From the NCBI RefSeq assembly GCF_900107095.1, contig NZ_FNOR01000006.1, positions 124,001 to 188,000 of the forward strand: a DNA stretch of 64,000 nt, read 5' to 3'. The translations under genes and the position numbers were made by a program. The first letter of the stretch is position 1. Each line of letters begins with the position of its first letter. The notes under the pieces were generated by a model, which had not been told where the DNA came from, did no database searches, and saw only the letters and a program-made list of their open reading frames with translations. Positions 1-64,000 of the stretch are shown one piece after another. Source of the stretch: Collimonas sp. OK242. GTDB lineage: Bacteria > Pseudomonadota > Gammaproteobacteria > Burkholderiales > Burkholderiaceae_D.

Positions 1-1
1 C

Positions 2-841
2 GGCCAGAACGGCGCCGGCAAGACCACTCTGTTGAAATTGATCCTGGGCGAAGATCAGCCGGATAGCGGCACGATCAAGCAGGGCACCAAATTGCAAATC
101 GCGTATTTCGACCAGATGCGCGCGCAGCTGAACGAAGACGCCAGCCTGGCCGACACCATTGCGCCGGGTAGCGACTGGGTCGAGATCAACGGCCAGCGCA
201 AGCATGTGATGACTTATCTGAACGATTTCCTGTTCGCGCCGGAGCGTGCGCGCTCGCCGGTGAAATCGCTGTCCGGTGGTGAGCGCAATCGTCTGTTACT
301 GGCGCGCTTGTTCGCCAAGCCGGCTAACGTGCTGGTGCTGGACGAGCCGACCAACGATCTGGATATCGATACGCTGGAATTGCTGGAAGAATTATTGGAA
401 GACTACAAGGGCACCGTATTCCTGGTCAGCCATGACCGTACCTTCCTCGACAATGTGGTGACCCAGGTGATCGCCGCTGAAGGCGACGGCATGTGGCGCG
501 AATATGTAGGCGGCTATACCGATTGGGAGCGCGTGCGTCCGACGCAATCGGCAGTGATTGCCAAAGCCAAGGCGGAAGCGAAGGCGGAGCCGGTTCAGCC
601 TGCCGTCAAGCAGAAAAAACTCAGCTACAAAGAGCAGCGCGAGCTGGAAGAATTGCCGTTGCTGATCGCCAAGCTGGAAGCCGAACAAAAAACCATTTCC
701 AGCCAGCTGGCCGATCCTGATTTGTACAAGCAAAAGCCGGATGAAGTGAAGCGCCTCAACGACAGGTTCGCTGAAATCGACGGCTTGCTGCTGGAGAGCC
801 TGGAGAAGTGGGAAGTGATCGAGGCGCGCACCAAAGGTTAA
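2..841 (+). CDS. uup: ABC-F family ATPase, Uup-like (5' end outside window)
   Basis: This is the C-terminal half of a duplicated ABC ATPase without membrane segments. The frame is open from base 2, so the gene begins before the window. Visible parts are the second Walker A (GQNGAGKTTL, bases 2-31), the signature LSGGE near base 272, a Walker B ending VLDEPTNDLD near base 340, and the switch His in LVSHDRTFLDN. After the ATPase domain comes a charged linker rich in Ala, Lys and Glu and then a coiled-coil C-terminal segment (last ~75 residues), the layout of Uup. ABC-F proteins act on ribosomes, and Uup also binds branched DNA. The Uup assignment over other ABC-F members rests on the C-terminal domain. 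Confidence 0.82.
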   Translation, partial: GQNGAGKTTLLKLILGEDQPDSGTIKQGTKLQIAYFDQMRAQLNEDASLADTIAPGSDWVEINGQRKHVMTYLNDFLFAPERARSPVKSLSGGERNRLLLARLFAKPANVLVLDEPTNDLDIDTLELLEELLEDYKGTVFLVSHDRTFLDNVVTQVIAAEGDGMWREYVGGYTDWERVRPTQSAVIAKAKAEAKAEPVQPAVKQKKLSYKEQRELEELPLLIAKLEAEQKTISSQLADPDLYKQKPDEVKRLNDRFAEIDGLLLESLEKWEVIEARTKG

Positions 842-901
842 CAGCATTCGCTGCTGCGCAGTGGATGGCTCGCCGCCACTGCCGCCGCCAATGCTCATTA
901 A

Positions 902-1756
902 CTAATTCATACGCCGGCACGCCTCGCGCAATTCGAGGGCTTGCTGGGACAAGGCGGCCGCATCAGGTGCATGCGGCCGTTGCGCCAGATAATTTTCCAG
1001 ATCTTCCAACGCTGCTTGCGGGCAATCCAGCTGCGCGAACGCCAGTCCGCGGTCGCGCCGTTCCACGGCGTCGCCGGGCAGCAGGATCAAGAGCCGTTGC
1101 TGTACTTCCAGCTGCCGTTGCCAGTGATTGCTTTGCTGGTAGATGGCTTTCAGATTGCGCAACATGCGGACCAGGATGTCGTGCGGGTGGGCGATCTGCA
1201 GATAGCTGATCAGGGAGAGCCGGCTGGCCGCTCTTTCCTCCTCGTTTGCCGTCGGCAGGTAAGGCTCCAGCCGCTCTTCCAGTTCTTCGCGCGACAAACT
1301 GGCGCCGCTGGCCGGATCGATCATGATGTCGCCGGATGGCACCGTGAGTTTCATCAGGAAATGGCCGGGGAAGGATACGCCTTTTACCGGCAAGCCTATC
1401 TGTTGCGCCAGTTCCATGTAAATCAATGCCAGCGAAATCGGAATGCCGCGGCGCTTGGCGATGACCCGGTGCAGATAGCTATTGTCAGTGTCGTAATAAT
1501 GATTGACGTTGATCGCGAATCCCAGCTCCTGGTAGAAGAACTGATTCAGCTGACGCAGTTTCTGGATCGCCGAAGCGTCCGACGGCAAGCGCTGGCGCAA
1601 GGTGTTGGCCAGCCGGTCGAGCTCGTCCTGGGGCGCGTTGAAATCCAGTTCGGGATAGACGTCCTGCGCGATCGCCAATGCTGCTTCGAACAAAGGAACA
1701 TCGTTGGCTTGTTGCACCAGCGCAGTAAAATAATCTAAGGATGTGGTCGTCGTCAT
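902..1756 (-). CDS. SirB1 family protein (transglutaminase-like plus TPR)
   Basis: The 284-residue protein matches the SirB1 layout. Its central transglutaminase-like core contains RRGIPISLALIYMELAQQIG and a nearby VSFPGHFLMKL segment, and the C-terminal third resembles tetratricopeptide repeats (YQQSNHWQRQLEVQQRLLILLP). In this family the usual catalytic Cys is absent, and here the corresponding position is Ser in GIPISL, so enzyme activity is not expected. The family is common beside housekeeping genes in proteobacteria and its role is unsettled. It converges with the ABC-F gene. The start ATG at 1756 gives the full family length. Confidence 0.8.
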   Translation of the reverse strand: MTTTTSLDYFTALVQQANDVPLFEAALAIAQDVYPELDFNAPQDELDRLANTLRQRLPSDASAIQKLRQLNQFFYQELGFAINVNHYYDTDNSYLHRVIAKRRGIPISLALIYMELAQQIGLPVKGVSFPGHFLMKLTVPSGDIMIDPASGASLSREELEERLEPYLPTANEEERAASRLSLISYLQIAHPHDILVRMLRNLKAIYQQSNHWQRQLEVQQRLLILLPGDAVERRDRGLAFAQLDCPQAALEDLENYLAQRPHAPDAAALSQQALELREACRRMN

Positions 1757-1989
1757 GACTCTATCCTAGCAAACTATTTTCTCCAGTGCGATAGAAGAAC
1801 CGCGGTCTATCGTTCCGGTTTACCATGTTGTCACACAACAATATTCGAACATCTTCCCTGAAAAACGCAGGCGTCCAGATTGTTTTTCAAGCGATTCGCG
1901 CGAAGCTCGGAGCCGTCGCGCAGCATGGGAAGCTGGGCGATTAAGGGCAGGTTCCCACGCATATTATTCTCACTCAGGAGCACAAGGAC

Positions 1990-2649
1990 ATGTCTGACCG
2001 CACACTCAATCTCGACGATACGCTCTACCAATATGTATTAGATCATTCGATTCGCGAACATCCGGCGCAAGCGGCTTTACGCGCCGCTACGCGCAGCCAT
2101 CCGTATGCGGGCATGCAGATTTCGCCCGAGCAGGGACAATTCATGGGACTCCTGATCAAGCTGATGGGGGCGCGGCGCACGATTGAAGTCGGTGTCTTCA
2201 CCGGGTACAGCGCGCTGGCAGTGGCGTTGGCGCTGCCCGACGACGGTAAGCTGCTGGCTTGTGATATCAGCGATGAATATACGCTGATCGGCCAGCCCTT
2301 TTGGGAGCAGGCACAAGTCAGGCACAAGATCGATTTGCAGCTGCGGCCGGCGCTGGAGACGCTCGACGCCCGTCTGGCCGCGGGCGAAGCCGGCCAGTAT
2401 GACTTTGCTTTCATCGATGCCGACAAGACCAGCTACGACGGCTATTACGAACGTTGCCTGCGGTTGCTACGGTACGGGGGGCTGATCGCCATCGACAACA
2501 CTTTATGGAGCGGCAAGGTAGCGACACACGATACCGGCGCCGACACGGTTGCTTTGCAAGCGCTGAACATCAAACTGCATCACGATGAGCGCATCGACTT
2601 GTCGCTGCTGCCGATCGGCGACGGACTGACGCTGGCGCGCAAGCGCTGA
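1990..2649 (+). CDS. Class I SAM-dependent O-methyltransferase (CCoAOMT-like)
   Basis: The 219-residue protein is a full-length member of the caffeoyl-CoA/catechol O-methyltransferase family. Motif I (EVGVFTGYSALAVALALP) is at residues 66-83. An acidic SAM-binding CDISDEY segment follows at about 91, and FIDADK at 141-146 supplies the metal-binding Asp residues. Such enzymes methylate a hydroxyl using SAM and a divalent metal. Bacterial substrates in this subgroup are mostly unknown, and a tRNA-modifying (TrmR-like) role is also possible. The ATG at 1990 follows a CAAGGAC stretch that could serve as a weak ribosome site. The stop lies one base from the convergent murJ stop, leaving no room for a terminator. 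Confidence 0.82.
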   Translation: MSDRTLNLDDTLYQYVLDHSIREHPAQAALRAATRSHPYAGMQISPEQGQFMGLLIKLMGARRTIEVGVFTGYSALAVALALPDDGKLLACDISDEYTLIGQPFWEQAQVRHKIDLQLRPALETLDARLAAGEAGQYDFAFIDADKTSYDGYYERCLRLLRYGGLIAIDNTLWSGKVATHDTGADTVALQALNIKLHHDERIDLSLLPIGDGLTLARKR

Positions 2650-2650
2650 T

Positions 2651-4201
2651 TTAGCGCGCGATACGTTTGAAATCGCGGAAACGGAATCCCATCGCCAGCA
2701 GCGCTCCAAAATAAGTAACGCCGCAAGCCGCCAGCACAACACACAAGGCGGCGATGCGCGCCAGGGAGCTGGTATGCGGTCCGGTCCAGTCGAATTGCTG
2801 GCCGCACCACAGAGCCACGGCCGCCATCAGGAACAGGGCGCCGAGCAGGCGTATGAAATAGCGGGCCCAGCCCGTTTCAGGCTTGTATATGCCGCGCCGC
2901 ATCAGGCTCCACAGCAAGAAACCGGCGTTCAGGCAGGCGCCGACGCTGATTGACAGCGCCAGGCCGGCCACTGCAAAAATCGGCACGAAGAGGTAATTCA
3001 TCAATTGCGTCGCGATCAATACGCCGATCGCAATCTTGACCGGGGTTCGGATGTCTTGCTTGGCATAAAAGCCCGGCGCCAGGATTTTCACCACAATCAG
3101 GCCGATCAGGCCGACGCCATAGGCAATCAGGACCTGGCTGGTGACCGCGACCGAGGCCGCATCGAATTTACCGTGCTGGAACAGCGTCGCCGTCAGCGGC
3201 ACTGCCAGGGTAGCCAGGCCGACCGCGGACGGCAGCGCCAGCAAAAAGGTGAGGCGCAAGCCCCAGTCCAGCAACGACGAATACTCGCCGTGGTCTTTCT
3301 CCGCATGCGCTTTGGACAAGCTAGGCAGCAAGATGGTGCCGAGCGCGACACCCAGCAATGCCGTCGGGAATTCCATCAAGCGGTCGCCGTAGGTCAGTAA
3401 AGAAACGCTGCCGTGTCCCAGGCGTGAAGCGATATTGGTGTTGATCAGCAGGCTCAACTGAGCGGCAGATACGGCGAATACCGCCGGCCCCATTTTTTTC
3501 AGTACTCGCTGCACGCCGAGATCGCGCAAGCCGATCATGGGACTGAGCGCAATCCGCGGCAACATGCCGACCTTGATCAGGGCCGGCACCTGGAGCGCTA
3601 CCTGCAGTACGCCGCCGACCAGCACCGCAAATGCCATCGCATAGATGGGATGTGCCAGATAGGGGGCGACAAATAGCGAAGCGACAATGAACGCCAGGTT
3701 AAGCAGCACCGAGGTGAAAGCCGGAATCTTGAATTCATGCCAGGTATTCAGTATCCCGCCGGCCAAGGCGACAAAAGACATGAAGCCGATGTAGGGGAAC
3801 ATGATTCTGGTCATGAACACCGAGGCGTCGAACACTTCTTTGTTGTCTTTCAGGCCGGTGGCGATGAAATACACCAGTACCGGCGTGGCCAGGATACCGA
3901 TGATGCAGGTGAATAACATGGCCCAGGTCAGCACGGTGGCGACGTGATCGACCAGTTCCTTGGTCGCGGCCTCGCCTTTCTGGTTTTTGTATTCGCCCAG
4001 GATGGGCACGAATGCTTGCGAAAAAGCGCCTTCGGCAAACAGGCGGCGCAACAGGTTGGGAATGCGGAAAGCGATGGCGAAGGCGTCCGTGTAACCGTCG
4101 GCGCCGAATGCGCGCGCGTACAGGATTTCTCGAATCAGGCCCGTTACACGCGACACCATGGTCATGCCAGAGACGGTGGCAAGCGTTTTATGCAAGTTCA
4201 T
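2651..4201 (-). CDS. murJ: Lipid II flippase MurJ
   Basis: The 516-residue polytopic membrane protein has the start typical of MurJ/MviN (MNLHKTLATVSGMTMVSRVTG, then LIREILYARAFGADGYTDAF). About 14 hydrophobic segments follow. Conserved features include the charged first helix (SRVTGLIREI) and the FRIPNLLRRLFAEGAFSQAFVP segment that follows it. MurJ moves the peptidoglycan precursor lipid II across the inner membrane. The gene is divergent from rpsT, an arrangement seen in many beta-proteobacteria. Length and start agree with the family. Confidence 0.95.
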   Translation of the reverse strand: MNLHKTLATVSGMTMVSRVTGLIREILYARAFGADGYTDAFAIAFRIPNLLRRLFAEGAFSQAFVPILGEYKNQKGEAATKELVDHVATVLTWAMLFTCIIGILATPVLVYFIATGLKDNKEVFDASVFMTRIMFPYIGFMSFVALAGGILNTWHEFKIPAFTSVLLNLAFIVASLFVAPYLAHPIYAMAFAVLVGGVLQVALQVPALIKVGMLPRIALSPMIGLRDLGVQRVLKKMGPAVFAVSAAQLSLLINTNIASRLGHGSVSLLTYGDRLMEFPTALLGVALGTILLPSLSKAHAEKDHGEYSSLLDWGLRLTFLLALPSAVGLATLAVPLTATLFQHGKFDAASVAVTSQVLIAYGVGLIGLIVVKILAPGFYAKQDIRTPVKIAIGVLIATQLMNYLFVPIFAVAGLALSISVGACLNAGFLLWSLMRRGIYKPETGWARYFIRLLGALFLMAAVALWCGQQFDWTGPHTSSLARIAALCVVLAACGVTYFGALLAMGFRFRDFKRIAR

Positions 4202-4434
4202 GGAGCGGCATTATAGCTGGAGCAGATCGCCTGCCACAGCTTTCTCAGGATTTGGAAAATAGGGGGATTTTTGCCATGTTTGCAAGATTTTGCTTGCTGC
4301 CGGCGGATACTGTTGACTGTGATAAAGTCTGGGCCGGATTGTTCCCGCAGCAAGTACGATATATCAGGAAAGTGGATTGCGATTCTTGTAACTGTGTCTT
4401 CTTGCGACAGAATTGCTTCCAAAGCAAGGAGAGT
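4202..4434. other. Divergent spacer between murJ and rpsT
   Basis: About 230 bases between the murJ start and the rpsT promoter. No convincing gene is seen. The minus-strand open frame covering it runs antisense through rpsT and has no family features. Signals for murJ transcription should lie here, but no clear sigma-70 pair pointing toward murJ was found. Confidence 0.5.
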
Positions 4435-4463
4435 TTGCCTGTTTTGGAAAAGATGGTTATAAT
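4435..4463 (+). promoter_or_regulatory. Strong sigma-70 promoter of rpsT
   Basis: TTGCCT (4435-4440) and a perfect TATAAT (4458-4463) are separated by exactly 17 bases. Transcription would begin near 4470 and leave a leader of about 75 bases before the S20 start codon. This is one of the best promoter matches in the window and suits a highly expressed ribosomal gene. Confidence 0.8.
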
Positions 4464-4545
4464 CCGTGGCTTTACAGAATTCTGCGTCGCGGTCTGGTTT
4501 GTTTATGCCGCGTAAGCATTCCCGACCTCGTTTTAGGAAATATAA

Positions 4546-4815
4546 ATGGCAAATACCGCACAAGCACGTAAGCGTGCTCGTCAAGCAGTTCAGCAAAACC
4601 TGCACAACTCCAGCCAGCGTTCGACCCTGCGTACAGCAATCAAAGCTGCTCGCAAGGCAATCGATGCTGGTGGCGACAAAGCTGCAGCAGCGTTGGTTCT
4701 GCAAAAATCCGTATCGGTCATCGACCGTATCGCGGACAAGAAAATCATTCACAAGAACAAGGCTGCACGCCATAAGAGCCGTCTGAACGCTGCTCTGAAA
4801 GCGCTGGCTGCTTAA
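4546..4815 (+). CDS. rpsT: 30S ribosomal protein S20
   Basis: The 89-residue basic protein starts [18 protein letters not shown] and contains [20 protein letters not shown] near the end, both typical of S20. S20 binds 16S rRNA in the body of the small subunit. The gene stands alone, with its own promoter upstream and a hairpin terminator downstream. A GGAAAT stretch sits just before the ATG. In enterobacteria S20 represses its own translation through the leader, but nothing here shows this directly. Confidence 0.97.
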
Positions 4816-4870
4816 TAGTATTTGACTGGCAGCTGCGGCTGCCTGCTTTACTAGATTGTTGCTGGATTAA

Positions 4871-4915
4871 GAAAAACCCTGCATAACGTGCGTTATGCAG
4901 GGTTTTTCTGTTTTG
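4871..4915 (+). terminator. Rho-independent terminator of rpsT
   Basis: Two perfectly complementary 18-base arms (4871-4888 and 4891-4908) contain AACCCTGCATAACG and its complement, and T-rich sequence follows to 4920. The arms begin and end in A and T runs, so the hairpin could also stop transcripts arriving from the other side. The convergent DUF192 gene, however, ends away from it. Confidence 0.88.
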
Positions 4916-4973
4916 TTTTTAATCATCCCGGCGGCAAGTATTTAACCAGTGCTCAAGCCGCCGCCGGTGGTGC

Positions 4974-5438
4974 TTATAATTGCGGCAAGCCTTGGATCAC
5001 GGCGCCGGCTTTGATATTCTTGTCCTTGAACCAGCTCTTGTTCATCTCCAGCGCATAAGATGCGGCTCCCTGGGCGCAATGCGAGTCCAGCGTCTGCGCT
5101 TTCATTTCCTCGACGTTCAGGATGGCGCCTTTGGCATCGATGAACGCAACCGACAGCGGGATCAAGGTGTTTTTCATCCACATGCAGATACCTGCCGGGT
5201 TATCGAACACAAATACCATTCCTTCGTTGCTGCCCATTTTCTTGCGGAACATGAGGCCCTGTTCGCGTTGCGCGTCTGTATGTGCAACCTCGGCCTTGAT
5301 CACGTGGATGCCGATATTCAGGGAGGTGACCGGGAGTTGCTGGATTTCTTGCGCTGCTACCGGCGTTGCGGCAACGGCTGCGATGGCTGCAAAGGCTGCG
5401 GTGAGGCAAGTGGCGCGAATTTTTCTCATGTTGTTCAT
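4974..5438 (-). CDS. DUF192 family secreted protein
   Basis: The 154-residue protein has an N-terminal signal peptide (positive start, then LTAAFAAIAAVAATPVAAQ with cleavage likely after AQA or AAQ near residue 30). The DUF192 core follows: VAHTDAQREQGLMFRKKMG, then GMVFVFDNPAGICMWMKNT, then PLSVAFIDAKG and the late Cys-containing segment SHCAQGAASYALEMNKSW. DUF192 proteins form a small beta-rich fold, usually exported, and their function is not established. AAGGAG stands about 10 bases before the ATG at 5438. A second Met three codons in is less well placed. Confidence 0.83.
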   Translation of the reverse strand: MNNMRKIRATCLTAAFAAIAAVAATPVAAQEIQQLPVTSLNIGIHVIKAEVAHTDAQREQGLMFRKKMGSNEGMVFVFDNPAGICMWMKNTLIPLSVAFIDAKGAILNVEEMKAQTLDSHCAQGAASYALEMNKSWFKDKNIKAGAVIQGLPQL

Positions 5439-5529
5439 GTTGTCGAAGCTCCTTTAGGATGCGGAGATTATACAGAGAGCTAATTCGACAGAGGGGCGGC
5501 GGTAGAGGATATTAATTGTTTCAGGACGT

Positions 5530-5557
5530 AAAAAAAGGCAGGACGCGCCTGCCTTTC
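5530..5557 (-). terminator. Terminator of the Ala/Lys-rich secreted protein gene
   Basis: Read on the minus strand, AAAGGCAGG, a short loop and CCTGCCTTT form a hairpin followed by a T run (A run at 5530-5536 on the plus strand). It lies about 20 bases past the stop codon at 5578. Confidence 0.8.
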
Positions 5558-5577
5558 TGTTGAAGCTGCTGCTGGAA

Positions 5578-5805
5578 TTACTTCGCAGCAGGAGCGGCTT
5601 CAGCTGCTGGAGCTTCAGCCTTTGCAGCTTTAGCTTTAGCTGCTTTTTTAGCCTTCTTGACTTTGTGTGTTGCCTTCTTTGCGGCAGGAGCCGAAGCTTC
5701 AGCTGATGCAGCAGCAGGTGCGGCAGGAGCAGCAGGAGCGGCGTCAGCAGCGAAAACGGAAGTAGCAAACAGGCCGGCAATCAGAACAGCGATCAGTTTT
5801 TTCAT
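5578..5805 (-). CDS. Small secreted Ala/Pro/Lys-rich protein
   Basis: The 75-residue protein begins with a clear signal peptide (MKKLIAVLIAGLFATSVFA, cleavage after AFA/VFA near residue 19). The mature part is about 55 residues of low complexity: an AP-rich stretch (AAPAAPAAPAAASAEA), a Lys-rich block (KKATHKVKKAKKAAKAKAAK) and an acidic-alanine tail. No folded domain is evident. Similar low-complexity secreted peptides occur in Burkholderiales, and the Lys/Ala block recalls histone H1-like tails and acid-shock proteins. The function is not known to me. It has its own terminator, so it is probably a monocistronic transcript. Confidence 0.75.
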   Translation of the reverse strand: MKKLIAVLIAGLFATSVFAADAAPAAPAAPAAASAEASAPAAKKATHKVKKAKKAAKAKAAKAEAPAAEAAPAAK

Positions 5806-5967
5806 TTTTCAAATCCAGTCATTTAGCGAGTTAATCAATCAATGATTCACTTGAATCACTGCAATTAACGACGCTCGTAAACCGTTGGTTGACATCGATT
5901 TAAAAAAAAACAGAAATCTGTATCAATTTGTATCTGCGGCTGCTTGCCATTGCTCGGCCGTTCCTCG

Positions 5968-6537
5968 CTACTCCTTCAAGTCAGTCAGATCGGCCGGGCT
6001 GATTTCCATCGATTCCCCGGGCCACAAAGGATGGCTGTGCAGCGACACTTGGCCAATCGATACCCGTACCAGCCGCAAAGTGGGTAATCCCACGGCCGCT
6101 GTCATGCGCCGCACCTGGCGGTTTTTTCCTTCGGTCAGGGTGAGCGCCAGCCAGCTGGTGGGTTGGTCCTGGCGCTGGCGTATCGGCGGGTCGCGCGGCC
6201 ATAGCCAATCCGGCGCCTCGATCTCGCGTGCCTGGCACGGCTTGCTATGGAAGTCGCCGAGATCGACGCCTTGCCGCAAGCGCGCCAGCATGGCCAGGGT
6301 CGGAACACCATCGACCTGCACCATGTAAGTCTTTGGCTGTTTCAGCGCCGGGTGGCTGATGTTATGCTGCAGCTTGCCGTCATCGGTGAGTAACAATAAT
6401 CCTTCGCTATCGGCATCCAGGCGTCCGGCCGGATAGATATCGGGAATCTTGATGTAGTCGGCAAGCGTAGGGCGGCCGGGGTGTGCCGAAAACTGGCACA
6501 TCACTTGAAATGGTTTGTTGAATAGAATCAGAGACAT
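5968..6537 (-). CDS. rluE: 23S rRNA pseudouridine synthase, RluE-like (RsuA family)
   Basis: With the start at [16 protein letters not shown] (ATG complement at 6535-6537), the protein has 189 residues and no N-terminal S4 domain, as in RluE. The catalytic motif is [17 protein letters not shown], where the Asp of RLDAD is the nucleophile. The late motif [16 protein letters not shown] is also typical. RluE makes pseudouridine at U2457 of E. coli 23S rRNA. An in-frame upstream start at 6594 would add 19 residues without family character. The gene is divergent from icd, whose promoter region abuts it. Confidence 0.88.
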
Positions 6538-6599
6538 GGCGTTAGTATAGTGCTTTGCCATGGCCGAGGCATCGTGCCGATGTCGCAAAAGCATAGCGT

Positions 6600-6654
6600 C
6601 TAGTAAAATACTAGTGCATAATACGAAATGCTTGTCTTATGTCTTATATAAGAC
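6600..6654 (+). promoter_or_regulatory. Operator-like inverted repeats before icd
   Basis: Three symmetrical elements lie within 55 bases. They are CTAGTA-AAA-TACTAG (6600-6614), GCAT-N8-ATGC (6616-6631), and a perfect 14-bp palindrome GTCTTATATAAGAC (6641-6654) preceded directly by another GTCTTAT (6634-6640). CATAAT at 6617-6622 could be a -10 element. The palindrome is the kind of site bound by a GntR- or TetR-type dimer. Which regulator binds here cannot be read from the sequence. Confidence 0.55.
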
Positions 6655-6717
6655 CAATCGTGTTTCAAATCCAACTGCACAGGTAGTTTTTACCTCCTCA
6701 ACTCCGGAGATACACTG

Positions 6718-7971
6718 ATGTCCCAACATATCAAAGTGCCTGCTGAAGGCAAAAAAATCACCGTCAACGCCGATTTTTCGATCAACGTTCCTGACAATCC
6801 AATCATTCCTTACATCGAAGGCGATGGCACCGGTGTCGATATCAGCCCGGTCATGATCAAGGTGGTGGACGCTGCCGTGTCCAAGGCTTATGCAGGCAAG
6901 CGCAAGATCAGCTGGATGGAAGTGTTTGCCGGCGAAAAATCGACCCAGGTATATGGTCCTGACGTCTGGCTGCCGGAAGAAACCCTGGCCGCGATCAAGG
7001 ATTATGTTGTATCGATCAAAGGCCCATTGACGACACCGGTTGGCGGCGGTATCCGTTCGCTCAACGTGGCTCTGCGCCAAGAGCTGGACCTGTATGTCTG
7101 CCTGCGCCCGGTGCGCTATTTCAAGGGCGTGCCTTCGCCTGTGCGTGAGCCGGAGAAGACCGACATGGTGATTTTCCGCGAAAATTCGGAAGACATCTAT
7201 GCAGGTATCGAATGGCAAGAGGGCAGCGACGGCGCCAAGAAGCTGATCGAATTCCTGATCAAGGAAATGGGCGTCAAGAAGATCCGCTTCCCGAACACCT
7301 CCGGTATCGGCATCAAGCCGGTTTCGCGTGAGGGCACCGAGCGTCTGGTACGCAAGGCAATCCAGTATGCGATCGACAACGACAAGCCATCCGTCACCAT
7401 TGTCCACAAGGGCAACATCATGAAGTTCACCGAAGGTGGCTTCCGTGACTGGGCATACGCGCTGGCGCAAAAAGAATTCGGCGCTGAATTGATCGATGGC
7501 GGTCCTTGGGCGAAATTCAAGAACCCGAAGACCGGCCGCGAAATCATCGTCAAGGATTCGATCGCTGACGCATTCTTGCAACAAATTCTGTTGCGTCCAA
7601 ATGAATACAGCGTAATCGCTACCTTGAACCTGAACGGCGACTACATCTCCGACGCCCTGGCGGCACAGGTCGGCGGTATCGGCATCGCTCCAGGCGCCAA
7701 TCTGTCCGATTCAGTGGCCATGTTTGAGGCAACCCACGGTACTGCGCCAAAGTATGCCGGCAAAGACTACGTCAATCCAGGTTCGCTGATCCTGTCGGCG
7801 GAAATGATGTTGCGCCACATGGGCTGGCTCGAAGCGGCTGACCTGATCATTGAATCGATGCAAAAATCGATCACTTCGAAAAAGGTCACCTATGACTTCG
7901 CGCGCCTGATGGAAGGTGCAACGCAGGTATCTTGCTCCGGTTTCGGCGAAGTATTGATCGAAAACATGTAA
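6718..7971 (+). CDS. icd: NADP-dependent isocitrate dehydrogenase
   Basis: The 417-residue protein matches the E. coli-type dimeric enzyme, which converts isocitrate to 2-oxoglutarate in the TCA cycle. Key segments are [15 protein letters not shown] near residue 32, [20 protein letters not shown] with Ser114 at the position phosphorylated by Ace[13 protein letters not shown], and the cofactor region [21 protein letters not shown] ribosome site (CCGGAG) stands 9-14 bases before the ATG. The gene is monocistronic, with an operator-like region upstream and a hairpin terminator downstream. The serine suggests control by phosphorylation if AceK is encoded elsewhere. Confidence 0.97.
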
Positions 7972-7990
7972 GTTTGCCATTCTTGCAAAA

Positions 7991-8019
7991 AAAGCCAGAA
8001 CATGTTCTGGCTTTTTTTT
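7991..8019 (+). terminator. Terminator of icd
   Basis: A perfect palindrome, AAAGCCAGAACA followed directly by its complement (7991-8014), ends in a T run (8012-8019). It sits 20 bases after the icd stop. Confidence 0.88.
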
Positions 8020-8075
8020 CGCGTATTACTGCGTTATTGCTGCGCTGCTGCCGTAATCCTATATGGCAGGGCAAT

Positions 8076-8103
8076 AAAAAAACCCCACCGCAGTGAGGTT
8101 TTT
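8076..8103 (-). terminator. Terminator of the cold-shock gene
   Basis: On the minus strand an 11-base arm containing AACCTCAC pairs, with one G-T pair, with GTGGGGTT across a TGCG loop. A run of T follows (A run at 8076-8082 on the plus strand). It stands about 25 bases past the stop of the cold-shock gene. Confidence 0.82.
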
Positions 8104-8128
8104 CACAAAGACCGCTTAATTAACCGAA

Positions 8129-8332
8129 TTAAGGAGCCTGGATGTTAGAAGCTTGCTTGCCTTTAGGGCCTTGCGTGACTTCGAACTGGACTTTTTGACC
8201 TTCTTTGAGGGTCTTAAAGCCGTTCATCTGGATTGCGGAAAAGTGTGCAAACAAATCTTCACCGCCGTCATCCGGAGTGATAAAGCCGAAGCCCTTAGAA
8301 TCGTTGAACCACTTGACTGTACCTGTTGCCAT
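8129..8332 (-). CDS. Cold-shock protein, CspA family
   Basis: The 67-residue protein starts [20 protein letters not shown], carrying the RNP1 motif KGFGFI, and continues with [10 protein letters not shown] (RNP2 is the usual FVHF; here it reads LFAHF). It ends in [11 protein letters not shown]. These proteins form a five-stranded OB fold that binds single-stranded RNA and DNA and melts mRNA structure. The ATG at 8332 gives the family length. The longer frame from 8359 would add nine residues of no family character. A long leader upstream is typical for this class. Confidence 0.93.
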
Positions 8333-8636
8333 AAAATAGCGTCTTTCAAATAATAACAATCACACGAGCCGTAAAAGCAAGAAGCCTCGCGTAACGCTGC
8401 CCCTTCTAGAACTTGCTCACTTCTATTAACAAGCTGAAACATGCTTATCAATGAATGTCATTGTTCGCGTTAAAAATAAAAAAGTCAAGTAATTTCCTTT
8501 GTGCAATTAAATTTGTGGATATGCATTGTTTTCTGCTCTTGATTTAATCTCTTCTATCGTCATCTGCATAGCAATCGGAAAACGCGTAATATCAACGTTA
8601 GCATCGATATAAACAGTATTTATTCTGAGTTGCGCG
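8333..8636. promoter_or_regulatory. Divergent region: cold-shock leader/promoter and clpS upstream
   Basis: No coding region is supported here. For the minus-strand cold-shock gene a possible promoter is TTGACT (complement of 8483-8488), 17 bases, then AACAAT (complement of 8460-8465), which would give a leader of about 120 bases. Long structured leaders are known in cspA-type genes. The part nearest clpS is AT-rich. Confidence 0.4.
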
Positions 8637-8664
8637 TTGCGCATTTAGCGGAAGGTTTTAGAAT
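8637..8664 (+). promoter_or_regulatory. Promoter of clpS, predicting a leaderless mRNA
   Basis: TTGCGC (8637-8642), a 16-base spacer and TAGAAT (8659-8664) form a good sigma-70 match. The ATG of clpS begins at 8671, six bases after the -10 element, so transcription would start at or next to the start codon. No ribosome site stands at a useful distance; the nearest purine stretch, GAAGG, is 16 bases away. Confidence 0.55.
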
Positions 8665-8670
8665 AGGCGC

Positions 8671-8979
8671 ATGGTAACCAAGCACGAAGACGGGACAGTA
8701 GCGACGCGGCAAGAGCAAAAGCTCAAGCCGCCTCCCATGTATCAGGTATTTTTGCTTAATGATGACTACACGCCAATGGAGTTCGTGGTCGCTATTTTGC
8801 AGGAATATTTCAACAAGGATCGCGAAGCCGCAACGCAGATAATGTTGAAGGTGCATCGCGATGGCAAAGGCATGTGTGGTGTATATCCCAAAGATATTGC
8901 ATCCACCAAGGTTGAACTGGTATTAACGCACGCACGCAAAGCAGGGCATCCCCTGCAATGCATGATGGAGGAAGCATGA
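8671..8979 (+). CDS. clpS: ATP-dependent Clp protease adaptor ClpS
   Basis: The 102-residue protein has a short flexible N-terminus ([16 protein letters not shown]), then [20 protein letters not shown], with the [10 protein letters not shown] segment forming the N-degron pocket, and later [17 protein letters not shown]. ClpS delivers N-end-rule substrates to ClpAP. Its stop overlaps the clpA start (ATGA at 8976-8979), so the two are translated together. The start is supported by the family N-terminus, although no Shine-Dalgarno sequence precedes it. Confidence 0.95.
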
Positions 8980-11276
8980 TTGCGCAGGAATTGGAAGTAA
9001 GTTTGCACATGGCGTTTGTCGAAGCACGGCAAGCAAGGCACGAGTTCATCACGGTTGAACACCTGTTGCTGGCATTGCTCGACAACCCGTCCGCGGCAGA
9101 GGTGCTGCGTGCGTGTGCGGTCAATATTGACGATATGCGCAAGACGCTGGCTATCTTCATTGGCGACAACACACCGACGGTGCCGGGTTCGAATGAAGTG
9201 GATACCCAACCTACCCTGGGTTTCCAGCGCGTCATCCAGCGCGCCATCATGCATGTGCAATCGGCTTCCAACGGCAAGAAGGAAGTGACCGGCGCTAACG
9301 TGCTGGTCGCGATCTTCGGCGAGAAGGATTCGCATGCCGTGTATTACCTGCACCAGCAGGGCGTGACGCGTCTCGACGTGGTCAACTTCATTTCGCACGG
9401 TGTGCGCAAGGATCAGCAAGCCGATGTGCAGAAATCTTCGGAAGGCGCGGAAGAAGTGCAAGCCGAAGGCCAGGCTAAAGAGAGCCCGCTCGACCAGTTT
9501 ACGCAAAACCTGAACAAGCTGGCGACCGAAGGAAAAATCGATCCGCTGATCGGCCGCGAGTACGAGGTCGAACGCGTGATCCAGACCTTGTGCCGCCGCC
9601 GCAAAAATAATCCTTTGCTGGTCGGCGAAGCCGGTGTCGGCAAGACTGCGATCGCAGAGGGACTGGCATGGCGCATCACTCAGGGTGAAGTCCCTGAAAT
9701 TTTACAAAACGCGATTGTCTACTCGCTCGACATGGGTTCGCTGCTGGCCGGCACCAAATACCGCGGCGATTTCGAGCAGCGCCTGAAAGCGGTGCTCAAG
9801 CAATTGAAAGATAGTCCGCACGGTATCTTGTTTATCGACGAGATCCATACAATCATCGGCGCCGGTTCGGCTTCCGGCGGCACGCTTGATGCGTCCAATC
9901 TGTTGAAGCCGGCTTTGTCCAGCGGCCAGCTGAAATGCATAGGCGCGACCACTTATACGGAATTCCGCGGCGTCTTTGAAAAAGACCATGCCTTGTCGCG
10001 TCGCTTCCAGAAGATCGACGTCAACGAACCGACGGTAGAGCAAACCGTGCAGATCCTGCGCGGCTTGAAATCGCGCTTTGAAGAACATCACGGCGTCAAG
10101 TACTCGGCTTCCGCGCTGACCAGTGCGGCCGAACTGGCGGCGCGTTTCATCAATGACCGTCATCTGCCGGACAAGGCGATCGACGTGATCGATGAGGCCG
10201 GTGCGGCGCAACGCATCCTGCCGAAGTCGAAGCAGAAAAAGACCATAGGCAAGGGCGAGATTGAAGACATCATCGCCAAGATTGCGCGGATTCCGCCGCA
10301 ATCGGTCAACCAGGACGATCGCAGCAAGCTGCAAACCATAGACCGCGATTTGCGCAATGTGGTGTTCGGCCAGGATCCGGCGATCGACGCGTTGGCATCG
10401 GCGATCAAGATGGCGCGCGCCGGTTTGGGCAAGACCGACCGGCCGATTGGTTCTTTCCTGTTCTCCGGTCCGACCGGCGTCGGCAAGACCGAGGTGGCCA
10501 AGCAGCTGGCATTTATCTTGGGCATCGACCTGATTCGTTTCGACATGTCCGAATACATGGAGCGTCACGCGGTGAGCCGCCTGATTGGCGCGCCTCCTGG
10601 TTATGTCGGTTTCGACCAGGGCGGTTTGCTGACCGAGGCCGTGACCAAAAAGCCGCATGCGGTATTGCTGCTGGATGAAATTGAAAAAGCCCATCCGGAC
10701 ATTTTCAATATCCTGTTGCAGGTGATGGATCACGGCGCATTGACCGACAATAATGGACGCAAGGCGGACTTCCGCAATGTGATCATTATCATGACCACCA
10801 ATGCCGGTGCAGAAAGTTTGCAAAAACGTTCGATCGGCTTCACCGAGAAGAAAGAAGCCGGTGACGAGATGGCGGACATCAAGCGTATGTTTACGCCGGA
10901 ATTCCGCAATCGCATCGATTCCATCATCAGCTTCCGCGCATTGGATGAAGAAGTCATCTTGCGTGTGGTCGACAAATTCCTGATGCAGCTGGAAGAGCAG
11001 TTGCATGAGAAAAAAGTGGAAGCGATCTTCACCGAGAATTTGCGGAAATTCCTGGCCAAGAAGGGCTTCGATCCGTTGATGGGCGCGCGTCCGATGGCAC
11101 GCCTGATCCAGGACATGATACGCAAGGCGCTGGCAGACGAACTGTTGTTCGGCAAGCTGGTGACCGGCGGCCGGGTGACCGTCGATCTGGACGACAAGGA
11201 TCAGATCAGCCTGGACTTTGCAGAAAAGGATTCCTCCTCGCCTGCAGCGCCGGAGGAAACGGTGGAAGTGGAATAA
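8976..11276 (+). CDS. clpA: ATP-dependent Clp protease ATP-binding subunit ClpA
   Basis: The 766-residue protein starts at ATG 8976 behind GGAGGAAG. The frame open from 8958 is only the upstream extension. The N-domain (residues 1-145) binds ClpS. Two AAA+ modules follow, with Walker [10 protein letters not shown] at about 217 and GPTGVGKTE at about 498. The Walker [14 protein letters not shown] belongs to the first module and [13 protein letters not shown] to the second. ClpA unfolds proteins and feeds them to ClpP. The ClpP-binding loop is probably near the KRSIGFTEK segment. The operon is clpS-clpA and ends in a hairpin. Confidence 0.97.
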
Positions 11277-11307
11277 CTCGCGGGAATACCGCCGATTTCC
11301 GCTCGTT

Positions 11308-11346
11308 AAAAAAGCCTGAATTCACGCAAGTGTTTCAGGCTTTTTT
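11308..11346 (+). terminator. Terminator of clpSA, possibly bidirectional
   Basis: AAAAAAGCCTGAA (11308-11320) and its complement TTCAGGCTTTTTT (11334-11346) flank a 13-base loop. The A and T runs on both sides mean it could also stop minus-strand transcripts leaving the M48-like gene at 11390. Confidence 0.85.
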
Positions 11347-11347
11347 C

Positions 11348-11376
11348 GTAGGGCGGGCACAAGCTGCCCGCCCTGC
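11348..11376. repeat. REP-like palindrome
   Basis: GTAGGGCGGGCA begins the element, and perfect 9-base arms GGGCGGGCA (11351-11359) and TGCCCGCCC (11365-11373) flank CAAGC. GC-rich palindromes opening GTAGGGYGGGC are typical of dispersed REP elements mobilised by RAYT transposases. A related sequence lies at 14923-14960. Confidence 0.5.
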
Positions 11377-11389
11377 ATTCTTGCTTATC

Positions 11390-12490
11390 CTACGGCAGTA
11401 TGGCCGTGTCGGTGGCTTGCTTGGCCTGGATATCCGAAACGGCCTGCTGGATTGCCGACAGCCGATAGTCGGTGCCCGGATGGATTGCGGTGTAGCCGTT
11501 GAGCGCGCTGGCCGGATAAGCGGTCGCCAGCCGTTGCCAGAAGGCGGCAGCATTGTCGACCTTGTAGCTGGCACGCGCAACCATGTACAACGCCAGTTTG
11601 TCGGCTGCCGCATCCATCTGTTGCGAGTAAGGCTTGACGCCGGCCATACCGTTTAACGCCGCTGTATCCGGCCGCAAGCGGATCAGATTATCGATGACGC
11701 CGGTCATGGTGGCAGTGCTGCGTTGGCGCGCCGGATGGGTGAGCGTGTTGTGCGCCATTTCCTTGGCAATCACCAGGGCCAGTTCATCGTCGTTCCTGGT
11801 GAATTTCATCATGCCGCTGCTGATCAGCACGCGTCGGCCGTCGGCATAACTGATCACATTCTCGGTGTTGCCGAGTTCGATGCCGAAGGCGCAGGCGCGG
11901 GTCAGCGGGATGTTCATGGTCTGGTTGCTGCCGTTGCGCGCGACCGTCAGTTTGATGCTATTACGGCCGTTCACCAGAGGGCCAAGCAGCAGGGCGGTCT
12001 GGCGTTCAGCATCGGCGCCGACCGGCACCGGCTTGTCCTGGATCGTCACCAGCCGGTCGCCGCGTTGCAGGCCGACCTTGGCGGCGCCGCTGCCGGCCAG
12101 CACGCCGGTCACCTGCAGCTGATCGCTCAGGCCCAGGGCTGCCGCCGCATCAACGAATTCTGGCGTATAGGAGTATTTTGTCTTGGCGGTGAAACCGAGC
12201 AGGTTACGCGCATTGTTTCTGCACAATACCGCGTTATTCACCAGCAAAGGAGCGGCAACGTCGTACAAACGGTCTTGCAAACCGATCAATGCTTTCAGCT
12301 CCGTTTGCTGTGGCGACAGTGTCGGCGTTGCAGGCTGGGGAGAGACTGCAGGCGCAGGCCGCTGCGGCGCGGTGCCGGTGTCAGGCTCCTGCGTGGCGCA
12401 AGCGGCCAGGAACAGCGCTGGCAATGTCAGCGCCGCATAACGCTTGGCGCCTTGCCATCCGGCGCCGCGCGTCAAATTCGTCAATCTCAT
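11390..12490 (-). CDS. Lipoprotein with PDZ and degenerate M48 peptidase domain
   Basis: From the ATG at 12490, preceded by GGAGAAG, the protein has 366 residues. A lipobox LAAC places the lipidated Cys at residue 31. A PDZ-like segment (VTGVLAGSGAAKVGLQRGDRLV) is followed by an M48-like region. Where M48 enzymes have HEXXH, this protein reads KEMAH (residues 243-247). Where they have the third ligand in ExxAD, it reads DAAAD (293-297). Two of three zinc ligands are therefore changed, and peptidase activity is doubtful. An alternative ATG at 12502 overlaps the dut stop. The protein is probably periplasmic, anchored to a membrane. Confidence 0.72.
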   Translation of the reverse strand: MRLTNLTRGAGWQGAKRYAALTLPALFLAACATQEPDTGTAPQRPAPAVSPQPATPTLSPQQTELKALIGLQDRLYDVAAPLLVNNAVLCRNNARNLLGFTAKTKYSYTPEFVDAAAALGLSDQLQVTGVLAGSGAAKVGLQRGDRLVTIQDKPVPVGADAERQTALLLGPLVNGRNSIKLTVARNGSNQTMNIPLTRACAFGIELGNTENVISYADGRRVLISSGMMKFTRNDDELALVIAKEMAHNTLTHPARQRSTATMTGVIDNLIRLRPDTAALNGMAGVKPYSQQMDAAADKLALYMVARASYKVDNAAAFWQRLATAYPASALNGYTAIHPGTDYRLSAIQQAVSDIQAKQATDTAILP

Positions 12491-12501
12491 TAACTTCTCC
12501 A

Positions 12502-12951
12502 TCAATTTTTTCCGGTGCTGCCGAAGCCGCCTGCGCCGCGTTCGCTGCTCTCGAAATCTGGTACGACATTAAAACGGACACGTGCAACAGGCACAATAAT
12601 CAATTGCGCCAGCCGTTCCATCGGGTTGAGGGTAAATTCGGTCGTTCCGCGGTTCCAGGTAGAAACCATCAACTGACCCTGGTAATCAGAGTCGATCAGG
12701 CCCACCAGGTTCCCCAGCACGATGCCATGTTTATGGCCGAGGCCGCTGCGCGGCAGGATCATGGCGGCATAAGCAGGGTCGCCGATATGAATCGCCAGGC
12801 CGGTCGGAATCAGATGGGTTTCACCGGGTTTGATCGTCAGCGCAGTGTCCAGGCAGGCGCGCAGGTCCAGGCCCGCACTGCCTTCGGTGGCGTAAGCCGG
12901 CAATTGATCTTGCATGCGTGGGTCGAGAATTTTGACGTCGATGATATTCAT
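12502..12951 (-). CDS. dut: Deoxyuridine 5'-triphosphate nucleotidohydrolase (dUTPase)
   Basis: The 149-residue trimeric dUTPase starts at [14 protein letters not shown] (12951); the frame open to 13005 adds an unlikely extension. Its motifs in order are [13 protein letters not shown] (motif 1), [13 protein letters not shown] (2), [17 protein letters not shown] (3, with the catalytic Asp), [11 protein letters not shown] (4) and the glycine-rich C-terminal arm [10 protein letters not shown] (5). It hydrolyses dUTP to dUMP and pyrophosphate, keeping uracil out of DNA. Its stop overlaps an alternative start of the M48-like gene. It follows coaBC, the widely conserved order in proteobacteria. Confidence 0.96.
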
Positions 12952-13005
12952 GGAATTTTGTAACAATCTATTAAATGAAGAAATGATGGCAGGTACAACA
13001 AACAT

Positions 13006-13023
13006 GGCAGGATGAATCCTGCC
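13006..13023. other. Short perfect hairpin between coaBC and dut
   Basis: GGCAGGA-TGAA-TCCTGCC is a 7-bp stem with a 4-base loop. No T run follows on either strand, so it is unlikely to be an intrinsic terminator. It could shape the mRNA between coaBC and dut. Confidence 0.35.
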
Positions 13024-13097
13024 GGGTGTTCATGAAACTACCTCTGATTTTTGATGCAAACCGCTGGCGATGAAACCGGCAGCAATATAGCGATTCG

Positions 13098-14324
13098 CTA
13101 GGCAAGACGACTGGCAATTGCGGCAATCAGCTGGCGCGCCAGTTGTTGTTTGCCGGCGCGCGGCAAACTGGTGTGGCCGTCGGCATCAAACAATACCAAT
13201 TGGTTATCGTCCTTGCCAAACGTGTCATGGCCGATATTGCCGACCAATAGCGGCACATTTTTCCTGATGCGTTTGGCTTCCCCGTATTGCAGCAAGTTTT
13301 CTGACTCGGCAGCAAAACCGACACAGTAAGGCGGTTTCGGCAATGCTGCAACTGTTGCCAGAATGTCCGGGTTCTGTTCGAACACTAACTCGGGCGCGCT
13401 GCCGTCGGCGTTTTTTTTCAGTTTTTGCGTACTGGCGTTGGCTACGCGCCAGTCAGCCACGGCGGCCACTGCGACGAAGATGTCGGCGCCGGTATCGGGG
13501 CTGCCATTAGCAGTTCCATCGGCGGCCAACTGCGCCATCACGATATCGTGCATTTGCTGCGCGGTCTGAACGCTGATGCGGCGCACGCCGTAGGGTGTGG
13601 TCAACGCGGTCGGGCCTGACACCAAGGTGACTTCCGCCCCGGCTTCATAAGCTGCGCGGGCTACCGCATAACCCATTTTTCCGGATGAAAGATTGGTGAT
13701 GCCGCGTACCGGATCGATCGGCTCGAAAGTCGGGCCGGCGGTCAGCAGCAGGCGCTTACCTTTCAACAGCTTGGGCTGGAACGAGGCAATCACTTCTTCC
13801 AGCAACTGCTCTGCTTCCAGCATGCGGCCCATGCCGACTTCGCCGCAAGCCTGTTCGCCGGCATCGGGGCCGAGCAGCTGGACGCCGTCTGCCAGCAATT
13901 GCGTCAGGTTGCGTTGGGTTGCCGGGTTTTGCCACATTTCGACATTCATCGCCGGCGCGACCAGCAGGGGCACTGTGGCTGGACGCGCGACGCATAGCGT
14001 CGACAGCAAATCGTCGCAGGCGCCGTGCGCCAGCTTGAAGATGAAATCGGCAGAGCAGGGGGCAATCACGATGGCATCGGCGTCGCGCGTCAGGTCGATG
14101 TGCGGCATGTTGTTGCCGACGCGCGCATCCCATTGATCGGTAAATACCGGCTTGCCGGACAAGCCTTGCATGGTGACCGGCGTGATGAAGTGCATCGCCG
14201 CCGCGGTCATGACGACCTGCACCGAAGCGCCGGCTTTGATCATGGCGCGCGTGAATTCCGCCGCCTTGTAGCAGGCGATGCCGCCGGTCAGTCCCAGCAC
14301 GATTTTTTTACCAGCGAGATCCAT
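13098..14324 (-). CDS. coaBC: Bifunctional phosphopantothenoylcysteine decarboxylase / phosphopantothenate-cysteine ligase
   Basis: The 408-residue protein carries both steps that turn 4'-phosphopantothenate into 4'-phosphopantetheine for coenzyme A. The N-terminal CoaC flavoprotein half starts with VLGLTGGIACYKAAEF and contains PAMNVEMWQNPATQRN. The C-terminal CoaB ligase half starts near KGKRLLLTAGPTFEPIDPVR and includes NLSSGKMGYAVARAA and VAAVADWRV. Length and start (ATG 14324) match the family. It lies between lspA and dut in a minus-strand group. Confidence 0.96.
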   Translation of the reverse strand: MDLAGKKIVLGLTGGIACYKAAEFTRAMIKAGASVQVVMTAAAMHFITPVTMQGLSGKPVFTDQWDARVGNNMPHIDLTRDADAIVIAPCSADFIFKLAHGACDDLLSTLCVARPATVPLLVAPAMNVEMWQNPATQRNLTQLLADGVQLLGPDAGEQACGEVGMGRMLEAEQLLEEVIASFQPKLLKGKRLLLTAGPTFEPIDPVRGITNLSSGKMGYAVARAAYEAGAEVTLVSGPTALTTPYGVRRISVQTAQQMHDIVMAQLAADGTANGSPDTGADIFVAVAAVADWRVANASTQKLKKNADGSAPELVFEQNPDILATVAALPKPPYCVGFAAESENLLQYGEAKRIRKNVPLLVGNIGHDTFGKDDNQLVLFDADGHTSLPRAGKQQLARQLIAAIASRLA

Positions 14325-14387
14325 ATTTACCCCTGGATGGCAGAGCGCTTATTTATTGGCTAATTACTTACTTAGTTGCTCAATAAA

Positions 14388-14897
14388 TTATTTATTTACG
14401 CGACGTAATTCATCAATAACAAACAATACCGCACCGACGCAGATCGCGCTATCGGCGATGTTGAAAGCCGGCCAGTGCCAATTGCGCACGTAGAAATCGA
14501 GAAAGTCGATCACATGGCCGTAGGCGATGCGGTCGATCACATTGCCGATGGCGCCGCCCAGAATCAATGCCAGCGCGGTGCAAAACATGCGTTGTCCGGC
14601 ATGGCGTTTCAGCAGGAAAGTGATGAACAGCGCGGCCGCGATACCGAGCGCGGTGAAAAAATAGCGTTGCCAACCGGATTCCGTGGAAAGGAAGCTGAAC
14701 GCAGCACCCTTGTTATACACCAGCACCAGATTGAAGAATGAGGTCACCGCTTGCGATTCGCCGTAGCTGAACAGCCGCACAATCGTGATCTTGGTCAGTT
14801 GATCGATCAATAACACCAGCGCTGCGATGGCCAGCCATGGCGCCAGGCCGTATTTGGGGGAGGATGAGGAAGACGAAGAACGTTTTTTGGTGGCCAT
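14388..14897 (-). CDS. lspA: Signal peptidase II (lipoprotein signal peptidase)
   Basis: The 169-residue inner membrane protein has four hydrophobic segments. The two catalytic Asp residues lie in [10 protein letters not shown] and [11 protein letters not shown]. It cleaves the signal peptide of prolipoproteins before the lipidated Cys, such as the M48-like lipoprotein encoded downstream. A Ser-rich, basic N-terminus ([11 protein letters not shown]) precedes the first membrane helix and is an ordinary variable region. It follows ileS directly, the standard arrangement. Confidence 0.96.
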
Positions 14898-14922
14898 ATC
14901 AAGTTATATAGGTACTCAGGAG

Positions 14923-14960
14923 TTTTGTAGGGTGGGCACGCTTGTGCGCCCTACGCAAAA
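14923..14960. repeat. REP-like imperfect palindrome at the ileS/lspA junction
   Basis: TTTTGTAGGGTGGGCAC (14923-14939) and GTGCGCCCTACGCAAAA (14944-14960) form an imperfect inverted repeat that shares GTAGGG(C/T)GGGCAC with the element at 11348. Its right half overlaps the last codons of ileS. Confidence 0.45.
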
Positions 14961-17848
14961 TGCCGATCTTCACCGTTGCCGAACAAATTGGCAACACAGC
15001 GTCCGCACAAGCCCGGATGTTCCGGGTGGCTGCCGACATCGGCCCGGTAGTGCCAGCAGCGTTCGCATTTCTGCTGCGCCGACGGCGTGACCAGAATCGT
15101 TTCCTCGGCCTCTGTCGCCACTTCCGACACGGTTGCGCTGGAGGTGATCAAGACAAATTTCAGATCGTCGCCCAGGCTGTTGAGCAGTGCATATTTCGCC
15201 GGAGCAGCCTTGATTTCGACTTCCGCCTGCAGTGAAGAACCGATGCCGCCTGCGACCCGGACTTCTTCCAGCTGCTTGGTGACATCGGCGCGCACCGCAC
15301 GCAAGGCGCTGAATTTTTCGATCAGGGCCGCGGCGTCGCTGATTTCCGGCAGCGTGTAGTAGGTCTGGGTGAAAATGGTTTCATCGCTGGCGGCAAAAGC
15401 CTCAGGGCTGGCGAAGAAGGACCAGGCTTCCTCCGCCGTGAACGACAGCGTCGGCGCCATCACGCGCAATAGCGCCTGGGTGATATGCCAGATCGCAGTT
15501 TGCGCGGAACGGCGGGCCGGCGAACTGACGCCGCTGGTGTACAGACGGTCTTTCAGGATGTCGAGATAGAAACCGCCCAGGTCTTCCGAGCAGTACATCT
15601 GCAATTTCGAAATCACCGGATGGAATTCGTAAGTCTCGTAATGTTGCAGGATATCGGCTTGCAACTGCGTCATGCTGGCGATCGCATAACGATCGATTTC
15701 CAGCAGGTCGGCGATCGGCACCGCATCCTTCAAAGGATCGAAGTCGGAAGTATTCGCCAGCAGGAAGCGCAGGGTGTTGCGGATGCGGCGATACGATTCG
15801 GTGACGCGTTTCAGGATCTCGTCCGAGATCGTGATTTCACCTGAGTAGTCGCTGGCAGCCACCCACAGGCGCAGGATTTCCGCGCCCAGCGAGTCCGCCA
15901 CTTTTTGCGGTTCAACGCCGTTTTTCAGCGACTTCGACATCTTGCGGCCTTCGCCGTCGACCACGAAACCGTGCGTCAGCAAAGCGTTATACGGCGCGCG
16001 GCCATTCAGCATGGCCGAGCTCAGCAACGAGGAATGGAACCAGCCGCGATGCTGGTCCGAGCCTTCCAGGTACAGGTCGGCAGGGAATTGCAGCTGATTC
16101 GCGTGCGAGCCGCGCAATACGGTCTGATGGGTGGAGCCGGAGTCGAACCAGACATCCAATGTGTCTCTGTTCTTGATGTAATTGACGGCATCGTCGCCCA
16201 GCAACTCCTTAGCATCGAGCGCCTGCCAGGCTTCGATCCCGCTTTGCTCAACGCGCTGCGCGATCTGTTCCAGCAGTTCCGGCGTACGCGGATGCAGCTG
16301 GCCGGTTTCCTTGTGGACGAAGAACGCCATCGGCACGCCCCATTGGCGTTGCCGCGACAGTGTCCAGTCGGGACGGTTGGCGATCATGCCATGCAGGCGC
16401 GCCTTGCCCCAGCCGGGGAAGAACGCGGTATCTTCAATCGCTTGCAGGGCGGTTGCGCGCAGGCTCGGGTGGCCGTCCTTCGGCAGCTTGTCCATGCTGG
16501 CGAACCATTGCGAAGTGGCGCGATAGATGATTGGCGTTTTATGGCGCCAGCAATGCATGTAGCTGTGATCGAACATCACCAGCTTGAACAGTGCGCCGAC
16601 TTCTTCCAGCTTGCCGCAGATCGGCTTGGAAGCTTCCCAGATGGTCATGCCGGCAAAGAACGGCAGCCAGGACGCGAACTTGCCGTCGCCCATGACCGGG
16701 CTGATGATGTCGTCGTCCTTCATGCCATGCGCTTTGCATGAGATAAAGTCTTCGATGCCGTAGGCCGGCGCCGAGTGGACAATGCCGGTGCCGCTGTCGG
16801 TGGTGACGTAGTCGCCCAGATAGATCGGCGACAGGCGGTCGTAGCCGGCATCGGCGGCGGCCAGCGGGTGTTTGAAATTGATCAGCGCCAGCGCCTCGCC
16901 TTTACAGGTGGCGATGGCTTTGCCTTCGAGGCCGAAACGCTGCAGGCAATCTTCGACCAGGTCTTGCGCCAGGATCAGCAGCAAGGGCGCGCCGTTGCGC
17001 GTGGTCTGCACCAGCGCGTAGTCGATTTCAGGGTGGACGTTAAGGGCCTGGTTGGACGGGATGGTCCACGGCGTGGTGGTCCAGATCACCACATAACCTT
17101 GATCGGTCGGCAGCGCCGGCAAGCCAAATGCGGCGGCGATCTTTTCCGGCTCGGCAAACGGGAAGCCGACATCGATCGACGGATCGCGCTTGTCCTGGTA
17201 TTCGACTTCGGCCTCGGCCAAGGCAGAGCCGCAATCGAAGCACCAGTTGACCGGCTTCAGGCCGCGATAGACATAGCCCTTTTCCAGGATGGTGCCAAGC
17301 GCGCGCAACTCGTCGGCCTCATTGCTGAAGGCCATGGTCTTGTATGGATTGTCCCATTCGCCCAATACGCCGAGGCGGATGAAGTCCTTTCTTTGCAGGT
17401 CGATTTGTTCGTTGGCGTAGGCACGCGCCTTGGCTTGCACTTCCGCTACCGGCAGGTTCTTGCCGTATTTTTTCTCGATCTGGATTTCGATCGGCATGCC
17501 ATGGCAATCCCAGCCCGGCACGTAAGGCGCATCGAAGCCGGCCATATTGCGGGCCTTGACGATCATGTCCTTGAGGATCTTGTTGACGGCATGGCCCAGG
17601 TGGATTTCGCCGTTGGCATACGGCGGACCGTCGTGCAGGATGAATTTCGGGCGGCCTTTGGAGGCTTTGCGTATCCGTTCGTAGACCTTTTTTTCCTGCC
17701 ATTGCTTGACCCATTGCGGCTCGCGCTTGGCCAGATCGCCGCGCATCGGGAATGGCGTCTCGGTCATGTTGACCGGGTATTTGCTTTGCGGCTTACTTTG
17801 CGGTTTCGCCGGTTTCTGGTTTTCTGGTTTGCTGGTCTGATCGGACAT
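14951..17848 (-). CDS. ileS: Isoleucyl-tRNA synthetase
   Basis: The 965-residue class I synthetase charges tRNA-Ile. The HIGH-type motif is in [18 protein letters not shown] near residue 65, the KMSKS motif in [11 protein letters not shown] near 635, and the editing domain lies between them. The C-terminal zinc site is [12 protein letters not shown] with a second pair in LCGRCV. The ATG at 17848 ([11 protein letters not shown]) is preferred over a TTG four codons upstream. The N-terminus carries a low-complexity Lys/Pro/Gln stretch before the catalytic body, and its use is unknown. The gene lies between ribF and lspA. Confidence 0.97.
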
Positions 17849-17947
17849 AATTTTCTTCAATGGAATTCAGTGGGGGCTACGCGCAGGGAGTGCGCGTTGA
17901 GCTAGCGTTATCAATGGCGTTATAAAGACAAGCGGGACAGAGCAGCG

Positions 17948-18925
17948 TCAAATTCGGTCAGTGGCTGAAATCGCCGCAGTATCTTGCTGGCGGAAATATG
18001 CGCGTGCATTGCTGACATCGCGCGCAATCGCGGCAGTCAGGGTCGGCAAGTCGACATATTTTTCTTCGTCGCGCAGTTTTTGCAAAAACTCGACCTGTAT
18101 CAGTTTGCCGTAGCAGTCGCCGGCAAAATCGAGGATATAACTTTCCAGCAGCACCCGGCCGCTGTCGTCCACGGTAGGGCGGATGCCGATGCTGGCCACC
18201 GCCGGCAGCGCTTGGTCGGTCAGACCGTGCACTTTAACGGTAAAAATGCCGGACAATGCCGGTAGTTTATGGCTGACGCGCAGGTTCAAGGTGGGGAAGC
18301 CGATGCTGCGGCCGAGTTTCTTGCCATGCACCACGTGTCCCGAGATCGAATATGGATGGCCCAGCAGCGCTCGCGCATGGCTGAAATCGCCGGCCGCCAG
18401 CGCCGCGCGCACCGCCGATGAGGATACCCGCGCGCCTTCGTTCATCACGGTCGGCAGGGTTTCGACATGGAAGCCGTATTTCTTGCCGGCTTCGATCAGG
18501 GTTGCGATATTGCCGGCGCGGCGGGCGCCGAAGCAGAAATCTTCGCCCACCATCAGCCACTTCACGTGCAAGCCTTCCACCAGCACTTTTTCAATAAAAT
18601 CCTGGGGCGGCATGGCCGCAAAGCTGGCGTTGAAATGTTCGACAATCACGCGATCTATGCCAGCCTGCGACAGCGATTGCAGCTTGTCGCGCAGGTTGGC
18701 GACGCGTGTCGGCATATTGGCCGGCTGGCCTGCCCGTTGCGCAAAGAATTCGCGCGGATGCGGCTCGAACGTCATCACCGCGGCATCCAGCCCCAGTTCG
18801 GTGGCGGCTTTGCGGACGTGCGCGAGCAATACCTGATGGCCGCGATGCACGCCATCAAAGTTGCCGATAGTCAACGCGCAAGGGGCGCGCGATTCGGCGT
18901 TGGGAAGTCCGCGAAATACCTTCAT
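17948..18925 (-). CDS. ribF: Bifunctional riboflavin kinase / FAD synthetase
   Basis: The 325-residue protein has an N-terminal FMN adenylyltransferase domain (TIGNFDGVHRGHQVLL, with the HxGH-like site, and later SSSAVRAALAAGDF). Its C-terminal riboflavin kinase domain contains GKKLGRSIGFPTLNL and SIGIRPTVD. It makes FMN and then FAD. It heads the minus-strand group ribF-ileS-lspA-coaBC-dut. The 99-base gap before ileS may hold a second promoter. Confidence 0.96.
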   Translation of the reverse strand: MKVFRGLPNAESRAPCALTIGNFDGVHRGHQVLLAHVRKAATELGLDAAVMTFEPHPREFFAQRAGQPANMPTRVANLRDKLQSLSQAGIDRVIVEHFNASFAAMPPQDFIEKVLVEGLHVKWLMVGEDFCFGARRAGNIATLIEAGKKYGFHVETLPTVMNEGARVSSSAVRAALAAGDFSHARALLGHPYSISGHVVHGKKLGRSIGFPTLNLRVSHKLPALSGIFTVKVHGLTDQALPAVASIGIRPTVDDSGRVLLESYILDFAGDCYGKLIQVEFLQKLRDEEKYVDLPTLTAAIARDVSNARAYFRQQDTAAISATDRI

Positions 18926-19104
18926 TGAAGTGACCGGAATATTTATTGCAAAAACCTTGGATTATAAATGCTTTCGACGTTTTCCCCCTGCCAAGAAGTC
19001 GAACTGCATCGGATTGCACGATTTTTAATTAATAAAACAGCTATTTTATTGAATTTTGGATACGAATCGACACAGTGAATGAGGTGCTCAAGATGGTATT
19101 CGCC

Positions 19105-19134
19105 AAAAAAAATCGCCCCTGAGGGCGATTTTTG
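19105..19134 (-). terminator. Terminator of the YidB-like gene
   Basis: On the minus strand AAAATCGCCC and its complement GGGCGATTTT flank a 4-base loop, followed by a T run (A run at 19105-19112 on the plus strand). It lies about 25 bases after the stop codon. Confidence 0.82.
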
Positions 19135-19158
19135 TCGAACGGTCAAGCGTCGGCCGAT

Positions 19159-19596
19159 TCAGGCCTGCTTATTGCCGCCCAGCAGACCGCCCAGCAAGCC
19201 GCCCAGGTCCAGACCGCCTGGAGCTGCGGTTGCCTCGCCGTGTGGAGTCAGCTTGTCCACCAGACCTGGCAGGATTTCCGACAGGTGGCTGGCTGCGTCG
19301 GCAGGTGAAATACCTGCCGCTTGCGCCAATTCCTGCAATGGGCCGCTGCCCAGCGCCTGTTGCACCTGATCCGGCGAAATCGCCTGGTTCTGGCCATTGC
19401 CGATCCACGATTGGGCAAGCTGGCCCAGGCCGGCGCCTTCAAATGCGCTGAGCAAGCCGCCCAGGCCGCCCGCTGCGCCAGCGCCGCCTTGTTTGGTCAA
19501 CATGCCGATTGCAGCCTGGATCAACAGGGCTTTCGGATCGTTCGCTTGCTGTTGGCCGCCACCGATTGCGCCAAGTACCGAATCCAGCAGTCCCAT
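19159..19596 (-). CDS. YidB/DUF937 family protein
   Basis: The 145-residue protein is rich in Gly, Ala, Leu and Gln, starting MGLLDSVLGAIGGGQQQ. Its central segment (AISPDQVQQALGSGPLQELA, then QAAGISPADAASHLSEILPG) is typical of the YidB family. A Gly/Leu repeat tail (GGLLGGLLGG) closes it. The function is not established. It has no signal peptide. Two ATGs lie in tandem; the second, at 19596, has the better spacing from AGGAGA. It is monocistronic, with its own terminator. Confidence 0.8.
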   Translation of the reverse strand: MGLLDSVLGAIGGGQQQANDPKALLIQAAIGMLTKQGGAGAAGGLGGLLSAFEGAGLGQLAQSWIGNGQNQAISPDQVQQALGSGPLQELAQAAGISPADAASHLSEILPGLVDKLTPHGEATAAPGGLDLGGLLGGLLGGNKQA

Positions 19597-19857
19597 CATA
19601 TTCTCCTGAGTAAAAAACGTCAGCCATCAAGGCAAATTGTTACTTTGCATATAAAGACAAAGTATTGAGAAAATTAATCTTACAACGCGGCAAGAACTTT
19701 GAGTAGTTGTACAATTGAAAACGATTGTGTCCTGGGATCGTTTCTTAAGTCCATGGATTATTTTTGCCAGGGTTTTATTTTTGCTTAGAACAAATTGTGG
19801 AATCGACAGCGGCAGGTTACGCTGCTTGTATTTCGCCTCGATTACATTTTCCTTTCG

Positions 19858-20583
19858 TTACATTTCCCCCCAAATTGCATTGATTGCCGCCAGCGCCGCC
19901 AGGCCGGCGGTCTCAGTGCGCAGTATCCGTGGTCCCATCGACAGCATCAGCGCTCCCTGGCTGCAGGCCAGGTTCTCTTCCGCTTCCGTGAAGCCGCCTT
20001 CCGGGCCGATCAGCAACGCCAATGCTTGCGGCGGTTGATGGCGCGCCCAATCCGACAGCGATTGCTCGCCGCGCGGCGACAGCAGGATGCGTTTATGCAA
20101 ATCCTGCTGCTGGACCCAGTCGGTAAAGGGACTGAGCGTAGACAGGGTGGGCATGCGATTACGCCCGCTTTGTTCGGCGGCGGCGACGATCACGGCCTGC
20201 CAATGGCTTTGCTTTTTCTCGGCGCGCTCGCTGTTGAGGCGCACCACGCAGCGTTGCGCCGCCAGCGGCTGGATCGCAGCCACGCCAAGCTCGACCGCTT
20301 TTTCGATGATCCAGTCCAGTTTCGACGATTCCGGCAAAGCCTGGGCCAGCGTGATGGCGTAAGGCAGTTCAACCTCGCGCGGCGAAAAGGTCTTGATTTC
20401 GGCGCTGACGCGCTTTTTTTCGATGCTGCTGATGGTGGCGGTGTATTCGCCGCCGGCGCCGTTGAACAAGGTAATCGGCGTAGCCAGCCCCAGGCGCAGC
20501 ACCAGCAAGTGATGGGCGACCGCTTCCGGCAAGACCAGCAGCTGGCCGATTTCGAGCGGGGTAGAAACGTAGAAACGAGGCAT
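19858..20583 (-). CDS. rsmE: 16S rRNA (uracil(1498)-N(3))-methyltransferase
   Basis: The 241-residue SPOUT-class enzyme methylates U1498 in the decoding region of 16S rRNA. It opens MPRFYVSTPLEIGQLLVLPE and contains the N-terminal PUA-like part, then SKLDWIIEKAVELGVAAIQP. The knotted SAM site is ALLIGPEGGFTEAEENLA followed by SMGPRILRTETAGLAALAAI. Length and start (ATG 20583) agree with the family. It is divergent from tkt. Confidence 0.95.
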   Translation of the reverse strand: MPRFYVSTPLEIGQLLVLPEAVAHHLLVLRLGLATPITLFNGAGGEYTATISSIEKKRVSAEIKTFSPREVELPYAITLAQALPESSKLDWIIEKAVELGVAAIQPLAAQRCVVRLNSERAEKKQSHWQAVIVAAAEQSGRNRMPTLSTLSPFTDWVQQQDLHKRILLSPRGEQSLSDWARHQPPQALALLIGPEGGFTEAEENLACSQGALMLSMGPRILRTETAGLAALAAINAIWGEM

Positions 20584-20883
20584 GGAATTAATAATTCTAT
20601 ATTTAATCAGGCATTAACATTAATAGAGCAAGCGAGCGGCCGTTCAATATGACTGTACCAAGAAAGAAGCGGGATGCAATCCAACTCTTCCGACATCCGC
20701 TATAAATCGCTTTTACATATGGCGCGGCAGCATTTTACTGCCCCTTTACTGTCCCGACACAGGAGAGATAAGCGGATTTGAACCGGAATCGGCCGCATTT
20801 TGGTAAAATATCGGCCTTTGTGGGCTGTTTCGACGCTCTGCGCCCACCAACCAATTTTCAATCGTTGCCTACCTGCTCACACC
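20584..20883 (+). promoter_or_regulatory. tkt promoter and leader region
   Basis: An extended -10 element, TGGTAAAAT (20801-20809), has no well-spaced -35 partner; TTGAAC at 20778 is 20 bases away. Transcription would start near 20816. The leader then contains a stem-loop with arms GTGGGC (20820-20825) and GCCCAC (20842-20847). The in-frame extension of tkt through this leader (from 20800) is judged non-coding. The part nearest rsmE shows nothing else recognisable. Confidence 0.5.
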
Positions 20884-22878
20884 ATGACTTCCACTCTCCC
20901 GACTACCAAGATGGCCAATGCAATCCGTGCGCTGGCAATGGACGCTGTACAAAAAGCCAACTCCGGCCATCCCGGCATGCCGATGGGTATGGCGGAAATC
21001 GCAGTCGCATTGTGGGCCAAGCACTACCGTCACAACCCGGCCAATCCGCATTGGTTCAATCGTGACCGGTTTGTGTTGTCAAACGGTCATGGATCGATGT
21101 TGCAATATGCCTTGCTGCACCTGACCGGCTACGATTTGTCGATGGACGAGATCCGCAATTTCCGTCAAATGCATTCGAAGACTCCGGGCCACCCGGAAGT
21201 CGACGTCACGCCAGGGATTGAAACCACCACTGGTCCACTCGGCCAGGGCCTGACCAATGCAGTCGGCATGGCGCTGGCTGAAAAGCTGCTGGCGGCGGAA
21301 TTCAACCGCGCCGGTTTCCCGGTGGTTGACCACCACACCTACACTTTCGTCGGCGACGGCTGTCTGATGGAAGGCATTTCGCACGAAGCATGCTCGCTGG
21401 CCGGCACGCTGCGCTTGTCGAAGCTGGTCGTGCTCTACGATGATAACGGTATCTCGATCGACGGCCATGTCGAAGGCTGGTTCAAGGACGATACCCCGAA
21501 ACGTTTCGAAGCTTATGGCTGGAACGTGATTCGCGCCGTCGACGGCCACAGCGTGGAAGCCGTCAACGCTGCCATCCACCAGGCCAAATTGTCCGACAAG
21601 CCGACCCTGATCTGCTGCAAGACAGTCATCGGCAAAGGCTCGCCAAACCTGGCCGGCACCGACAAGGTGCATGGCGCGGCATTGGGCGACAAGGAAATCG
21701 CTGCCGTGCGCGAAGCCCTGGGCTGGAATTACCCGCCGTTTGAAATCCCTGCCGACGTTTATGCCGCATGGGACGCCAAACCGCAAGGCAAGCTGTTTGA
21801 AGGCGACTGGAATGCGCTGTTCGCTGCATACGCTGCCGAGTATCCGCAGCTAGCCAGCGAATTCACGCGCCGCATGAAGGGCGAACTGCCAGGCAATTTC
21901 GAAAAGACCGTGAGCGACTATATCGCCAGCTGCGTCGCCAAGAAAGAAACCATCGCCACCCGTAAAGCCAGCCAGAACGCCATCCAGGCCCTGGCGCAGG
22001 TGCTGCCGGAATTCCTCGGCGGTTCGGCCGACCTGACCGGTTCCAACCTGACCAACTGGAAAGAATCGGTGGCGGTACGCGCCGACCAGCCGGGCAACCA
22101 CATCAATTACGGTGTGCGCGAATTCGGCATGAGCGCGATGATGAACGGTATCGCCCTGCATGGCGGCTACATTCCGTTTGGCGCGACTTTCCTGACGTTC
22201 TCCGATTACAGCCGCAATGCCTTGCGCATGGCGGCGCTGATGAAGATTCGTTCGATCTTCGTCTTCACCCATGACTCCATCGGCCTGGGCGAAGACGGCC
22301 CGACTCACCAGTCGGTGGAACATGTATCGAGCCTGCGTTTGATTCCGCAACTGGATAACTGGCGTCCATGCGACACGGTTGAATCTGCAGTGGCATGGCA
22401 ACAGGCAGTGCAGCGCAAGAACGGCCCCAGCACATTGATTTTCTCGCGCCAGAACTTGCAATACCAGGAGCGCGATGCGGCGCAAATCGCCGCCATCCAG
22501 CGCGGCGCCTATATCCTGAAAGATGCGGTCGACGCCAAGGCCATCCTGATCGCTACCGGTTCTGAAGTGGAACTGGCGATGCAGGCGGCGGCAGCGCTGG
22601 CGCAAGAAGGCATTGCGGTGCGCGTGGTATCGATGCCTTGCGCCGATGTTTTCGACCGCCAGGAAGCTTCCTACAAAGCCAGCATACTGCAACGCGGTTT
22701 GCCGCGCGTGGCGATCGAAGCCGGCGTGACGGCGTTCTGGCACAAGTATGTCGGCCTGGAAGGCGCCGTGGTAGGTATCGATACTTTCGGCGAATCGGCT
22801 CCGGCTCCTGTGCTGTTCAAGCATTTCGGCTTCACTGTTGAAAACGTCGTGGCCAAGACCAAGCTGGTACTGGCATGA
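20884..22878 (+). CDS. tkt: Transketolase
   Basis: The 664-residue thiamine diphosphate enzyme starts at ATG 20884 ([20 protein letters not shown]). Conserved parts are [36 protein letters not shown], the ThDP/Mg motif [18 protein letters not shown], and the C-terminal [14 protein letters not shown] with the catalytic His region. It links the pentose phosphate pathway and glycolysis. In autotrophs it also serves the Calvin cycle, but no Calvin genes are near. Its stop overlaps the next gene (ATGA), and gapA follows, so three genes probably form one transcript. Confidence 0.96.
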
Positions 22879-23450
22879 ATCTGAGAGCTGCCAGAGCTAT
22901 CGGCAAGATGGCCGTCACCAACATCGTCGGTGATGTCGTCATCCGTCGCGCCACCGTCGCCGATGCGGGAGTGATCGCGGCGGTGCGTATCGATAGCTGG
23001 CGCACCACTTACCGCGGCATCATTCCGGACGATTATCTGGATGGCATGAAGATCGAAGACAGCGCAGCCATCTGGAGCCGCATCCTGTCGGCGACCTCGA
23101 ACGCCGCCAATGTCTTCGTGGCCGAGGTGGATGGCGAGGTGCTGGGTTTTGCGGCCGGCATGACGCTGGCGCAAGCCAAGCTCGGCTTCGATTCCGAACT
23201 GACGGCGATCTACCTGGAGCCGTCGGTGCAGCGCGCGGGCATCGGCCGCAAGCTGGTGGCGCACGTGGCCGCCGCCCTGGCCAGCGCCGGCGCCAACAAC
23301 ATGCTGGTATGGGTGCTGGCGGACAATCGCCCGGCGCGGCAGTTTTACGAGATGCTGGGCGCCGAGCTGCTGGCCGAGCAGCCGTTCAGCTGGGATGGAC
23401 TGGAATTGCAGGAAGCCGGCTACGGCTGGCGTACCATTAGGGTCAGTTGA
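22875..23450 (+). CDS. GNAT family N-acetyltransferase
   Basis: The 191-residue protein has the GNAT fold: [20 protein letters not shown] in the first strand and helix, then [20 protein letters not shown], whose RAGIGRK is the acetyl-CoA loop, and [19 protein letters not shown] near the end. It transfers an acetyl group from acetyl-CoA to an unknown amine. The start overlaps the tkt stop by four bases, suggesting coupled translation. A Met at codon 12 is an alternative start. Its place between tkt and gapA does not reveal the substrate. Confidence 0.8.
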
Positions 23451-23504
23451 AACGTTTGTGATGTAGTTGCAATAAATTCATTGTTAATACCTTAGGAGAA
23501 AAGC

Positions 23505-24518
23505 ATGACTATCCGCGTCGCCATCAATGGCTATGGCCGTATCGGCCGCAACATCCTTCGCGCCCATTACGAAGGCGGCAAAAAGCATGACATCGAGATC
23601 GTTGCCATCAACGACCTCGGCGATCCAAAAACCAATGCGCACCTGACCCAGTACGATACTGCCCACGGCAAGTTCCCAGGTACTGTGACGGTCGACGGCG
23701 ATTTCATCGTAGTCAATGGCGATCGCATCAAGGTATTGGCCCAACGCAATCCGGCCGAACTGCCATGGGGCGAGCTGGGTGTCGACGTCGTGCTGGAATG
23801 CACCGGTTTCTTCACCACCAAGGAAAAAGCCAGCGCCCACATCAAAGGCGGCGCCAAGAAAGTCATCATCTCCGCACCTGGCGGCAAGGATGTCGACGCG
23901 ACTGTCGTTTTCGGCGTCAACCACGGCGTACTGAAAGCCAGCGATACCGTGATTTCCAACGCTTCGTGCACCACCAACTGCCTGGCGCCGCTGGTCAAGC
24001 CGCTGAACGACAAGATCGGCGTGTTGAACGGCCTGATGACCACCGTCCACTCCTATACCAACGACCAGGTGCTGACCGACGTCTATCACGAAGATCTGCG
24101 CCGCGCCCGTTCCGCCACCATGAGCATGATCCCGGCCAAGACCGGTGCTGCGGCAGCGGTTGGCCTGGTATTGCCTGAACTGAACGGCAAGCTGGACGGT
24201 TTCGCGATTCGCGTTCCTACCATCAACGTTTCGCTGGTCGACCTGTCGTTCGTTGCTGCGCGCGACACCACTGTCGACGAAGTCAACGCGATCATGAAAG
24301 ACGCTGCGGAAAACGGCGCGTTGAAGGGCTTGCTGACATACAACACAGAGCCGCTGGTTTCGGTCGATTTCAACCACAATCCTGCCTCCTCGAACTTTGA
24401 CGCCACCCTGACCAAGGTTTCCGGTCGTCTGGTGAAAGTATCGAGCTGGTACGATAATGAGTGGGGCTTCTCGAACCGCATGCTGGACACCACGATCGCA
24501 CTGATGAGCGCCAAGTAA
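23505..24518 (+). CDS. gapA: Glyceraldehyde-3-phosphate dehydrogenase, type I
   Basis: The 337-residue protein opens with the NAD-binding fold [20 protein letters not shown] and carries the active site [13 protein letters not shown] with catalytic Cys155. Asp40 in INDLGD suits NAD rather than NADP. The C-terminal [14 protein letters not shown] is diagnostic. It converts glyceraldehyde-3-phosphate to 1,3-bisphosphoglycerate. AGGAGA precedes the ATG, and the gene ends at a strong hairpin. It follows tkt and a GNAT gene in the same direction. Confidence 0.97.
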
Positions 24519-24542
24519 AAGCTTATTCCTTGCTTGCATGGC

Positions 24543-24573
24543 AAAAACGCCCCGTTGATCGGGGCGTTTTTTT
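24543..24573 (+). terminator. Terminator between gapA and glnE, probably bidirectional
   Basis: AAAAACGCCCC (24543-24553) and GGGGCGTTTTT (24561-24571) pair perfectly around GTTGATC, and T continues to 24573. The two convergent genes end on either side, so it can serve both. Confidence 0.88.
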
Positions 24574-24603
24574 GTGGGGTGCAGGCAGCTGAATCTTTTT
24601 GTT

Positions 24604-27360
24604 TTATGGCGCTGCGGCCGTAAAAATGTCGGCCCACAATTGTTTCACCACCGATATTTCGGCTGCAATGCGGCTTGCCGCCACGCGCGCCCGTTCTTCT
24701 CCCTGCAAGCGGCCTTGGTGCTGCAATTTACGGAAAGTCCGGTAAGCGTCGGCCACCGCATTGGCCAGTCCTGCATCAATCAAGCCCAGCTCGCCGCACA
24801 GTTTCAACAAAGCGATATTGCCGATGTCCGCGGTCAGTTGCGGATAAACGGCGGCATGGCGCAAGATCAGGAATTGCACCAGGAATTCGATGTCGATCAT
24901 GCCGCCGGCGTCGTGCTTGAGGTCGAAACGGTCGCTGCGGTTCGGATGGGCGTCGCGCATTTTCTGGCGCATGTCCAGCACTTCGCTTTGCAGCAGTTTG
25001 GCGTCGCGCGTCTGGCGTAATACTTCCACGCGCAAGGTTTCGAAGCGTTCGCCTATCGCTGCGTCGCCGGCGCAGAAGCGGGCCCGGGTCAGAGCCTGGT
25101 GCTCCCACAGCCAAGCCGACTCGCGCTGGTATTTTTCAAATTTGCCAAACGAAGACACCAGCAATCCGCTGGCGCCGTCGGGGCGCAATGCAATGTCGAT
25201 ATCGAACAGGATGCCGGCCGGCGTGTGGCTGGTCATCCAGGTAATGAAACGCTGCGCCAGCTTCGCGTAGAGGGCCGGGCCGTCCTGGTCCTCATCGTCG
25301 TAGAGGAATACCACGTCCAGATCGGAGACATAGCCAAGTTCCTTGCCGCCCAGCTTGCCGTAGGCGATGACAGTGAACAGCGGCGTCTCGCGATGGCGGC
25401 CCGGCATCATGTTCCAGATGGCTTGTACGGTGGCGGCCACCAGGATGTCGGCCAGGATCGATAGATGATCGGCCAGCGCCTCGACGCTGAGCATCCCTTC
25501 AAGATCCTGCGCCAGCAGGCGGAATTGCTGGGCATGGTGCATTTCGCGCAGGATATCCATCTGCCGTTCAGTGTCGCCGCGGGCGGTGTCGAGTTGACGC
25601 CGGCATTCCTGGGCAAATACCGGCCAGTCCGGCGCCGCATTCAGATTGCGCGGATCCAGCAGTTCATCCAGCAGGATAGGATGCTGGGTCAGGTATTTTG
25701 CGGCCCAGTCGCTGGCGCTGATCATGCGGATCACGCGGTGCAGGGTGGCGGGATATTCGGTGAGCAGCGCCAGATAGGCGGCGCGGCGCGCAATCGCTTC
25801 CAGGAAATCCAGCAGGCGGCTAAGGGTGGGCAGATGGCGCTCGGGCTCAGGAATCGCCGCCACCGCCGGCAACGCCGCATTGACCAGGGCCAGCAGGCGC
25901 GTGCGGCTGGCTAGCGGCAGGTTCTGCACCCGCGTCGATTGCCAGGTCGCGACCAGTCGCTGCGCCGCCGCCGATGCGTCGGAGAATCCGCAATGCGTCA
26001 ATACCAGGGCAATCGTTTCGCGGCTGTCGGTTTCGCTCAGGGTATGCAGCACATTGTCGCTGTCGTCCCAGTCTTTCTGGCTGGCGCGGCCATGTTGCTT
26101 GTCCTTGAAGATATCGCCGAACTGGGCGTCGACCAGGGCCCGGTGCTGGTCGAGCACCGGCATCAATGACGCCACATCGGTAAAACCCATGGCCTGGGCG
26201 ATGATCAGGCAATCCGCCTGATTGCTGGGGAAGGTGTGGGTTTGCGCATCGTCCAGGTATTGCAGCCGGTGTTCCAGGTTGCGCAAGAAATCATAGGCGG
26301 CCAGCAATTGATCGACGACCTCGGCATCCAGCAGGTTTTTGGCGGCCAGGGTGCGCAGCGTGGCGCGGGTGGAACGGTCGCGCAAATCGCAATCGCGGCC
26401 GCCGCGGATGAGCTGGAACACCTGTGCCAGGAACTCGATTTCGCGAATCCCGCCGCGCCCCAGCTTGACGTTGTTGCTGCGCTCCGGATGCAATGCTTCC
26501 AGGCGTTGGACCTCGCTGCGGATTTGCGCGTGCATGGAGCGCATGGCGTCGATCGAGCCGTAATCCAGGTAGCGCCGGAACACGAACGGGCGGCTGATGT
26601 TCTCCAGGGTGGCGATATCTTCCGGCCGGCCTGTCAGCGCACGGGCTTTGCACCAGGCATAGCGCTCCCATTCCCGGCCCTGGGTCACCAGATATGCCTC
26701 AACCATGTTGAAGCTGGCGACCAGCGGCCCCGAGGCGCCATTCGGCCGCAGCGCCATATCGACCCGGAAAGTGAAGCCGTCTTCGGTAATTTCAGACAGC
26801 GCGCCAATCAGTTTTTTGCCGAGCCGGGTAAAAAACTCGTGATTCGATAGCGAGCGCTGCTCGGCGCCGGTGGTCCGGGTGTCGCCATCTTCTGCATAGG
26901 TGAAAATCAGGTCTATATCAGAGGAAACATTGAGCTCGCAGCCGCCCAGCTTGCCCATGCCCAATACCAGTAATTCCTGCGGCTGGCCCGATTCTTCGCC
27001 GATCGGAATGCCATGTAGCGCCACCATGTCGACAGTCAGCGCCGCCAGGTGGGTTTGCACCGCAAATTCGGCAAATGTGGTGACCGCGCTCACTACTTCA
27101 TCCAGATCGGCCACGCCGCGCAAATCACGTTCAATCAGCGTGCATACCAGCAGGTTGCGCAGGCGGCGCATGGCGCGCGGTAACGGCATTCCGGAATCTG
27201 TTTCTTTTTGTAACAATTGATTAAGCAGCAGCGGGCTGACGGTTAATCTTGTCACCGGCTTGGCCAATTCAGCGATCTGTCGGGCGCGTCCGGCTTCGGC
27301 ATTGACCCAGCGTGAAAAAAAACGAGAGGCGGCGGTGCTGCTTAATAAGGATGGAGTCAC
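24604..27360 (-). CDS. glnE: Bifunctional glutamine synthetase adenylyltransferase / deadenylase
   Basis: The 918-residue protein contains two nucleotidyltransferase domains. The N-terminal one has GKLGGCELNVSSDIDLIF and LGRGGIREIEFLAQVFQL and removes AMP from glutamine synthetase. The C-terminal one has GKLGGKELGYVSDLDVVF and HDAGGMIDIEFLVQF and adds AMP. It answers nitrogen state through PII proteins. The start is a GTG at 27360 and no strong ribosome site precedes it. It is divergent from yhdP. Confidence 0.95.
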   Translation of the reverse strand: MTPSLLSSTAASRFFSRWVNAEAGRARQIAELAKPVTRLTVSPLLLNQLLQKETDSGMPLPRAMRRLRNLLVCTLIERDLRGVADLDEVVSAVTTFAEFAVQTHLAALTVDMVALHGIPIGEESGQPQELLVLGMGKLGGCELNVSSDIDLIFTYAEDGDTRTTGAEQRSLSNHEFFTRLGKKLIGALSEITEDGFTFRVDMALRPNGASGPLVASFNMVEAYLVTQGREWERYAWCKARALTGRPEDIATLENISRPFVFRRYLDYGSIDAMRSMHAQIRSEVQRLEALHPERSNNVKLGRGGIREIEFLAQVFQLIRGGRDCDLRDRSTRATLRTLAAKNLLDAEVVDQLLAAYDFLRNLEHRLQYLDDAQTHTFPSNQADCLIIAQAMGFTDVASLMPVLDQHRALVDAQFGDIFKDKQHGRASQKDWDDSDNVLHTLSETDSRETIALVLTHCGFSDASAAAQRLVATWQSTRVQNLPLASRTRLLALVNAALPAVAAIPEPERHLPTLSRLLDFLEAIARRAAYLALLTEYPATLHRVIRMISASDWAAKYLTQHPILLDELLDPRNLNAAPDWPVFAQECRRQLDTARGDTERQMDILREMHHAQQFRLLAQDLEGMLSVEALADHLSILADILVAATVQAIWNMMPGRHRETPLFTVIAYGKLGGKELGYVSDLDVVFLYDDEDQDGPALYAKLAQRFITWMTSHTPAGILFDIDIALRPDGASGLLVSSFGKFEKYQRESAWLWEHQALTRARFCAGDAAIGERFETLRVEVLRQTRDAKLLQSEVLDMRQKMRDAHPNRSDRFDLKHDAGGMIDIEFLVQFLILRHAAVYPQLTADIGNIALLKLCGELGLIDAGLANAVADAYRTFRKLQHQGRLQGEERARVAASRIAAEISVVKQLWADIFTAAAP

Positions 27361-27700
27361 AGGGATAGAGTCGCAGATTTAAAGGGTAGACGGCGAGGGT
27401 AGACGGCGCAAAATTCAAAAAATAGGGCAGCGCTCAGCTGATTGATTTACTGGTTATTTTCGACCTTTTTGTTTTTTTAACTGTGTGCATGCTGATCCAT
27501 GCGAACATATGGGTTGGCAGCTTGTCGAACATCAATAACTTGCCAATCTGGAATCGATCAGATGCAGCCGATTTATTTTACTTCCTATCCCTGGTCAGTT
27601 GGGGGACAGTGTGCAGAGTAACTCGTCGCAAGTTTCCTGGCGGCTCTGTTATCTCAGCCTTACCCTGTCTTACCATGATTAATTTTACCCATTCTGATTG
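27361..27700. other. Divergent spacer glnE/yhdP with a 13-bp tandem repeat
   Basis: No gene is supported in these 340 bases. The open frame 27483-27701 lacks any family feature. A tandem repeat, GGGTAGACGGCGA followed by GGGTAGACGGCGC (27384-27409), lies 25-50 bases upstream of the glnE start. The middle part is AT-rich with T runs and should contain the yhdP promoter. Confidence 0.45.
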
Positions 27701-30700
27701 ATGTTGGAAGAACAAGCAAAAATTCCGCCGCCGGCTAGCAAGCTTGCCATCTGCTGGCGCGCCGGGATTGCCGCCTACAAACACATTAACCTGGTGACCC
27801 ATCATCTGCTGGGTGCCTTGCTGACGTTGTTGATCGTGGCGTATTTCCTGTTTTGCGGACTGTTCCTGGGTTTGCGTTATGTGGTGTTGCCGAATGTCGG
27901 CCACTACAAGGCGGAGGTCGAGCATATCGTCAGCAAAACGGTAGGCAATCCGATTTCGATAGGCGCGATCCAGGCATCCTGGCATGGTTTGCAGCCGCGC
28001 CTGGTGCTGGACAATGTCGTGGTGCACGATAAAGGCGGCCAGTCTGCGCTGACCTTGCCGCAGGTGGCGGCTACCATTTCCTGGCGTTCCGCGCTGGTGG
28101 GCGGGGTCCGGCTGGCTTCACTGGAAATCAATAAACCCGATCTGCAAATCGAGCGCGATGCCCAGGGCAACCTGTTCGTCGCCGGCATTCTGGTCAACTC
28201 CAAACAGGAAAACGATGGCGCCGGCGCCGAATGGCTGCTGGCCCAACGCAAGATCGTGATTCGCGACGGCCAGGTGCGCTGGCGCGACGATCTGCGCAAG
28301 GCGCCGGAACTGATCCTGACCAACATCGATCTGGTGCTGCAAAACCGCTGGCGCCGCCATCAGTTGTCGGCGCGGGCGACGCCGCCTGCTTCTTTTGCAG
28401 CGCCGCTGGATCTGCGGGCGAATTTTGTCCATCCTGTATTTGCCGAAAAGACTGCCGACTTCAAGCGCTGGACCGGTACCCTCTACGCCAATCTGCGCGA
28501 TGCCGATCTGACCGTGTGGAAGCCCTACTTCAATTATCCCTTTGAGATCAGTCAAGGCAAGGGCGCGGTACAAGCCTGGCTGGACCTGGATCACGCCAAG
28601 GTGAGCAACTTTACCGCCGATCTTGAACTGAACGACCTGACTATGCAGCTGCGGCCAGACTTGCAGCCATTGGCTTTGGCAAATGTCAGCGGCCGTGTTT
28701 CCGCGCATGAAGAATTGGGGCCGGCGCCGCAAGATGGCACGCCGACCTTCGGCGCCAACGGCCATGCGGTAACGCTCACCGATTTTTCATTGAAAACCGC
28801 GGACGGCCTGAGCTTGCCGCGCACCACCATCAGCGAGTCTTATCTGCCGGCGCAGGGCAAGCAAGCAGAGAAGTACAGCTTGCAGGCCAAGCAGCTGGAT
28901 TTGCAAACCATAGCGAGTTTTGTCCAACGCTTGCCCGTGAGTGCCGCGCAGATCAAGATGATCGACGATTTCGCGCCGCGCGGCCTGTTGCGCGATTTTT
29001 CCGCGCAATGGCAGGGCGCTTATCCGGCGATTGCGGCATACAGCGCAAAAGGCAGCTTTGAGGGTTTGACCATCAATCCCCAGGCGCCGCGCGCCGCGCA
29101 GCCGAAGACGGCCAGCCAGCCGGCGCAAGCTGCGGTGCCGGGGATTCCCGGGGTCGACAATCTGACCGGCAGCATCAATGCCAGCCAGGATGGCGGCAGC
29201 TTGAAACTGAAGTCGGAAAATGCGCGGCTGGATTTTCCAGGCTTTTTCTCGACGCCGTTGCAGCCCTTCGAAAAACTCGATATGCAGGCGCGCTGGAATT
29301 TCCCGCAACAGAATATGCTGTTGCAAATCGATAGCATGAATTTTGTCCAGGACGGTTTGATTGGATCGCTGTCTGGCAGCCACCTGTTGTCCTTGCAAGA
29401 CCGGCATGGCGCGGCGCCGGGAGTGATCGACATGAGCGGCAGCATCAGTGAATTCGACGTGAAGAAAATCGGCAACTATCTGCCGCTGCATACCCCTGAA
29501 CATTTGCGCAACTGGCTGGTGGGCGCGCTCAAGGACGGCAAGGCAAAAGATGTCGCGATCCGGCTCAAGGGCGATCTCGCCGATTTCCCGTTCCGCACCG
29601 ATGCAAGCAACCCTAAAGCCAACCCTAAAATCCAAGGTGAATTCAGCGTTGCCGGCAAAATAGAAAACGGCACGCTGGAATACGATCCCGGTCATTTCGG
29701 CCAGGATGGCAAACAGCCCTTGTGGCCGTTGCTGGAAAAGATCGACGGCAGCATCGTATTGGACCGCATGCGTTTGCAGATCAAGGCCGCTACTGCGCAA
29801 ACCTCGGGGGTGACGGTGAGCGACGTGACGGCGACGGTGCCTGATCTGTCGTCGCACGACCAGATGCTGTTGATCGACGGCAGCGCTGCCGGCGCTTTGC
29901 AGGATTTTGTGCAGTTCACCAATAATAGTCCGGTGCTGCATTGGATCGGCGGGTTTACCAGCGAATCGCAAGCCAAGGGTAACGCCAAGTTACAATTGAA
30001 CCTGCAATTGCCGCTGGCCCATGTCGTCGACAGCAAGGTCGCCGGCGTATTGCAGTTCCAGAATAATGACGTGATCCTGCAAAAAATCATCCCGCCTATC
30101 GCCCATGCCACCGGCCAGCTTGAGTTCAATGAAAAAGGCTTCAACCTGAACGGCATCAAAGGCAATCTGCTGGGCGGACCGGCGCAGGTCAGCGGCGGCA
30201 CCCAGGCCGATCGTCAGACCCTGGTCAAAGTGGAAGGCAGCGCCGCGATTGACGGCTTGCGCGCGATGTATCCAGCCGCGGCGATGCAAAAACTGCTGTC
30301 GCATGCCAGCGGCGGCAGCCGTTACACCGCCGACATCGCGATCCGCGACCATCATACCGAATTGGTGCTTGAGTCCAGCCTGCAAGGCATGGGCCTGGAT
30401 TTTCCAGAACCGTTGCGCAAGAGCGTCAGTGAAGCCATGCCATTCAAATTCGAATGGCTGGGCGCGGCCTCCGACGATGCGGCAATGTTGCGCGACGAGA
30501 TCAAGCTGGCGTTGGGATCGGCCATCGTCGCCCGCTATCAGCGGCAGAAACCGCTCAACAGTCCTAACAGTACAGCCAAGGCGGCTGACTGGAAAATACT
30601 GCGCGGCGGCATCGGCATCAATGCCCCGGCGCCTGAACCGGATAGCGGAGTGGCGCTCAATCTGAATGCCAAGTCCTTGAATATCGATGCCTGGAACAGC

Positions 30701-31906
30701 CTGACCGGCGCCTTGAACGACGAGGCCGCTGCCAAGGCCGGCGAGGAAACAGCTTTGTCCGGTCTGGCGCAGTACGCACAGCCGAATCTGGTCTCGGTCA
30801 GGGCCAACCAGTTAATCTTGCTCGGCAAGACGCTGGACAACGTGGTGCTTGGCGCTTCGTATCAGAAGAGCGCCTGGCAGGTCAATGTCGATTCCAGGCA
30901 GGCTTCGGGCTACGTCACCTGGAACGCGGCGCCGTCCGGACGCGGCCTCGGCACGGTCACTGCGCGCCTGTCTTCGCTGATCATTCCGCAAGGCGGCGAA
31001 TCGGACGTTGGCGAGGTGCTGGAGGGCAAAGGAAGCTCCACCCAGATCCCGGGGCTGGATATTATCGCCGAGGATTTCCAGCTACTCGGCAAGAAGCTGG
31101 GGCGCCTAGAGTTGAGCGCCAGCAATGTACGCGCCAATGTCGGGAACGAGTGGCGTATCCATAAATTATCGATCAAAAATCCCGATGCAGAACTGAAGGC
31201 CGACGGCAAATGGACCGCTGTCAACGGCGATAACACCACCAGCCTGACCTATGCCTTGGATGTCACCGACGCCGGCAAGCTGCTGGACCGCTTCGGGTTT
31301 GCACATGTGTTGCGTGCGACCAAAGGGCGCATGGACGGCGAGGTCAGCTGGAAGGGTTTGCCGTTCACCATGGATATTCCATCGTTGTCAGGCCAGGTGA
31401 ATCTGGATATGGCGTCAGGCCAGTTCCTGAAGGTTGATCCGGGCGCCGCCAAGCTGCTCGGCGTGTTGAGTTTGCAATCCCTGCCGCGCCGCCTGACCCT
31501 GGATTTCCGCGATATTTTTTCTGAAGGCTTCGCCTTCGATAGCGTGGTCGGCACCGCCACGATCGCGCAGGGCAAGGCGCGTACCGATAATTTCAAGATG
31601 CGCAGCGTGAGCGCCACGGTGTTGATGGACGGCGTGGCCGATATTGCGCATGAAACCCAGGACTTGCATGTGGCGGTGCTGCCTGAAATTGGTGCAGGCA
31701 CAGCCTCGGTGGCGCTGCTGGCGATCAATCCGGTGATCGGCATCGGCACTTTCCTGGCGCAGTTGTTCTTGCGTGATCCGCTGATGCGCGCCTTCACCTT
31801 TGAATATAATATTACCGGCGGCTGGACCGATCCGGTGGTCACCAAGCTGAATCACAAGACCGAAGCGCCGGCAGCGAATATGCCGGATCTGTCTTCCAGG
31901 CGTTAA
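27701..31906 (+). CDS. yhdP: YhdP family AsmA-like envelope protein
   Basis: The 1401-residue protein has one membrane anchor near residues 36-62 (LLGALLTLLIVAYFLFCGLF). A long periplasmic part with DUF3971 and AsmA-2 character follows. The C-terminal region GVLSLQSLPRRLTLDFRDIF, then SEGFAFDSVVGTATIAQGKA, is characteristic of YhdP. These proteins form long hydrophobic grooves thought to carry phospholipids from the inner to the outer membrane. Its neighbours (glnE upstream, nitrilase and tldD downstream) match other Burkholderiales. The ATG at 27701 has no clear ribosome site; a TTG immediately before it is also possible. Confidence 0.9.
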   Translation: MLEEQAKIPPPASKLAICWRAGIAAYKHINLVTHHLLGALLTLLIVAYFLFCGLFLGLRYVVLPNVGHYKAEVEHIVSKTVGNPISIGAIQASWHGLQPRLVLDNVVVHDKGGQSALTLPQVAATISWRSALVGGVRLASLEINKPDLQIERDAQGNLFVAGILVNSKQENDGAGAEWLLAQRKIVIRDGQVRWRDDLRKAPELILTNIDLVLQNRWRRHQLSARATPPASFAAPLDLRANFVHPVFAEKTADFKRWTGTLYANLRDADLTVWKPYFNYPFEISQGKGAVQAWLDLDHAKVSNFTADLELNDLTMQLRPDLQPLALANVSGRVSAHEELGPAPQDGTPTFGANGHAVTLTDFSLKTADGLSLPRTTISESYLPAQGKQAEKYSLQAKQLDLQTIASFVQRLPVSAAQIKMIDDFAPRGLLRDFSAQWQGAYPAIAAYSAKGSFEGLTINPQAPRAAQPKTASQPAQAAVPGIPGVDNLTGSINASQDGGSLKLKSENARLDFPGFFSTPLQPFEKLDMQARWNFPQQNMLLQIDSMNFVQDGLIGSLSGSHLLSLQDRHGAAPGVIDMSGSISEFDVKKIGNYLPLHTPEHLRNWLVGALKDGKAKDVAIRLKGDLADFPFRTDASNPKANPKIQGEFSVAGKIENGTLEYDPGHFGQDGKQPLWPLLEKIDGSIVLDRMRLQIKAATAQTSGVTVSDVTATVPDLSSHDQMLLIDGSAAGALQDFVQFTNNSPVLHWIGGFTSESQAKGNAKLQLNLQLPLAHVVDSKVAGVLQFQNNDVILQKIIPPIAHATGQLEFNEKGFNLNGIKGNLLGGPAQVSGGTQADRQTLVKVEGSAAIDGLRAMYPAAAMQKLLSHASGGSRYTADIAIRDHHTELVLESSLQGMGLDFPEPLRKSVSEAMPFKFEWLGAASDDAAMLRDEIKLALGSAIVARYQRQKPLNSPNSTAKAADWKILRGGIGINAPAPEPDSGVALNLNAKSLNIDAWNSLTGALNDEAAAKAGEETALSGLAQYAQPNLVSVRANQLILLGKTLDNVVLGASYQKSAWQVNVDSRQASGYVTWNAAPSGRGLGTVTARLSSLIIPQGGESDVGEVLEGKGSSTQIPGLDIIAEDFQLLGKKLGRLELSASNVRANVGNEWRIHKLSIKNPDAELKADGKWTAVNGDNTTSLTYALDVTDAGKLLDRFGFAHVLRATKGRMDGEVSWKGLPFTMDIPSLSGQVNLDMASGQFLKVDPGAAKLLGVLSLQSLPRRLTLDFRDIFSEGFAFDSVVGTATIAQGKARTDNFKMRSVSATVLMDGVADIAHETQDLHVAVLPEIGAGTASVALLAINPVIGIGTFLAQLFLRDPLMRAFTFEYNITGGWTDPVVTKLNHKTEAPAANMPDLSSRR

Positions 31907-31950
31907 TTCAACTTATTGCATTTTATCCCTCCAGCGCGGAGTTCAGCACT

Positions 31951-32778
31951 ATGAGTCAAGCATCGCAAGATCATTCAGCCAGCTTCAAAGTTGCCGCGAT
32001 CCAGATGGTGTCGACGCCGGTGCTGGAGGAAAACTTCAATACGGCTCAGCGCCTGGTGGCCGCTGCCGCCGGGCAGGGCGCGCAACTGGTGTTGCTGCCC
32101 GAATACTGGCCGATCATGGGCATGCATGAAGCCGACAAGCTGAACTGCGCCGAAGCCCTCGATCAAGGCCCGATCCAGGCCCTCATGGCGCAATTGGCGA
32201 GAGAACATGCCATCTGGCTGATCGGCGGCACCTTGCCGATGATTGCCGACGAGGTTGGCAAGGTGCTCAACACCACATTGGTGTATGGCCCTGAGGGCCA
32301 GCGCGTCAGCCGTTACGACAAGATCCATCTGTTCAGCTTCAGTCAAGGCGAAGAATCCTACGACGAGGCACGTACCATTGTTGACGGCAAGGAAGTGGGC
32401 AGTTTCGAGGCGCCGTTCGGTAAAGTGGGCTTGTCGGTCTGTTACGACCTGCGTTTTCCCGAATTGTATCGGGCGCTGGGCGATTGCAGCTTGATCGTGG
32501 TGCCGGCCGCTTTTACCTACACCACCGGCAAAGCCCACTGGGAAACCCTGCTGCGCGCGCGCGCCATCGAAAACCAGTGTTACGTGCTGGCGGCGGCGCA
32601 AGGCGGCAAGCATCCGAACGGTCGCCGCACCTGGGGCCACAGCATGCTGATCGACCCCTGGGGTGAAATTAAATCGGTGCTGGCCGAAGGCGAGGGCCTT
32701 GTCAGCGGCGCTATCGACCCCCATTTCATGATGGGAGTGCGGGCCAGCTTGCCGGCATTGCTGCACCGCAAGTTGTAA
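31951..32778 (+). CDS. Carbon-nitrogen hydrolase, Nit2/YbeM-like
   Basis: The 275-residue protein has the nitrilase-superfamily triad Glu51 (LLPEYW), Lys124 (YDKIHLF) and Cys164 (SVCYDLRFPELYR). The Nit branch typically hydrolyses deaminated glutathione or omega-amides such as 2-oxoglutaramate. The segment ARAIENQCYVLAAAQGGKH is typical of that branch. It lies between yhdP and tldD in the same direction, a recurring beta-proteobacterial order whose functional link is unclear. Which substrate it uses cannot be read here. Confidence 0.87.
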   Translation: MSQASQDHSASFKVAAIQMVSTPVLEENFNTAQRLVAAAAGQGAQLVLLPEYWPIMGMHEADKLNCAEALDQGPIQALMAQLAREHAIWLIGGTLPMIADEVGKVLNTTLVYGPEGQRVSRYDKIHLFSFSQGEESYDEARTIVDGKEVGSFEAPFGKVGLSVCYDLRFPELYRALGDCSLIVVPAAFTYTTGKAHWETLLRARAIENQCYVLAAAQGGKHPNGRRTWGHSMLIDPWGEIKSVLAEGEGLVSGAIDPHFMMGVRASLPALLHRKL

Positions 32779-32879
32779 GAGTGATTGGCAATAAGATATT
32801 ACTATTTTCGCCGCTGCGGCCAGCTCAGCCTGGGATGCTCTACAATCCCACCTAACATCACAGTAAAACCGGAATACCA

Positions 32880-34340
32880 ATGAAACCATTTGAACCAAAC
32901 CTGAGCACTTTAGCCGTTGCGCGCGATATCCTGTTGACTCCGTTCGGCCTCGACGAATCGAGCTTGCTGAAAGCGCTGGGGACCATGTTCACGCACAAGG
33001 TCGATTACGCCGACCTGTATTTCCAGTTTACCAAGAGCGAAGGCTGGAGCCTGGAAGAAGGTATCGTCAAGACCGGTAGTTTTTCCATCGACCAGGGGGT
33101 AGGCGTGCGCGCCATCTCCGGCGACAAGACGGCCTTTTCGTATTCCGATGAAATCTCCGAGCGCGCCTTGCACGACGCCGCAGTGGCGACCCGCACCATC
33201 GCCCGCCAAGGCGCCGGCAAGATCAAGATTGCAGGCGGCATGCAACAAAACGGCGGCCGCTCCCTGTATTTGCCGCACGATCCGCTGGTGTCGCTGGACG
33301 CCACCGACAAGGTCAAACTGCTGGAACGGGTAGAGCGCATGGCGCGCGCCAAGGATACGCGCGTGGTGCAAGTGATGGCCGGCCTGGCCGCAGAATACGA
33401 TGTGGTGCTGGTGGCGCGTAGCGACGGCGTGATTGCCGCCGATATCCGGCCTCTGGTGCGGCTCTCGGTAACGGTCATCGTGGAACAGAACGGCCGCCGC
33501 GAAACCGGCAGCAGCGGCGGCGGCGGACGCTATAGCTACGCTTATTTCAATGACGCCATTCTGGAACAATACGCGGCCGACGCGGTTGCTTCGGCGCTGG
33601 TGAACCTGGATGCGCGGCCAGCCCCGGCCGGCCCGATGACCGTGGTGCTTGGACCTGGCTGGCCAGGCATCCTGCTGCACGAAGCGATCGGCCATGGCCT
33701 GGAAGGCGATTTCAACCGCAAAGGCTCCAGCACCTTTTCCGGCCGTATCGGCGAGCGCGTGGCAGCCAAAGGCGTCACCGTGGTAGATGACGGCACCATC
33801 GCCGACCGCCGCGGCTCGCTGAATATCGACGATGAAGGCAATCCAAGCCAATGCACCACGCTGATTGAAGACGGTATCCTGAAAGGCTATATCCAGGACA
33901 CCATGAACGCGCGCCTGATGAAGATGCCGGTGACCGGCAATGCACGGCGCGAATCGTTCGCGCATCTGCCGATGCCGCGCATGACCAACACTTACATGCT
34001 GGCCGGCGACAGGGATCCGGCGGAGATTCTGGCTTCGGTGAAAAACGGTTTGTATGCAGTCAATTTCGGCGGCGGCCAGGTCGATATCACCAACGGCAAG
34101 TTCGTGTTCTCGGCGAGCGAAGCCTACATGATCGAAAACGGCAAGGTCACCTATCCGGTCAAGGGCGCAACCCTGATCGGCAACGGTCCCGACGTTTTGC
34201 ACCGGGTCTCCATGATCGGCAACGACATGCAGCTTGATCCAGGTGTCGGCGTCTGCGGCAAGGAAGGACAGAGTGTGCCGGTCGGCGTCGGCCAGCCGAC
34301 CTTGCGCATCGACGGCGTGACTGTCGGCGGCACGGCTTGA
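32880..34340 (+). CDS. tldD: Metalloprotease TldD
   Basis: The 486-residue protein is the TldD partner of the TldD/TldE(PmbA) peptidase, which degrades unfolded peptides and matures microcins. The metal site is [12 protein letters not shown] near residue 266 (HEXXXH). Early segments [20 protein letters not shown] and [14 protein letters not shown] match the family. No pmbA is in the window; the two are often unlinked. It is probably cotranscribed with the ElaA-like gene four bases downstream. Confidence 0.95.
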
Positions 34341-34344
34341 CGGC

Positions 34345-34818
34345 ATGGCAGAAGCGACGATGATGGAATGGCGCTGGCTGCCGTTCCAGGAGCTAGGTAC
34401 TGTGCAATTGTATGCAGCGATGCAATTGCGGCAGCGCGTGTTCGTGCTGGAGCAAACCTGCGTGTTCCAAGATGCCGACGGCGTCGACCTGCATTCCTGG
34501 CATGGTCTTGGCTATCTGCCGAACGGCGAACTGGGCGCCTACGCGCGCATCGTGCCGCCGGGCAAAGTGTTTGACTTGCCGTCGATCGGGCGGGTGGTCA
34601 CGGCCCCCGAGCTGCGCGGTAAAAGCGGCGGTCGTGAGCTGATGCGGCAAGCGATGGCGCAAGCCGTCAAGCTGTTTCCGGGGCGTGACATCAAAATTGG
34701 TGCGCAAGCGCATCTGCAGCGTTTTTATGGCAGCTTTGGCTTCAAGCCGGTTGGTGAGCTGTATGACGAAGATGGCATTTCACACATTCATATGATTGCG
34801 CCTTCGAATTCCGTCTGA
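34345..34818 (+). CDS. ElaA-like GNAT acetyltransferase
   Basis: The 157-residue protein matches the ElaA branch of GNAT enzymes: LYAAMQLRQRVFVLEQTC near the start, then IGRVVTAPELRGKSGGRELM with the acetyl-CoA loop, and QAHLQRFYGSFGFKPVGE followed by YDEDGISHIHM at the end. The substrate is not known. It starts four bases after tldD. A second Met six codons in (MMEW) is an alternative start. Confidence 0.82.
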   Translation: MAEATMMEWRWLPFQELGTVQLYAAMQLRQRVFVLEQTCVFQDADGVDLHSWHGLGYLPNGELGAYARIVPPGKVFDLPSIGRVVTAPELRGKSGGRELMRQAMAQAVKLFPGRDIKIGAQAHLQRFYGSFGFKPVGELYDEDGISHIHMIAPSNSV

Positions 34819-34978
34819 TAGGGATCGCGCATACCTTTATACCTGAGAAAACTGGATAACGGCAGCGACGTCGATGCGATCATGACGTCAAGTGAGAAAT
34901 TACCTGGCTGTCAAACTCAACAGCCGGTAGTGAGCGCGCTGCGTTCATCGCTGATCAACAACAGCACGGAGGAAAATG

Positions 34979-35350
34979 ATGTCAAACGTCAGCTCACCCC
35001 AACAAATAGCCGCATCGCTGACAGAACACTGGTCGCCGCGCGTGGTGGCCGAAGTCGACGATTCCTATGTCAAGGTCGCCAAGGTAAAAGGTTCTCTGGC
35101 CTGGCACAGTCACGAACATGAGGATGAATTGTTCCTGGTCCTCAAAGGCCATCTGCGCATCGAAATGGAGCAAGGCACCGTAGAGCTGGGTGAAGGCCAG
35201 ATGTTTGTTGTTCCCAAAGGCGTGCGGCATAACCCGGTGGCGGAGGAAGAGTGCCATATCATGCTGATCGAACGTAAAACGACGCTGCATACCGGCGACG
35301 TCGTCAGCCAGAAAACCCGTTCGCTGGCCGAGCAATTACGCCCGCTGTGA
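34979..35350 (+). CDS. Small cupin domain protein
   Basis: The 123-residue single-domain cupin has motif 1 AWHSHEHEDELFLVLKGHLRI (His and Glu metal ligands) and motif 2 GQMFVVPKGVRHNPVAEE. Such small cupins bind a divalent metal. Enzymatic or ligand-binding roles vary, and no specific one can be assigned. GGAGGAAA precedes two tandem ATGs, and the second (34979) has better spacing. A stem-loop at about 34901-34929 lies in the leader. It converges with the alkylation-response genes. Confidence 0.8.
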   Translation: MSNVSSPQQIAASLTEHWSPRVVAEVDDSYVKVAKVKGSLAWHSHEHEDELFLVLKGHLRIEMEQGTVELGEGQMFVVPKGVRHNPVAEEECHIMLIERKTTLHTGDVVSQKTRSLAEQLRPL

Positions 35351-35361
35351 TTCCAGGCCGG

Positions 35362-35655
35362 CTAGCTTGAAATAGCCTGGCTTTTCTGCTCCTTCCAGCG
35401 CGCGTAGTCTCGTGGCAGACAAACCGCGCAGGGGCGATAGCCGGCTCCTTCGGCATCAGCCTGGTTGAGAAAGAACACCCGGTTCTTCACATAACCGCCT
35501 CTGGCGATCGCTTGCAGCGCTGTGCGGCAATCCAGGCGGCCATAGATGCGGCTGCGACGATGGCCGCCAAGGCTGCCTGCTTGATTGCTGTCATAGCTGT
35601 TGCCGTCGGCGCCGATGAGTCGCCATTTCTTGCATTTCTTGCCGACGGTATTCAC
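35362..35655 (-). CDS. Stand-alone Ada-type metal-binding domain protein
   Basis: The 97-residue protein is almost entirely one Ada-like zinc domain: [18 protein letters not shown] (Cys43), then [20 protein letters not shown], giving C76-A-V-C79. Cys8 or His32 could be a fourth ligand. The start is a GTG at 35655 that overlaps the ada stop (GTGA), so translation is probably coupled. Stand-alone domains of this kind occur in several phyla with unknown roles. Here it follows an Ada whose own zinc site is degenerate, which may be meaningful. Confidence 0.72.
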
Positions 35656-36749
35656 TCCCTGCTTTCTCGTTTCAGCAATGCCTGCTTACGTTCCACTCCC
35701 CAGCGATAACCCGAAGCACTGCCGTCGCTGCGTATCACGCGATGGCAGGGGATCGCTACCGCCAGGCTGTTGGCGGCGCAAGCCTGGGCCACGGCGCGCA
35801 CGGCTTTGGGCGAACCGATACGGGCGGCGATTTCAGCGTAGCTGGTGGTGCTGCCGGCAGGAATGTCGCGCAATGCTTGCCATACGCGTTGCTGGAAAGC
35901 CGTGCCGCGCACGTCCAGCGGCAAATCCAGACCGAGGGCAGGGGCTTCGATGAAACCTACCACCTGCGCCACCAGCTGTTCAAAATCGCGGTCGGCGCCG
36001 ATCAGATGGGCGCGCGGGAATTTATCTTGCAAGTCGTGCGCCAGGGCGTTCGGATCATCGCCCAGAAAGATGGCGCATACGCCGCGATCGCTTTGCGCCA
36101 CCAGGATTGCGCCCAGCGAACATTCGCCGATCGCGAAACGGATATCGGTGTTGGCGCCGCCGGCGCGATAGTCGGTCGGCGTCATGCCCAGCACCTTGCC
36201 CGATGCTTCATAGAAGCGGCTGTTCGAATTGAAGCCGGCGTCGTAGATCGCCTCGGTCACTGAATGGCTATGGCTGAGGTGATCGCGCACTTTTTTAGCC
36301 CGCTGCGCATTGGCATATGCCTTGGGCGTGAGTCCGGTGACAGCCTTGAATACACGGTGAAAATGAAACAGACTGAGGCCGGCGTCGGCGGCCAGCATCT
36401 CCAGGCTGGGTAACTCCAGCGCACTCTCGATGCTGCGGCAGGCGGCGGCCGCCAGCTCGGCATGATGGGCCGCCACCGAGGTTTGATCGGCGCCGCGTTT
36501 GCTGGGCCGGTAACCGGCCGCTTCGGCTGCTGCCGGGGTATCGAAAAAAGCGACATTTTCCGGCCGCGGCAGACGTGTCGGGCTGCTCGGGCGGCAATAC
36601 ACGCCCGTGGTTTTGACGGCATAGACAAACTGCGTGTCCGCGGCCGGATCTCTTGCCAGTACTGCCGCCCAGCGCGGATCGCGTTCGGCGCTTTGCCTGG
36701 CAGTGTGTTGCTGTTGTGTCAGCGTTCGCATATCGGTTTCCAATGGCAT
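35652..36749 (-). CDS. ada: Ada: adaptive response regulator and O6-methylguanine-DNA methyltransferase, degenerate zinc site
   Basis: From the ATG at 36749 the protein has 365 residues. It has an N-terminal Ada domain (1-90), an AraC-type helix-turn-helix ([20 protein letters not shown] and [20 protein letters not shown]), and a C-terminal methyltransferase with AIPCHRVI, acceptor Cys335. E. coli Ada binds zinc through Cys38, 42, 69 and 72. The matching positions here are Cys52, Ser56, Ser83 and Gly86, so only the methyl-accepting Cys remains. Repair of O6-methylguanine should be intact; phosphotriester sensing is doubtful. An Ada box lies 37-62 bases upstream. Confidence 0.9.
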
Positions 36750-36785
36750 ATCGTAGCTGTACTTTAGCAATGCGACGGAGGCCTG

Positions 36786-36811
36786 GCACTCCGAGTCTTG
36801 CTGTCAAATTC
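36786..36811 (-). promoter_or_regulatory. Ada box upstream of ada
   Basis: On the minus strand the core AATTTGACAGCAA (complement of 36798-36810) fits the E. coli Ada-box pattern AAT-N6-GCAA. It belongs to a 26-base stretch identical at 24 positions to the one at 39010-39035. TTGACA lies inside the core and could double as a -35 element, although no well-spaced -10 was found. Confidence 0.7.
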
Positions 36812-36828
36812 AGACAATATCGACTGTA

Positions 36829-37509
36829 TCAGACGGCGTCATTAGCCGTTGGATTCTTCGGCAAGCGCCACAGATACCAGGCCGCCATGGTCCGATAGGG
36901 ACTCCAGGCCAGGGCGATGTCGCCGATCTGTTTTCTGGTCGGCGTCTGCGGCAGGTTTTTCAGCCGCCGATAGCCTTCGCGCACGCCGAAATCATCGGCG
37001 GGCAAAATGTCCGAGCGTTCCAATGTATAGATCAGCAACATCTCGACGGTCCAGCGGCCGACGCCGCGCAGGCTTGTCAGCCGCTCGATGAGAGCGTCGT
37101 CGCTGATTGTCAGGGCCTCTGCGCGTAGCGGAACGACGCCATCCAGGGCCGCCTGCGCAATGTCGTGGATAGTCGCGATTTTGCTGGCAGAGAAGCCGCA
37201 GCCACGCAATATATCGACGGGCGTATCCAGCAGCTGCTGTGCAGTCGGAAAGGCGGTGCCGCCAAACAGGGTCAGCATGCGGGCCAGGATGGCGTCGCCG
37301 GCGCGGGCATGCAACTGCTGGTAGGCAATCGCTCGCACCAACGCTTCATACGGTTCACGCGCCGGTTTAGACGCATGGCGGCAAGGCCCGATATGGGCGA
37401 TATGACGGGCCCAGTCGGAGTCCAGCGCTGACAGGAATTTTTCTGCTTTACGGCAGGCGTTCCCCGATATATCCGCCGCGATCACGGTGGCGCTTGGCGA
37501 ATTCTGCAT
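36829..37509 (-). CDS. alkA: DNA-3-methyladenine glycosylase II, AlkA-like
   Basis: The 226-residue HhH-GPD protein has ALVRAIAYQQLHARAGDAIL, then the hairpin LTSLRGVGRWTVEMLLIYTL and the catalytic Asp region DILPADDFGVREGYRRL. It excises N3-methyladenine and related lesions. It lacks the N-terminal extension of E. coli AlkA, as do many short homologues. Its ATG overlaps the alkB stop (TAATG), so it belongs to the oxygenase-alkB-alkA transcript. The ada box lies just beyond its stop. Confidence 0.9.
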   Translation of the reverse strand: MQNSPSATVIAADISGNACRKAEKFLSALDSDWARHIAHIGPCRHASKPAREPYEALVRAIAYQQLHARAGDAILARMLTLFGGTAFPTAQQLLDTPVDILRGCGFSASKIATIHDIAQAALDGVVPLRAEALTISDDALIERLTSLRGVGRWTVEMLLIYTLERSDILPADDFGVREGYRRLKNLPQTPTRKQIGDIALAWSPYRTMAAWYLWRLPKNPTANDAV

Positions 37510-38162
37510 TAAGCGGCCTTGCGAAAAGTCAGGTTGATCCTTTGCCTGCCGAGCAGGGGATGTTCAGCCTCCTTCAGCGGCAGCACGCCGTGATAACGCA
37601 GCCGGTCGGCGCCGCCCCAGACCACGACGTCGCCATGGAACAGTGGCACGCGAATGCTCTTGTCGCCGCGCTCCTGGCCGCCGAACAGGAATATCGCAGG
37701 AATGCCCAGCGATACGGAAACGATGGGAGCCGCATAGTCCTGCTCATCCTTGTCCTGATGCAGCGACAGCCGGGTGCCCGGCTGGTAGCGGTTGATCAGG
37801 CAAGCGTCTGGCCGAAAGCCGTCGAAACCGGCTTGCGCCGCTGCGGCTTGCGCCAGCTGTAAAAAAATCCCGGGCATGGGCGGCCAGCTGCGGCCGTGCT
37901 CCGGATCGACAGCGCTGTAGCGATAGCCGCGGCGGTCGCTGGTCCAGCCGAGAGGGCCGCAACAAGTCATGGCCACCGACATGCGAAAGCCGCCGGGCGT
38001 CACCAGATGGCGGAATGGCGATGCCTGTTGAATCGCCGCCAGCAACGGCAACAGTTGCGCTACGTAAGGCGTGGCGAAACCGCGCAATACGAATGCGTCT
38101 GGCGCTAGTTGTTGCTGGCGCTTATCAGACAATTCTTCGGTGTCGAACAAATCTAAAGTCAT
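37509..38162 (-). CDS. alkB: Alpha-ketoglutarate-dependent dioxygenase AlkB
   Basis: The 217-residue protein has the Fe(II) ligands His135, Asp137 (LHQDKDE) and His191 (RYHGV). The 2-oxoglutarate-binding Arg208 and Arg214 lie in RQRINLTFRK. All are displaced by four from the E. coli residues. It reverses 1-methyladenine and 3-methylcytosine by oxidative demethylation. It lies 10 bases after the 2OG-oxygenase gene and overlaps alkA by one base. Confidence 0.95.
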   Translation of the reverse strand: MTLDLFDTEELSDKRQQQLAPDAFVLRGFATPYVAQLLPLLAAIQQASPFRHLVTPGGFRMSVAMTCCGPLGWTSDRRGYRYSAVDPEHGRSWPPMPGIFLQLAQAAAAQAGFDGFRPDACLINRYQPGTRLSLHQDKDEQDYAAPIVSVSLGIPAIFLFGGQERGDKSIRVPLFHGDVVVWGGADRLRYHGVLPLKEAEHPLLGRQRINLTFRKAA

Positions 38163-38172
38163 GTAATGCTCG

Positions 38173-38901
38173 TCATACAGCGTCGTGGAAAATAACGCCT
38201 AGCGTGTGTCGCGATCCGGAGCGGATACGGCTGACGCCATGTCGTAAATTTACTCTGTAAACGCCGCGCTGGCCGTGTACCGGGCGATGATGGACGGCAA
38301 ACACCACGGCGTCGCCCTGGCTCAAGGGAATTACCTCGGGGCGCGATTGCATGCGTGGCCGTTGCTCGGTCATCACGAACTCGCCACCGCTGAAATCGCG
38401 TCCCGGTGCGGATAGCAGGACCGCTGCCTGGAGCGGGAAAACATGTTCGCCGTACAGGTCTTGGTGCAGGCAGTTATAGTCGCCCCTGCCGTATTGCAGC
38501 ATGAGCGGGGTTGGCCGCAACTGGCCTGCGGCGTGGCAGCGGGCGATGAAGTCGGCATGTCGTTGCGGGAAGCGGGTGGCGATATGCATGGTTTCGTTCC
38601 AGCGGTTGGCAAGCGGCGCCAGCAGAGGATAGAGGGCGTTGCGCAAGTTGCCGATCAGGTCGGGTAAGGGGTAGCTGAAATACTTGTATTCGCCGCGGCC
38701 AAAGCCATGGCGTTCCATCACGACCCGGCTGCGGAAAATATCGTCGCGCGCATAAAGCGCGATCAGTGCGGTGCATTCCTCTGAAGTCAACAAGCGCGGC
38801 AACAGTGCACTGCCGTAGCTGTCCAGATCTTGATGGAGGTTTTCCCAGTCGATGCGCTTGAGCCGGTCTGCGACGGTGTCGACGGCCTGCGCGGCGTTCA
38901 T
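38173..38901 (-). CDS. 2OG-Fe(II) oxygenase of the alkylation-response operon
   Basis: From the ATG at 38901 the protein has 242 residues. The iron site is His146 and Asp148 (NCLHQDLYGEHVFPLQ), with a distal His (His221 in NLRHG) and a late segment SRHTLGVIFHDA. It belongs to the prolyl-4-hydroxylase-like group, not the AlkB family. Its substrate is unknown. Being first in a transcript with alkB and alkA behind an Ada box suggests a role in the response to alkylation. The longer frame open to 39048 crosses the Ada box and is rejected. GAGG precedes the start. Confidence 0.8.
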   Translation of the reverse strand: MNAAQAVDTVADRLKRIDWENLHQDLDSYGSALLPRLLTSEECTALIALYARDDIFRSRVVMERHGFGRGEYKYFSYPLPDLIGNLRNALYPLLAPLANRWNETMHIATRFPQRHADFIARCHAAGQLRPTPLMLQYGRGDYNCLHQDLYGEHVFPLQAAVLLSAPGRDFSGGEFVMTEQRPRMQSRPEVIPLSQGDAVVFAVHHRPVHGQRGVYRVNLRHGVSRIRSGSRHTLGVIFHDAV

Positions 38902-38954
38902 GCCGGCACCTCGCGTTGCCGCAGGCAGCGGGCCGTGTTGTGCAATGTGTCCAT
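38898..38954 (-). CDS. Possible 18-codon leader peptide before the 2OG oxygenase
   Basis: ATG at 38954 opens a frame encoding MDTLHNTARCLRQREVPA, and its TGA overlaps the oxygenase start (ATGA). CAGGAA stands upstream at a usable distance. The arrangement would couple oxygenase translation to the leader. It may be chance: such short frames are common, and no conserved peptide is recognised. Confidence 0.4.
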   Translation of the reverse strand: MDTLHNTARCLRQREVPA

Positions 38955-39009
38955 CGTTTGTTCCTGAGTGACTAACAGAGCCCCAGTGTAAGCAAGCTGT
39001 CGGGGCGCC

Positions 39010-39035
39010 GCACTCCGACTCTTGCTGTCGAATTC
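39010..39035 (-). promoter_or_regulatory. Ada box upstream of the 2OG oxygenase-alkB-alkA operon
   Basis: On the minus strand the core AATTCGACAGCAA (complement of 39022-39034) fits AAT-N6-GCAA. The 26-base context differs from the site before ada at two positions only. TTACACT, about 30 bases downstream of the core, may be the -10 element. Confidence 0.7.
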
Positions 39036-39063
39036 GAACGCCAAACAATGACTCACACGATTT

Positions 39064-39360
39064 CTATTCCCGCGAGCGCTCACGAAACTGCAGCGGTTGT
39101 TCCTCAGCGGCAGACACCGAACCACATCCGGTAGAACACGATCCGCACCCGCTGCCACATCCTGCAGCCGCAGCCACCGGCTGCAGGCGCTTGCCGATCG
39201 CCCGCAGCGCTGCCGGTTGAGAGGCCGCACTCAATGAGTTTGCCACCGCCTCCTGCCAGCGCCGACTGGTAGCGGGCAGCAATCGGCGGCAGGCATAAAT
39301 CAAGCTGGCGATCACTGCCGCGCCGATCACGATGGCCTGGATTACGAGAAATGGCGTCAT
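39064..39360 (-). CDS. Small membrane protein with Cys-rich tail in the feo operon
   Basis: From the ATG at 39360 (MTPFLVIQAIVIGAAVIASL) the protein has 98 residues: one N-terminal membrane helix, a basic middle (RRLLPATSRRWQEAV) and a tail containing AGCGSGCGSCSTGCGS with four Cys. It overlaps the feoB stop by four bases (ATGA). Similar small proteins (DUF6587-like, by memory) follow feoB in Burkholderiales. The clustered Cys and the place suggest a metal or iron-sulfur role comparable to FeoC, but this is inference. Confidence 0.65.
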   Translation of the reverse strand: MTPFLVIQAIVIGAAVIASLIYACRRLLPATSRRWQEAVANSLSAASQPAALRAIGKRLQPVAAAAGCGSGCGSCSTGCGSVSAAEEQPLQFRERSRE

Positions 39361-41207
39361 GTCAGGAGCTTCGTAATTTGATAAGTAAGGAAAGCGGCAA
39401 GGTAGGCCAGGCCGAACAGGTAGGTAGTGGCAAAGGCGACGATTTTCCAAGAGTTGGTTTCACGGCGCATCACCGCCAGCGTCGACATGCATTGCGGTGC
39501 AAACACATACCAGGCCAGCAGCGCCAGCGCGGTTGCCAGCGACCATTGGTGGGCAATTACCGGGCCCAGCTGCGACGCGATCATGTCTTTGTTGCCCGCC
39601 ATGGCGTACACGGTTCCCAGCGCCGACACGGCGACTTCGCGTGCGGCCATGCCGGGCACCAGCGCAATGCAAATCTGCCAGTTAAAACCGATAGGGGCAA
39701 AGATATATTCGAGCAGATGGCCGATCCTGCCGGCCAGGCTGTAATCGATAGCCGGCATGGTCGCGCCTGCCGGCGGGCCGGGAAAGGTCGACAAGAACCA
39801 CAACAGCACGGTGAGCGCGAGGATGATGGTGGTGACCCGGCGCACAAAAATCATCGCCCGTTCCCACAGGCCGATGGCGATGTTGCGTGCGCCGGGCAAG
39901 CGATAGGACGGTAGTTCCATCAGCAATGCGTGCTCGCTCTTGTCCTTGCGCACACGCTTGATGACCCAGGATACCGCCAGCGCGCTGACGATGCCCGCCA
40001 CATACAGCACGAACAGGACCATGCCTTGCATATTGAACAGGCCCCAGACGCTGCTGTTCGGGATGAAGGCGGCGATCAGCAAGGTATACACCGGCAGCCG
40101 GGCCGAGCAAGTCATCAGCGGCGCTACCAGGATGGTGGTCAGGCGGTCGCGCGGATCCTGGATGCTGCGGGTGGCCATGATGCCGGGAATCGCGCAGGCG
40201 AAACTGGACAGCAGCGGAATGAATGAGCGGCCGGTGAGACCGGCTTTGAACATCATGCGGTCAAGCAGGAAGGCCGCGCGCGGCAGGTAGCCGGATTCTT
40301 CCAGCATCAGGATAAAGAAAAACAGAATCAGGATTTGCGGCAGGAATACCAGCACGGTACCCAGCCCGCCGAAGATGCCGTCGCTGATCAGGCTGCGCAG
40401 CAGGCTTTCCGGCATCGCGCCGGCGACCCAGGCGCCGACCGCGCCGACGCCGGCCTGGATACCCGCCATCAGCGGTTGTGCCCAGGAAAAAACTGCCTGG
40501 AAAATAAAGAACATGATGGCCGCCAGCAGCGCCAGTCCGAATACCGGATGCAATACCCAGCGATCGATCATATCGTCGATCATCGACGTGTTGCGCGGCA
40601 TGGTGACTGCTGCCGCCAGCATGCTGCGCACCTGTGCGTGCAAGTCGTCGTCGACGCCGCCGGCCGCTGGCGCCGGTGCCGGTGCTGTTGCAGCGGCCTG
40701 GTCCAGATGCCGGATCAGTTCGCCTGCGCCGCCGCTGCGTACTGCCACGGTTTCGATCACCGGAATGCCGAGGCGGCGTTCGAGTTCTTCGCGGTCGATC
40801 GCGATGCCGCGCTTGCGGGCGGCATCCATCATGTTCAATGCCAGCACCATGGGCCGGCCCAGCCGTTTGACTTCCAATACAAAGCGCAAGTGCAAACGCA
40901 GATTGGTCGCGTCGGCAACACAGACCACCAGATCCGGCAATGCCTCGCCGGGCATTTGGCCCAGGCAAACTTTACGGGTAATCATCTCGTCCGGGCTGGT
41001 CGCTTCCAGGCTATACGCACCGGGCAAGTCGAGTAATTGGAACACTCGCCCGGAAGGGGCGGTAAAGCGGCCTTCCTTGCGCTCTACCGTGACGCCGGCG
41101 TAGTTCGCCACTTTCTGGCGGCTTCCGGTCAATTGGTTGAACAGGGCGGTCTTACCGCAGTTTGGGTTGCCGACAAGGGCGATGCGGAAGGAGGATGCGC
41201 TAGACAT
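39357..41207 (-). CDS. feoB: Ferrous iron transporter FeoB
   Basis: The 616-residue protein has an N-terminal G domain with G1 GNPNCGKTALFNQLTG, the G3-like LDLPGAYSL and G4 LNMMD. The membrane part carries the two gate regions (for example SSFACAIPGIMATRSI and LVPGMAAREVAVSALGT). It imports Fe(II) across the inner membrane. It is shorter than E. coli FeoB (773 residues), as is usual for beta-proteobacteria, and ends soon after the last helix. The operon is feoA-feoB-small Cys-rich protein. Confidence 0.95.
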   Translation of the reverse strand: MSSASSFRIALVGNPNCGKTALFNQLTGSRQKVANYAGVTVERKEGRFTAPSGRVFQLLDLPGAYSLEATSPDEMITRKVCLGQMPGEALPDLVVCVADATNLRLHLRFVLEVKRLGRPMVLALNMMDAARKRGIAIDREELERRLGIPVIETVAVRSGGAGELIRHLDQAAATAPAPAPAAGGVDDDLHAQVRSMLAAAVTMPRNTSMIDDMIDRWVLHPVFGLALLAAIMFFIFQAVFSWAQPLMAGIQAGVGAVGAWVAGAMPESLLRSLISDGIFGGLGTVLVFLPQILILFFFILMLEESGYLPRAAFLLDRMMFKAGLTGRSFIPLLSSFACAIPGIMATRSIQDPRDRLTTILVAPLMTCSARLPVYTLLIAAFIPNSSVWGLFNMQGMVLFVLYVAGIVSALAVSWVIKRVRKDKSEHALLMELPSYRLPGARNIAIGLWERAMIFVRRVTTIILALTVLLWFLSTFPGPPAGATMPAIDYSLAGRIGHLLEYIFAPIGFNWQICIALVPGMAAREVAVSALGTVYAMAGNKDMIASQLGPVIAHQWSLATALALLAWYVFAPQCMSTLAVMRRETNSWKIVAFATTYLFGLAYLAAFLTYQITKLLT

Positions 41208-41226
41208 GAGGCTGTGGCTGAGTAAT

Positions 41227-41466
41227 TCAGGACGCAGGATTAACGTGGACCCGGTGCGCTTCGACGCGACGCAGGGCGAAACGAGTGAAGCCGATTTGTA
41301 TCATCAGCGGATCAGCGCCAATCGGGCCGCGCGCCACCAGGCTCACTGCCTCTCCCCGGACAAAACCCAACTCGCGCAGCCGGTTGGCAATCGGGTCCAG
41401 CTCCAACACGTCTTCCACGTATTCGATCACTGCAGGGGTGAACGGGGTCAAGTCGCAAAGTCTCAT
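41227..41466 (-). CDS. feoA: Ferrous iron transport protein FeoA
   Basis: From the ATG at 41466 (MRLCDLTPFTPAVIEYVED) the SH3-like protein has 79 residues, with RLRELGFVRGEAVSLVARGP and a closing IGFTRFALRRVEAHRV. FeoA is a cytosolic partner of FeoB. The frame open to 41505 would run into the Fur box and is rejected. The gap to feoB is 19 bases. Confidence 0.93.
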   Translation of the reverse strand: MRLCDLTPFTPAVIEYVEDVLELDPIANRLRELGFVRGEAVSLVARGPIGADPLMIQIGFTRFALRRVEAHRVHVNPAS

Positions 41467-41481
41467 ACAAACGCCATGATC

Positions 41482-41500
41482 AATAATGATTCTCATTATA
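41482..41500 (-). promoter_or_regulatory. Fur box of the feo operon
   Basis: On the minus strand TATAATGAGAATCATTATT matches 16 of 19 bases of the classical consensus GATAATGATAATCATTATC. Its left end contains TATAAT, the likely -10 element, so Fur would block polymerase directly. It ends 15 bases before the feoA start codon. Confidence 0.88.
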
Positions 41501-41506
41501 TACATT

Positions 41507-41840
41507 CACGACGCTCCTTACGTGCCTGGCGAACAAAACAAGGGTCAACCAGGGACGGTGACGGTTAGGCATCGCAACAAAGCTTTGCGTGTCAGCCTCG
41601 TTCTTGCCCGGCAGATAGTGTCTTGCTGCTCTCCCGGCCGCTGAAAATGACATGGCGTGCTTGACAGCGCTACCTCCTTTGCGTTTTACTTAGCGCAATT
41701 TTCCGCACCGCAACAAATTTCATCGGCTATTTTCGGTAGCGCTAACATCTGCAGTGTCAAATTTGCAATGAGTTTGCAGTGGGTTTGTAACGGTTTTGCA
41801 AAATTGATCAACTTTATCTCAACGAATAATCGGATTTCGC
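41507..41840. other. Spacer between feoA and the binding-protein gene
   Basis: About 330 bases without a supported gene. The part before the binding-protein gene is AT-richer and contains several TTTGCA repeats (around 41760-41805). An 8-base match to the ops core (CGGTAGCG, 41734-41741) is probably chance. No terminator or convincing promoter was identified. Confidence 0.45.
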
Positions 41841-42968
41841 ATGCGCCTTCATAAAATATTTGTCCTGTCAGCGTTGTTGACTGCCGCTTTTTGTCACGCT
41901 GAAACTGGCGTGACGGCCACCACCATTACCCTCGGCCAGTCGGCGGCGTTTACCGGCCCCGCCAGGGAGCTGGGCAAGGGAATGAATGAAGGCGCGCAAG
42001 CGTATTTCGATCAGGTCAACGCCAGCGGCGGTGTGTTCGGCAGAAAAATCATCCTTAAGGCGCTGGACGACGGCTATGAGCCGGACCGGGCGGCGGCGAA
42101 TACCCGCCAATTCATCGAACAGGACGACATACTAGCCCTGTTCGGCTATGTCGGCACGCCGACCTCGAATGCATCGATTCCAGCCTTGACCAAGGCCAGG
42201 CTGCCGTTTTTCGCGCCTTTTACCGGCGCCCAGTCGCTGCGCGAACCGTTCAATCGGAATATCTTCAACGTCCGCGCCAGTTACTTTGCCGAGACGGAAA
42301 AAATCGTGCAGCAAATTACCACGCTGTCATTGAAACGGATCGCCGTCTTTTATCAAGATGACGCCTACGGCAAGGCTGGCCTGGAAGGGGTGACGCGGGC
42401 GCTGAAGAAACGCGGCATCGAGGTGGTCGGGCTAGGCACGGTGGAGCGCAATAGCGTGGATGTCAGCGATGCCGTTGCCAAGATCCGGCAAAGCAAGCCG
42501 CAGACGGTCATCATGGTGTCAGCCTACAATTCCAGCGCTGCCTTCATCAAAGCGATGATAGCGGCCGGCAGTCCGCCATCGTTCTGGAACATTTCGTTCG
42601 TCGGCAGCCAGCAGCTGGTGAATGCATTGGGCAAGGACGCCAGCGGCGTGCAGATTGCACAAGTGATGCCCGCGCCCTGGGATGAAGTCAATGCCATCGT
42701 CAAGGAATACCGCAAGTACTACCTGCAAAACGGCAAGAGGGAATGGGATTACGTCAGCATGGAAGGCTTTATTGCGGCCAAGGTCCTGGTTGAAGGTCTC
42801 AAGCGTGCCGGCAGCAACCTGTCGCGCGACGGCTTGATCCGGGCACTGGAAACCATCAACCATTATGACGCCGGCGGTTATTTTGTGACCTTCAGCCCGA
42901 GCAATCACAATGGTTCAGAGTTCGTCGACCTGACGATGGTCGCCAAGAGCGGCAGATTCCTGCACTGA
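41841..42968 (+). CDS. Periplasmic ligand-binding protein, branched-chain amino acid type
   Basis: The 375-residue protein has a signal peptide (MRLHKIFVLSALLTAAFCHA) and a type I periplasmic binding fold of the Leu/Ile/Val group: TTITLGQSAAFTGPARELGK, then VFGRKIILKALDDGYEPDRA, GYVGTPTSNASIPAL and AVFYQDDAYGKAGLEGV. It would bind an amino acid or aromatic acid for an ABC transporter, but no permease or ATPase gene is next to it. It may serve a transporter elsewhere or act as a sensor subunit. The ligand cannot be told. Confidence 0.85.
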   Translation: MRLHKIFVLSALLTAAFCHAETGVTATTITLGQSAAFTGPARELGKGMNEGAQAYFDQVNASGGVFGRKIILKALDDGYEPDRAAANTRQFIEQDDILALFGYVGTPTSNASIPALTKARLPFFAPFTGAQSLREPFNRNIFNVRASYFAETEKIVQQITTLSLKRIAVFYQDDAYGKAGLEGVTRALKKRGIEVVGLGTVERNSVDVSDAVAKIRQSKPQTVIMVSAYNSSAAFIKAMIAAGSPPSFWNISFVGSQQLVNALGKDASGVQIAQVMPAPWDEVNAIVKEYRKYYLQNGKREWDYVSMEGFIAAKVLVEGLKRAGSNLSRDGLIRALETINHYDAGGYFVTFSPSNHNGSEFVDLTMVAKSGRFLH

Positions 42969-42978
42969 ATTGTCGGAA

Positions 42979-43121
42979 TTATTCGAATACCGCCGTCACC
43001 ACGTGTTTTATTTCCTGAAACGCGTGCAAGCCCCAAGGCCCCAGCTCGCGGCCTATGCTGCTTTTTTTTCATGCCGCCCCACGACGTTTGCGGGCTGAGT
43101 CACCTTCAGCCAGTACTGCAT
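42979..43121 (-). pseudogene. 3' remnant of an aldehyde dehydrogenase gene
   Basis: The minus strand encodes, up to the stop at 42979-42981, SSIGRELGPWGLHAFQEIKH followed by VVTAVFE, an unmistakable aldehyde dehydrogenase C-terminus. Just upstream, WGGMKK is in a different frame: a run of eight A (43062-43069) where seven would keep the frame. Further upstream, YWLKVTQPANV is in a third relation, with one base too many before WGG. Nothing of the catalytic domain is seen beyond about 43121. It is therefore a decayed, truncated gene. Confidence 0.8.
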
Positions 43122-43542
43122 GGAGCATGCGCTGCCGCTTGCATGAGTGCTTGAGTTGTTGGATAGGCTGATGGGCAAATTACGCCCAATCTTATTTGGG
43201 ATTGATGTTTTTACAATTGTTATCAATTCTGCATTGTCTCCCTTCCAAGCGTTTCTTGTCAGATCGGCTGGCTGGCCATCTGAAAATGGCTCTACGCTAC
43301 ATTTCGACACAATAGGGTTCTCGCTCTAAAGCTTATGGTACTACCACCCGCTGGTATCAGGTATTATCGACAGCTACAGGAAGAGTGTTTGATAGGAAAC
43401 TTTCTTGGTGATACGCCGCACGGCTGTCCCCGCACCCCTGAATACATAATAAAGAATTGCCCCGTTTACGGGGTTGAGACTAGTCTGAAGTTGCAATAAG
43501 CAATGGTTGGACGATTAACATTCGACTAAAACTACGATTTTG
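43122..43542. other. Low-GC spacer before the polysaccharide locus
   Basis: No gene is supported. The short frames here have no family features. A small hairpin CCCCG-TTTA-CGGGG (around 43461-43474) lacks a T run. The region must hold the promoter of the polysaccharide locus. No clear sigma-70 pair or JUMPstart sequence was found. The composition is less GC-rich than the surroundings. Confidence 0.45.
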
Positions 43543-45114
43543 ATGAATTTCATTCTGTATTCGGATATTGGCGAAAGTACGATCGATAAAAGCCTTGGTT
43601 TACCAGAGTACAGCTATTATTTCGTCTTGAAAGCCTTTCGTGCCGTGTTGGCGGAACTCGGTACGGTCACGCTGGTACGTTCTCCGGAAACTGAAGTCGA
43701 CGCGCTGTTTGAAGAATGCCGGCAGCGTGGCGAGGATTGCGTGTTTCTGTCCTTTTCCCCGCCGAACAAGACGCAGATCAATCTCAAGTGCCCGACGATT
43801 TCAGTTTTCGCCTGGGAATACAGCAATATTCCCGATGAAATATGGGATGACGATGCGCGCAACGACTGGCGTGTAGTGTTTGCCCGTCACGGCAGAGCGA
43901 TAACGCTGTCCAGCTATACCGCCCGTACTGTCAAAGATGCGATGGGCCAGGCATTCCCGGTTCTTGCTGTACCAGCGCCTCTGTGGGAACAATATGCAAG
44001 TGCTCGCGCGCGATTCGGGGGTGCCCTGCCGGCCAGGAAAAGTACGCTTTTGCTGCGCGGCACGGTGATCGATAGCCATCTGCTGGGTTTGTCCGCGGAT
44101 GGTTTGATAGCCCATATCACCCCCCCTCGGATACCGGGTGTACCAGCGGAAGAATCGCCGCAGGCAATTGCGCAGCCGTTACCGGAGGCGCAAGCGCCGG
44201 TACAGGAAAAAAACCTGCGTTATCGCCTGGCAGTGACTAAACGCCATCTGTTGACCTGGTACCGCGAGGCATTGCGCGATCTGCTGCCGCTGTGGCTAGC
44301 CAAGACGGTAGCGGTGAGCGGACGCAGCAGCTATACCTTAGGGCGTGCCATAGCGGGCAGGCCGCTCAGGAAAACGCAGCCGCTGCCGACAGGATCGGCT
44401 CCACTCCCGGCGAAAACGGGAGTGGACGCGCCAGCCCCGGCTGCTGCCCAGGAACATGAAGCGCTGGTCAACCTGGAGGGGGTGATTTACACCTCCATCC
44501 TCAGCCCAAAGGATGGCCGCAAAAACTGGTTCGACATGGTGACGGCGTTCTGCTGGACCTTCCGCGACGTGGAAGACGCAACGCTGGTCCTGAAGATGAA
44601 CGAGCGCGATTTGTCGGTGTATCACAACACCTTGCTGACCTTGCTGTCGCAGTTGGCGCCATTCAAATGCCGCGTCCTGACCTTGCATGCCTACCTGGAT
44701 GACGCGACCTATGAAGAATTGATCGGCGCCACCAGCTTTTACGTCAATACTTCGCTGTGTGAAGGCTTGTGTTTGCCGCTGATGGAATTCATGTGTTGCG
44801 GCAAGCCGGTGATCGCGCCGCTGCATACGGCGATGGAAGATTATATTGACGACGGCGCTGCCTTCATCGTCAAGTCCAGTCTTGAACACAATGTCTGGCC
44901 GCACGATCCGCGCGACTTGTTCCGTACCTTGCGCTATCGCCTTGACTGGGAGTCGATCTGTACCGCGTATGAGGATAGTTACCAGGTGGCGAAGCAGCAG
45001 CCTGAAAAATATATTGCAATGAGCGAGCACGCCATGGCGCGTCAGGCGGCGTATTGCTCAGGCGCTGTCGTGAAGGAACAGCTGCGCAATTTCTTTCTGA
45101 AACCCGGTGTCTGA
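43543..45114 (+). CDS. Glycosyltransferase (GT4-like), first of a tandem pair
   Basis: The 523-residue protein has an N-terminal domain with LGLPEYSYYFVLKAFRAVLA and FLSFSPPNKT, and a C-terminal donor domain with the EX7E motif in CEGLCLPLMEFMCCGKPVIA. It is clearly paralogous to the next gene. It differs by an extra Pro/Ala-rich linker of about 80 residues (roughly 205-300) with a basic helical stretch, which might attach it to the membrane. By position it resembles the glycosyltransferases flanking the D-rhamnan genes in P. aeruginosa. Sugar and acceptor are unknown. Its TGA overlaps the next ATG. Confidence 0.78.
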   Translation: MNFILYSDIGESTIDKSLGLPEYSYYFVLKAFRAVLAELGTVTLVRSPETEVDALFEECRQRGEDCVFLSFSPPNKTQINLKCPTISVFAWEYSNIPDEIWDDDARNDWRVVFARHGRAITLSSYTARTVKDAMGQAFPVLAVPAPLWEQYASARARFGGALPARKSTLLLRGTVIDSHLLGLSADGLIAHITPPRIPGVPAEESPQAIAQPLPEAQAPVQEKNLRYRLAVTKRHLLTWYREALRDLLPLWLAKTVAVSGRSSYTLGRAIAGRPLRKTQPLPTGSAPLPAKTGVDAPAPAAAQEHEALVNLEGVIYTSILSPKDGRKNWFDMVTAFCWTFRDVEDATLVLKMNERDLSVYHNTLLTLLSQLAPFKCRVLTLHAYLDDATYEELIGATSFYVNTSLCEGLCLPLMEFMCCGKPVIAPLHTAMEDYIDDGAAFIVKSSLEHNVWPHDPRDLFRTLRYRLDWESICTAYEDSYQVAKQQPEKYIAMSEHAMARQAAYCSGAVVKEQLRNFFLKPGV

Positions 45115-46457
45115 TGATTATTATTGTTTACTCCGAAACCAACGCCGGCTCGATTGAAAGCAATCTGGGACTGCCGGAATACAGTTACTACTTTGTATTG
45201 AAGGAATTCCGCCCGGTGCTGGAGCAGCTGGGCATCGTGGTTGCCGTCAGCGATCCAGCGCGGGAGGTGGATGCCATCTACAGGAGCGCCAGGGCGCACG
45301 GAGAATCTTGCGTATTCCTGTCATTTTCGCCGCCGCACAAGACTGTGGTCGATCTTGTTTGTCCGACCATTCCGGTATTTGCGTGGGAATTCAGTACGCT
45401 GCCCAATGAGGTCTGGTTTGGCGAGCCGCGCCATGACTGGCGCTATGTCTTCAATAAGCTTGGCAGCGCGATCACGCATTCGGTATTCACCGCGGACTCT
45501 GTCAGGCGGGCGATGACGCCAGAGTTTCCGGTGGTGTCTATCCCGGCGCCGGTCTGGGATCGTTTTGCAGTATTGCGTGAAAAATTATCGATTGCAAATC
45601 ATCCGGACGGCGTGGTGCTGAATGTCGCCGGCACCGTGATTGATAGCCGCAGCGTCGACCTCTCTCCCTATAGTCCGCCGCGCCGGCGCGATCCAAAACC
45701 GGATCTGCTGCGGCCGCCGGCGCTTGCCCGGCGCGAGCCGATCCAAGTGCATGTCGGTGGCGTGGTGTATACCTCGGTCTTCAATCCGTATGACGGCCGC
45801 AAGAACTGGTATGACATGATCAGCGGCTTCTGCTGGGCCTTCCGTGATGTCGAAGATGCCACGCTGGTGCTGAAGCTGACGCATAACGATGCGCGCATCG
45901 GCATCGATAACCTGCTCGAAAATGTCTACAAGCTGACACCGTTCAAATGCAGGATTCTATTGATTCACGGTTATCTGAGCGACGCCGATTATGAAAACCT
46001 GGTGTCCGCGACCACCTATGTCCTGAATACCTCGCATGGTGAAGGGCAGTGCCTGCCATTGATGGAATTCATGTCTTGCGGCAAACCGGCCATCGCGCCG
46101 GTCAACACGGCAATGGCCGACTATGTCGATCGCGACAATGCGTTTGTGCTGGACTCCAACACCGAACCGAGCCACTGGCCGCACGATCCGCGCCAAGCCT
46201 ATCGTACCCTGCGTTACCGCATAGACTGGGGCACTTTGCTTGCCGCCTACAAGGAAAGTTACCGCGTCGCCAAACAAGATCCGGAAAAGTATCGGAAGAT
46301 GGCGCAGCACGCGGTACGGCAATTGCAGCTGCATTGCTCTCGCGCCGTCGTCAAAGAGCGCTTGCTGGCTTTCTTTGCCAGCCATGCCGGTGTAGGGGAT
46401 GGTGATGGAAACGGCGGAAACAATGCCCCGCAGGTTGCGGAAAAGGCATCTGCATGA
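45114..46457 (+). CDS. Glycosyltransferase (GT4-like), second of a tandem pair
   Basis: The 447-residue protein starts at ATG 45114 (MIIIVYSETNAGSIESNLGL). LGLPEYSYYFVLKEFRPVLE and FLSFSPPHKT align with the upstream gene. The donor site EX7E is in GEGQCLPLMEFMSCGKPAIA. The frame open to 45054 overlaps the upstream gene and is rejected. The last 20 residues are Gly/Asn-rich. Its stop overlaps the methyltransferase start (ATGA). It probably adds a terminal or adaptor sugar together with its paralogue. Confidence 0.78.
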   Translation: MIIIVYSETNAGSIESNLGLPEYSYYFVLKEFRPVLEQLGIVVAVSDPAREVDAIYRSARAHGESCVFLSFSPPHKTVVDLVCPTIPVFAWEFSTLPNEVWFGEPRHDWRYVFNKLGSAITHSVFTADSVRRAMTPEFPVVSIPAPVWDRFAVLREKLSIANHPDGVVLNVAGTVIDSRSVDLSPYSPPRRRDPKPDLLRPPALARREPIQVHVGGVVYTSVFNPYDGRKNWYDMISGFCWAFRDVEDATLVLKLTHNDARIGIDNLLENVYKLTPFKCRILLIHGYLSDADYENLVSATTYVLNTSHGEGQCLPLMEFMSCGKPAIAPVNTAMADYVDRDNAFVLDSNTEPSHWPHDPRQAYRTLRYRIDWGTLLAAYKESYRVAKQDPEKYRKMAQHAVRQLQLHCSRAVVKERLLAFFASHAGVGDGDGNGGNNAPQVAEKASA

Positions 46458-47326
46458 TCAGCTTCCTTTCCGACCGGCTGCGGCTGTTCAAGGCAAAGAC
46501 CAGCGAGAAGGTGGCACTGCCGCAGCTGGTATCGGCGGACGGCGTAGTTGATTCACGCATCTGCGGCTTGGTTGATAACGTGCAAAGCGGCTGGTTCCGC
46601 CAGGACAGCGGCGAGTTGCTGGAAGGATTTCCGATTACGCCGGCGGATGTGGTCCTGGACGTTGGTTGCGGCGAGGGTGGGGCGACCATGTTCGCGGCGC
46701 GTTGCGGCGCGCATGTGATTTTTTCTGATACTGATGAAGCACAGGTAGCGCGACTGTCGGCAAAAGTAACCGGCAGCCCGGCGCGCGGCTCGCAGGGGCT
46801 GGTCTGCGATACCAATCCGCTGCCGCTGCCCGATGGCTGCGCCAGCCGCATCATCGCCATGGAAATGCTGGAGCACGTCGACGATCCGGCGCAGGTGTTG
46901 GCGGAACTGGTGCGCGTCGGACAGCCGGGAGCGCTGTATTTGCTGACCGTTCCAGATCCGGTCGGCGAAGGTTTGCAAAAACAGCTGGCGCCGGCATCGC
47001 ATTTTCAAAAACCCAACCATATCCATGTGTTCGAGCGCGATGCGTTTGCAGCGCTGGTGACCGGCGCCGGATTGCAGATCGAACGACGCCAGGCCTCCGG
47101 TTTCTTTTGGTCGCTCTGGATGTGCCTGTATTGGGCCAGCGAATCCGGCAACAATGGCGCCACGCGCGACAACATCAAGCCGCCTTACCCCCCTTTACTC
47201 GATGAATGGGCAAAAACATGGCATCACTTGATTTCGCTGCCCGAGGGCGCCAGGATCAAGCAGGTACTGGATAGCGTCATGCCGAAAAGCCAGGCCATCA
47301 TCGCCCGTAAACCGGGCCACAGATAG
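46454..47326 (+). CDS. SAM-dependent methyltransferase, first of a pair
   Basis: The 290-residue class I methyltransferase has motif I VVLDVGCGEGGATMFAARCG, the acidic FSDTDE segment and AMEMLEHVDDPAQVL. It is paralogous to the gene at 48539, sharing VLDVGCG, EHVDD and ASHF-KPNHI. Such enzymes in polysaccharide loci O-methylate sugars, and methyl groups at the non-reducing end can stop chain growth. Here a 3-O-methyl rhamnose cap is conceivable but not shown. It overlaps the upstream glycosyltransferase gene. Confidence 0.78.
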   Translation: MISFLSDRLRLFKAKTSEKVALPQLVSADGVVDSRICGLVDNVQSGWFRQDSGELLEGFPITPADVVLDVGCGEGGATMFAARCGAHVIFSDTDEAQVARLSAKVTGSPARGSQGLVCDTNPLPLPDGCASRIIAMEMLEHVDDPAQVLAELVRVGQPGALYLLTVPDPVGEGLQKQLAPASHFQKPNHIHVFERDAFAALVTGAGLQIERRQASGFFWSLWMCLYWASESGNNGATRDNIKPPYPPLLDEWAKTWHHLISLPEGARIKQVLDSVMPKSQAIIARKPGHR

Positions 47327-47346
47327 ACTAGCGGAGTTGATTGCAC

Positions 47347-48537
47347 ATGAATCATCGCATCAAGGATATCGAACTGTTGCGCGGCATCGCGGTGATTTTC
47401 GTGCTGGTCGAACATACGCGCTTCAATTTGTTCGGGCAGCCAAATCGCCTGCTTGAATTCCTGTACACCTATTTCGGCGGCTGGACCGGTGTCGATCTGT
47501 TTTTTGCGATTTCAGGATTCGTGATCGCCCGCGACCTGATTCCGCGCCTGAACCGAAGTAATGGACAGCAGCTCTCTGTCATGCAAGTTTTCTGGGTGCG
47601 CCGGGCGTCGCGCCTGTGGCCGTCGGCGTGGTTATGGCTGGCGCTGATCCTGGTGGCTACCGTCATGTTTAATAAGTCGGGTGTATTCGGCTCCCTGAAA
47701 ACCAATCTGGATGCCACGTTGGCCGGGGTATTCAATTACGGGAATTTCCGTCTGCAAGAGGTGTTCGGCCGTTCGGATTATGGTTCCAGCTTTCCTTACT
47801 GGAGCTTGTCGCTGGAAGAACAGTTTTACCTGCTGCTGCCGGTCGTGGCGATTGTTTTCCGCCGCTGGCTGCCTTGGGTGCTGTTGATGCCGGTAGTGCT
47901 GCAGCTGTGCGCCAACCGCCACGTCAGCCTGTTTCTGATGACCACACGCTCCGATGCGCTGCTGCTTGGCGTGCTGCTGGCGATATGGAGCGGGCATGGC
48001 AGTTACCGCAGATTTGAACCGCTATTCCTGAAGAATCATCTGTGGCTGCGCTGGCTGGTGCTGGCGTTGCTGGCGGTCGGACTGGGTGCGATGGGTTCTT
48101 CCCGCTATGAGAATTTCCGCTTTTGGGTTGGCGCCGTGGCATTGCTGTCGATCGCATTGGTATTCATCGCATCGTATGACAAGGATTATCTGATGCCTGA
48201 CAATCCGTTGAAGAAGATTTTCCTATGGTTCGGAAGCCGTTCCTATGCACTCTATCTGACACACATACCGGCTTATCTGGCCACTCGCGAGATCTGGTTT
48301 CGGATCGCGCCCGTCGATACCATTTTCGATAAAACTTATAACATACGCCTGGCGCTGACGGCGATTGTACTGGTGTTGATTTTCAGTGAATTGAATTATC
48401 GTTTTGTTGAAACTCCTTTCCGCGCGCGCGGCAAAAAACTTGCCGAGCGCATCAGCATGCGACAGAACTGGCTCCCGACATGGTCGTTCAGATTCCGCAG
48501 CCAGCCTTCGATCACTGCGGACAGCGAGAAATCATAG
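47347..48537 (+). CDS. Acyltransferase 3 family membrane protein (OafA-like)
   Basis: The 396-residue protein is an integral membrane O-acyltransferase. It has about ten hydrophobic segments, RGIAVIFVLVEHTRF at the start with the catalytic-type His, FFAISGFVIARDL, and SLEEQFYLLLPVVA. It would transfer an acetyl or other acyl group to the polysaccharide, probably on the periplasmic side. The ATG at 47347 is favoured over a TTG two codons earlier. It lies between the two paralogous methyltransferase genes, and the next gene starts one base after its stop. Confidence 0.85.
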   Translation: MNHRIKDIELLRGIAVIFVLVEHTRFNLFGQPNRLLEFLYTYFGGWTGVDLFFAISGFVIARDLIPRLNRSNGQQLSVMQVFWVRRASRLWPSAWLWLALILVATVMFNKSGVFGSLKTNLDATLAGVFNYGNFRLQEVFGRSDYGSSFPYWSLSLEEQFYLLLPVVAIVFRRWLPWVLLMPVVLQLCANRHVSLFLMTTRSDALLLGVLLAIWSGHGSYRRFEPLFLKNHLWLRWLVLALLAVGLGAMGSSRYENFRFWVGAVALLSIALVFIASYDKDYLMPDNPLKKIFLWFGSRSYALYLTHIPAYLATREIWFRIAPVDTIFDKTYNIRLALTAIVLVLIFSELNYRFVETPFRARGKKLAERISMRQNWLPTWSFRFRSQPSITADSEKS

Positions 48538-48538
48538 T

Positions 48539-49402
48539 ATGCGGAAATTTATCAAGAGCCTGTTCGGCCTGTCCGGTATTGGACAAGCAGATATCGTCGT
48601 TCCAGCAATGGCGCCATCCCCGGGGGCGCAAGTCGCACCGAATGATTCTGCACCGGTTGATTCCTTCCATATCGGTTTGCGCGATGCGTTGGCCAGCGGC
48701 TGGTATCTGCAGGAAAGCGATGAACTTTATCGCGGGTTTGCTATCAGTGCTGAAGATGTGGTGCTCGATGTCGGCTGTGGCGATGGCGGTAATTCCTTAT
48801 TTTGCGCTTTCCGCGGCGCGCATGTGATTGTTGCCGATATCGACGCGCTCAAGGTGGAATCCACCAGGCAGCGTCTGGCGGATACTCCGGCGCGGCGGGT
48901 GCAAGGCGTGGTAAGCGACGCCAATCCTTTGTTGCTGGAAGACGGCATTGCATCCAAGGTGATTTCAATGGAAGTGCTTGAGCATGTCGACGATACGGCG
49001 CAGTTTTTGAGCGAGCTGGTCAGGGTCGGCAAGCCGGGTGCGCAGTATCTGCTCTCGGTGCCGGATCCGGTGCAAGAACATTTGCAAAAGAAAGTGGCGC
49101 CGGCCTCGCATTTTGAGAAGCCGAACCATATCCGCATTATTGAACGCGCCGAATTCGAGAAGATGGTTACAGACGCAGGCCTGGTCATCGAAAGTCACGA
49201 ATATTACGGTTTTTACTGGTCCGTCTGGTGGCTGTTTTTCTGGGTCTGCAAAGTCGATCTGAGCAGCGCCCATCACCCCTTGCTGGATAGTTGGGCGAAA
49301 ACCTGGGATATCTTGATGGATAGTCCCAACGGCGAGCACGTCAGGAATACCTTGAATGATTTCATGCCGAAAAGCCAGGTGATTATTGCGCGCAAGCCGT
49401 AA
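48539..49402 (+). CDS. SAM-dependent methyltransferase, second of a pair
   Basis: From the ATG at 48539 the protein has 287 residues. Motif I is VVLDVGCGDGGNSLFCAFRG, followed by VIVADIDALK and SMEVLEHVDDTAQFL. Its middle and C-terminal parts match the methyltransferase at 46454, including ASHFEKPNHIRI and a final MPKSQVIIARKP. The longer frame from 48404 overlaps the acyltransferase gene and is not used. Together with its neighbours it suggests two methylation steps around one acylation. Confidence 0.78.
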   Translation: MRKFIKSLFGLSGIGQADIVVPAMAPSPGAQVAPNDSAPVDSFHIGLRDALASGWYLQESDELYRGFAISAEDVVLDVGCGDGGNSLFCAFRGAHVIVADIDALKVESTRQRLADTPARRVQGVVSDANPLLLEDGIASKVISMEVLEHVDDTAQFLSELVRVGKPGAQYLLSVPDPVQEHLQKKVAPASHFEKPNHIRIIERAEFEKMVTDAGLVIESHEYYGFYWSVWWLFFWVCKVDLSSAHHPLLDSWAKTWDILMDSPNGEHVRNTLNDFMPKSQVIIARKP

Positions 49403-49456
49403 TAGAGCACACGTAATGTTTTTGAATGAACAACCGCAGGGAAGGATCGACTGCAT

Positions 49457-50398
49457 ATGGAACGATTGAAGCGATTATTCATTACCGGGCAATCCGGGTT
49501 TGTCGGCCTTGCCTTTGAGCGCATGCGCGCCCATGCGGTTGCTGCGCAAGGCTGGGACTTGGTGTCCGCAGACAGTTCTTATGATTTGCTGGAACCGGAT
49601 TCGCTGGAGCGGGTATTGCGTCAGGCGCGTCCGGATGCCGTGATTCACCTGGCTGGCCAGACCTTTATCCCGGAAGCCTTCCGCGATCCGGTGCATACGC
49701 TTGACGTCAATCTGAAAGGAACGCTGAATCTGCTGCAAGCGCTACAGCGCTGCGGTTTCAACGGCACCTTTCTGTACGTCAGCTCCGGCGATGTTTACGG
49801 CAAGGTGAGTCCGGAATTATTGCCGATCACAGAGCAACAGCCGGTACGTCCGCAGAATCCCTATGCGGTTAGCAAAGCTGCCGCTGAATTGCTGTGCTAC
49901 CAGTGGAGCTGCAGCATGCCTTGGCGCATCCTGGTGGCGCGCCCGTTTAACCACATTGGCGTGGGGCAGCGCGAAGACTTCGTGATTTCCAGCGTTGCGC
50001 GCCAGTTGGCGCGCATCAGGCTGGGCTTGCAAGAGGCCCGCATACTGGTTGGCGATGTCGATGTCAGCCGTGATTTCCTTGATGTCGAAGATGTCATTTC
50101 GGCCTACCTGGCGTTGCTGGAGAACGGCCATAATGGCGAAATCTACAATGTATGCTCGGGCAAGGAATATCTGATCCGTGACCTAATTGCCAGCATGCTT
50201 TACCTGAGCGAGGTAGATGCCGTGATCGAGCAGGACCCTGCGCGTTTGCGCCCTTCGGACCTGCGTCGGGTGAAGGGTAGCAATGAGAAAATCGAACAGG
50301 CAACGGCATGGACGCCGCGCATTCCAATGCAGCAGACCTTATTAAACGTTTTGTCGGACTGGGATGCCAGAGTGGCGGCAGAGAGCGAAGCACATTGA
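49457..50398 (+). CDS. rmd: GDP-6-deoxy-4-keto-D-mannose reductase (GDP-D-rhamnose synthesis)
   Basis: The 313-residue short-chain dehydrogenase has the nucleotide motif ITGQSGFVGLAFE, SSGDVYG and the catalytic YAVSK (in NPYAVSKAAAELLCYQWS). It reduces the Gmd product to GDP-D-rhamnose. A position before gmd, manC, wzm and wzt is the order of the P. aeruginosa A-band locus, which favours Rmd over a GDP-fucose synthase. The latter is a different enzyme with epimerase activity. Confidence 0.85.
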   Translation: MERLKRLFITGQSGFVGLAFERMRAHAVAAQGWDLVSADSSYDLLEPDSLERVLRQARPDAVIHLAGQTFIPEAFRDPVHTLDVNLKGTLNLLQALQRCGFNGTFLYVSSGDVYGKVSPELLPITEQQPVRPQNPYAVSKAAAELLCYQWSCSMPWRILVARPFNHIGVGQREDFVISSVARQLARIRLGLQEARILVGDVDVSRDFLDVEDVISAYLALLENGHNGEIYNVCSGKEYLIRDLIASMLYLSEVDAVIEQDPARLRPSDLRRVKGSNEKIEQATAWTPRIPMQQTLLNVLSDWDARVAAESEAH

Positions 50399-50442
50399 CC
50401 TCACCGACCTGGCCGGCCTGCGGTATCAGAAAATACGCTTAA

Positions 50443-51459
<1,017 letters not shown>

Positions 51460-51471
51460 AGGGAGACAAAA

Positions 51472-52953
51472 GTGCGCACCCCAGAACCCGGTATTCCACT
51501 AACAGCAACTGCAGTGATTGTTCCGGTAGTACTTTCAGGCGGCGCCGGCGCGCGCTTGTGGCCGGTGTCGCGCGAAGGGCACCCGAAACCGTTCATCAAA
51601 CTCCCGGACGGCAAGAGTTTGCTGCAAAAAACCTATCAGCGCGTGGCCCAGCTCGGAATCCGTGGCGATATTCTGAGTGTGACCAATCGGGATTACTACT
51701 TCCAGAGCAAAGACGAGTTCACGTCGGCCGACCTGGGTATGCATCATCGCCCGCATTTCATTCTTGAACCGGCGGGCCGCAATACCGCCCCTGCGATTGC
51801 CGTCGCCGCATTGTCTTTACGTGCGCTACATGGCGACAACACTATCATGGTGGTGATGCCTGCAGATCATCTGATCAAGGATGTCGAGCGCTTTTCCGAA
51901 GCTGTGCATCATGCGGTGGAAATCGCTAAACAAGGTTATCTGGTGACCTTCGGGGTACGGCCGCTGACACCGGAAACCGGCTACGGTTATATCGAATGCG
52001 GCGCAGAGATCGATACATTCGGAGCCGCCACGGTAAAACGGTTTATCGAGAAGCCGGATGCGGAACGGGCTGCGACCTTTGTCGCAAGCGGCAAGCATTT
52101 ATGGAATGCCGGCATCTTCTGTTTTTCAGTCTCGACTTTTATCAGTGAACTGGAAAGGCACTCGCCTGAAATTCTGTCGCTGGCGGCCGCCTGTATCGAA
52201 GCCAGCCCGGCCAGTCCCTCTGCTGGTGTCTTGTTGCAGGAGCTGGAAGGCGAAAGTTTCATGGCGATGCAGGATATTTCTGTCGATTATGCGGTACTGG
52301 AACGCTCTGACCGGGTCGCGGTAATACCCGCCAGTTTTGACTGGAACGATATTGGTTCCTGGGGTGCGCTACGGCAGCTGGTTGAACCCGATGAACAAGA
52401 CAATCGGGTGTTGGGCGAGGCAGTGCTGATCGATAGCAGGAATAACTATATCTATTCTGAACAACGTCTGGTGGCCACCGTTGGAGTCAACAACCTGATC
52501 GTGGTGGATACGCCAGACGCGTTGTTGATCGCCCATCCGGATCATGTGCAAAATGTGAAGAAGGTGGTGCAACAACTGAAGAGTACCGAGCACGATACTT
52601 ACAAACTGCATCGCACTGTGTTCCGGCCATGGGGCAGCTATACCCTGCTGGAACAAGGACCCAACTTCAAGATCAAGCGTATCGTGGTCAAGCAGGGAGC
52701 ATCGCTCTCGTTGCAGATGCATCATCATCGCAGCGAACATTGGGTGGTGGTGCATGGCATGGCCAAGGTCGTCAACGGCGACCGGGAGCTCTACGTCAAC
52801 ACCAACGAATCGACTTATATTCCGGCGGGCAGCAAGCATCGGCTTGAGAATCCGGGTCTGCTGGAGCTGGTCATGATCGAGGTGCAGAGCGGCGCCTATC
52901 TGGGCGAAGACGATATCGTGCGGTTTGACGACAAGTATGGCAGGTGCAAGTAA
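51472..52953 (+). CDS. manC: Mannose-1-phosphate guanylyltransferase / mannose-6-phosphate isomerase (WbpW/ManC type)
   Basis: The 493-residue type II PMI-GMP enzyme has the N-terminal pyrophosphorylase motif LSGGAGARLWPVSREGHPKP and FIEKPD. Its C-terminal cupin-type isomerase has RPWGSYTLLEQG, MHHHRSEHWVVVHGMAKV and PAGSKHRLENPG. It supplies GDP-mannose for Gmd. The start is GTG 51472 after GGGAGA. Phosphomannomutase is not in the window. Its stop overlaps the wzm start (TAATG). Confidence 0.94.
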   Translation: MRTPEPGIPLTATAVIVPVVLSGGAGARLWPVSREGHPKPFIKLPDGKSLLQKTYQRVAQLGIRGDILSVTNRDYYFQSKDEFTSADLGMHHRPHFILEPAGRNTAPAIAVAALSLRALHGDNTIMVVMPADHLIKDVERFSEAVHHAVEIAKQGYLVTFGVRPLTPETGYGYIECGAEIDTFGAATVKRFIEKPDAERAATFVASGKHLWNAGIFCFSVSTFISELERHSPEILSLAAACIEASPASPSAGVLLQELEGESFMAMQDISVDYAVLERSDRVAVIPASFDWNDIGSWGALRQLVEPDEQDNRVLGEAVLIDSRNNYIYSEQRLVATVGVNNLIVVDTPDALLIAHPDHVQNVKKVVQQLKSTEHDTYKLHRTVFRPWGSYTLLEQGPNFKIKRIVVKQGASLSLQMHHHRSEHWVVVHGMAKVVNGDRELYVNTNESTYIPAGSKHRLENPGLLELVMIEVQSGAYLGEDDIVRFDDKYGRCK

Positions 52954-53774
52954 TGGTGCAGGCAAAGTCGCGCACTAATTTGGGCTTGCTGTTGCGCTCG
53001 CTCTGGCACTACCGAGGATTCATGCTCGGCAGCGTCCGGCGCGAGTTTCAGGCGCGTTATCGCAATTCGATGCTGGGGGCGGCCTGGATGGTGCTGAATC
53101 CGCTGGCCATGATTGTCGTCTACACGGTGATTTTTTCGCAGCTGATGCATGCACGCCTGCCCAACGCCAGCAGTCAGTTTGCCTATGGCATTTATCTGTG
53201 CGCCGGTTTGCTGACCTGGGGGTTTTTTACCGAGACGGTGTCGCGCCTGCAGAACGTATTTCTGGAAAACGGCAATCTGATCAAGAAGTTGAATTTTCCG
53301 CGCATCTGCCTGCCTGTCATTACGGTAATGAACGCCGGCCTGAATTTTTCCATCATCTTCGGATTGTTCCTCGGGTTTTTGCTTATTTCGGGAAATTTTC
53401 CTGGCTGGGTGTTTCTCGGGATGCTGCCGCTGTTATTGATACAAGTGCTGTTTTCCATCGGTCTTGGCATCGTGTTAGGTGTATTGAACGTATTTTTTCG
53501 TGACGTCGGCCAATTGTTTGGCATCGTCTTGCAATTCTGGTTTTGGTTTACCCCCATTGTGTATACGGTTTCCACTTTGCCGGCAGGCGTGCAAGCCTCG
53601 CTTAAATTTAATCCGATGACAGCGCTGATGAACGCCTATCAGGGAATTTTCGTCAGCGCGGTCTGGCCGCAGTGGAGCGATCTTTGGGCAGTGACGTTGC
53701 TGAGCATCGCCTTGTGTGTTTTTGGCATGCTGCTGTTTCGTCGGCATGCAGGTGAAATGGTGGATGAGCTCTGA
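52953..53774 (+). CDS. wzm: ABC transporter permease, Wzm (O-polysaccharide export)
   Basis: The 273-residue protein of the ABC-2 type has six hydrophobic segments. RREFQARYRNSMLGAAWMVL is near the start, and ENGNLIKKLNFPRICLPVI lies in the middle. Paired with Wzt it moves the complete lipid-linked polysaccharide across the inner membrane. The ATG at 52953 overlaps the manC stop; a GTG three codons earlier is possible. It ends overlapping wzt by one base. Confidence 0.93.
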   Translation: MVQAKSRTNLGLLLRSLWHYRGFMLGSVRREFQARYRNSMLGAAWMVLNPLAMIVVYTVIFSQLMHARLPNASSQFAYGIYLCAGLLTWGFFTETVSRLQNVFLENGNLIKKLNFPRICLPVITVMNAGLNFSIIFGLFLGFLLISGNFPGWVFLGMLPLLLIQVLFSIGLGIVLGVLNVFFRDVGQLFGIVLQFWFWFTPIVYTVSTLPAGVQASLKFNPMTALMNAYQGIFVSAVWPQWSDLWAVTLLSIALCVFGMLLFRRHAGEMVDEL

Positions 53775-55036
53775 TGGGTAAGGTAACGGTTAAAGATCTG
53801 GGCAAGGCCTACAAGACCTACGACGGGCGCTGGGCGCGCCTGGCTGAGTGGCTCTTGCCGTTTGTTAAGCCGCGCCATCAACTGCATTGGGTGTTGCAGG
53901 ACATCGGTTTCCAGTTGGAACCCGGCGAGGCCGTGGGCATTGTCGGTATCAATGGCGCCGGCAAAAGCACTCTGTTGAAATTAATTGCCGGGACTACCCA
54001 GGCTACCACCGGCAATGTAGCGATCCATGGGCGAGTGGCGGCATTGCTGGAGCTCGGCATGGGTTTTCATCCGGATTTTACAGGCCGGCAGAACGCCGTC
54101 ATGGCCGGCCAGCTGCAGGGCATGAGCGGTAGTGACATCGAAGCGCTGATGCCGGCTGTCGAGGCATTCGCCGAAATTGGCGAATACATGGACCAGCCGG
54201 TCAGAACCTATTCCAGCGGCATGCAGATGCGGCTGGCGTTCAGTGTGGCCACTGCCAGCCGGCCGGACGTATTGATTGTCGATGAGGCCCTGTCTGTCGG
54301 CGATGCCTATTTCCAGCACAAGAGTTTCGAGCGCATCAGGGAATTTCGCCGCGCCGGCACTACTTTATTAATTGTCTCGCACGACCGCTATGCGATACAG
54401 ACCATTTGCGATCGCGCCATCTTGCTCAATCGCGGGCGGCTGGAAATGCAGGGCGATCCAGTGGAGGTGATGGATTTTTATAACGCCATGCTGGCAGAGC
54501 GGGAACAGCAGACTGTCCGGCAAGAACGCCTGCCCGATGGCAGGCTAAGAACGATTTCAGGCACCGGTGAAGCCAGCATCACTTCGGTGACCTTGCTGGA
54601 TGACGACGGCAAGCAATCGGATGTAGTTGAAGTCGGCGCCTACGTCACGCTGGAAGTCCGGGTTGCCATCAACGCTCCGGTAGCGCGCCTGGTGATGGGC
54701 TACATGATCAAGGACAAGCTGGGGCAGTCGATCTTCGGCATCAATAGCCATCGGCTCGAGATGCCGCAGACCGATTTGCAGCCAGGTGAAGATCTGGTTT
54801 ATCGCTGTCGCTTTCCGATGAATCTGGGTAAAGGCAATTATTCGATCGCGATTTCCTTGTCGCGGCTGGATTCGCATTTAGACACCAACTACGAGTGGCG
54901 CGACTACAGCGTTATTTTCCATGTGATTAACACGCGTCATCCGGATTTTGTCGGCTGTGCATTCCTGGATGCCGAGATGGCGGTAGAGCGCTCGCATGGC
55001 ACCATCGGAACGCGTGCGAATGGAGTGGCTGCATGA
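53774..55036 (+). CDS. wzt: ABC transporter ATPase, Wzt, with C-terminal carbohydrate-binding domain
   Basis: The 420-residue protein has Walker A GINGAGKSTLLK near residue 58, signature YSSGMQMRLAFSVA and Walker B VLIVDEALSVGD. The last ~160 residues (from about ISGTGEASITSVTLLDDDGK) form a beta-rich Wzt C-terminal domain. In O9a-type systems this domain reads the modified non-reducing end of the chain before export. Its presence fits the upstream methyltransferase and acyltransferase genes. Length agrees with A-band Wzt. Confidence 0.93.
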   Translation: MGKVTVKDLGKAYKTYDGRWARLAEWLLPFVKPRHQLHWVLQDIGFQLEPGEAVGIVGINGAGKSTLLKLIAGTTQATTGNVAIHGRVAALLELGMGFHPDFTGRQNAVMAGQLQGMSGSDIEALMPAVEAFAEIGEYMDQPVRTYSSGMQMRLAFSVATASRPDVLIVDEALSVGDAYFQHKSFERIREFRRAGTTLLIVSHDRYAIQTICDRAILLNRGRLEMQGDPVEVMDFYNAMLAEREQQTVRQERLPDGRLRTISGTGEASITSVTLLDDDGKQSDVVEVGAYVTLEVRVAINAPVARLVMGYMIKDKLGQSIFGINSHRLEMPQTDLQPGEDLVYRCRFPMNLGKGNYSIAISLSRLDSHLDTNYEWRDYSVIFHVINTRHPDFVGCAFLDAEMAVERSHGTIGTRANGVAA

Positions 55037-56448
55037 GCAGGTTTTTGATCGAATGCACCTATGTTTTCCATCATCCGGAGATGAATTCCGGTATCCAGCG
55101 CGTGGTCCGCAATATCATCAATCATCTGCCAAAGCTGCAAGACGAAGCTGTTTGCATTCCTGTGATCTTTAAGAACGGGAAGGTATTTGAAGTCAAACAG
55201 CTAGCCCCGGAACATGCTGACGACTGGCACGGCCGTTCGCGACGGACATTGGAAAAAGCGGCCCAGAAACTGGTGCAGGTACGCAATCGTTACTGGCTGA
55301 TTCACTCGCGTCTGTTGCGATTCAGGCCGTGGACCGCTTCTCATAATGTACGGCGGGTGACGTACATCTTGTGTCGGCTGGCAAGCGTATCGTTCGTATT
55401 GCCTTTATATCTGACCGAGTGGATTCTCAGAAAAACCGAAGAGCAACCGCGTGCGTTTGAAATGGAGTGCCGCGCCGACGATGTCCTGGTATTGCTGGAC
55501 TCATCATGGCACGCCGATTTTTTTCCTGTGGCGGAGCAGTTGCAGCAGCAAGGCGTGGCGATCGTCTCGGTCATCTACGATCTGATTCCGTTGACCCATC
55601 CCCGGTTTTGCGATGGGCCACTGGTGCAGGTATTCGATCGCTGGTTTGACTGGATTGCCAATACGGCCGACGGCTTCATTGCGATCTCAAGCACCATCCG
55701 TGACGAGGTGCGAGACGAGGTGCAGCGGCGTTTGGGCAAGGAGCGGGCCGATGCGCGCTGGTTCGATTTTTTTCATCTTGGTTCCGAGCTCGATCGGCTT
55801 GATCCGAACCAGTCGGTTCGTCCTGCCGTGGAGAAAATATTCACCCCCGGCCGCGCCATCTATCTGATGGTCAGCACCATCGAACCTCGTAAGAATCACG
55901 CCTATCTGCTGGATGCCTTCGAGCGTTTGTGGCAAAACGGCAGCGACGTCGTACTGTGTTTCATCGGACGCATAGGCTGGAAGAATGAGCGCCTGATCGA
56001 ACGCGTAAAAAAACATCCTGAACTGAAGCGGCGCCTGTTCATGTTCAACGATCTTAGCGACGTCGAGCTGGAGTATTGTTACAGTCACGCGAAAGCGCTG
56101 GTGTTCCCTTCATTTGTGGAGGGTTTCGGCCTACCGCTGGTAGAAGCCATGCAGCGTGGTCTGCCGGTGATGGCGAGCGACATACCGGTATTTCATGAGA
56201 TAGGCGGCGAATTTATCAGTTATTTCGATTTGAATCAGCCGGAATCATTATGTCGACAGGTACGGCAATTTGAAGACAGCGGCATTTTTCCAGCCACGCA
56301 AGATATGGCAGATTGGTCTTGCCTGAGCTGGGAAGATTCGACGCGCCAGCTTATAGAACGGGTCGGGCGTCATGGGGTTGAACGTCAGATGCAAATTCAG
56401 CAGCACGTGCGGAGTGAATGTCATGAAACTGACCATTGCTCTGAATAG
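55033..56448 (+). CDS. wbpX: D-rhamnosyltransferase, WbpX-like (GT4)
   Basis: The 471-residue protein starts MSRFLIECTYVFHHPEMNSG and carries STIEPRKNHAYLLDAFERLW and the EX7E region VEGFGLPLVEAMQRGLPVMA. The first gene after wzt with this length matches WbpX, which adds alpha-1,2-linked D-rhamnose in the A-band polymer. The assignment rests on order, size and family, so the linkage is inference. The start overlaps the wzt stop by four bases. Confidence 0.75.
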   Translation: MSRFLIECTYVFHHPEMNSGIQRVVRNIINHLPKLQDEAVCIPVIFKNGKVFEVKQLAPEHADDWHGRSRRTLEKAAQKLVQVRNRYWLIHSRLLRFRPWTASHNVRRVTYILCRLASVSFVLPLYLTEWILRKTEEQPRAFEMECRADDVLVLLDSSWHADFFPVAEQLQQQGVAIVSVIYDLIPLTHPRFCDGPLVQVFDRWFDWIANTADGFIAISSTIRDEVRDEVQRRLGKERADARWFDFFHLGSELDRLDPNQSVRPAVEKIFTPGRAIYLMVSTIEPRKNHAYLLDAFERLWQNGSDVVLCFIGRIGWKNERLIERVKKHPELKRRLFMFNDLSDVELEYCYSHAKALVFPSFVEGFGLPLVEAMQRGLPVMASDIPVFHEIGGEFISYFDLNQPESLCRQVRQFEDSGIFPATQDMADWSCLSWEDSTRQLIERVGRHGVERQMQIQQHVRSECHETDHCSE

Positions 56449-57562
56449 CAAAATCCTGCGCGCGCCGCGCACCGGTATCGGCACCTATGTTGCTGAGCTG
56501 GCGCAGGCCTTGCAGCAACTGCCGGATCTCGGAATGCACTATTTCTCAGGCTCGCGTTGGCAAGATACGCTCGTTAGTGCGCCGATGCCCGGTTATTCAC
56601 GCTGGGCTGACACCGCCAGGCGTGTGCCGGGCGCCTACATCTTGCGGCGGACGCTTGAGCAGCAATGCTTTAGCCGCGGGGTGCGCAAGGTACGTCCGGA
56701 TGTGTATCACGAACCCAGTTTATGGCCGTTCAATTTTTCCGGCCGAACAGTGATGACCGTGCACGACCTGACACATATTCATTATCCGCAAACGCAGCCT
56801 AAAGATCGCCTGAAGGAAATTGAGCGCAGGTTGCCGTCGGCCTTGGCGCGTGTCAGCCGGATCCTGGTCGATTCCGAATTTATCGGACAAGAGATCAAGA
56901 AACATTTCGGCGTCGCGGAGCAAAAAGTAGTGGTGGCGCCGCTGGCTTGTTCGGCCATATTCCAACCGAGAGTTGAACAACAGCTTGCAGCTCGTCTCGA
57001 AAAACTTGGCTTAAGCTATCGCGGTTTCATCCTGTCGGTCGGGACTCTGGAGCCGCGCAAGAATCTGTTGTTGACGCTGAAGGCGCACGCGCGTTTGCCA
57101 TTGCCTTTGCGCGAGCGTTTTCCTTTGCTGGTAGTCGGCATGCCAGGGTGGCGTGCCGAACAATTGGGCGCCGCGTTGTCGCAGGCGATCAGTTCCGGCC
57201 ATGTGCGTCTGGCAGGTTACCTGGATCAGGCGGACCTGGCTTGCGTCATGGCGGCAGCCAGGATCATGGTGTTTCCTTCCTTGTATGAGGGCTTTGGTTT
57301 GCCGGTGCTGGAAGCGATGTCCAGCGGCACGCCGGTGATTGCCTCTGCCTGCGCCAGTTTGCCTGAAGTGGCGGCCGCGGCCGGGACTTATGTCGATCCG
57401 CAGGATGAGGTCGGACTGACGGAGCAGATGCGCCGCCTGATAGAGGATGACAGCGCCTGGATGGCGCAGCGTATCGCGGGTCTGGAGCGGTCTGTACAAT
57501 TTTCATGGAGAAAATGCGCCGCTATCACGGCCGAAGTGTATCGGCAGGCGGCTAATAGCTGA
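56423..57562 (+). CDS. wbpY: D-rhamnosyltransferase, WbpY-like (GT4)
   Basis: From the ATG at 56423 (MKLTIALNSKILRAPRTGIG), preceded by GGAG, the protein has 379 residues. It overlaps the previous gene by 26 bases. SVGTLEPRKNLLLTLKAHAR and LYEGFGLPVLEAMSSGTPVI are GT4 donor-site motifs. In P. aeruginosa WbpY adds alpha-1,3-linked D-rhamnose. Order and length match, but the specificity is not shown here. Confidence 0.75.
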   Translation: MKLTIALNSKILRAPRTGIGTYVAELAQALQQLPDLGMHYFSGSRWQDTLVSAPMPGYSRWADTARRVPGAYILRRTLEQQCFSRGVRKVRPDVYHEPSLWPFNFSGRTVMTVHDLTHIHYPQTQPKDRLKEIERRLPSALARVSRILVDSEFIGQEIKKHFGVAEQKVVVAPLACSAIFQPRVEQQLAARLEKLGLSYRGFILSVGTLEPRKNLLLTLKAHARLPLPLRERFPLLVVGMPGWRAEQLGAALSQAISSGHVRLAGYLDQADLACVMAAARIMVFPSLYEGFGLPVLEAMSSGTPVIASACASLPEVAAAAGTYVDPQDEVGLTEQMRRLIEDDSAWMAQRIAGLERSVQFSWRKCAAITAEVYRQAANS

Positions 57563-57693
57563 TAGTTATTGGTTGTTGGTTAGAGTTAAGTAATAGTTGT
57601 CTGTTGCTGGGGTAGACGGTTCGTATAAATAAAAAATAGCCTTTCACTTCATGTTGTATCGGAAGATGGGGCAGATGACGAGAGGAGTATGCA

Positions 57694-58842
57694 ATGCGGG
57701 TTCTTCATTTCTACAAGACCTATCAGTCGGAATCGTATGGCGGGATCGAACAAACCATTTATCAGCTATGTAAATGTTCGTCAGCCAGCGGGATCGAGAG
57801 CGAAGTACTGACTCTCAGCGATCATCCCGAGCCGGCGGAATTGATGTACGAAGGTCATAAGGTGCATCGGGTCAAGCTCGACTTGCAGATTGCCTCGACC
57901 GGTTTTTCGTTTGCTGCGCTTAAGCGTTTCGCGCAACTCGCTGCCGAGGTCGATGTCGTGCATTACCATTTTCCGTGGCCGTTCATGGATTTGGCGCATT
58001 TCGTTACGCGCATGAACAAGCCGAGTGTGGTTACCTACCATTCCGACATCGTGCGTTACAAAACACTGTTGCAGTTGTATCGGCCGTTGATGCATCGCTT
58101 CCTCGACAGTGTCGACGCGATCGTCGCCACTTCCCCCAATTATCTGCAAACCAGCTCGGTGCTGGCCGGATACAAGGACAAGACGCAGGTAATACCCATC
58201 GGTCTCGACAAGGACAACTATCCACCGCCGTCAGCGACGTCGATGGAAGAATGGAGAAAACGGATCGGTCCGCGTTTCTTCTTGTTTGTAGGCGTTATCC
58301 GCTATTACAAAGGTTTGCATATTCTGCTGGATGCGGCACGCGGAACCGATTACCCGATTGTGATTGTCGGCGCCGGGCCGATTGAGCAGGAGCTGAAACG
58401 GCACGCCCAAGAGCAAGGACTAGGCAATGTGATCTTCCTGGGCATGGTCAGCGATGAAGATAAAGCTGCATTGCTGAAGTTGTCTTACGCCATCGTGTTT
58501 CCGTCGCATTTGCGCTCGGAAGCATTCGGCATCTCCCTGCTGGAAGGGGCGATGTACGGCAAGCCGATGATTTCCAGCGAGATCGGCACCGGCACCAGTT
58601 ACATCAACAACCACGGTGAAACCGGACTGGTGGTTCCACCCAGCGATCCGGATGCCTTCCGGCGGGCGATGCAACAGCTATGGGATAACCCCGAGCTGGT
58701 GCAGGCCATGGGGGCCCGCGCGCAAGCGCGTTATCAGAAATTGTTCACGGCCAGGTTGATGGGGGAGAACTATGCCAGGCTGTATCGTGACGTGTTGGCG
58801 ATGCACGGCCATATGGAAAAGCAGGTGAGCCTGGGGGCCTGA
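57694..58842 (+). CDS. wbpZ: D-rhamnosyltransferase, WbpZ-like (GT4)
   Basis: The 382-residue protein starts MRVLHFYKTYQSESYGGIEQ. FLFVGVIRYYKGLHILLDAA and RSEAFGISLLEGAMYGKPMI are the GT4 donor-site segments. WbpZ places the first D-rhamnose on the lipid-linked GlcNAc primer. The initiating GlcNAc-phosphate transferase (WbpL or WecA) is not in the window. A 131-base AT-rich gap with TATAAA precedes it, so it may also have its own promoter. GAGGAG precedes the ATG. Confidence 0.76.
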   Translation: MRVLHFYKTYQSESYGGIEQTIYQLCKCSSASGIESEVLTLSDHPEPAELMYEGHKVHRVKLDLQIASTGFSFAALKRFAQLAAEVDVVHYHFPWPFMDLAHFVTRMNKPSVVTYHSDIVRYKTLLQLYRPLMHRFLDSVDAIVATSPNYLQTSSVLAGYKDKTQVIPIGLDKDNYPPPSATSMEEWRKRIGPRFFLFVGVIRYYKGLHILLDAARGTDYPIVIVGAGPIEQELKRHAQEQGLGNVIFLGMVSDEDKAALLKLSYAIVFPSHLRSEAFGISLLEGAMYGKPMISSEIGTGTSYINNHGETGLVVPPSDPDAFRRAMQQLWDNPELVQAMGARAQARYQKLFTARLMGENYARLYRDVLAMHGHMEKQVSLGA

Positions 58843-58901
58843 ACAGTCGGACGAGTTGCGACTTTGGCGGATTGTGATAGGATTGTTGAAATAATAATCT
58901 A

Positions 58902-58931
58902 TTGAAGATTGAATATAAATAGATTTACACT
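58902..58931 (+). promoter_or_regulatory. Candidate promoter of the diguanylate cyclase gene
   Basis: TTGAAG (58902-58907), an 18-base spacer and TACACT (58926-58931) lie in a very AT-rich stretch between wbpZ and the cyclase gene. Confidence 0.4.
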
Positions 58932-58985
58932 ATTGAAAACAATCAATTACATTCCTTAGCCTAATCTGTACGCCTGGTATTTCGT

Positions 58986-60785
58986 ATGTCGCTCAATCGC
59001 CTGTTTTGGCTGATTTCGATCCTGCTGATGCTGCTTTTTCTGACCTTGATCGGCAGAATCGTCAGCAGCGAATGGTCTGTATACAAACGCAGTACAAAGA
59101 GCATGCCTGCCATCGGGAATTTGCAGCTGGCATTGCTGGTGGAAGAAAAGCTGGCGGCCGAGCGTGGGCCAAGCAATTCGATGCTGACGCAAGGATTGGA
59201 CGATGCCGCAGAGGCGTTTGCGGCACTGGAGCGGGCGCGTTCCGCAAGCGATCAATCGCTGGCTGCCTTGCGCCATGCTCTGCAAGTACAAGCCGACCCG
59301 CTGCGGGCGCCAGCGCAGGTGCTGATACTGGCGCAGGTGGAATCGACGCAGCAAGCGCTGGCGGCGGCACGCAAGGAAGCCGATCTTTTACTCGCCCGGC
59401 AAAAACCGCAGCGCGACCTGGCCGCCGTCGGCGCCGCGCAGGAAATGATGGCGCACACGGTCGGCGTTTTTGCCCCGGCAATTACCATTTTGTCCGGTAT
59501 TGCGGTCCAGTCGGATGCGCAGCTTAGCGACGGTTTGCAAGGTGCCCAGCTTATCTCCAGTCTGCGCAATATTGCGGGAGAGATAGGATCTGTCTTTATC
59601 GCTCCGGTAGTCGCTCGGCGGCCCTTGAGCTCCCAGGAAATCTATGCATTCTCCAAATTATCGGGAGAGATCGAGCAGTTGTATTCGGTGATTGAACTGC
59701 AATTGCACACCTACCACGACAATCCGGCTGTGGAAATTGCCTTGAATACGGTGCGCGATCAATACCTTGGCGCCGGCCTGGGTTTCCTGAATGAATTGTT
59801 CTTTATCGGGCGCAGTACGGGAGACTACGGTTTGAGTGCCCGCGATGTGACTGCCCGCTATGTGCCGGAAATGGCCGCGATTCCGCATCTGCGCGATCTG
59901 GTCCTGGCTGAGATGCTCAAGCAGGCCGAATATAAAAACAGGCAGGCCACCTATGTTCTACTGGCGGCAACTTGCCTTGGCGTTATTGCACTGGGTATTT
60001 TCATGTTGCTCATGCGGGTGATACGACAGCGCGTCCTGCGCCCGATTCTTGACGCTACCGATCTGTTCACGTCATTGGCCGAGGAGCGCCTGAGCACCGC
60101 AATTCCGGTATCGCGCCATGACGATGAGATCGGCGCCATGATGCGCGCCATCCATGTATTGAAGGCGCATAGCCTGGCTAAAGTTCGCCTCGAACAACAA
60201 CGCGAGGAGCTGATTGCCCAATTGCAGACCTTGTCCGACACCGATTTCCTGACAGGGCTGTTGAACCGCCGTGCATTTTTTTCGCAGGGCGAGCAGCAAT
60301 TTGGCATCGCGCAACGCTATCGGCGGCAGTTGGTGCTGATCCTGATGGACGTCGATCATTTCAAGGCAGTCAATGACCGGTACGGGCATCCGGCGGGCGA
60401 TCTGGTGCTGCGTGGCGTTGCGGACCTGTGTCGGCGATATTGTCGCAAGGTTGATCTGCTGGCTCGCTACGGCGGCGAGGAGTTCGTCGTGCTGTTACCG
60501 GAAATCGACTTGTCTCAAGCGCTTGCCGCGGCAGAAAAATTGCGCAGCGCTATCGATGCCTGCCATTTGCAACTGGATGACGGCCAGATCGTCAATGTCA
60601 CCGCCAGTTTTGGCGTGGCGGCTTTTGATTGCGAGGCCGTTGATTGCGACAAGAGTCTTGAAAGCCTGATCGAACGCGCCGATCAGGCCTTGTATCAAGC
60701 CAAGCATGGCGGCCGCAACATGGTCGTGGCATCCCCGCAGCGCAAATTTGACGCATCGTTTTCGTTGTCTGATGGTCCGCTTTGA
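58986..60785 (+). CDS. Membrane diguanylate cyclase with periplasmic sensor and HAMP
   Basis: The 599-residue protein has a membrane helix at about 7-27, a periplasmic helical sensor of about 290 residues, a second helix near 320-345, a HAMP linker, and a GGDEF domain from about 420. The sensor contains LVEEKLAAERGPSNSMLTQG, resembling NIT-type helical bundles. The active site is GGEEF near residue 496, preceded by the inhibitory RxxD site (RKVDLLARYGGEEF). It should make cyclic di-GMP with product inhibition. There is no EAL domain. The ligand is unknown. It follows the polysaccharide locus in the same direction. Confidence 0.88.
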   Translation: MSLNRLFWLISILLMLLFLTLIGRIVSSEWSVYKRSTKSMPAIGNLQLALLVEEKLAAERGPSNSMLTQGLDDAAEAFAALERARSASDQSLAALRHALQVQADPLRAPAQVLILAQVESTQQALAAARKEADLLLARQKPQRDLAAVGAAQEMMAHTVGVFAPAITILSGIAVQSDAQLSDGLQGAQLISSLRNIAGEIGSVFIAPVVARRPLSSQEIYAFSKLSGEIEQLYSVIELQLHTYHDNPAVEIALNTVRDQYLGAGLGFLNELFFIGRSTGDYGLSARDVTARYVPEMAAIPHLRDLVLAEMLKQAEYKNRQATYVLLAATCLGVIALGIFMLLMRVIRQRVLRPILDATDLFTSLAEERLSTAIPVSRHDDEIGAMMRAIHVLKAHSLAKVRLEQQREELIAQLQTLSDTDFLTGLLNRRAFFSQGEQQFGIAQRYRRQLVLILMDVDHFKAVNDRYGHPAGDLVLRGVADLCRRYCRKVDLLARYGGEEFVVLLPEIDLSQALAAAEKLRSAIDACHLQLDDGQIVNVTASFGVAAFDCEAVDCDKSLESLIERADQALYQAKHGGRNMVVASPQRKFDASFSLSDGPL

Positions 60786-60794
60786 GATTGTGGC

Positions 60795-60830
60795 CCGTTG
60801 GGGAGTCCGTTGGGGAGTCCGTTGGGGAGA
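60795..60830. repeat. Triple 12-bp tandem repeat
   Basis: CCGTTGGGGAGT occurs at 60795-60806 and 60807-60818, and as CCGTTGGGGAGA at 60819-60830. It lies just after the cyclase stop and before the DUF885 gene, where it could be copy-number variable. Confidence 0.8.
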
Positions 60831-60899
60831 AAGAGATTTCTTCTAAGAAATTTTTTGGCATGATTTGCTAGAATAGCGGGCTGATCTTCGGAGACATGG

Positions 60900-62663
60900 A
60901 TGAACCAATTCCTCTTTCTTTTTACCCTGCTTTTCACTCTTTTGTTGGCGCCATTCAGCCATGCAGCAACACCACGGCAGCAACTCAATGCACTGTTAGA
61001 CAGCGACTGGCAGTGGAATATGCGCAACGCGCCTGAGTTTGCCACCGCCGTCGGCGACAATCGTTACAATGACCGTTTGTCGGATGTTTCGTTGGCAGCC
61101 AGCCTGGCAGGCAATCTCCACCAGGAGCAGATGCTGGTCCAGGCCAAGCGTATCGATCGCAGCAAGTTAAGCGGCCAGGATCTGGTTTCCTACGAGCTGT
61201 TCGTTTATGAAAAACAGAAGAACATTCAAGCCGCCAAATTCTATCCATACAATCCGGAACCGATCTCGCAACTGAACGGTGTCCAGTTCGAGTTTCCACA
61301 GCTGGTTGCGCAGACGCCATTCAATACCGCCAAGGATTATCGCAATTACCTGGGACGCCTGCGGGCATTGCCCAAGTACGTCGATGGCGTGATCGAGCAA
61401 TTGCAGCAAGGCGTCAAATCCGGTTGGGTGGCGCCCAAAGTCACGATGAGGGTGGTTCCGGGGCAGCTTCAGGAATTTGTCGCCAAGCTCGACAGCAGCC
61501 CGTTGGCCGCGCCGTTCAAAGGCATGCCTGCTTCGATTCCAGCGGCACAGCGCGCCAGCCTGGAGCGTGAAGGCGAGCGTCTGCTGCGGCAAGGTGTGGC
61601 GCCGGCTTTCCGCAAACTGGATGCCTATATCAGCGCTAGCTATCTGCCGGCTTGTCGCGACAGCATAGCGGCCTCAAGTTTGCCCGGCGGCGCCGCATAT
61701 TACGCTTACAAGGTCAAGGAAAACACCACCACCGGCATGACGCCGCAAGAGATCCACGAGGTCGGGCTGCAGGAAGTGGCGCGGATTCAAGCAGAAATGA
61801 AACTGGTGATGCAGCAGACCGGATTCAAGGGCACGTTTGCAGAATTCATCACTTTCCTGAATACAGATCCGCGTTTCTATTACACCAAGCCGGAAGACCT
61901 GCTGGCCGGCTACAAGGACATCATCAAGAAATCTTCCGCGCAGTTGCCGCGTTTTTTTGCCGAGATTCCCCGCGCCGCGGTGGATGTGAAGCCGGTGCCG
62001 GAAGTGGGGGCGGAGAACCAGGCCGGCGCTTACTACGAACCCGGAACGCCGGATGGTTCGCGGCCGGGTTATTTCGTCGCCAACCTGTCGAAGCTGGATT
62101 CGCGTCCTAAGTGGGAAATGGAAACCCTCACCCTGCATGAATCGGTGCCGGGCCACCATTTGCAAACCGCGCGCGCCCAGGAAATAAAAGGTTTGCCCGA
62201 GTTCCGGCGGTTCGGCTGGTACGTTGCGTTTGGCGAAGGCTGGGCGCTGTATGCTGAAAGCCTGGGTGGCGAAATGGGTTTCTATACCGATCCCTATTCG
62301 AAGTTCGGGCATCTCAACGACGAGTTGTTCCGGGCCGCCCGCCTGGTGGTCGATACCGGGATGCATGCGCTGGGCTGGACGCGGCAACAGGCGATTGATT
62401 ACATGAACGTGAACACTGCCAATCCGCCGCACGACAACCAGGTTGAAATCGACCGCTACATCGTCGATCCGGGCCAAGCCCTGGGTTACAAGATCGGCCA
62501 GCTGAAAATCAAGGCCTTGCGCGAAAAAGCGCAGCAGGAATTGGGTAGCAAGTTTGACCTGCGGCGCTTTAACAACGCCGTCATCGACAATGGCGCCTTG
62601 CCGCTGGAGATGCTGGAAACGCAGATAAACAATTGGATTGCGCAACAGGCCGCAGCCGCCTAG
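60900..62663 (+). CDS. DUF885 family secreted metallopeptidase-like protein
   Basis: The 587-residue protein has a signal peptide (MNQFLFLFTLLFTLLLAPFS, then HAA). The DUF885 motif LHESVPGHHLQTARAQE near residue 411 contains the HExxxGH-type metal site, followed by RRFGWYVAFGEGWALYAESL, which supplies a Glu. LGWTRQQAIDYM and DPGQALGYKIGQLKI are also typical. The family is related to M32-like carboxypeptidases, but substrates are mostly unknown. It is likely periplasmic and monocistronic. Confidence 0.87.
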   Translation: MNQFLFLFTLLFTLLLAPFSHAATPRQQLNALLDSDWQWNMRNAPEFATAVGDNRYNDRLSDVSLAASLAGNLHQEQMLVQAKRIDRSKLSGQDLVSYELFVYEKQKNIQAAKFYPYNPEPISQLNGVQFEFPQLVAQTPFNTAKDYRNYLGRLRALPKYVDGVIEQLQQGVKSGWVAPKVTMRVVPGQLQEFVAKLDSSPLAAPFKGMPASIPAAQRASLEREGERLLRQGVAPAFRKLDAYISASYLPACRDSIAASSLPGGAAYYAYKVKENTTTGMTPQEIHEVGLQEVARIQAEMKLVMQQTGFKGTFAEFITFLNTDPRFYYTKPEDLLAGYKDIIKKSSAQLPRFFAEIPRAAVDVKPVPEVGAENQAGAYYEPGTPDGSRPGYFVANLSKLDSRPKWEMETLTLHESVPGHHLQTARAQEIKGLPEFRRFGWYVAFGEGWALYAESLGGEMGFYTDPYSKFGHLNDELFRAARLVVDTGMHALGWTRQQAIDYMNVNTANPPHDNQVEIDRYIVDPGQALGYKIGQLKIKALREKAQQELGSKFDLRRFNNAVIDNGALPLEMLETQINNWIAQQAAAA

Positions 62664-62704
62664 TTGTGAGTACCTGAGCTGGCCTTGGGATGGTTCAGGT
62701 CGGC

Positions 62705-63604
62705 TCAGGCATAGCGGGCCGCCAGCAATTTGGCGACCCAGTCGACAAATACCCGCACGCGCGGCGACAGGTGTTTGTTGTGGGCGTACACCACGGATAC
62801 CGGCAATGGCGCCGGCTTGAAATCCGGCAGCACTTCTTCAACGGCGCCGCTCTCCAGCAATTCTTCCAGACCGAAGCGCGGCGCCTGTATCAATCCTAGT
62901 CCGGCGATGCAGGCGGCCAGGTAAGCCTCCGAGCTGGCCACCGAAATCTGGCCGGGAAGCTTCAGGAAACGCAATTCGCCATCCTCCAGATATTCCCAGC
63001 CAAGGTCGCGCCCGGTGCGGCTGGAAAAATAATTGACCACCATGTGATGCTGCAAATCGCCCAAGGTTTGCGGCCGGCCGTGGCGATCCAGGTAAGACTT
63101 GGCTGCGCAGTTGATCTGTTCCATGCTGCCGATGCGACGCGCGACCAGGCTGGAATCGCTGAGCGGACCGGCACGCACCACGCAGTCGACCGCTTCGCCG
63201 ATGAGGTCGACGAAACGGTCGGTGGCGCTCAACTTGATCCGCAGGTTGGGATACTGCGCAAAAAAATCCGGCAACGCGGGAATGACCACCGTGTGTGCCA
63301 GGCGTTCCGGCAGGTCGACCCGGATCACGCCGCGCGGCTGCAACTGGTCACGCTGGAACAGGGTATCGACATCTTCGAATTCGGCCAACAAGCGGGTGCA
63401 GCGATCGAGGTAGCTTATGCCTTCATCGGTAAGGGTTACCTTGCGCGTGGTTCGCTGCAGCAGGCGCACCCCGATGTGTTTCTCAAGGGCCTGAACCGCG
63501 TTGGTGACGGTTGCCGGCGGCAAGTTCAACTGCTCGGCCGCGCGGCTGAAGCTGCCCAGTTCGGCGACGCGTGAGAAGACTTCCATTGCTTGAATCCTAT
63601 CCAT
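62705..63604 (-). CDS. LysR family transcriptional regulator
   Basis: The 299-residue protein has an N-terminal winged helix-turn-helix (MEVFSRVAELGSFSRAAEQL, then PPATVTNAVQALEKHIGVRL) and a type 2 periplasmic-binding-like effector domain. DLPERLAHTVVIPALPDFFA belongs to that domain. It resembles regulators of the AaeR/DmlR type that control oxidoreductases. It is divergent from an aldo/keto reductase gene, the likely target. A palindrome stands about ten bases before its start. Confidence 0.9.
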   Translation of the reverse strand: MDRIQAMEVFSRVAELGSFSRAAEQLNLPPATVTNAVQALEKHIGVRLLQRTTRKVTLTDEGISYLDRCTRLLAEFEDVDTLFQRDQLQPRGVIRVDLPERLAHTVVIPALPDFFAQYPNLRIKLSATDRFVDLIGEAVDCVVRAGPLSDSSLVARRIGSMEQINCAAKSYLDRHGRPQTLGDLQHHMVVNYFSSRTGRDLGWEYLEDGELRFLKLPGQISVASSEAYLAACIAGLGLIQAPRFGLEELLESGAVEEVLPDFKPAPLPVSVVYAHNKHLSPRVRVFVDWVAKLLAARYA

Positions 63605-63741
63605 GGCCGCTCCAATTATTAATAATTTCCGAATAAAGAAATCATTTTATGCGCATTTATTAATCTTTAGGCGGGGACGATAATGTGTTCAAGGCGGCCA
63701 GATCTGGTTTCGCCCTTTTAATCGGCTACATGAAGGATGTC
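63605..63741. promoter_or_regulatory. Divergent operator region lysR / aldo-keto reductase
   Basis: A perfect 14-bp AT palindrome, AATTATTAATAATT (63614-63627), contains the T-N11-A pattern of LysR sites and sits next to the regulator start codon. AT-rich sequence follows toward the reductase gene, with GATAAT as a possible -10. Autoregulation and control of the reductase are plausible. Confidence 0.5.
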
Positions 63742-64000
63742 ATGATGAGAATGCAAAAACTAGGCAATACCGGCCCGCAATCCTCCGCCATCGGCCTCGG
63801 CTGCATGGGCATGTCCGACTTGTACGGGCCAGCCGATGAAACCGAAAGCATCGCCACGCTGCACGCAGCAATCGATGCCGGCATCACTCTGCTGGATACC
63901 GGCGATTTTTACGGCATGGGGCATAACGAGATGCTGATTCGGGAAGCGCTGCGCACCCGCAATCGCGATCAGGTGCTGCTCAGCGTTAAATTCGGCGCCA
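63742..64000 (+). CDS. Aldo/keto reductase (3' end outside window)
   Basis: The first 86 codons are present: [20 protein letters not shown], then [20 protein letters not shown], and [20 protein letters not shown]. The catalytic Asp and Tyr of the family lie in LLDTGDFYG (DxxxxY), and Lys appears in [14 protein letters not shown] precedes the ATG. It is a NADPH-dependent reductase of the AKR superfamily, probably of the YajO/AKR11-13 type. The substrate is unknown. It is divergent from lysR. Confidence 0.9.

Follow-up and report, generated by a model that had tools for sequence, protein, structure and literature searches.

Ada proteins of Collimonas and Pseudomonas that keep the methyl-accepting cysteine and lack its zinc-binding partners

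The ada locus of Collimonas sp. OK242

We analysed a 64,000-nucleotide stretch of the Collimonas sp. OK242 genome, hereafter the window, in which an ada gene lies on the minus strand with a small gene downstream, further genes upstream and two Ada operators (Table 1). A sequence-only reading of this DNA had placed the start of ada at ATG 36749. While the frame stands, the start probably does not: of the three candidates, TTG 36770, ATG 36749 and ATG 36731 (yielding 372, 365 and 359 aa, respectively), the last is the better one, since two members of the genus (G028 and G097) have a stop codon immediately before its counterpart. We number residues in the 372-aa frame, where Cys52, Ser56, Ser83, Gly86 and Cys335 of the earlier 365-aa numbering become 59, 63, 90, 93 and 342.

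The PF02805, PF12833 and PF01035 matches of the window Ada (100.8, 77.1 and 120.6 bits, respectively) and its match to a further helix-turn-helix model, PF00165, are all above the cut-offs, and the methyltransferase cysteine is invariant in the alignment, bearing out the earlier statement that the helix-turn-helix and the O6-methylguanine acceptor are intact. The NCBIfam Ada equivalog model also accepts the protein (444.7 bits, cut-off 345). Aligned with phmmer against E. coli Ada (PDB 1wpk), Cys59, Ser63, Ser90 and Gly93 correspond to E. coli Cys38, Cys42, Cys69 and Cys72; the multiple alignment likewise gives C, S, S, G for the window Ada and C, C, C, C for E. coli K-12 Ada (L276), so the residues had been read correctly. 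Below we use E. coli numbering for these positions. The window Ada thus does not carry the four zinc cysteines (CRPSC, PCKRC) and keeps the methyl acceptor Cys38; judged by its sequence, a Zn(Cys)4 site is excluded. All five A-box and B-box contact residues (positions 45, 71, 114, 115 and 118) are present.

In the neighbouring 226-aa alkA-like glycosylase the AlkA N-terminal domain is unmatched. An 18-codon open reading frame (MDTLHNTARCLRQREVPA, 38898–38954, minus strand) lies between the second operator and the probable ATG of the PF09859 gene, overlaps that start, and may be a leader. The genome has three PF02805 places: the window Ada, its small neighbour and, elsewhere, a four-Cys Ada–AlkA fusion (L001 244–1713, contig C15). 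In the fusion, Arg takes the place of the usual Gly35 (KTTRIYC); Collimonas could be using this protein as its sensor.

Table 1. Positions of the ada gene, its neighbours and operators in the window
Feature	Positions	Strand	Remarks
Small 97-aa protein	35362..35655	minus	Diverged Ada_Zn_binding; GTG start overlaps the ada stop by 4 nt
ada open reading frame	35652..36770	minus	Ada_Zn_binding without three zinc cysteines, AraC-type helix-turn-helix and O6-methylguanine methyltransferase in one protein
Cys342 codon, TGC	35745..35747	minus	E. coli Cys321, O6-methylguanine acceptor; by alignment
Gly93 codon, GGC	36492..36494	minus	E. coli Cys72; by alignment
Ser90 codon, AGC	36501..36503	minus	E. 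coli Cys69; by alignment
Ser63 codon, AGC	36582..36584	minus	E. coli Cys42; by alignment
Cys59 codon, TGC	36594..36596	minus	E. coli Cys38, methyl acceptor; by alignment
Ada operator upstream of ada	36798..36810	minus	AATTTGACAGCAA, then GACTCGGAGT (A box, B box, CGG element)
Short alkA-like HhH-GPD glycosylase, 226 aa	36829..37509	minus	Domain match
alkB (2OG-Fe(II) oxygenase)	37509..38162	minus	Domain match
Oxygenase-NA family (PF09859) gene	38173..39048	minus	ATG 38901 likelier start than TTG 39048
Ada operator upstream of the oxygenase, alkB and alkA genes	39022..39034	minus	AATTCGACAGCAA, then GAGTCGGAGT

The Cys38-only type is shared by several genera

We refer to Ada proteins with neither Cys42 nor Cys69 as the Cys38-only type. 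All 15 Collimonas genomes searched contain a match to the window Ada; in 14 it is an open frame, 84–100% identical, with the same Cys-Ser-Ser and with Gly, Ala or Ser at position 72. The question raised from the sequence alone, whether the loss of the zinc cysteines is conserved in a clade, is thereby answered for the genus, and the state extends beyond it into Pseudomonas. Among 399 genomes of the order, at least seven carry the type: in the best 30 matches, from which residues were taken, the first seven are of this type and the next 23 have Cys at positions 42 and 69.

In a Pseudomonas genus centred on a genome labelled P. putida, 144 of the 149 genomes searched gave a match. The best places read, one in each of 130 genomes, divide into 91 of the Cys38-only type, one of which has Gly at position 38, and 39 that have both Cys42 and Cys69, including L214 with its shifted last Cys; two more genomes, G495 (L136) and G544 (L262), are also of the Cys38-only type, bringing the count to 93 of 149, with the remaining 17 made up of five genomes without a match and 12 with residues unread. 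Cys38 is absent in one of the 93. A public genome scan returned at least 549 candidate stretches encoding relatives of the N-domain, from which we kept 80 loci, in genomes including Pseudomonas, Ralstonia, Burkholderia, Pigmentiphaga, Herbaspirillum, Rhodoferax and a Lysobacteraceae member. Of these, 79 were classified (76 Cys-Ser-Ser, one Cys-Ser-Asn, two without Cys38), and the eightieth, L174, is Cys-Ser-Ser; as the scan pattern consisted of stretches of the Cys38-only type, these counts give no estimate of frequency. The distribution indicates that an Ada with a lone sensor cysteine is a conserved form across several genera rather than a product of decay. Fifteen of 24 named genomes with the Cys38-only type have no second full PF02805 (Ada_Zn) match, so the type must often stand alone, without a zinc-bearing sister.

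Cys42 and Cys69 are lost together and nearly always replaced by serine

For residue comparison we gathered 206 near-full-length Ada matches (183 distinct), a set whose gathering favoured the Cys38-only type. The loss is all-or-none: 127 distinct proteins lack both Cys42 and Cys69, 56 have both, and none is missing only one. Of the 127, 125 have Cys at position 38, the other two having Gly and Ala; position 42 is Ser in 124 and Ala in three, and position 69 is Ser in 124 and Asn in three. Position 72 takes eleven different residues, with Ala in 90 proteins, and is gapped in one further row. After weighting, Arg45 and Arg71 each reach 0.93 in this type, and His115, Arg118 and the PCHR Cys each reach 1.00. 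Position 114 varies in both types, the commonest residue being Tyr (0.43) here and Phe (0.42) in the four-Cys type. While Val28, Pro47 and Phe55 are at 1.00 each in the Cys38-only type, the commonest four-Cys residue at these positions reaches only 0.35–0.54; their fixation could be a re-packing of a metal-free core.

The codons for Cys38 vary synonymously (116 TGC, 9 TGT), as expected under selection at the protein level, and the replacement codons are AGC or AGT in 123 of 127 genes at position 42 and 120 of 127 at position 69, each one step from TGC. Cys38 and both serines thus look to be under selection. Beyond Cys38, we saw in the aligned N-domains no Cys or His specific to the type; the conserved Cys91 is common to both types and lies outside the zinc site. 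Three similar Ada proteins of the Cys38-only type, L161 (Ala), L167 (Gly) and L307 (Gly), are without Cys38; they are natural tests of the need for this residue and indicate that it is not absolutely needed.

In a tree with the four trait columns masked (a quick search with SH-aLRT support only), 44 rows of the Cys38-only type fall in one supported set of 48, which also holds four four-Cys rows: L219, L223 and L225, of the alkA-ada type, and L214. This tree needs three changes and the tree without the N-domain needs five; with two long-branched rows left out, a single Cys38-only clade is not rejected (p-AU 0.071). We therefore do not take a strict single origin as a result of the tree, given three changes in a quick search and four-Cys rows nested inside the Cys38-only set. 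The codons, for their part, point to one TGC-to-AGY change at both positions 42 and 69, and the nested rows may have regained the cysteines, acquired them by a swap or kept them from an ancestor. L216, L218–L220 and L222–L226 are the four-Cys Ada of an alkA-ada pair in Pseudomonas; in those placed in the tree (L219, L223 and L225), the zinc ligands may have been regained or the domain swapped. L214 has Cys38, Cys42 and Cys69, with its last Cys two residues later (CKRANC), and is a possible intermediate.

Operators are retained

Two Ada boxes had been noted in the window, and both are confirmed, on the minus strand, as full three-part operators of the form AAT-N6-GCAA-N4-CGGAGT (36788–36810 and 39012–39034). 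AAT-N6-GCAA alone occurs 13 times in the window and is therefore not rare; position and the third element matter. Three of the 13 are followed by N4-CGG: the two repair operators and a match at 45379–45391, minus strand, away from the repair genes.

In the comparison set, AAT-N6-GCAA is found within 330 bp upstream of residue 31 in 73 of 127 Cys38-only-type genes, where shuffling gives a mean of 1.3 and a maximum of 5, and in 39 of 55 four-Cys genes, where the shuffled mean is 0.9. GCAA-N4-CGG precedes 110 of 127 and 41 of 55 genes of the two types, with shuffled means of 4.2 (maximum 10) and 1.8, respectively. The A-box place of the 110 Cys38-only-type operators reads AAT in 65, AGT in 27, GAT in 14, ATT in two and others in two; the 65 of 110 with AAT compare with 32 of 41 four-Cys operators. 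By this measure the A box is kept in the Cys38-only type, although less exactly than in four-Cys genes. The CGG element is absent at E. coli ada; the operators of these beta- and gammaproteobacteria combine the A and B boxes of E. coli Ada with a CGG resembling the X box of Caulobacter Cada2. A relative of alkB, alkA or the PF09859 gene lies in the same locus in 65 of 79 scan loci of the Cys38-only type. Operators and gene set together have the architecture expected of a self-controlling regulator of the adaptive response.

Comparison with known Ada systems

The window Ada resembles E. coli Ada (PDB 1u8b, 1zgw, 1wpk, 1sfe) in its three domains in the same order, in Cys38, Arg45, Arg71, His115, Arg118 and the PCHR Cys, in the AAT-N6-GCAA operator and in passing the NCBIfam Ada equivalog model. 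It differs in that Cys42, Cys69 and Cys72 are replaced, leaving no zinc site of the known kind, and in that its operators add CGGAGT. Bacillus subtilis AdaA/AdaB are also alike in part, combining an Ada zinc domain with an AraC helix-turn-helix. In B. subtilis, however, the regulator and the O6-methylguanine methyltransferase are described as separate proteins (PMC10779285).

Caulobacter Cada2 is reported to have no four-Cys domain and to be switched by its methyltransferase Cys (PMC10957082). The window Ada shares with Cada2-like regulators, as described there, the missing zinc site for the A box, the CGG after the promoter B box and the retained methyltransferase Cys. Unlike them it keeps an A-box domain (PF02805, where the Cada2 trait is a missing domain), Cys38, Arg45 and Arg71, and an A box; the RLHD motif of Cada2 is absent from its translation. 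The spacing GCAA-N4-CGG is one base longer than the 3-base spacer between the B and X boxes of Cada2, and is common to four-Cys ada.

In P. putida KT2440 induction has been reported to be Ada-dependent and the A box dispensable, with an alkA-ada pair and a short AlkA (PP_0706 being the Ada; PMC3788762) in a genus where the Cys38-only type is common. KT2440-like promoter patterns matched in 27 of 149 Pseudomonas genomes, none of them beside an Ada place. By resemblance to L223–L226 in length (350 aa) and in the ATT-N6-GCAA upstream of alkA, PP_0706 is most likely a four-Cys Ada. We accordingly do not read the KT2440 work as a description of the Cys38-only type, since the loci that come closest to it in gene length and operator position encode four-Cys proteins.

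The four cysteines are treated as defining Ada in the accounts of PMC10957082 and PMC10779285; a group that is three cysteines short, with the window Ada accepted by the NCBIfam Ada model, contradicts this statement. Among the titles and abstract starts listed, largely from outside subscription journals, we found no published description of the Cys38-only variant and no experiment on a protein of this type.

A proposed metal-free Cys38 switch

The zinc-thiolate electrostatic switch of Ada is the standard model of bacterial DNA-methylation sensing. That a large group has lost three of the cysteines while keeping the acceptor, most operator contacts and the operators means either that zinc is dispensable for the switch or that the trigger lies elsewhere. 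As the sequence-only reading anticipated, the known Zn(Cys)4 mechanism of E. coli cannot work here: a large group shares the Ser/Ser/x change and still carries the operators. What the comparisons establish, at the level of sequence, is a loss common to a large related group and all-or-none in our set, with Cys38, most A- and B-box contacts and the operators kept; this marks the Cys38-only Ada as a new variant of the family, the surprise being the removal of the zinc that underlies the textbook switch.

We consider the chances about even that this is a conserved, working Ada that has exchanged its Zn(Cys)4 centre for a metal-free site made up of a lone Cys38 and the conserved Ser42 and Ser69. 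Methylation of Cys38 would most likely still be the trigger, a reading favoured by the retention of Cys38 while its three partners went. The N-domain would fold without zinc and still read the A box; Cys38, as thiol or thiolate, would accept a methyl group, either from a methylphosphotriester or straight from the methylating agent, and this methylation would switch the protein to activation. The accompanying change in DNA contact would no longer reflect relief of the double negative charge of Zn(Cys)4 and would stem from a more modest shift in charge or packing at a single thiol, and the C-terminal equivalent of Cys321 would continue O6-methylguanine repair. The shared lone-cysteine form suggests, in other words, a putative metal-free version of the textbook switch. 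An AlphaFold model computed from an alignment of the Cys38-only type alone matches methylated N-Ada (1u8b, E 6.5e-11) and also 1zgw, with block pLDDT of 77–91 for residues 21–90; it is poor elsewhere (mean pLDDT 65, pTM 0.30). The model supports only that the N-domain fold is still encoded, and carries no information on metal.

Several points count against a metal-free switch at Cys38. Zinc activation of the thiol is part of known Ada chemistry. In E. coli Ada, zinc is reported as essential for folding of the N-domain (PMC4999995), and the protein is switched by Cys38 methylation (PMC4999995, PMC10779285). With zinc needed for folding and for thiol activation, a lone Cys may accept methyl groups poorly, and with at most one negative charge at the unmethylated site the published electrostatic switch would be weak. 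The loss of Cys38 in two of 127 distinct proteins and in L307 argues against its being absolutely necessary. The less exact A box is a further point, as is the four-Cys Ada–AlkA fusion of the same genome, which could be doing the sensing there. Taking the broader proposal as a whole, we hold it at somewhat under even odds that a metal-free Cys-Ser-Ser site, formerly Zn(Cys)4, detects DNA methylation by means of a single cysteine acting unaided and governs the adaptive response both in Collimonas and in over half of the species sampled from a Pseudomonas genus. Such a switch would be intermediate between E. coli Ada and Cada2, and the P. putida group may have regained the four cysteines.

Alternative triggers

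The trigger may instead have moved to the C-terminal methyltransferase Cys342 (E. coli Cys321), leaving the N-domain as an A-box reader only and Cys38 as a buried structural residue. This alternative, which we regard as possible though on the unlikely side, is favoured by the Cada2 precedent and by the weak charge difference expected at a lone Cys38: methylation of the PCHR Cys267 activates Cada2, and the unmethylated protein appears to be bound already to its own promoter (PMC10957082). The invariance of the methyltransferase Cys in our alignment is consistent with it, and so is the X-box-like CGG of the operators, albeit at a 4-base rather than a 3-base spacing. However, CGG also follows the B box of four-Cys ada (41 of 55), and is thus no clear mark of the Cada2 mechanism; the RLHD motif of Cada2 is lacking from the window Ada; and the retention of Cys38 in 125 of 127 proteins goes beyond what one would expect of a small residue with a purely structural role.

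That the regulator is constitutive or set by dosage, with no methyl switch, had been offered as one alternative from the sequence alone, and we judge it improbable. Without the zinc thiolates, DNA should no longer repel the unmethylated protein, if the published electrostatic switch is any guide, and L161, L167 and L307 are missing Cys38 altogether; yet a constitutive activator would hardly need either the cysteine that nearly all other members keep or auto-regulatory operators.

The small downstream protein and the remaining alternatives

The 97-aa protein encoded downstream of ada has Gly at the Cys38 place and Cys at positions 42, 69 and 72, the complement of the window Ada, and its His32 is invariant in one alignment (A4) and present in 11 of 12 rows of another (A2). 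These complementary residues, the conserved His and the 4-nt gene overlap would fit a zinc site shared between two proteins, with the small protein supplying the missing ligands. In the comparison set, 22 of 127 Cys38-only-type ada genes are followed by the small gene within 1 kb, versus none of 56 four-Cys genes, although 28 of the 127 downstream reads are shorter than 1 kb and only 13 of the 56 four-Cys reads reach it; in the other 105 of 127, no small gene is seen in the stretch read (up to 1 kb). Restricted to stretches of at least 1 kb, the counts are 22 of 99 versus 0 of 13 (p 0.07); within 60 bp they are 20 of 127 versus 0 of 56 (p 0.0005, from related sequences that are not independent).

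Whole-genome searches tell against such a site. No match to the small protein was found in 89 of 93 Pseudomonas and five of seven Burkholderiales genomes with a Cys38-only Ada, and the gene is missing from three Collimonas genomes; in the Pseudomonas sample the protein occurs in four of 93 Cys38-only-type genomes versus none of 56 others, which is not significant (Fisher p 0.30). We therefore rule out completion of the zinc site by the small protein as a requirement, and the partner protein proposed earlier is, in that role, unlikely. Elsewhere, without ada, the small gene adjoins alkA, methyltransferase or 2OG-Fe(II) oxygenase genes. In the E. coli Ada structure one short loop carries both Cys38 and Cys42, and a two-protein site would have to split that loop. 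All told, we consider an inter-protein zinc site very unlikely; the small protein looks more like a distinct, undescribed accessory within the set of alkylation-repair genes than like a zinc-site partner. A literature search with its annotation name returned nothing, a phage search found no relative at E up to 1e-5, and the gene was once seen near restriction and HNH genes on a Psychrobacillus plasmid.

Another metal or a cluster held by Cys38 with oxygen or nitrogen ligands, also raised from the sequence alone, is harder still to credit. While Asp56 is commoner in the Cys38-only type (0.79), none of the invariant residues peculiar to this type in the domain is a His, Cys, Asp or Glu, and one Cys per domain cannot form a thiolate cluster, Cys91 being common to the four-Cys type and outside the zinc site. 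We accordingly rejected alternative ligands within the N-domain, none being seen in the alignment.

Sequencing error or strain-specific, recent decay, which the earlier reading had named as what would undo it, can be dismissed: a broken copy exists in one reduced Collimonas genome, but the state is common to 14 of 15 Collimonas and 93 of 149 Pseudomonas genomes. In that fifteenth Collimonas genome (G083; L035 / L052), of 1.7 Mb, ada is interrupted by several stops, with Cys38 and the two serines still visible.
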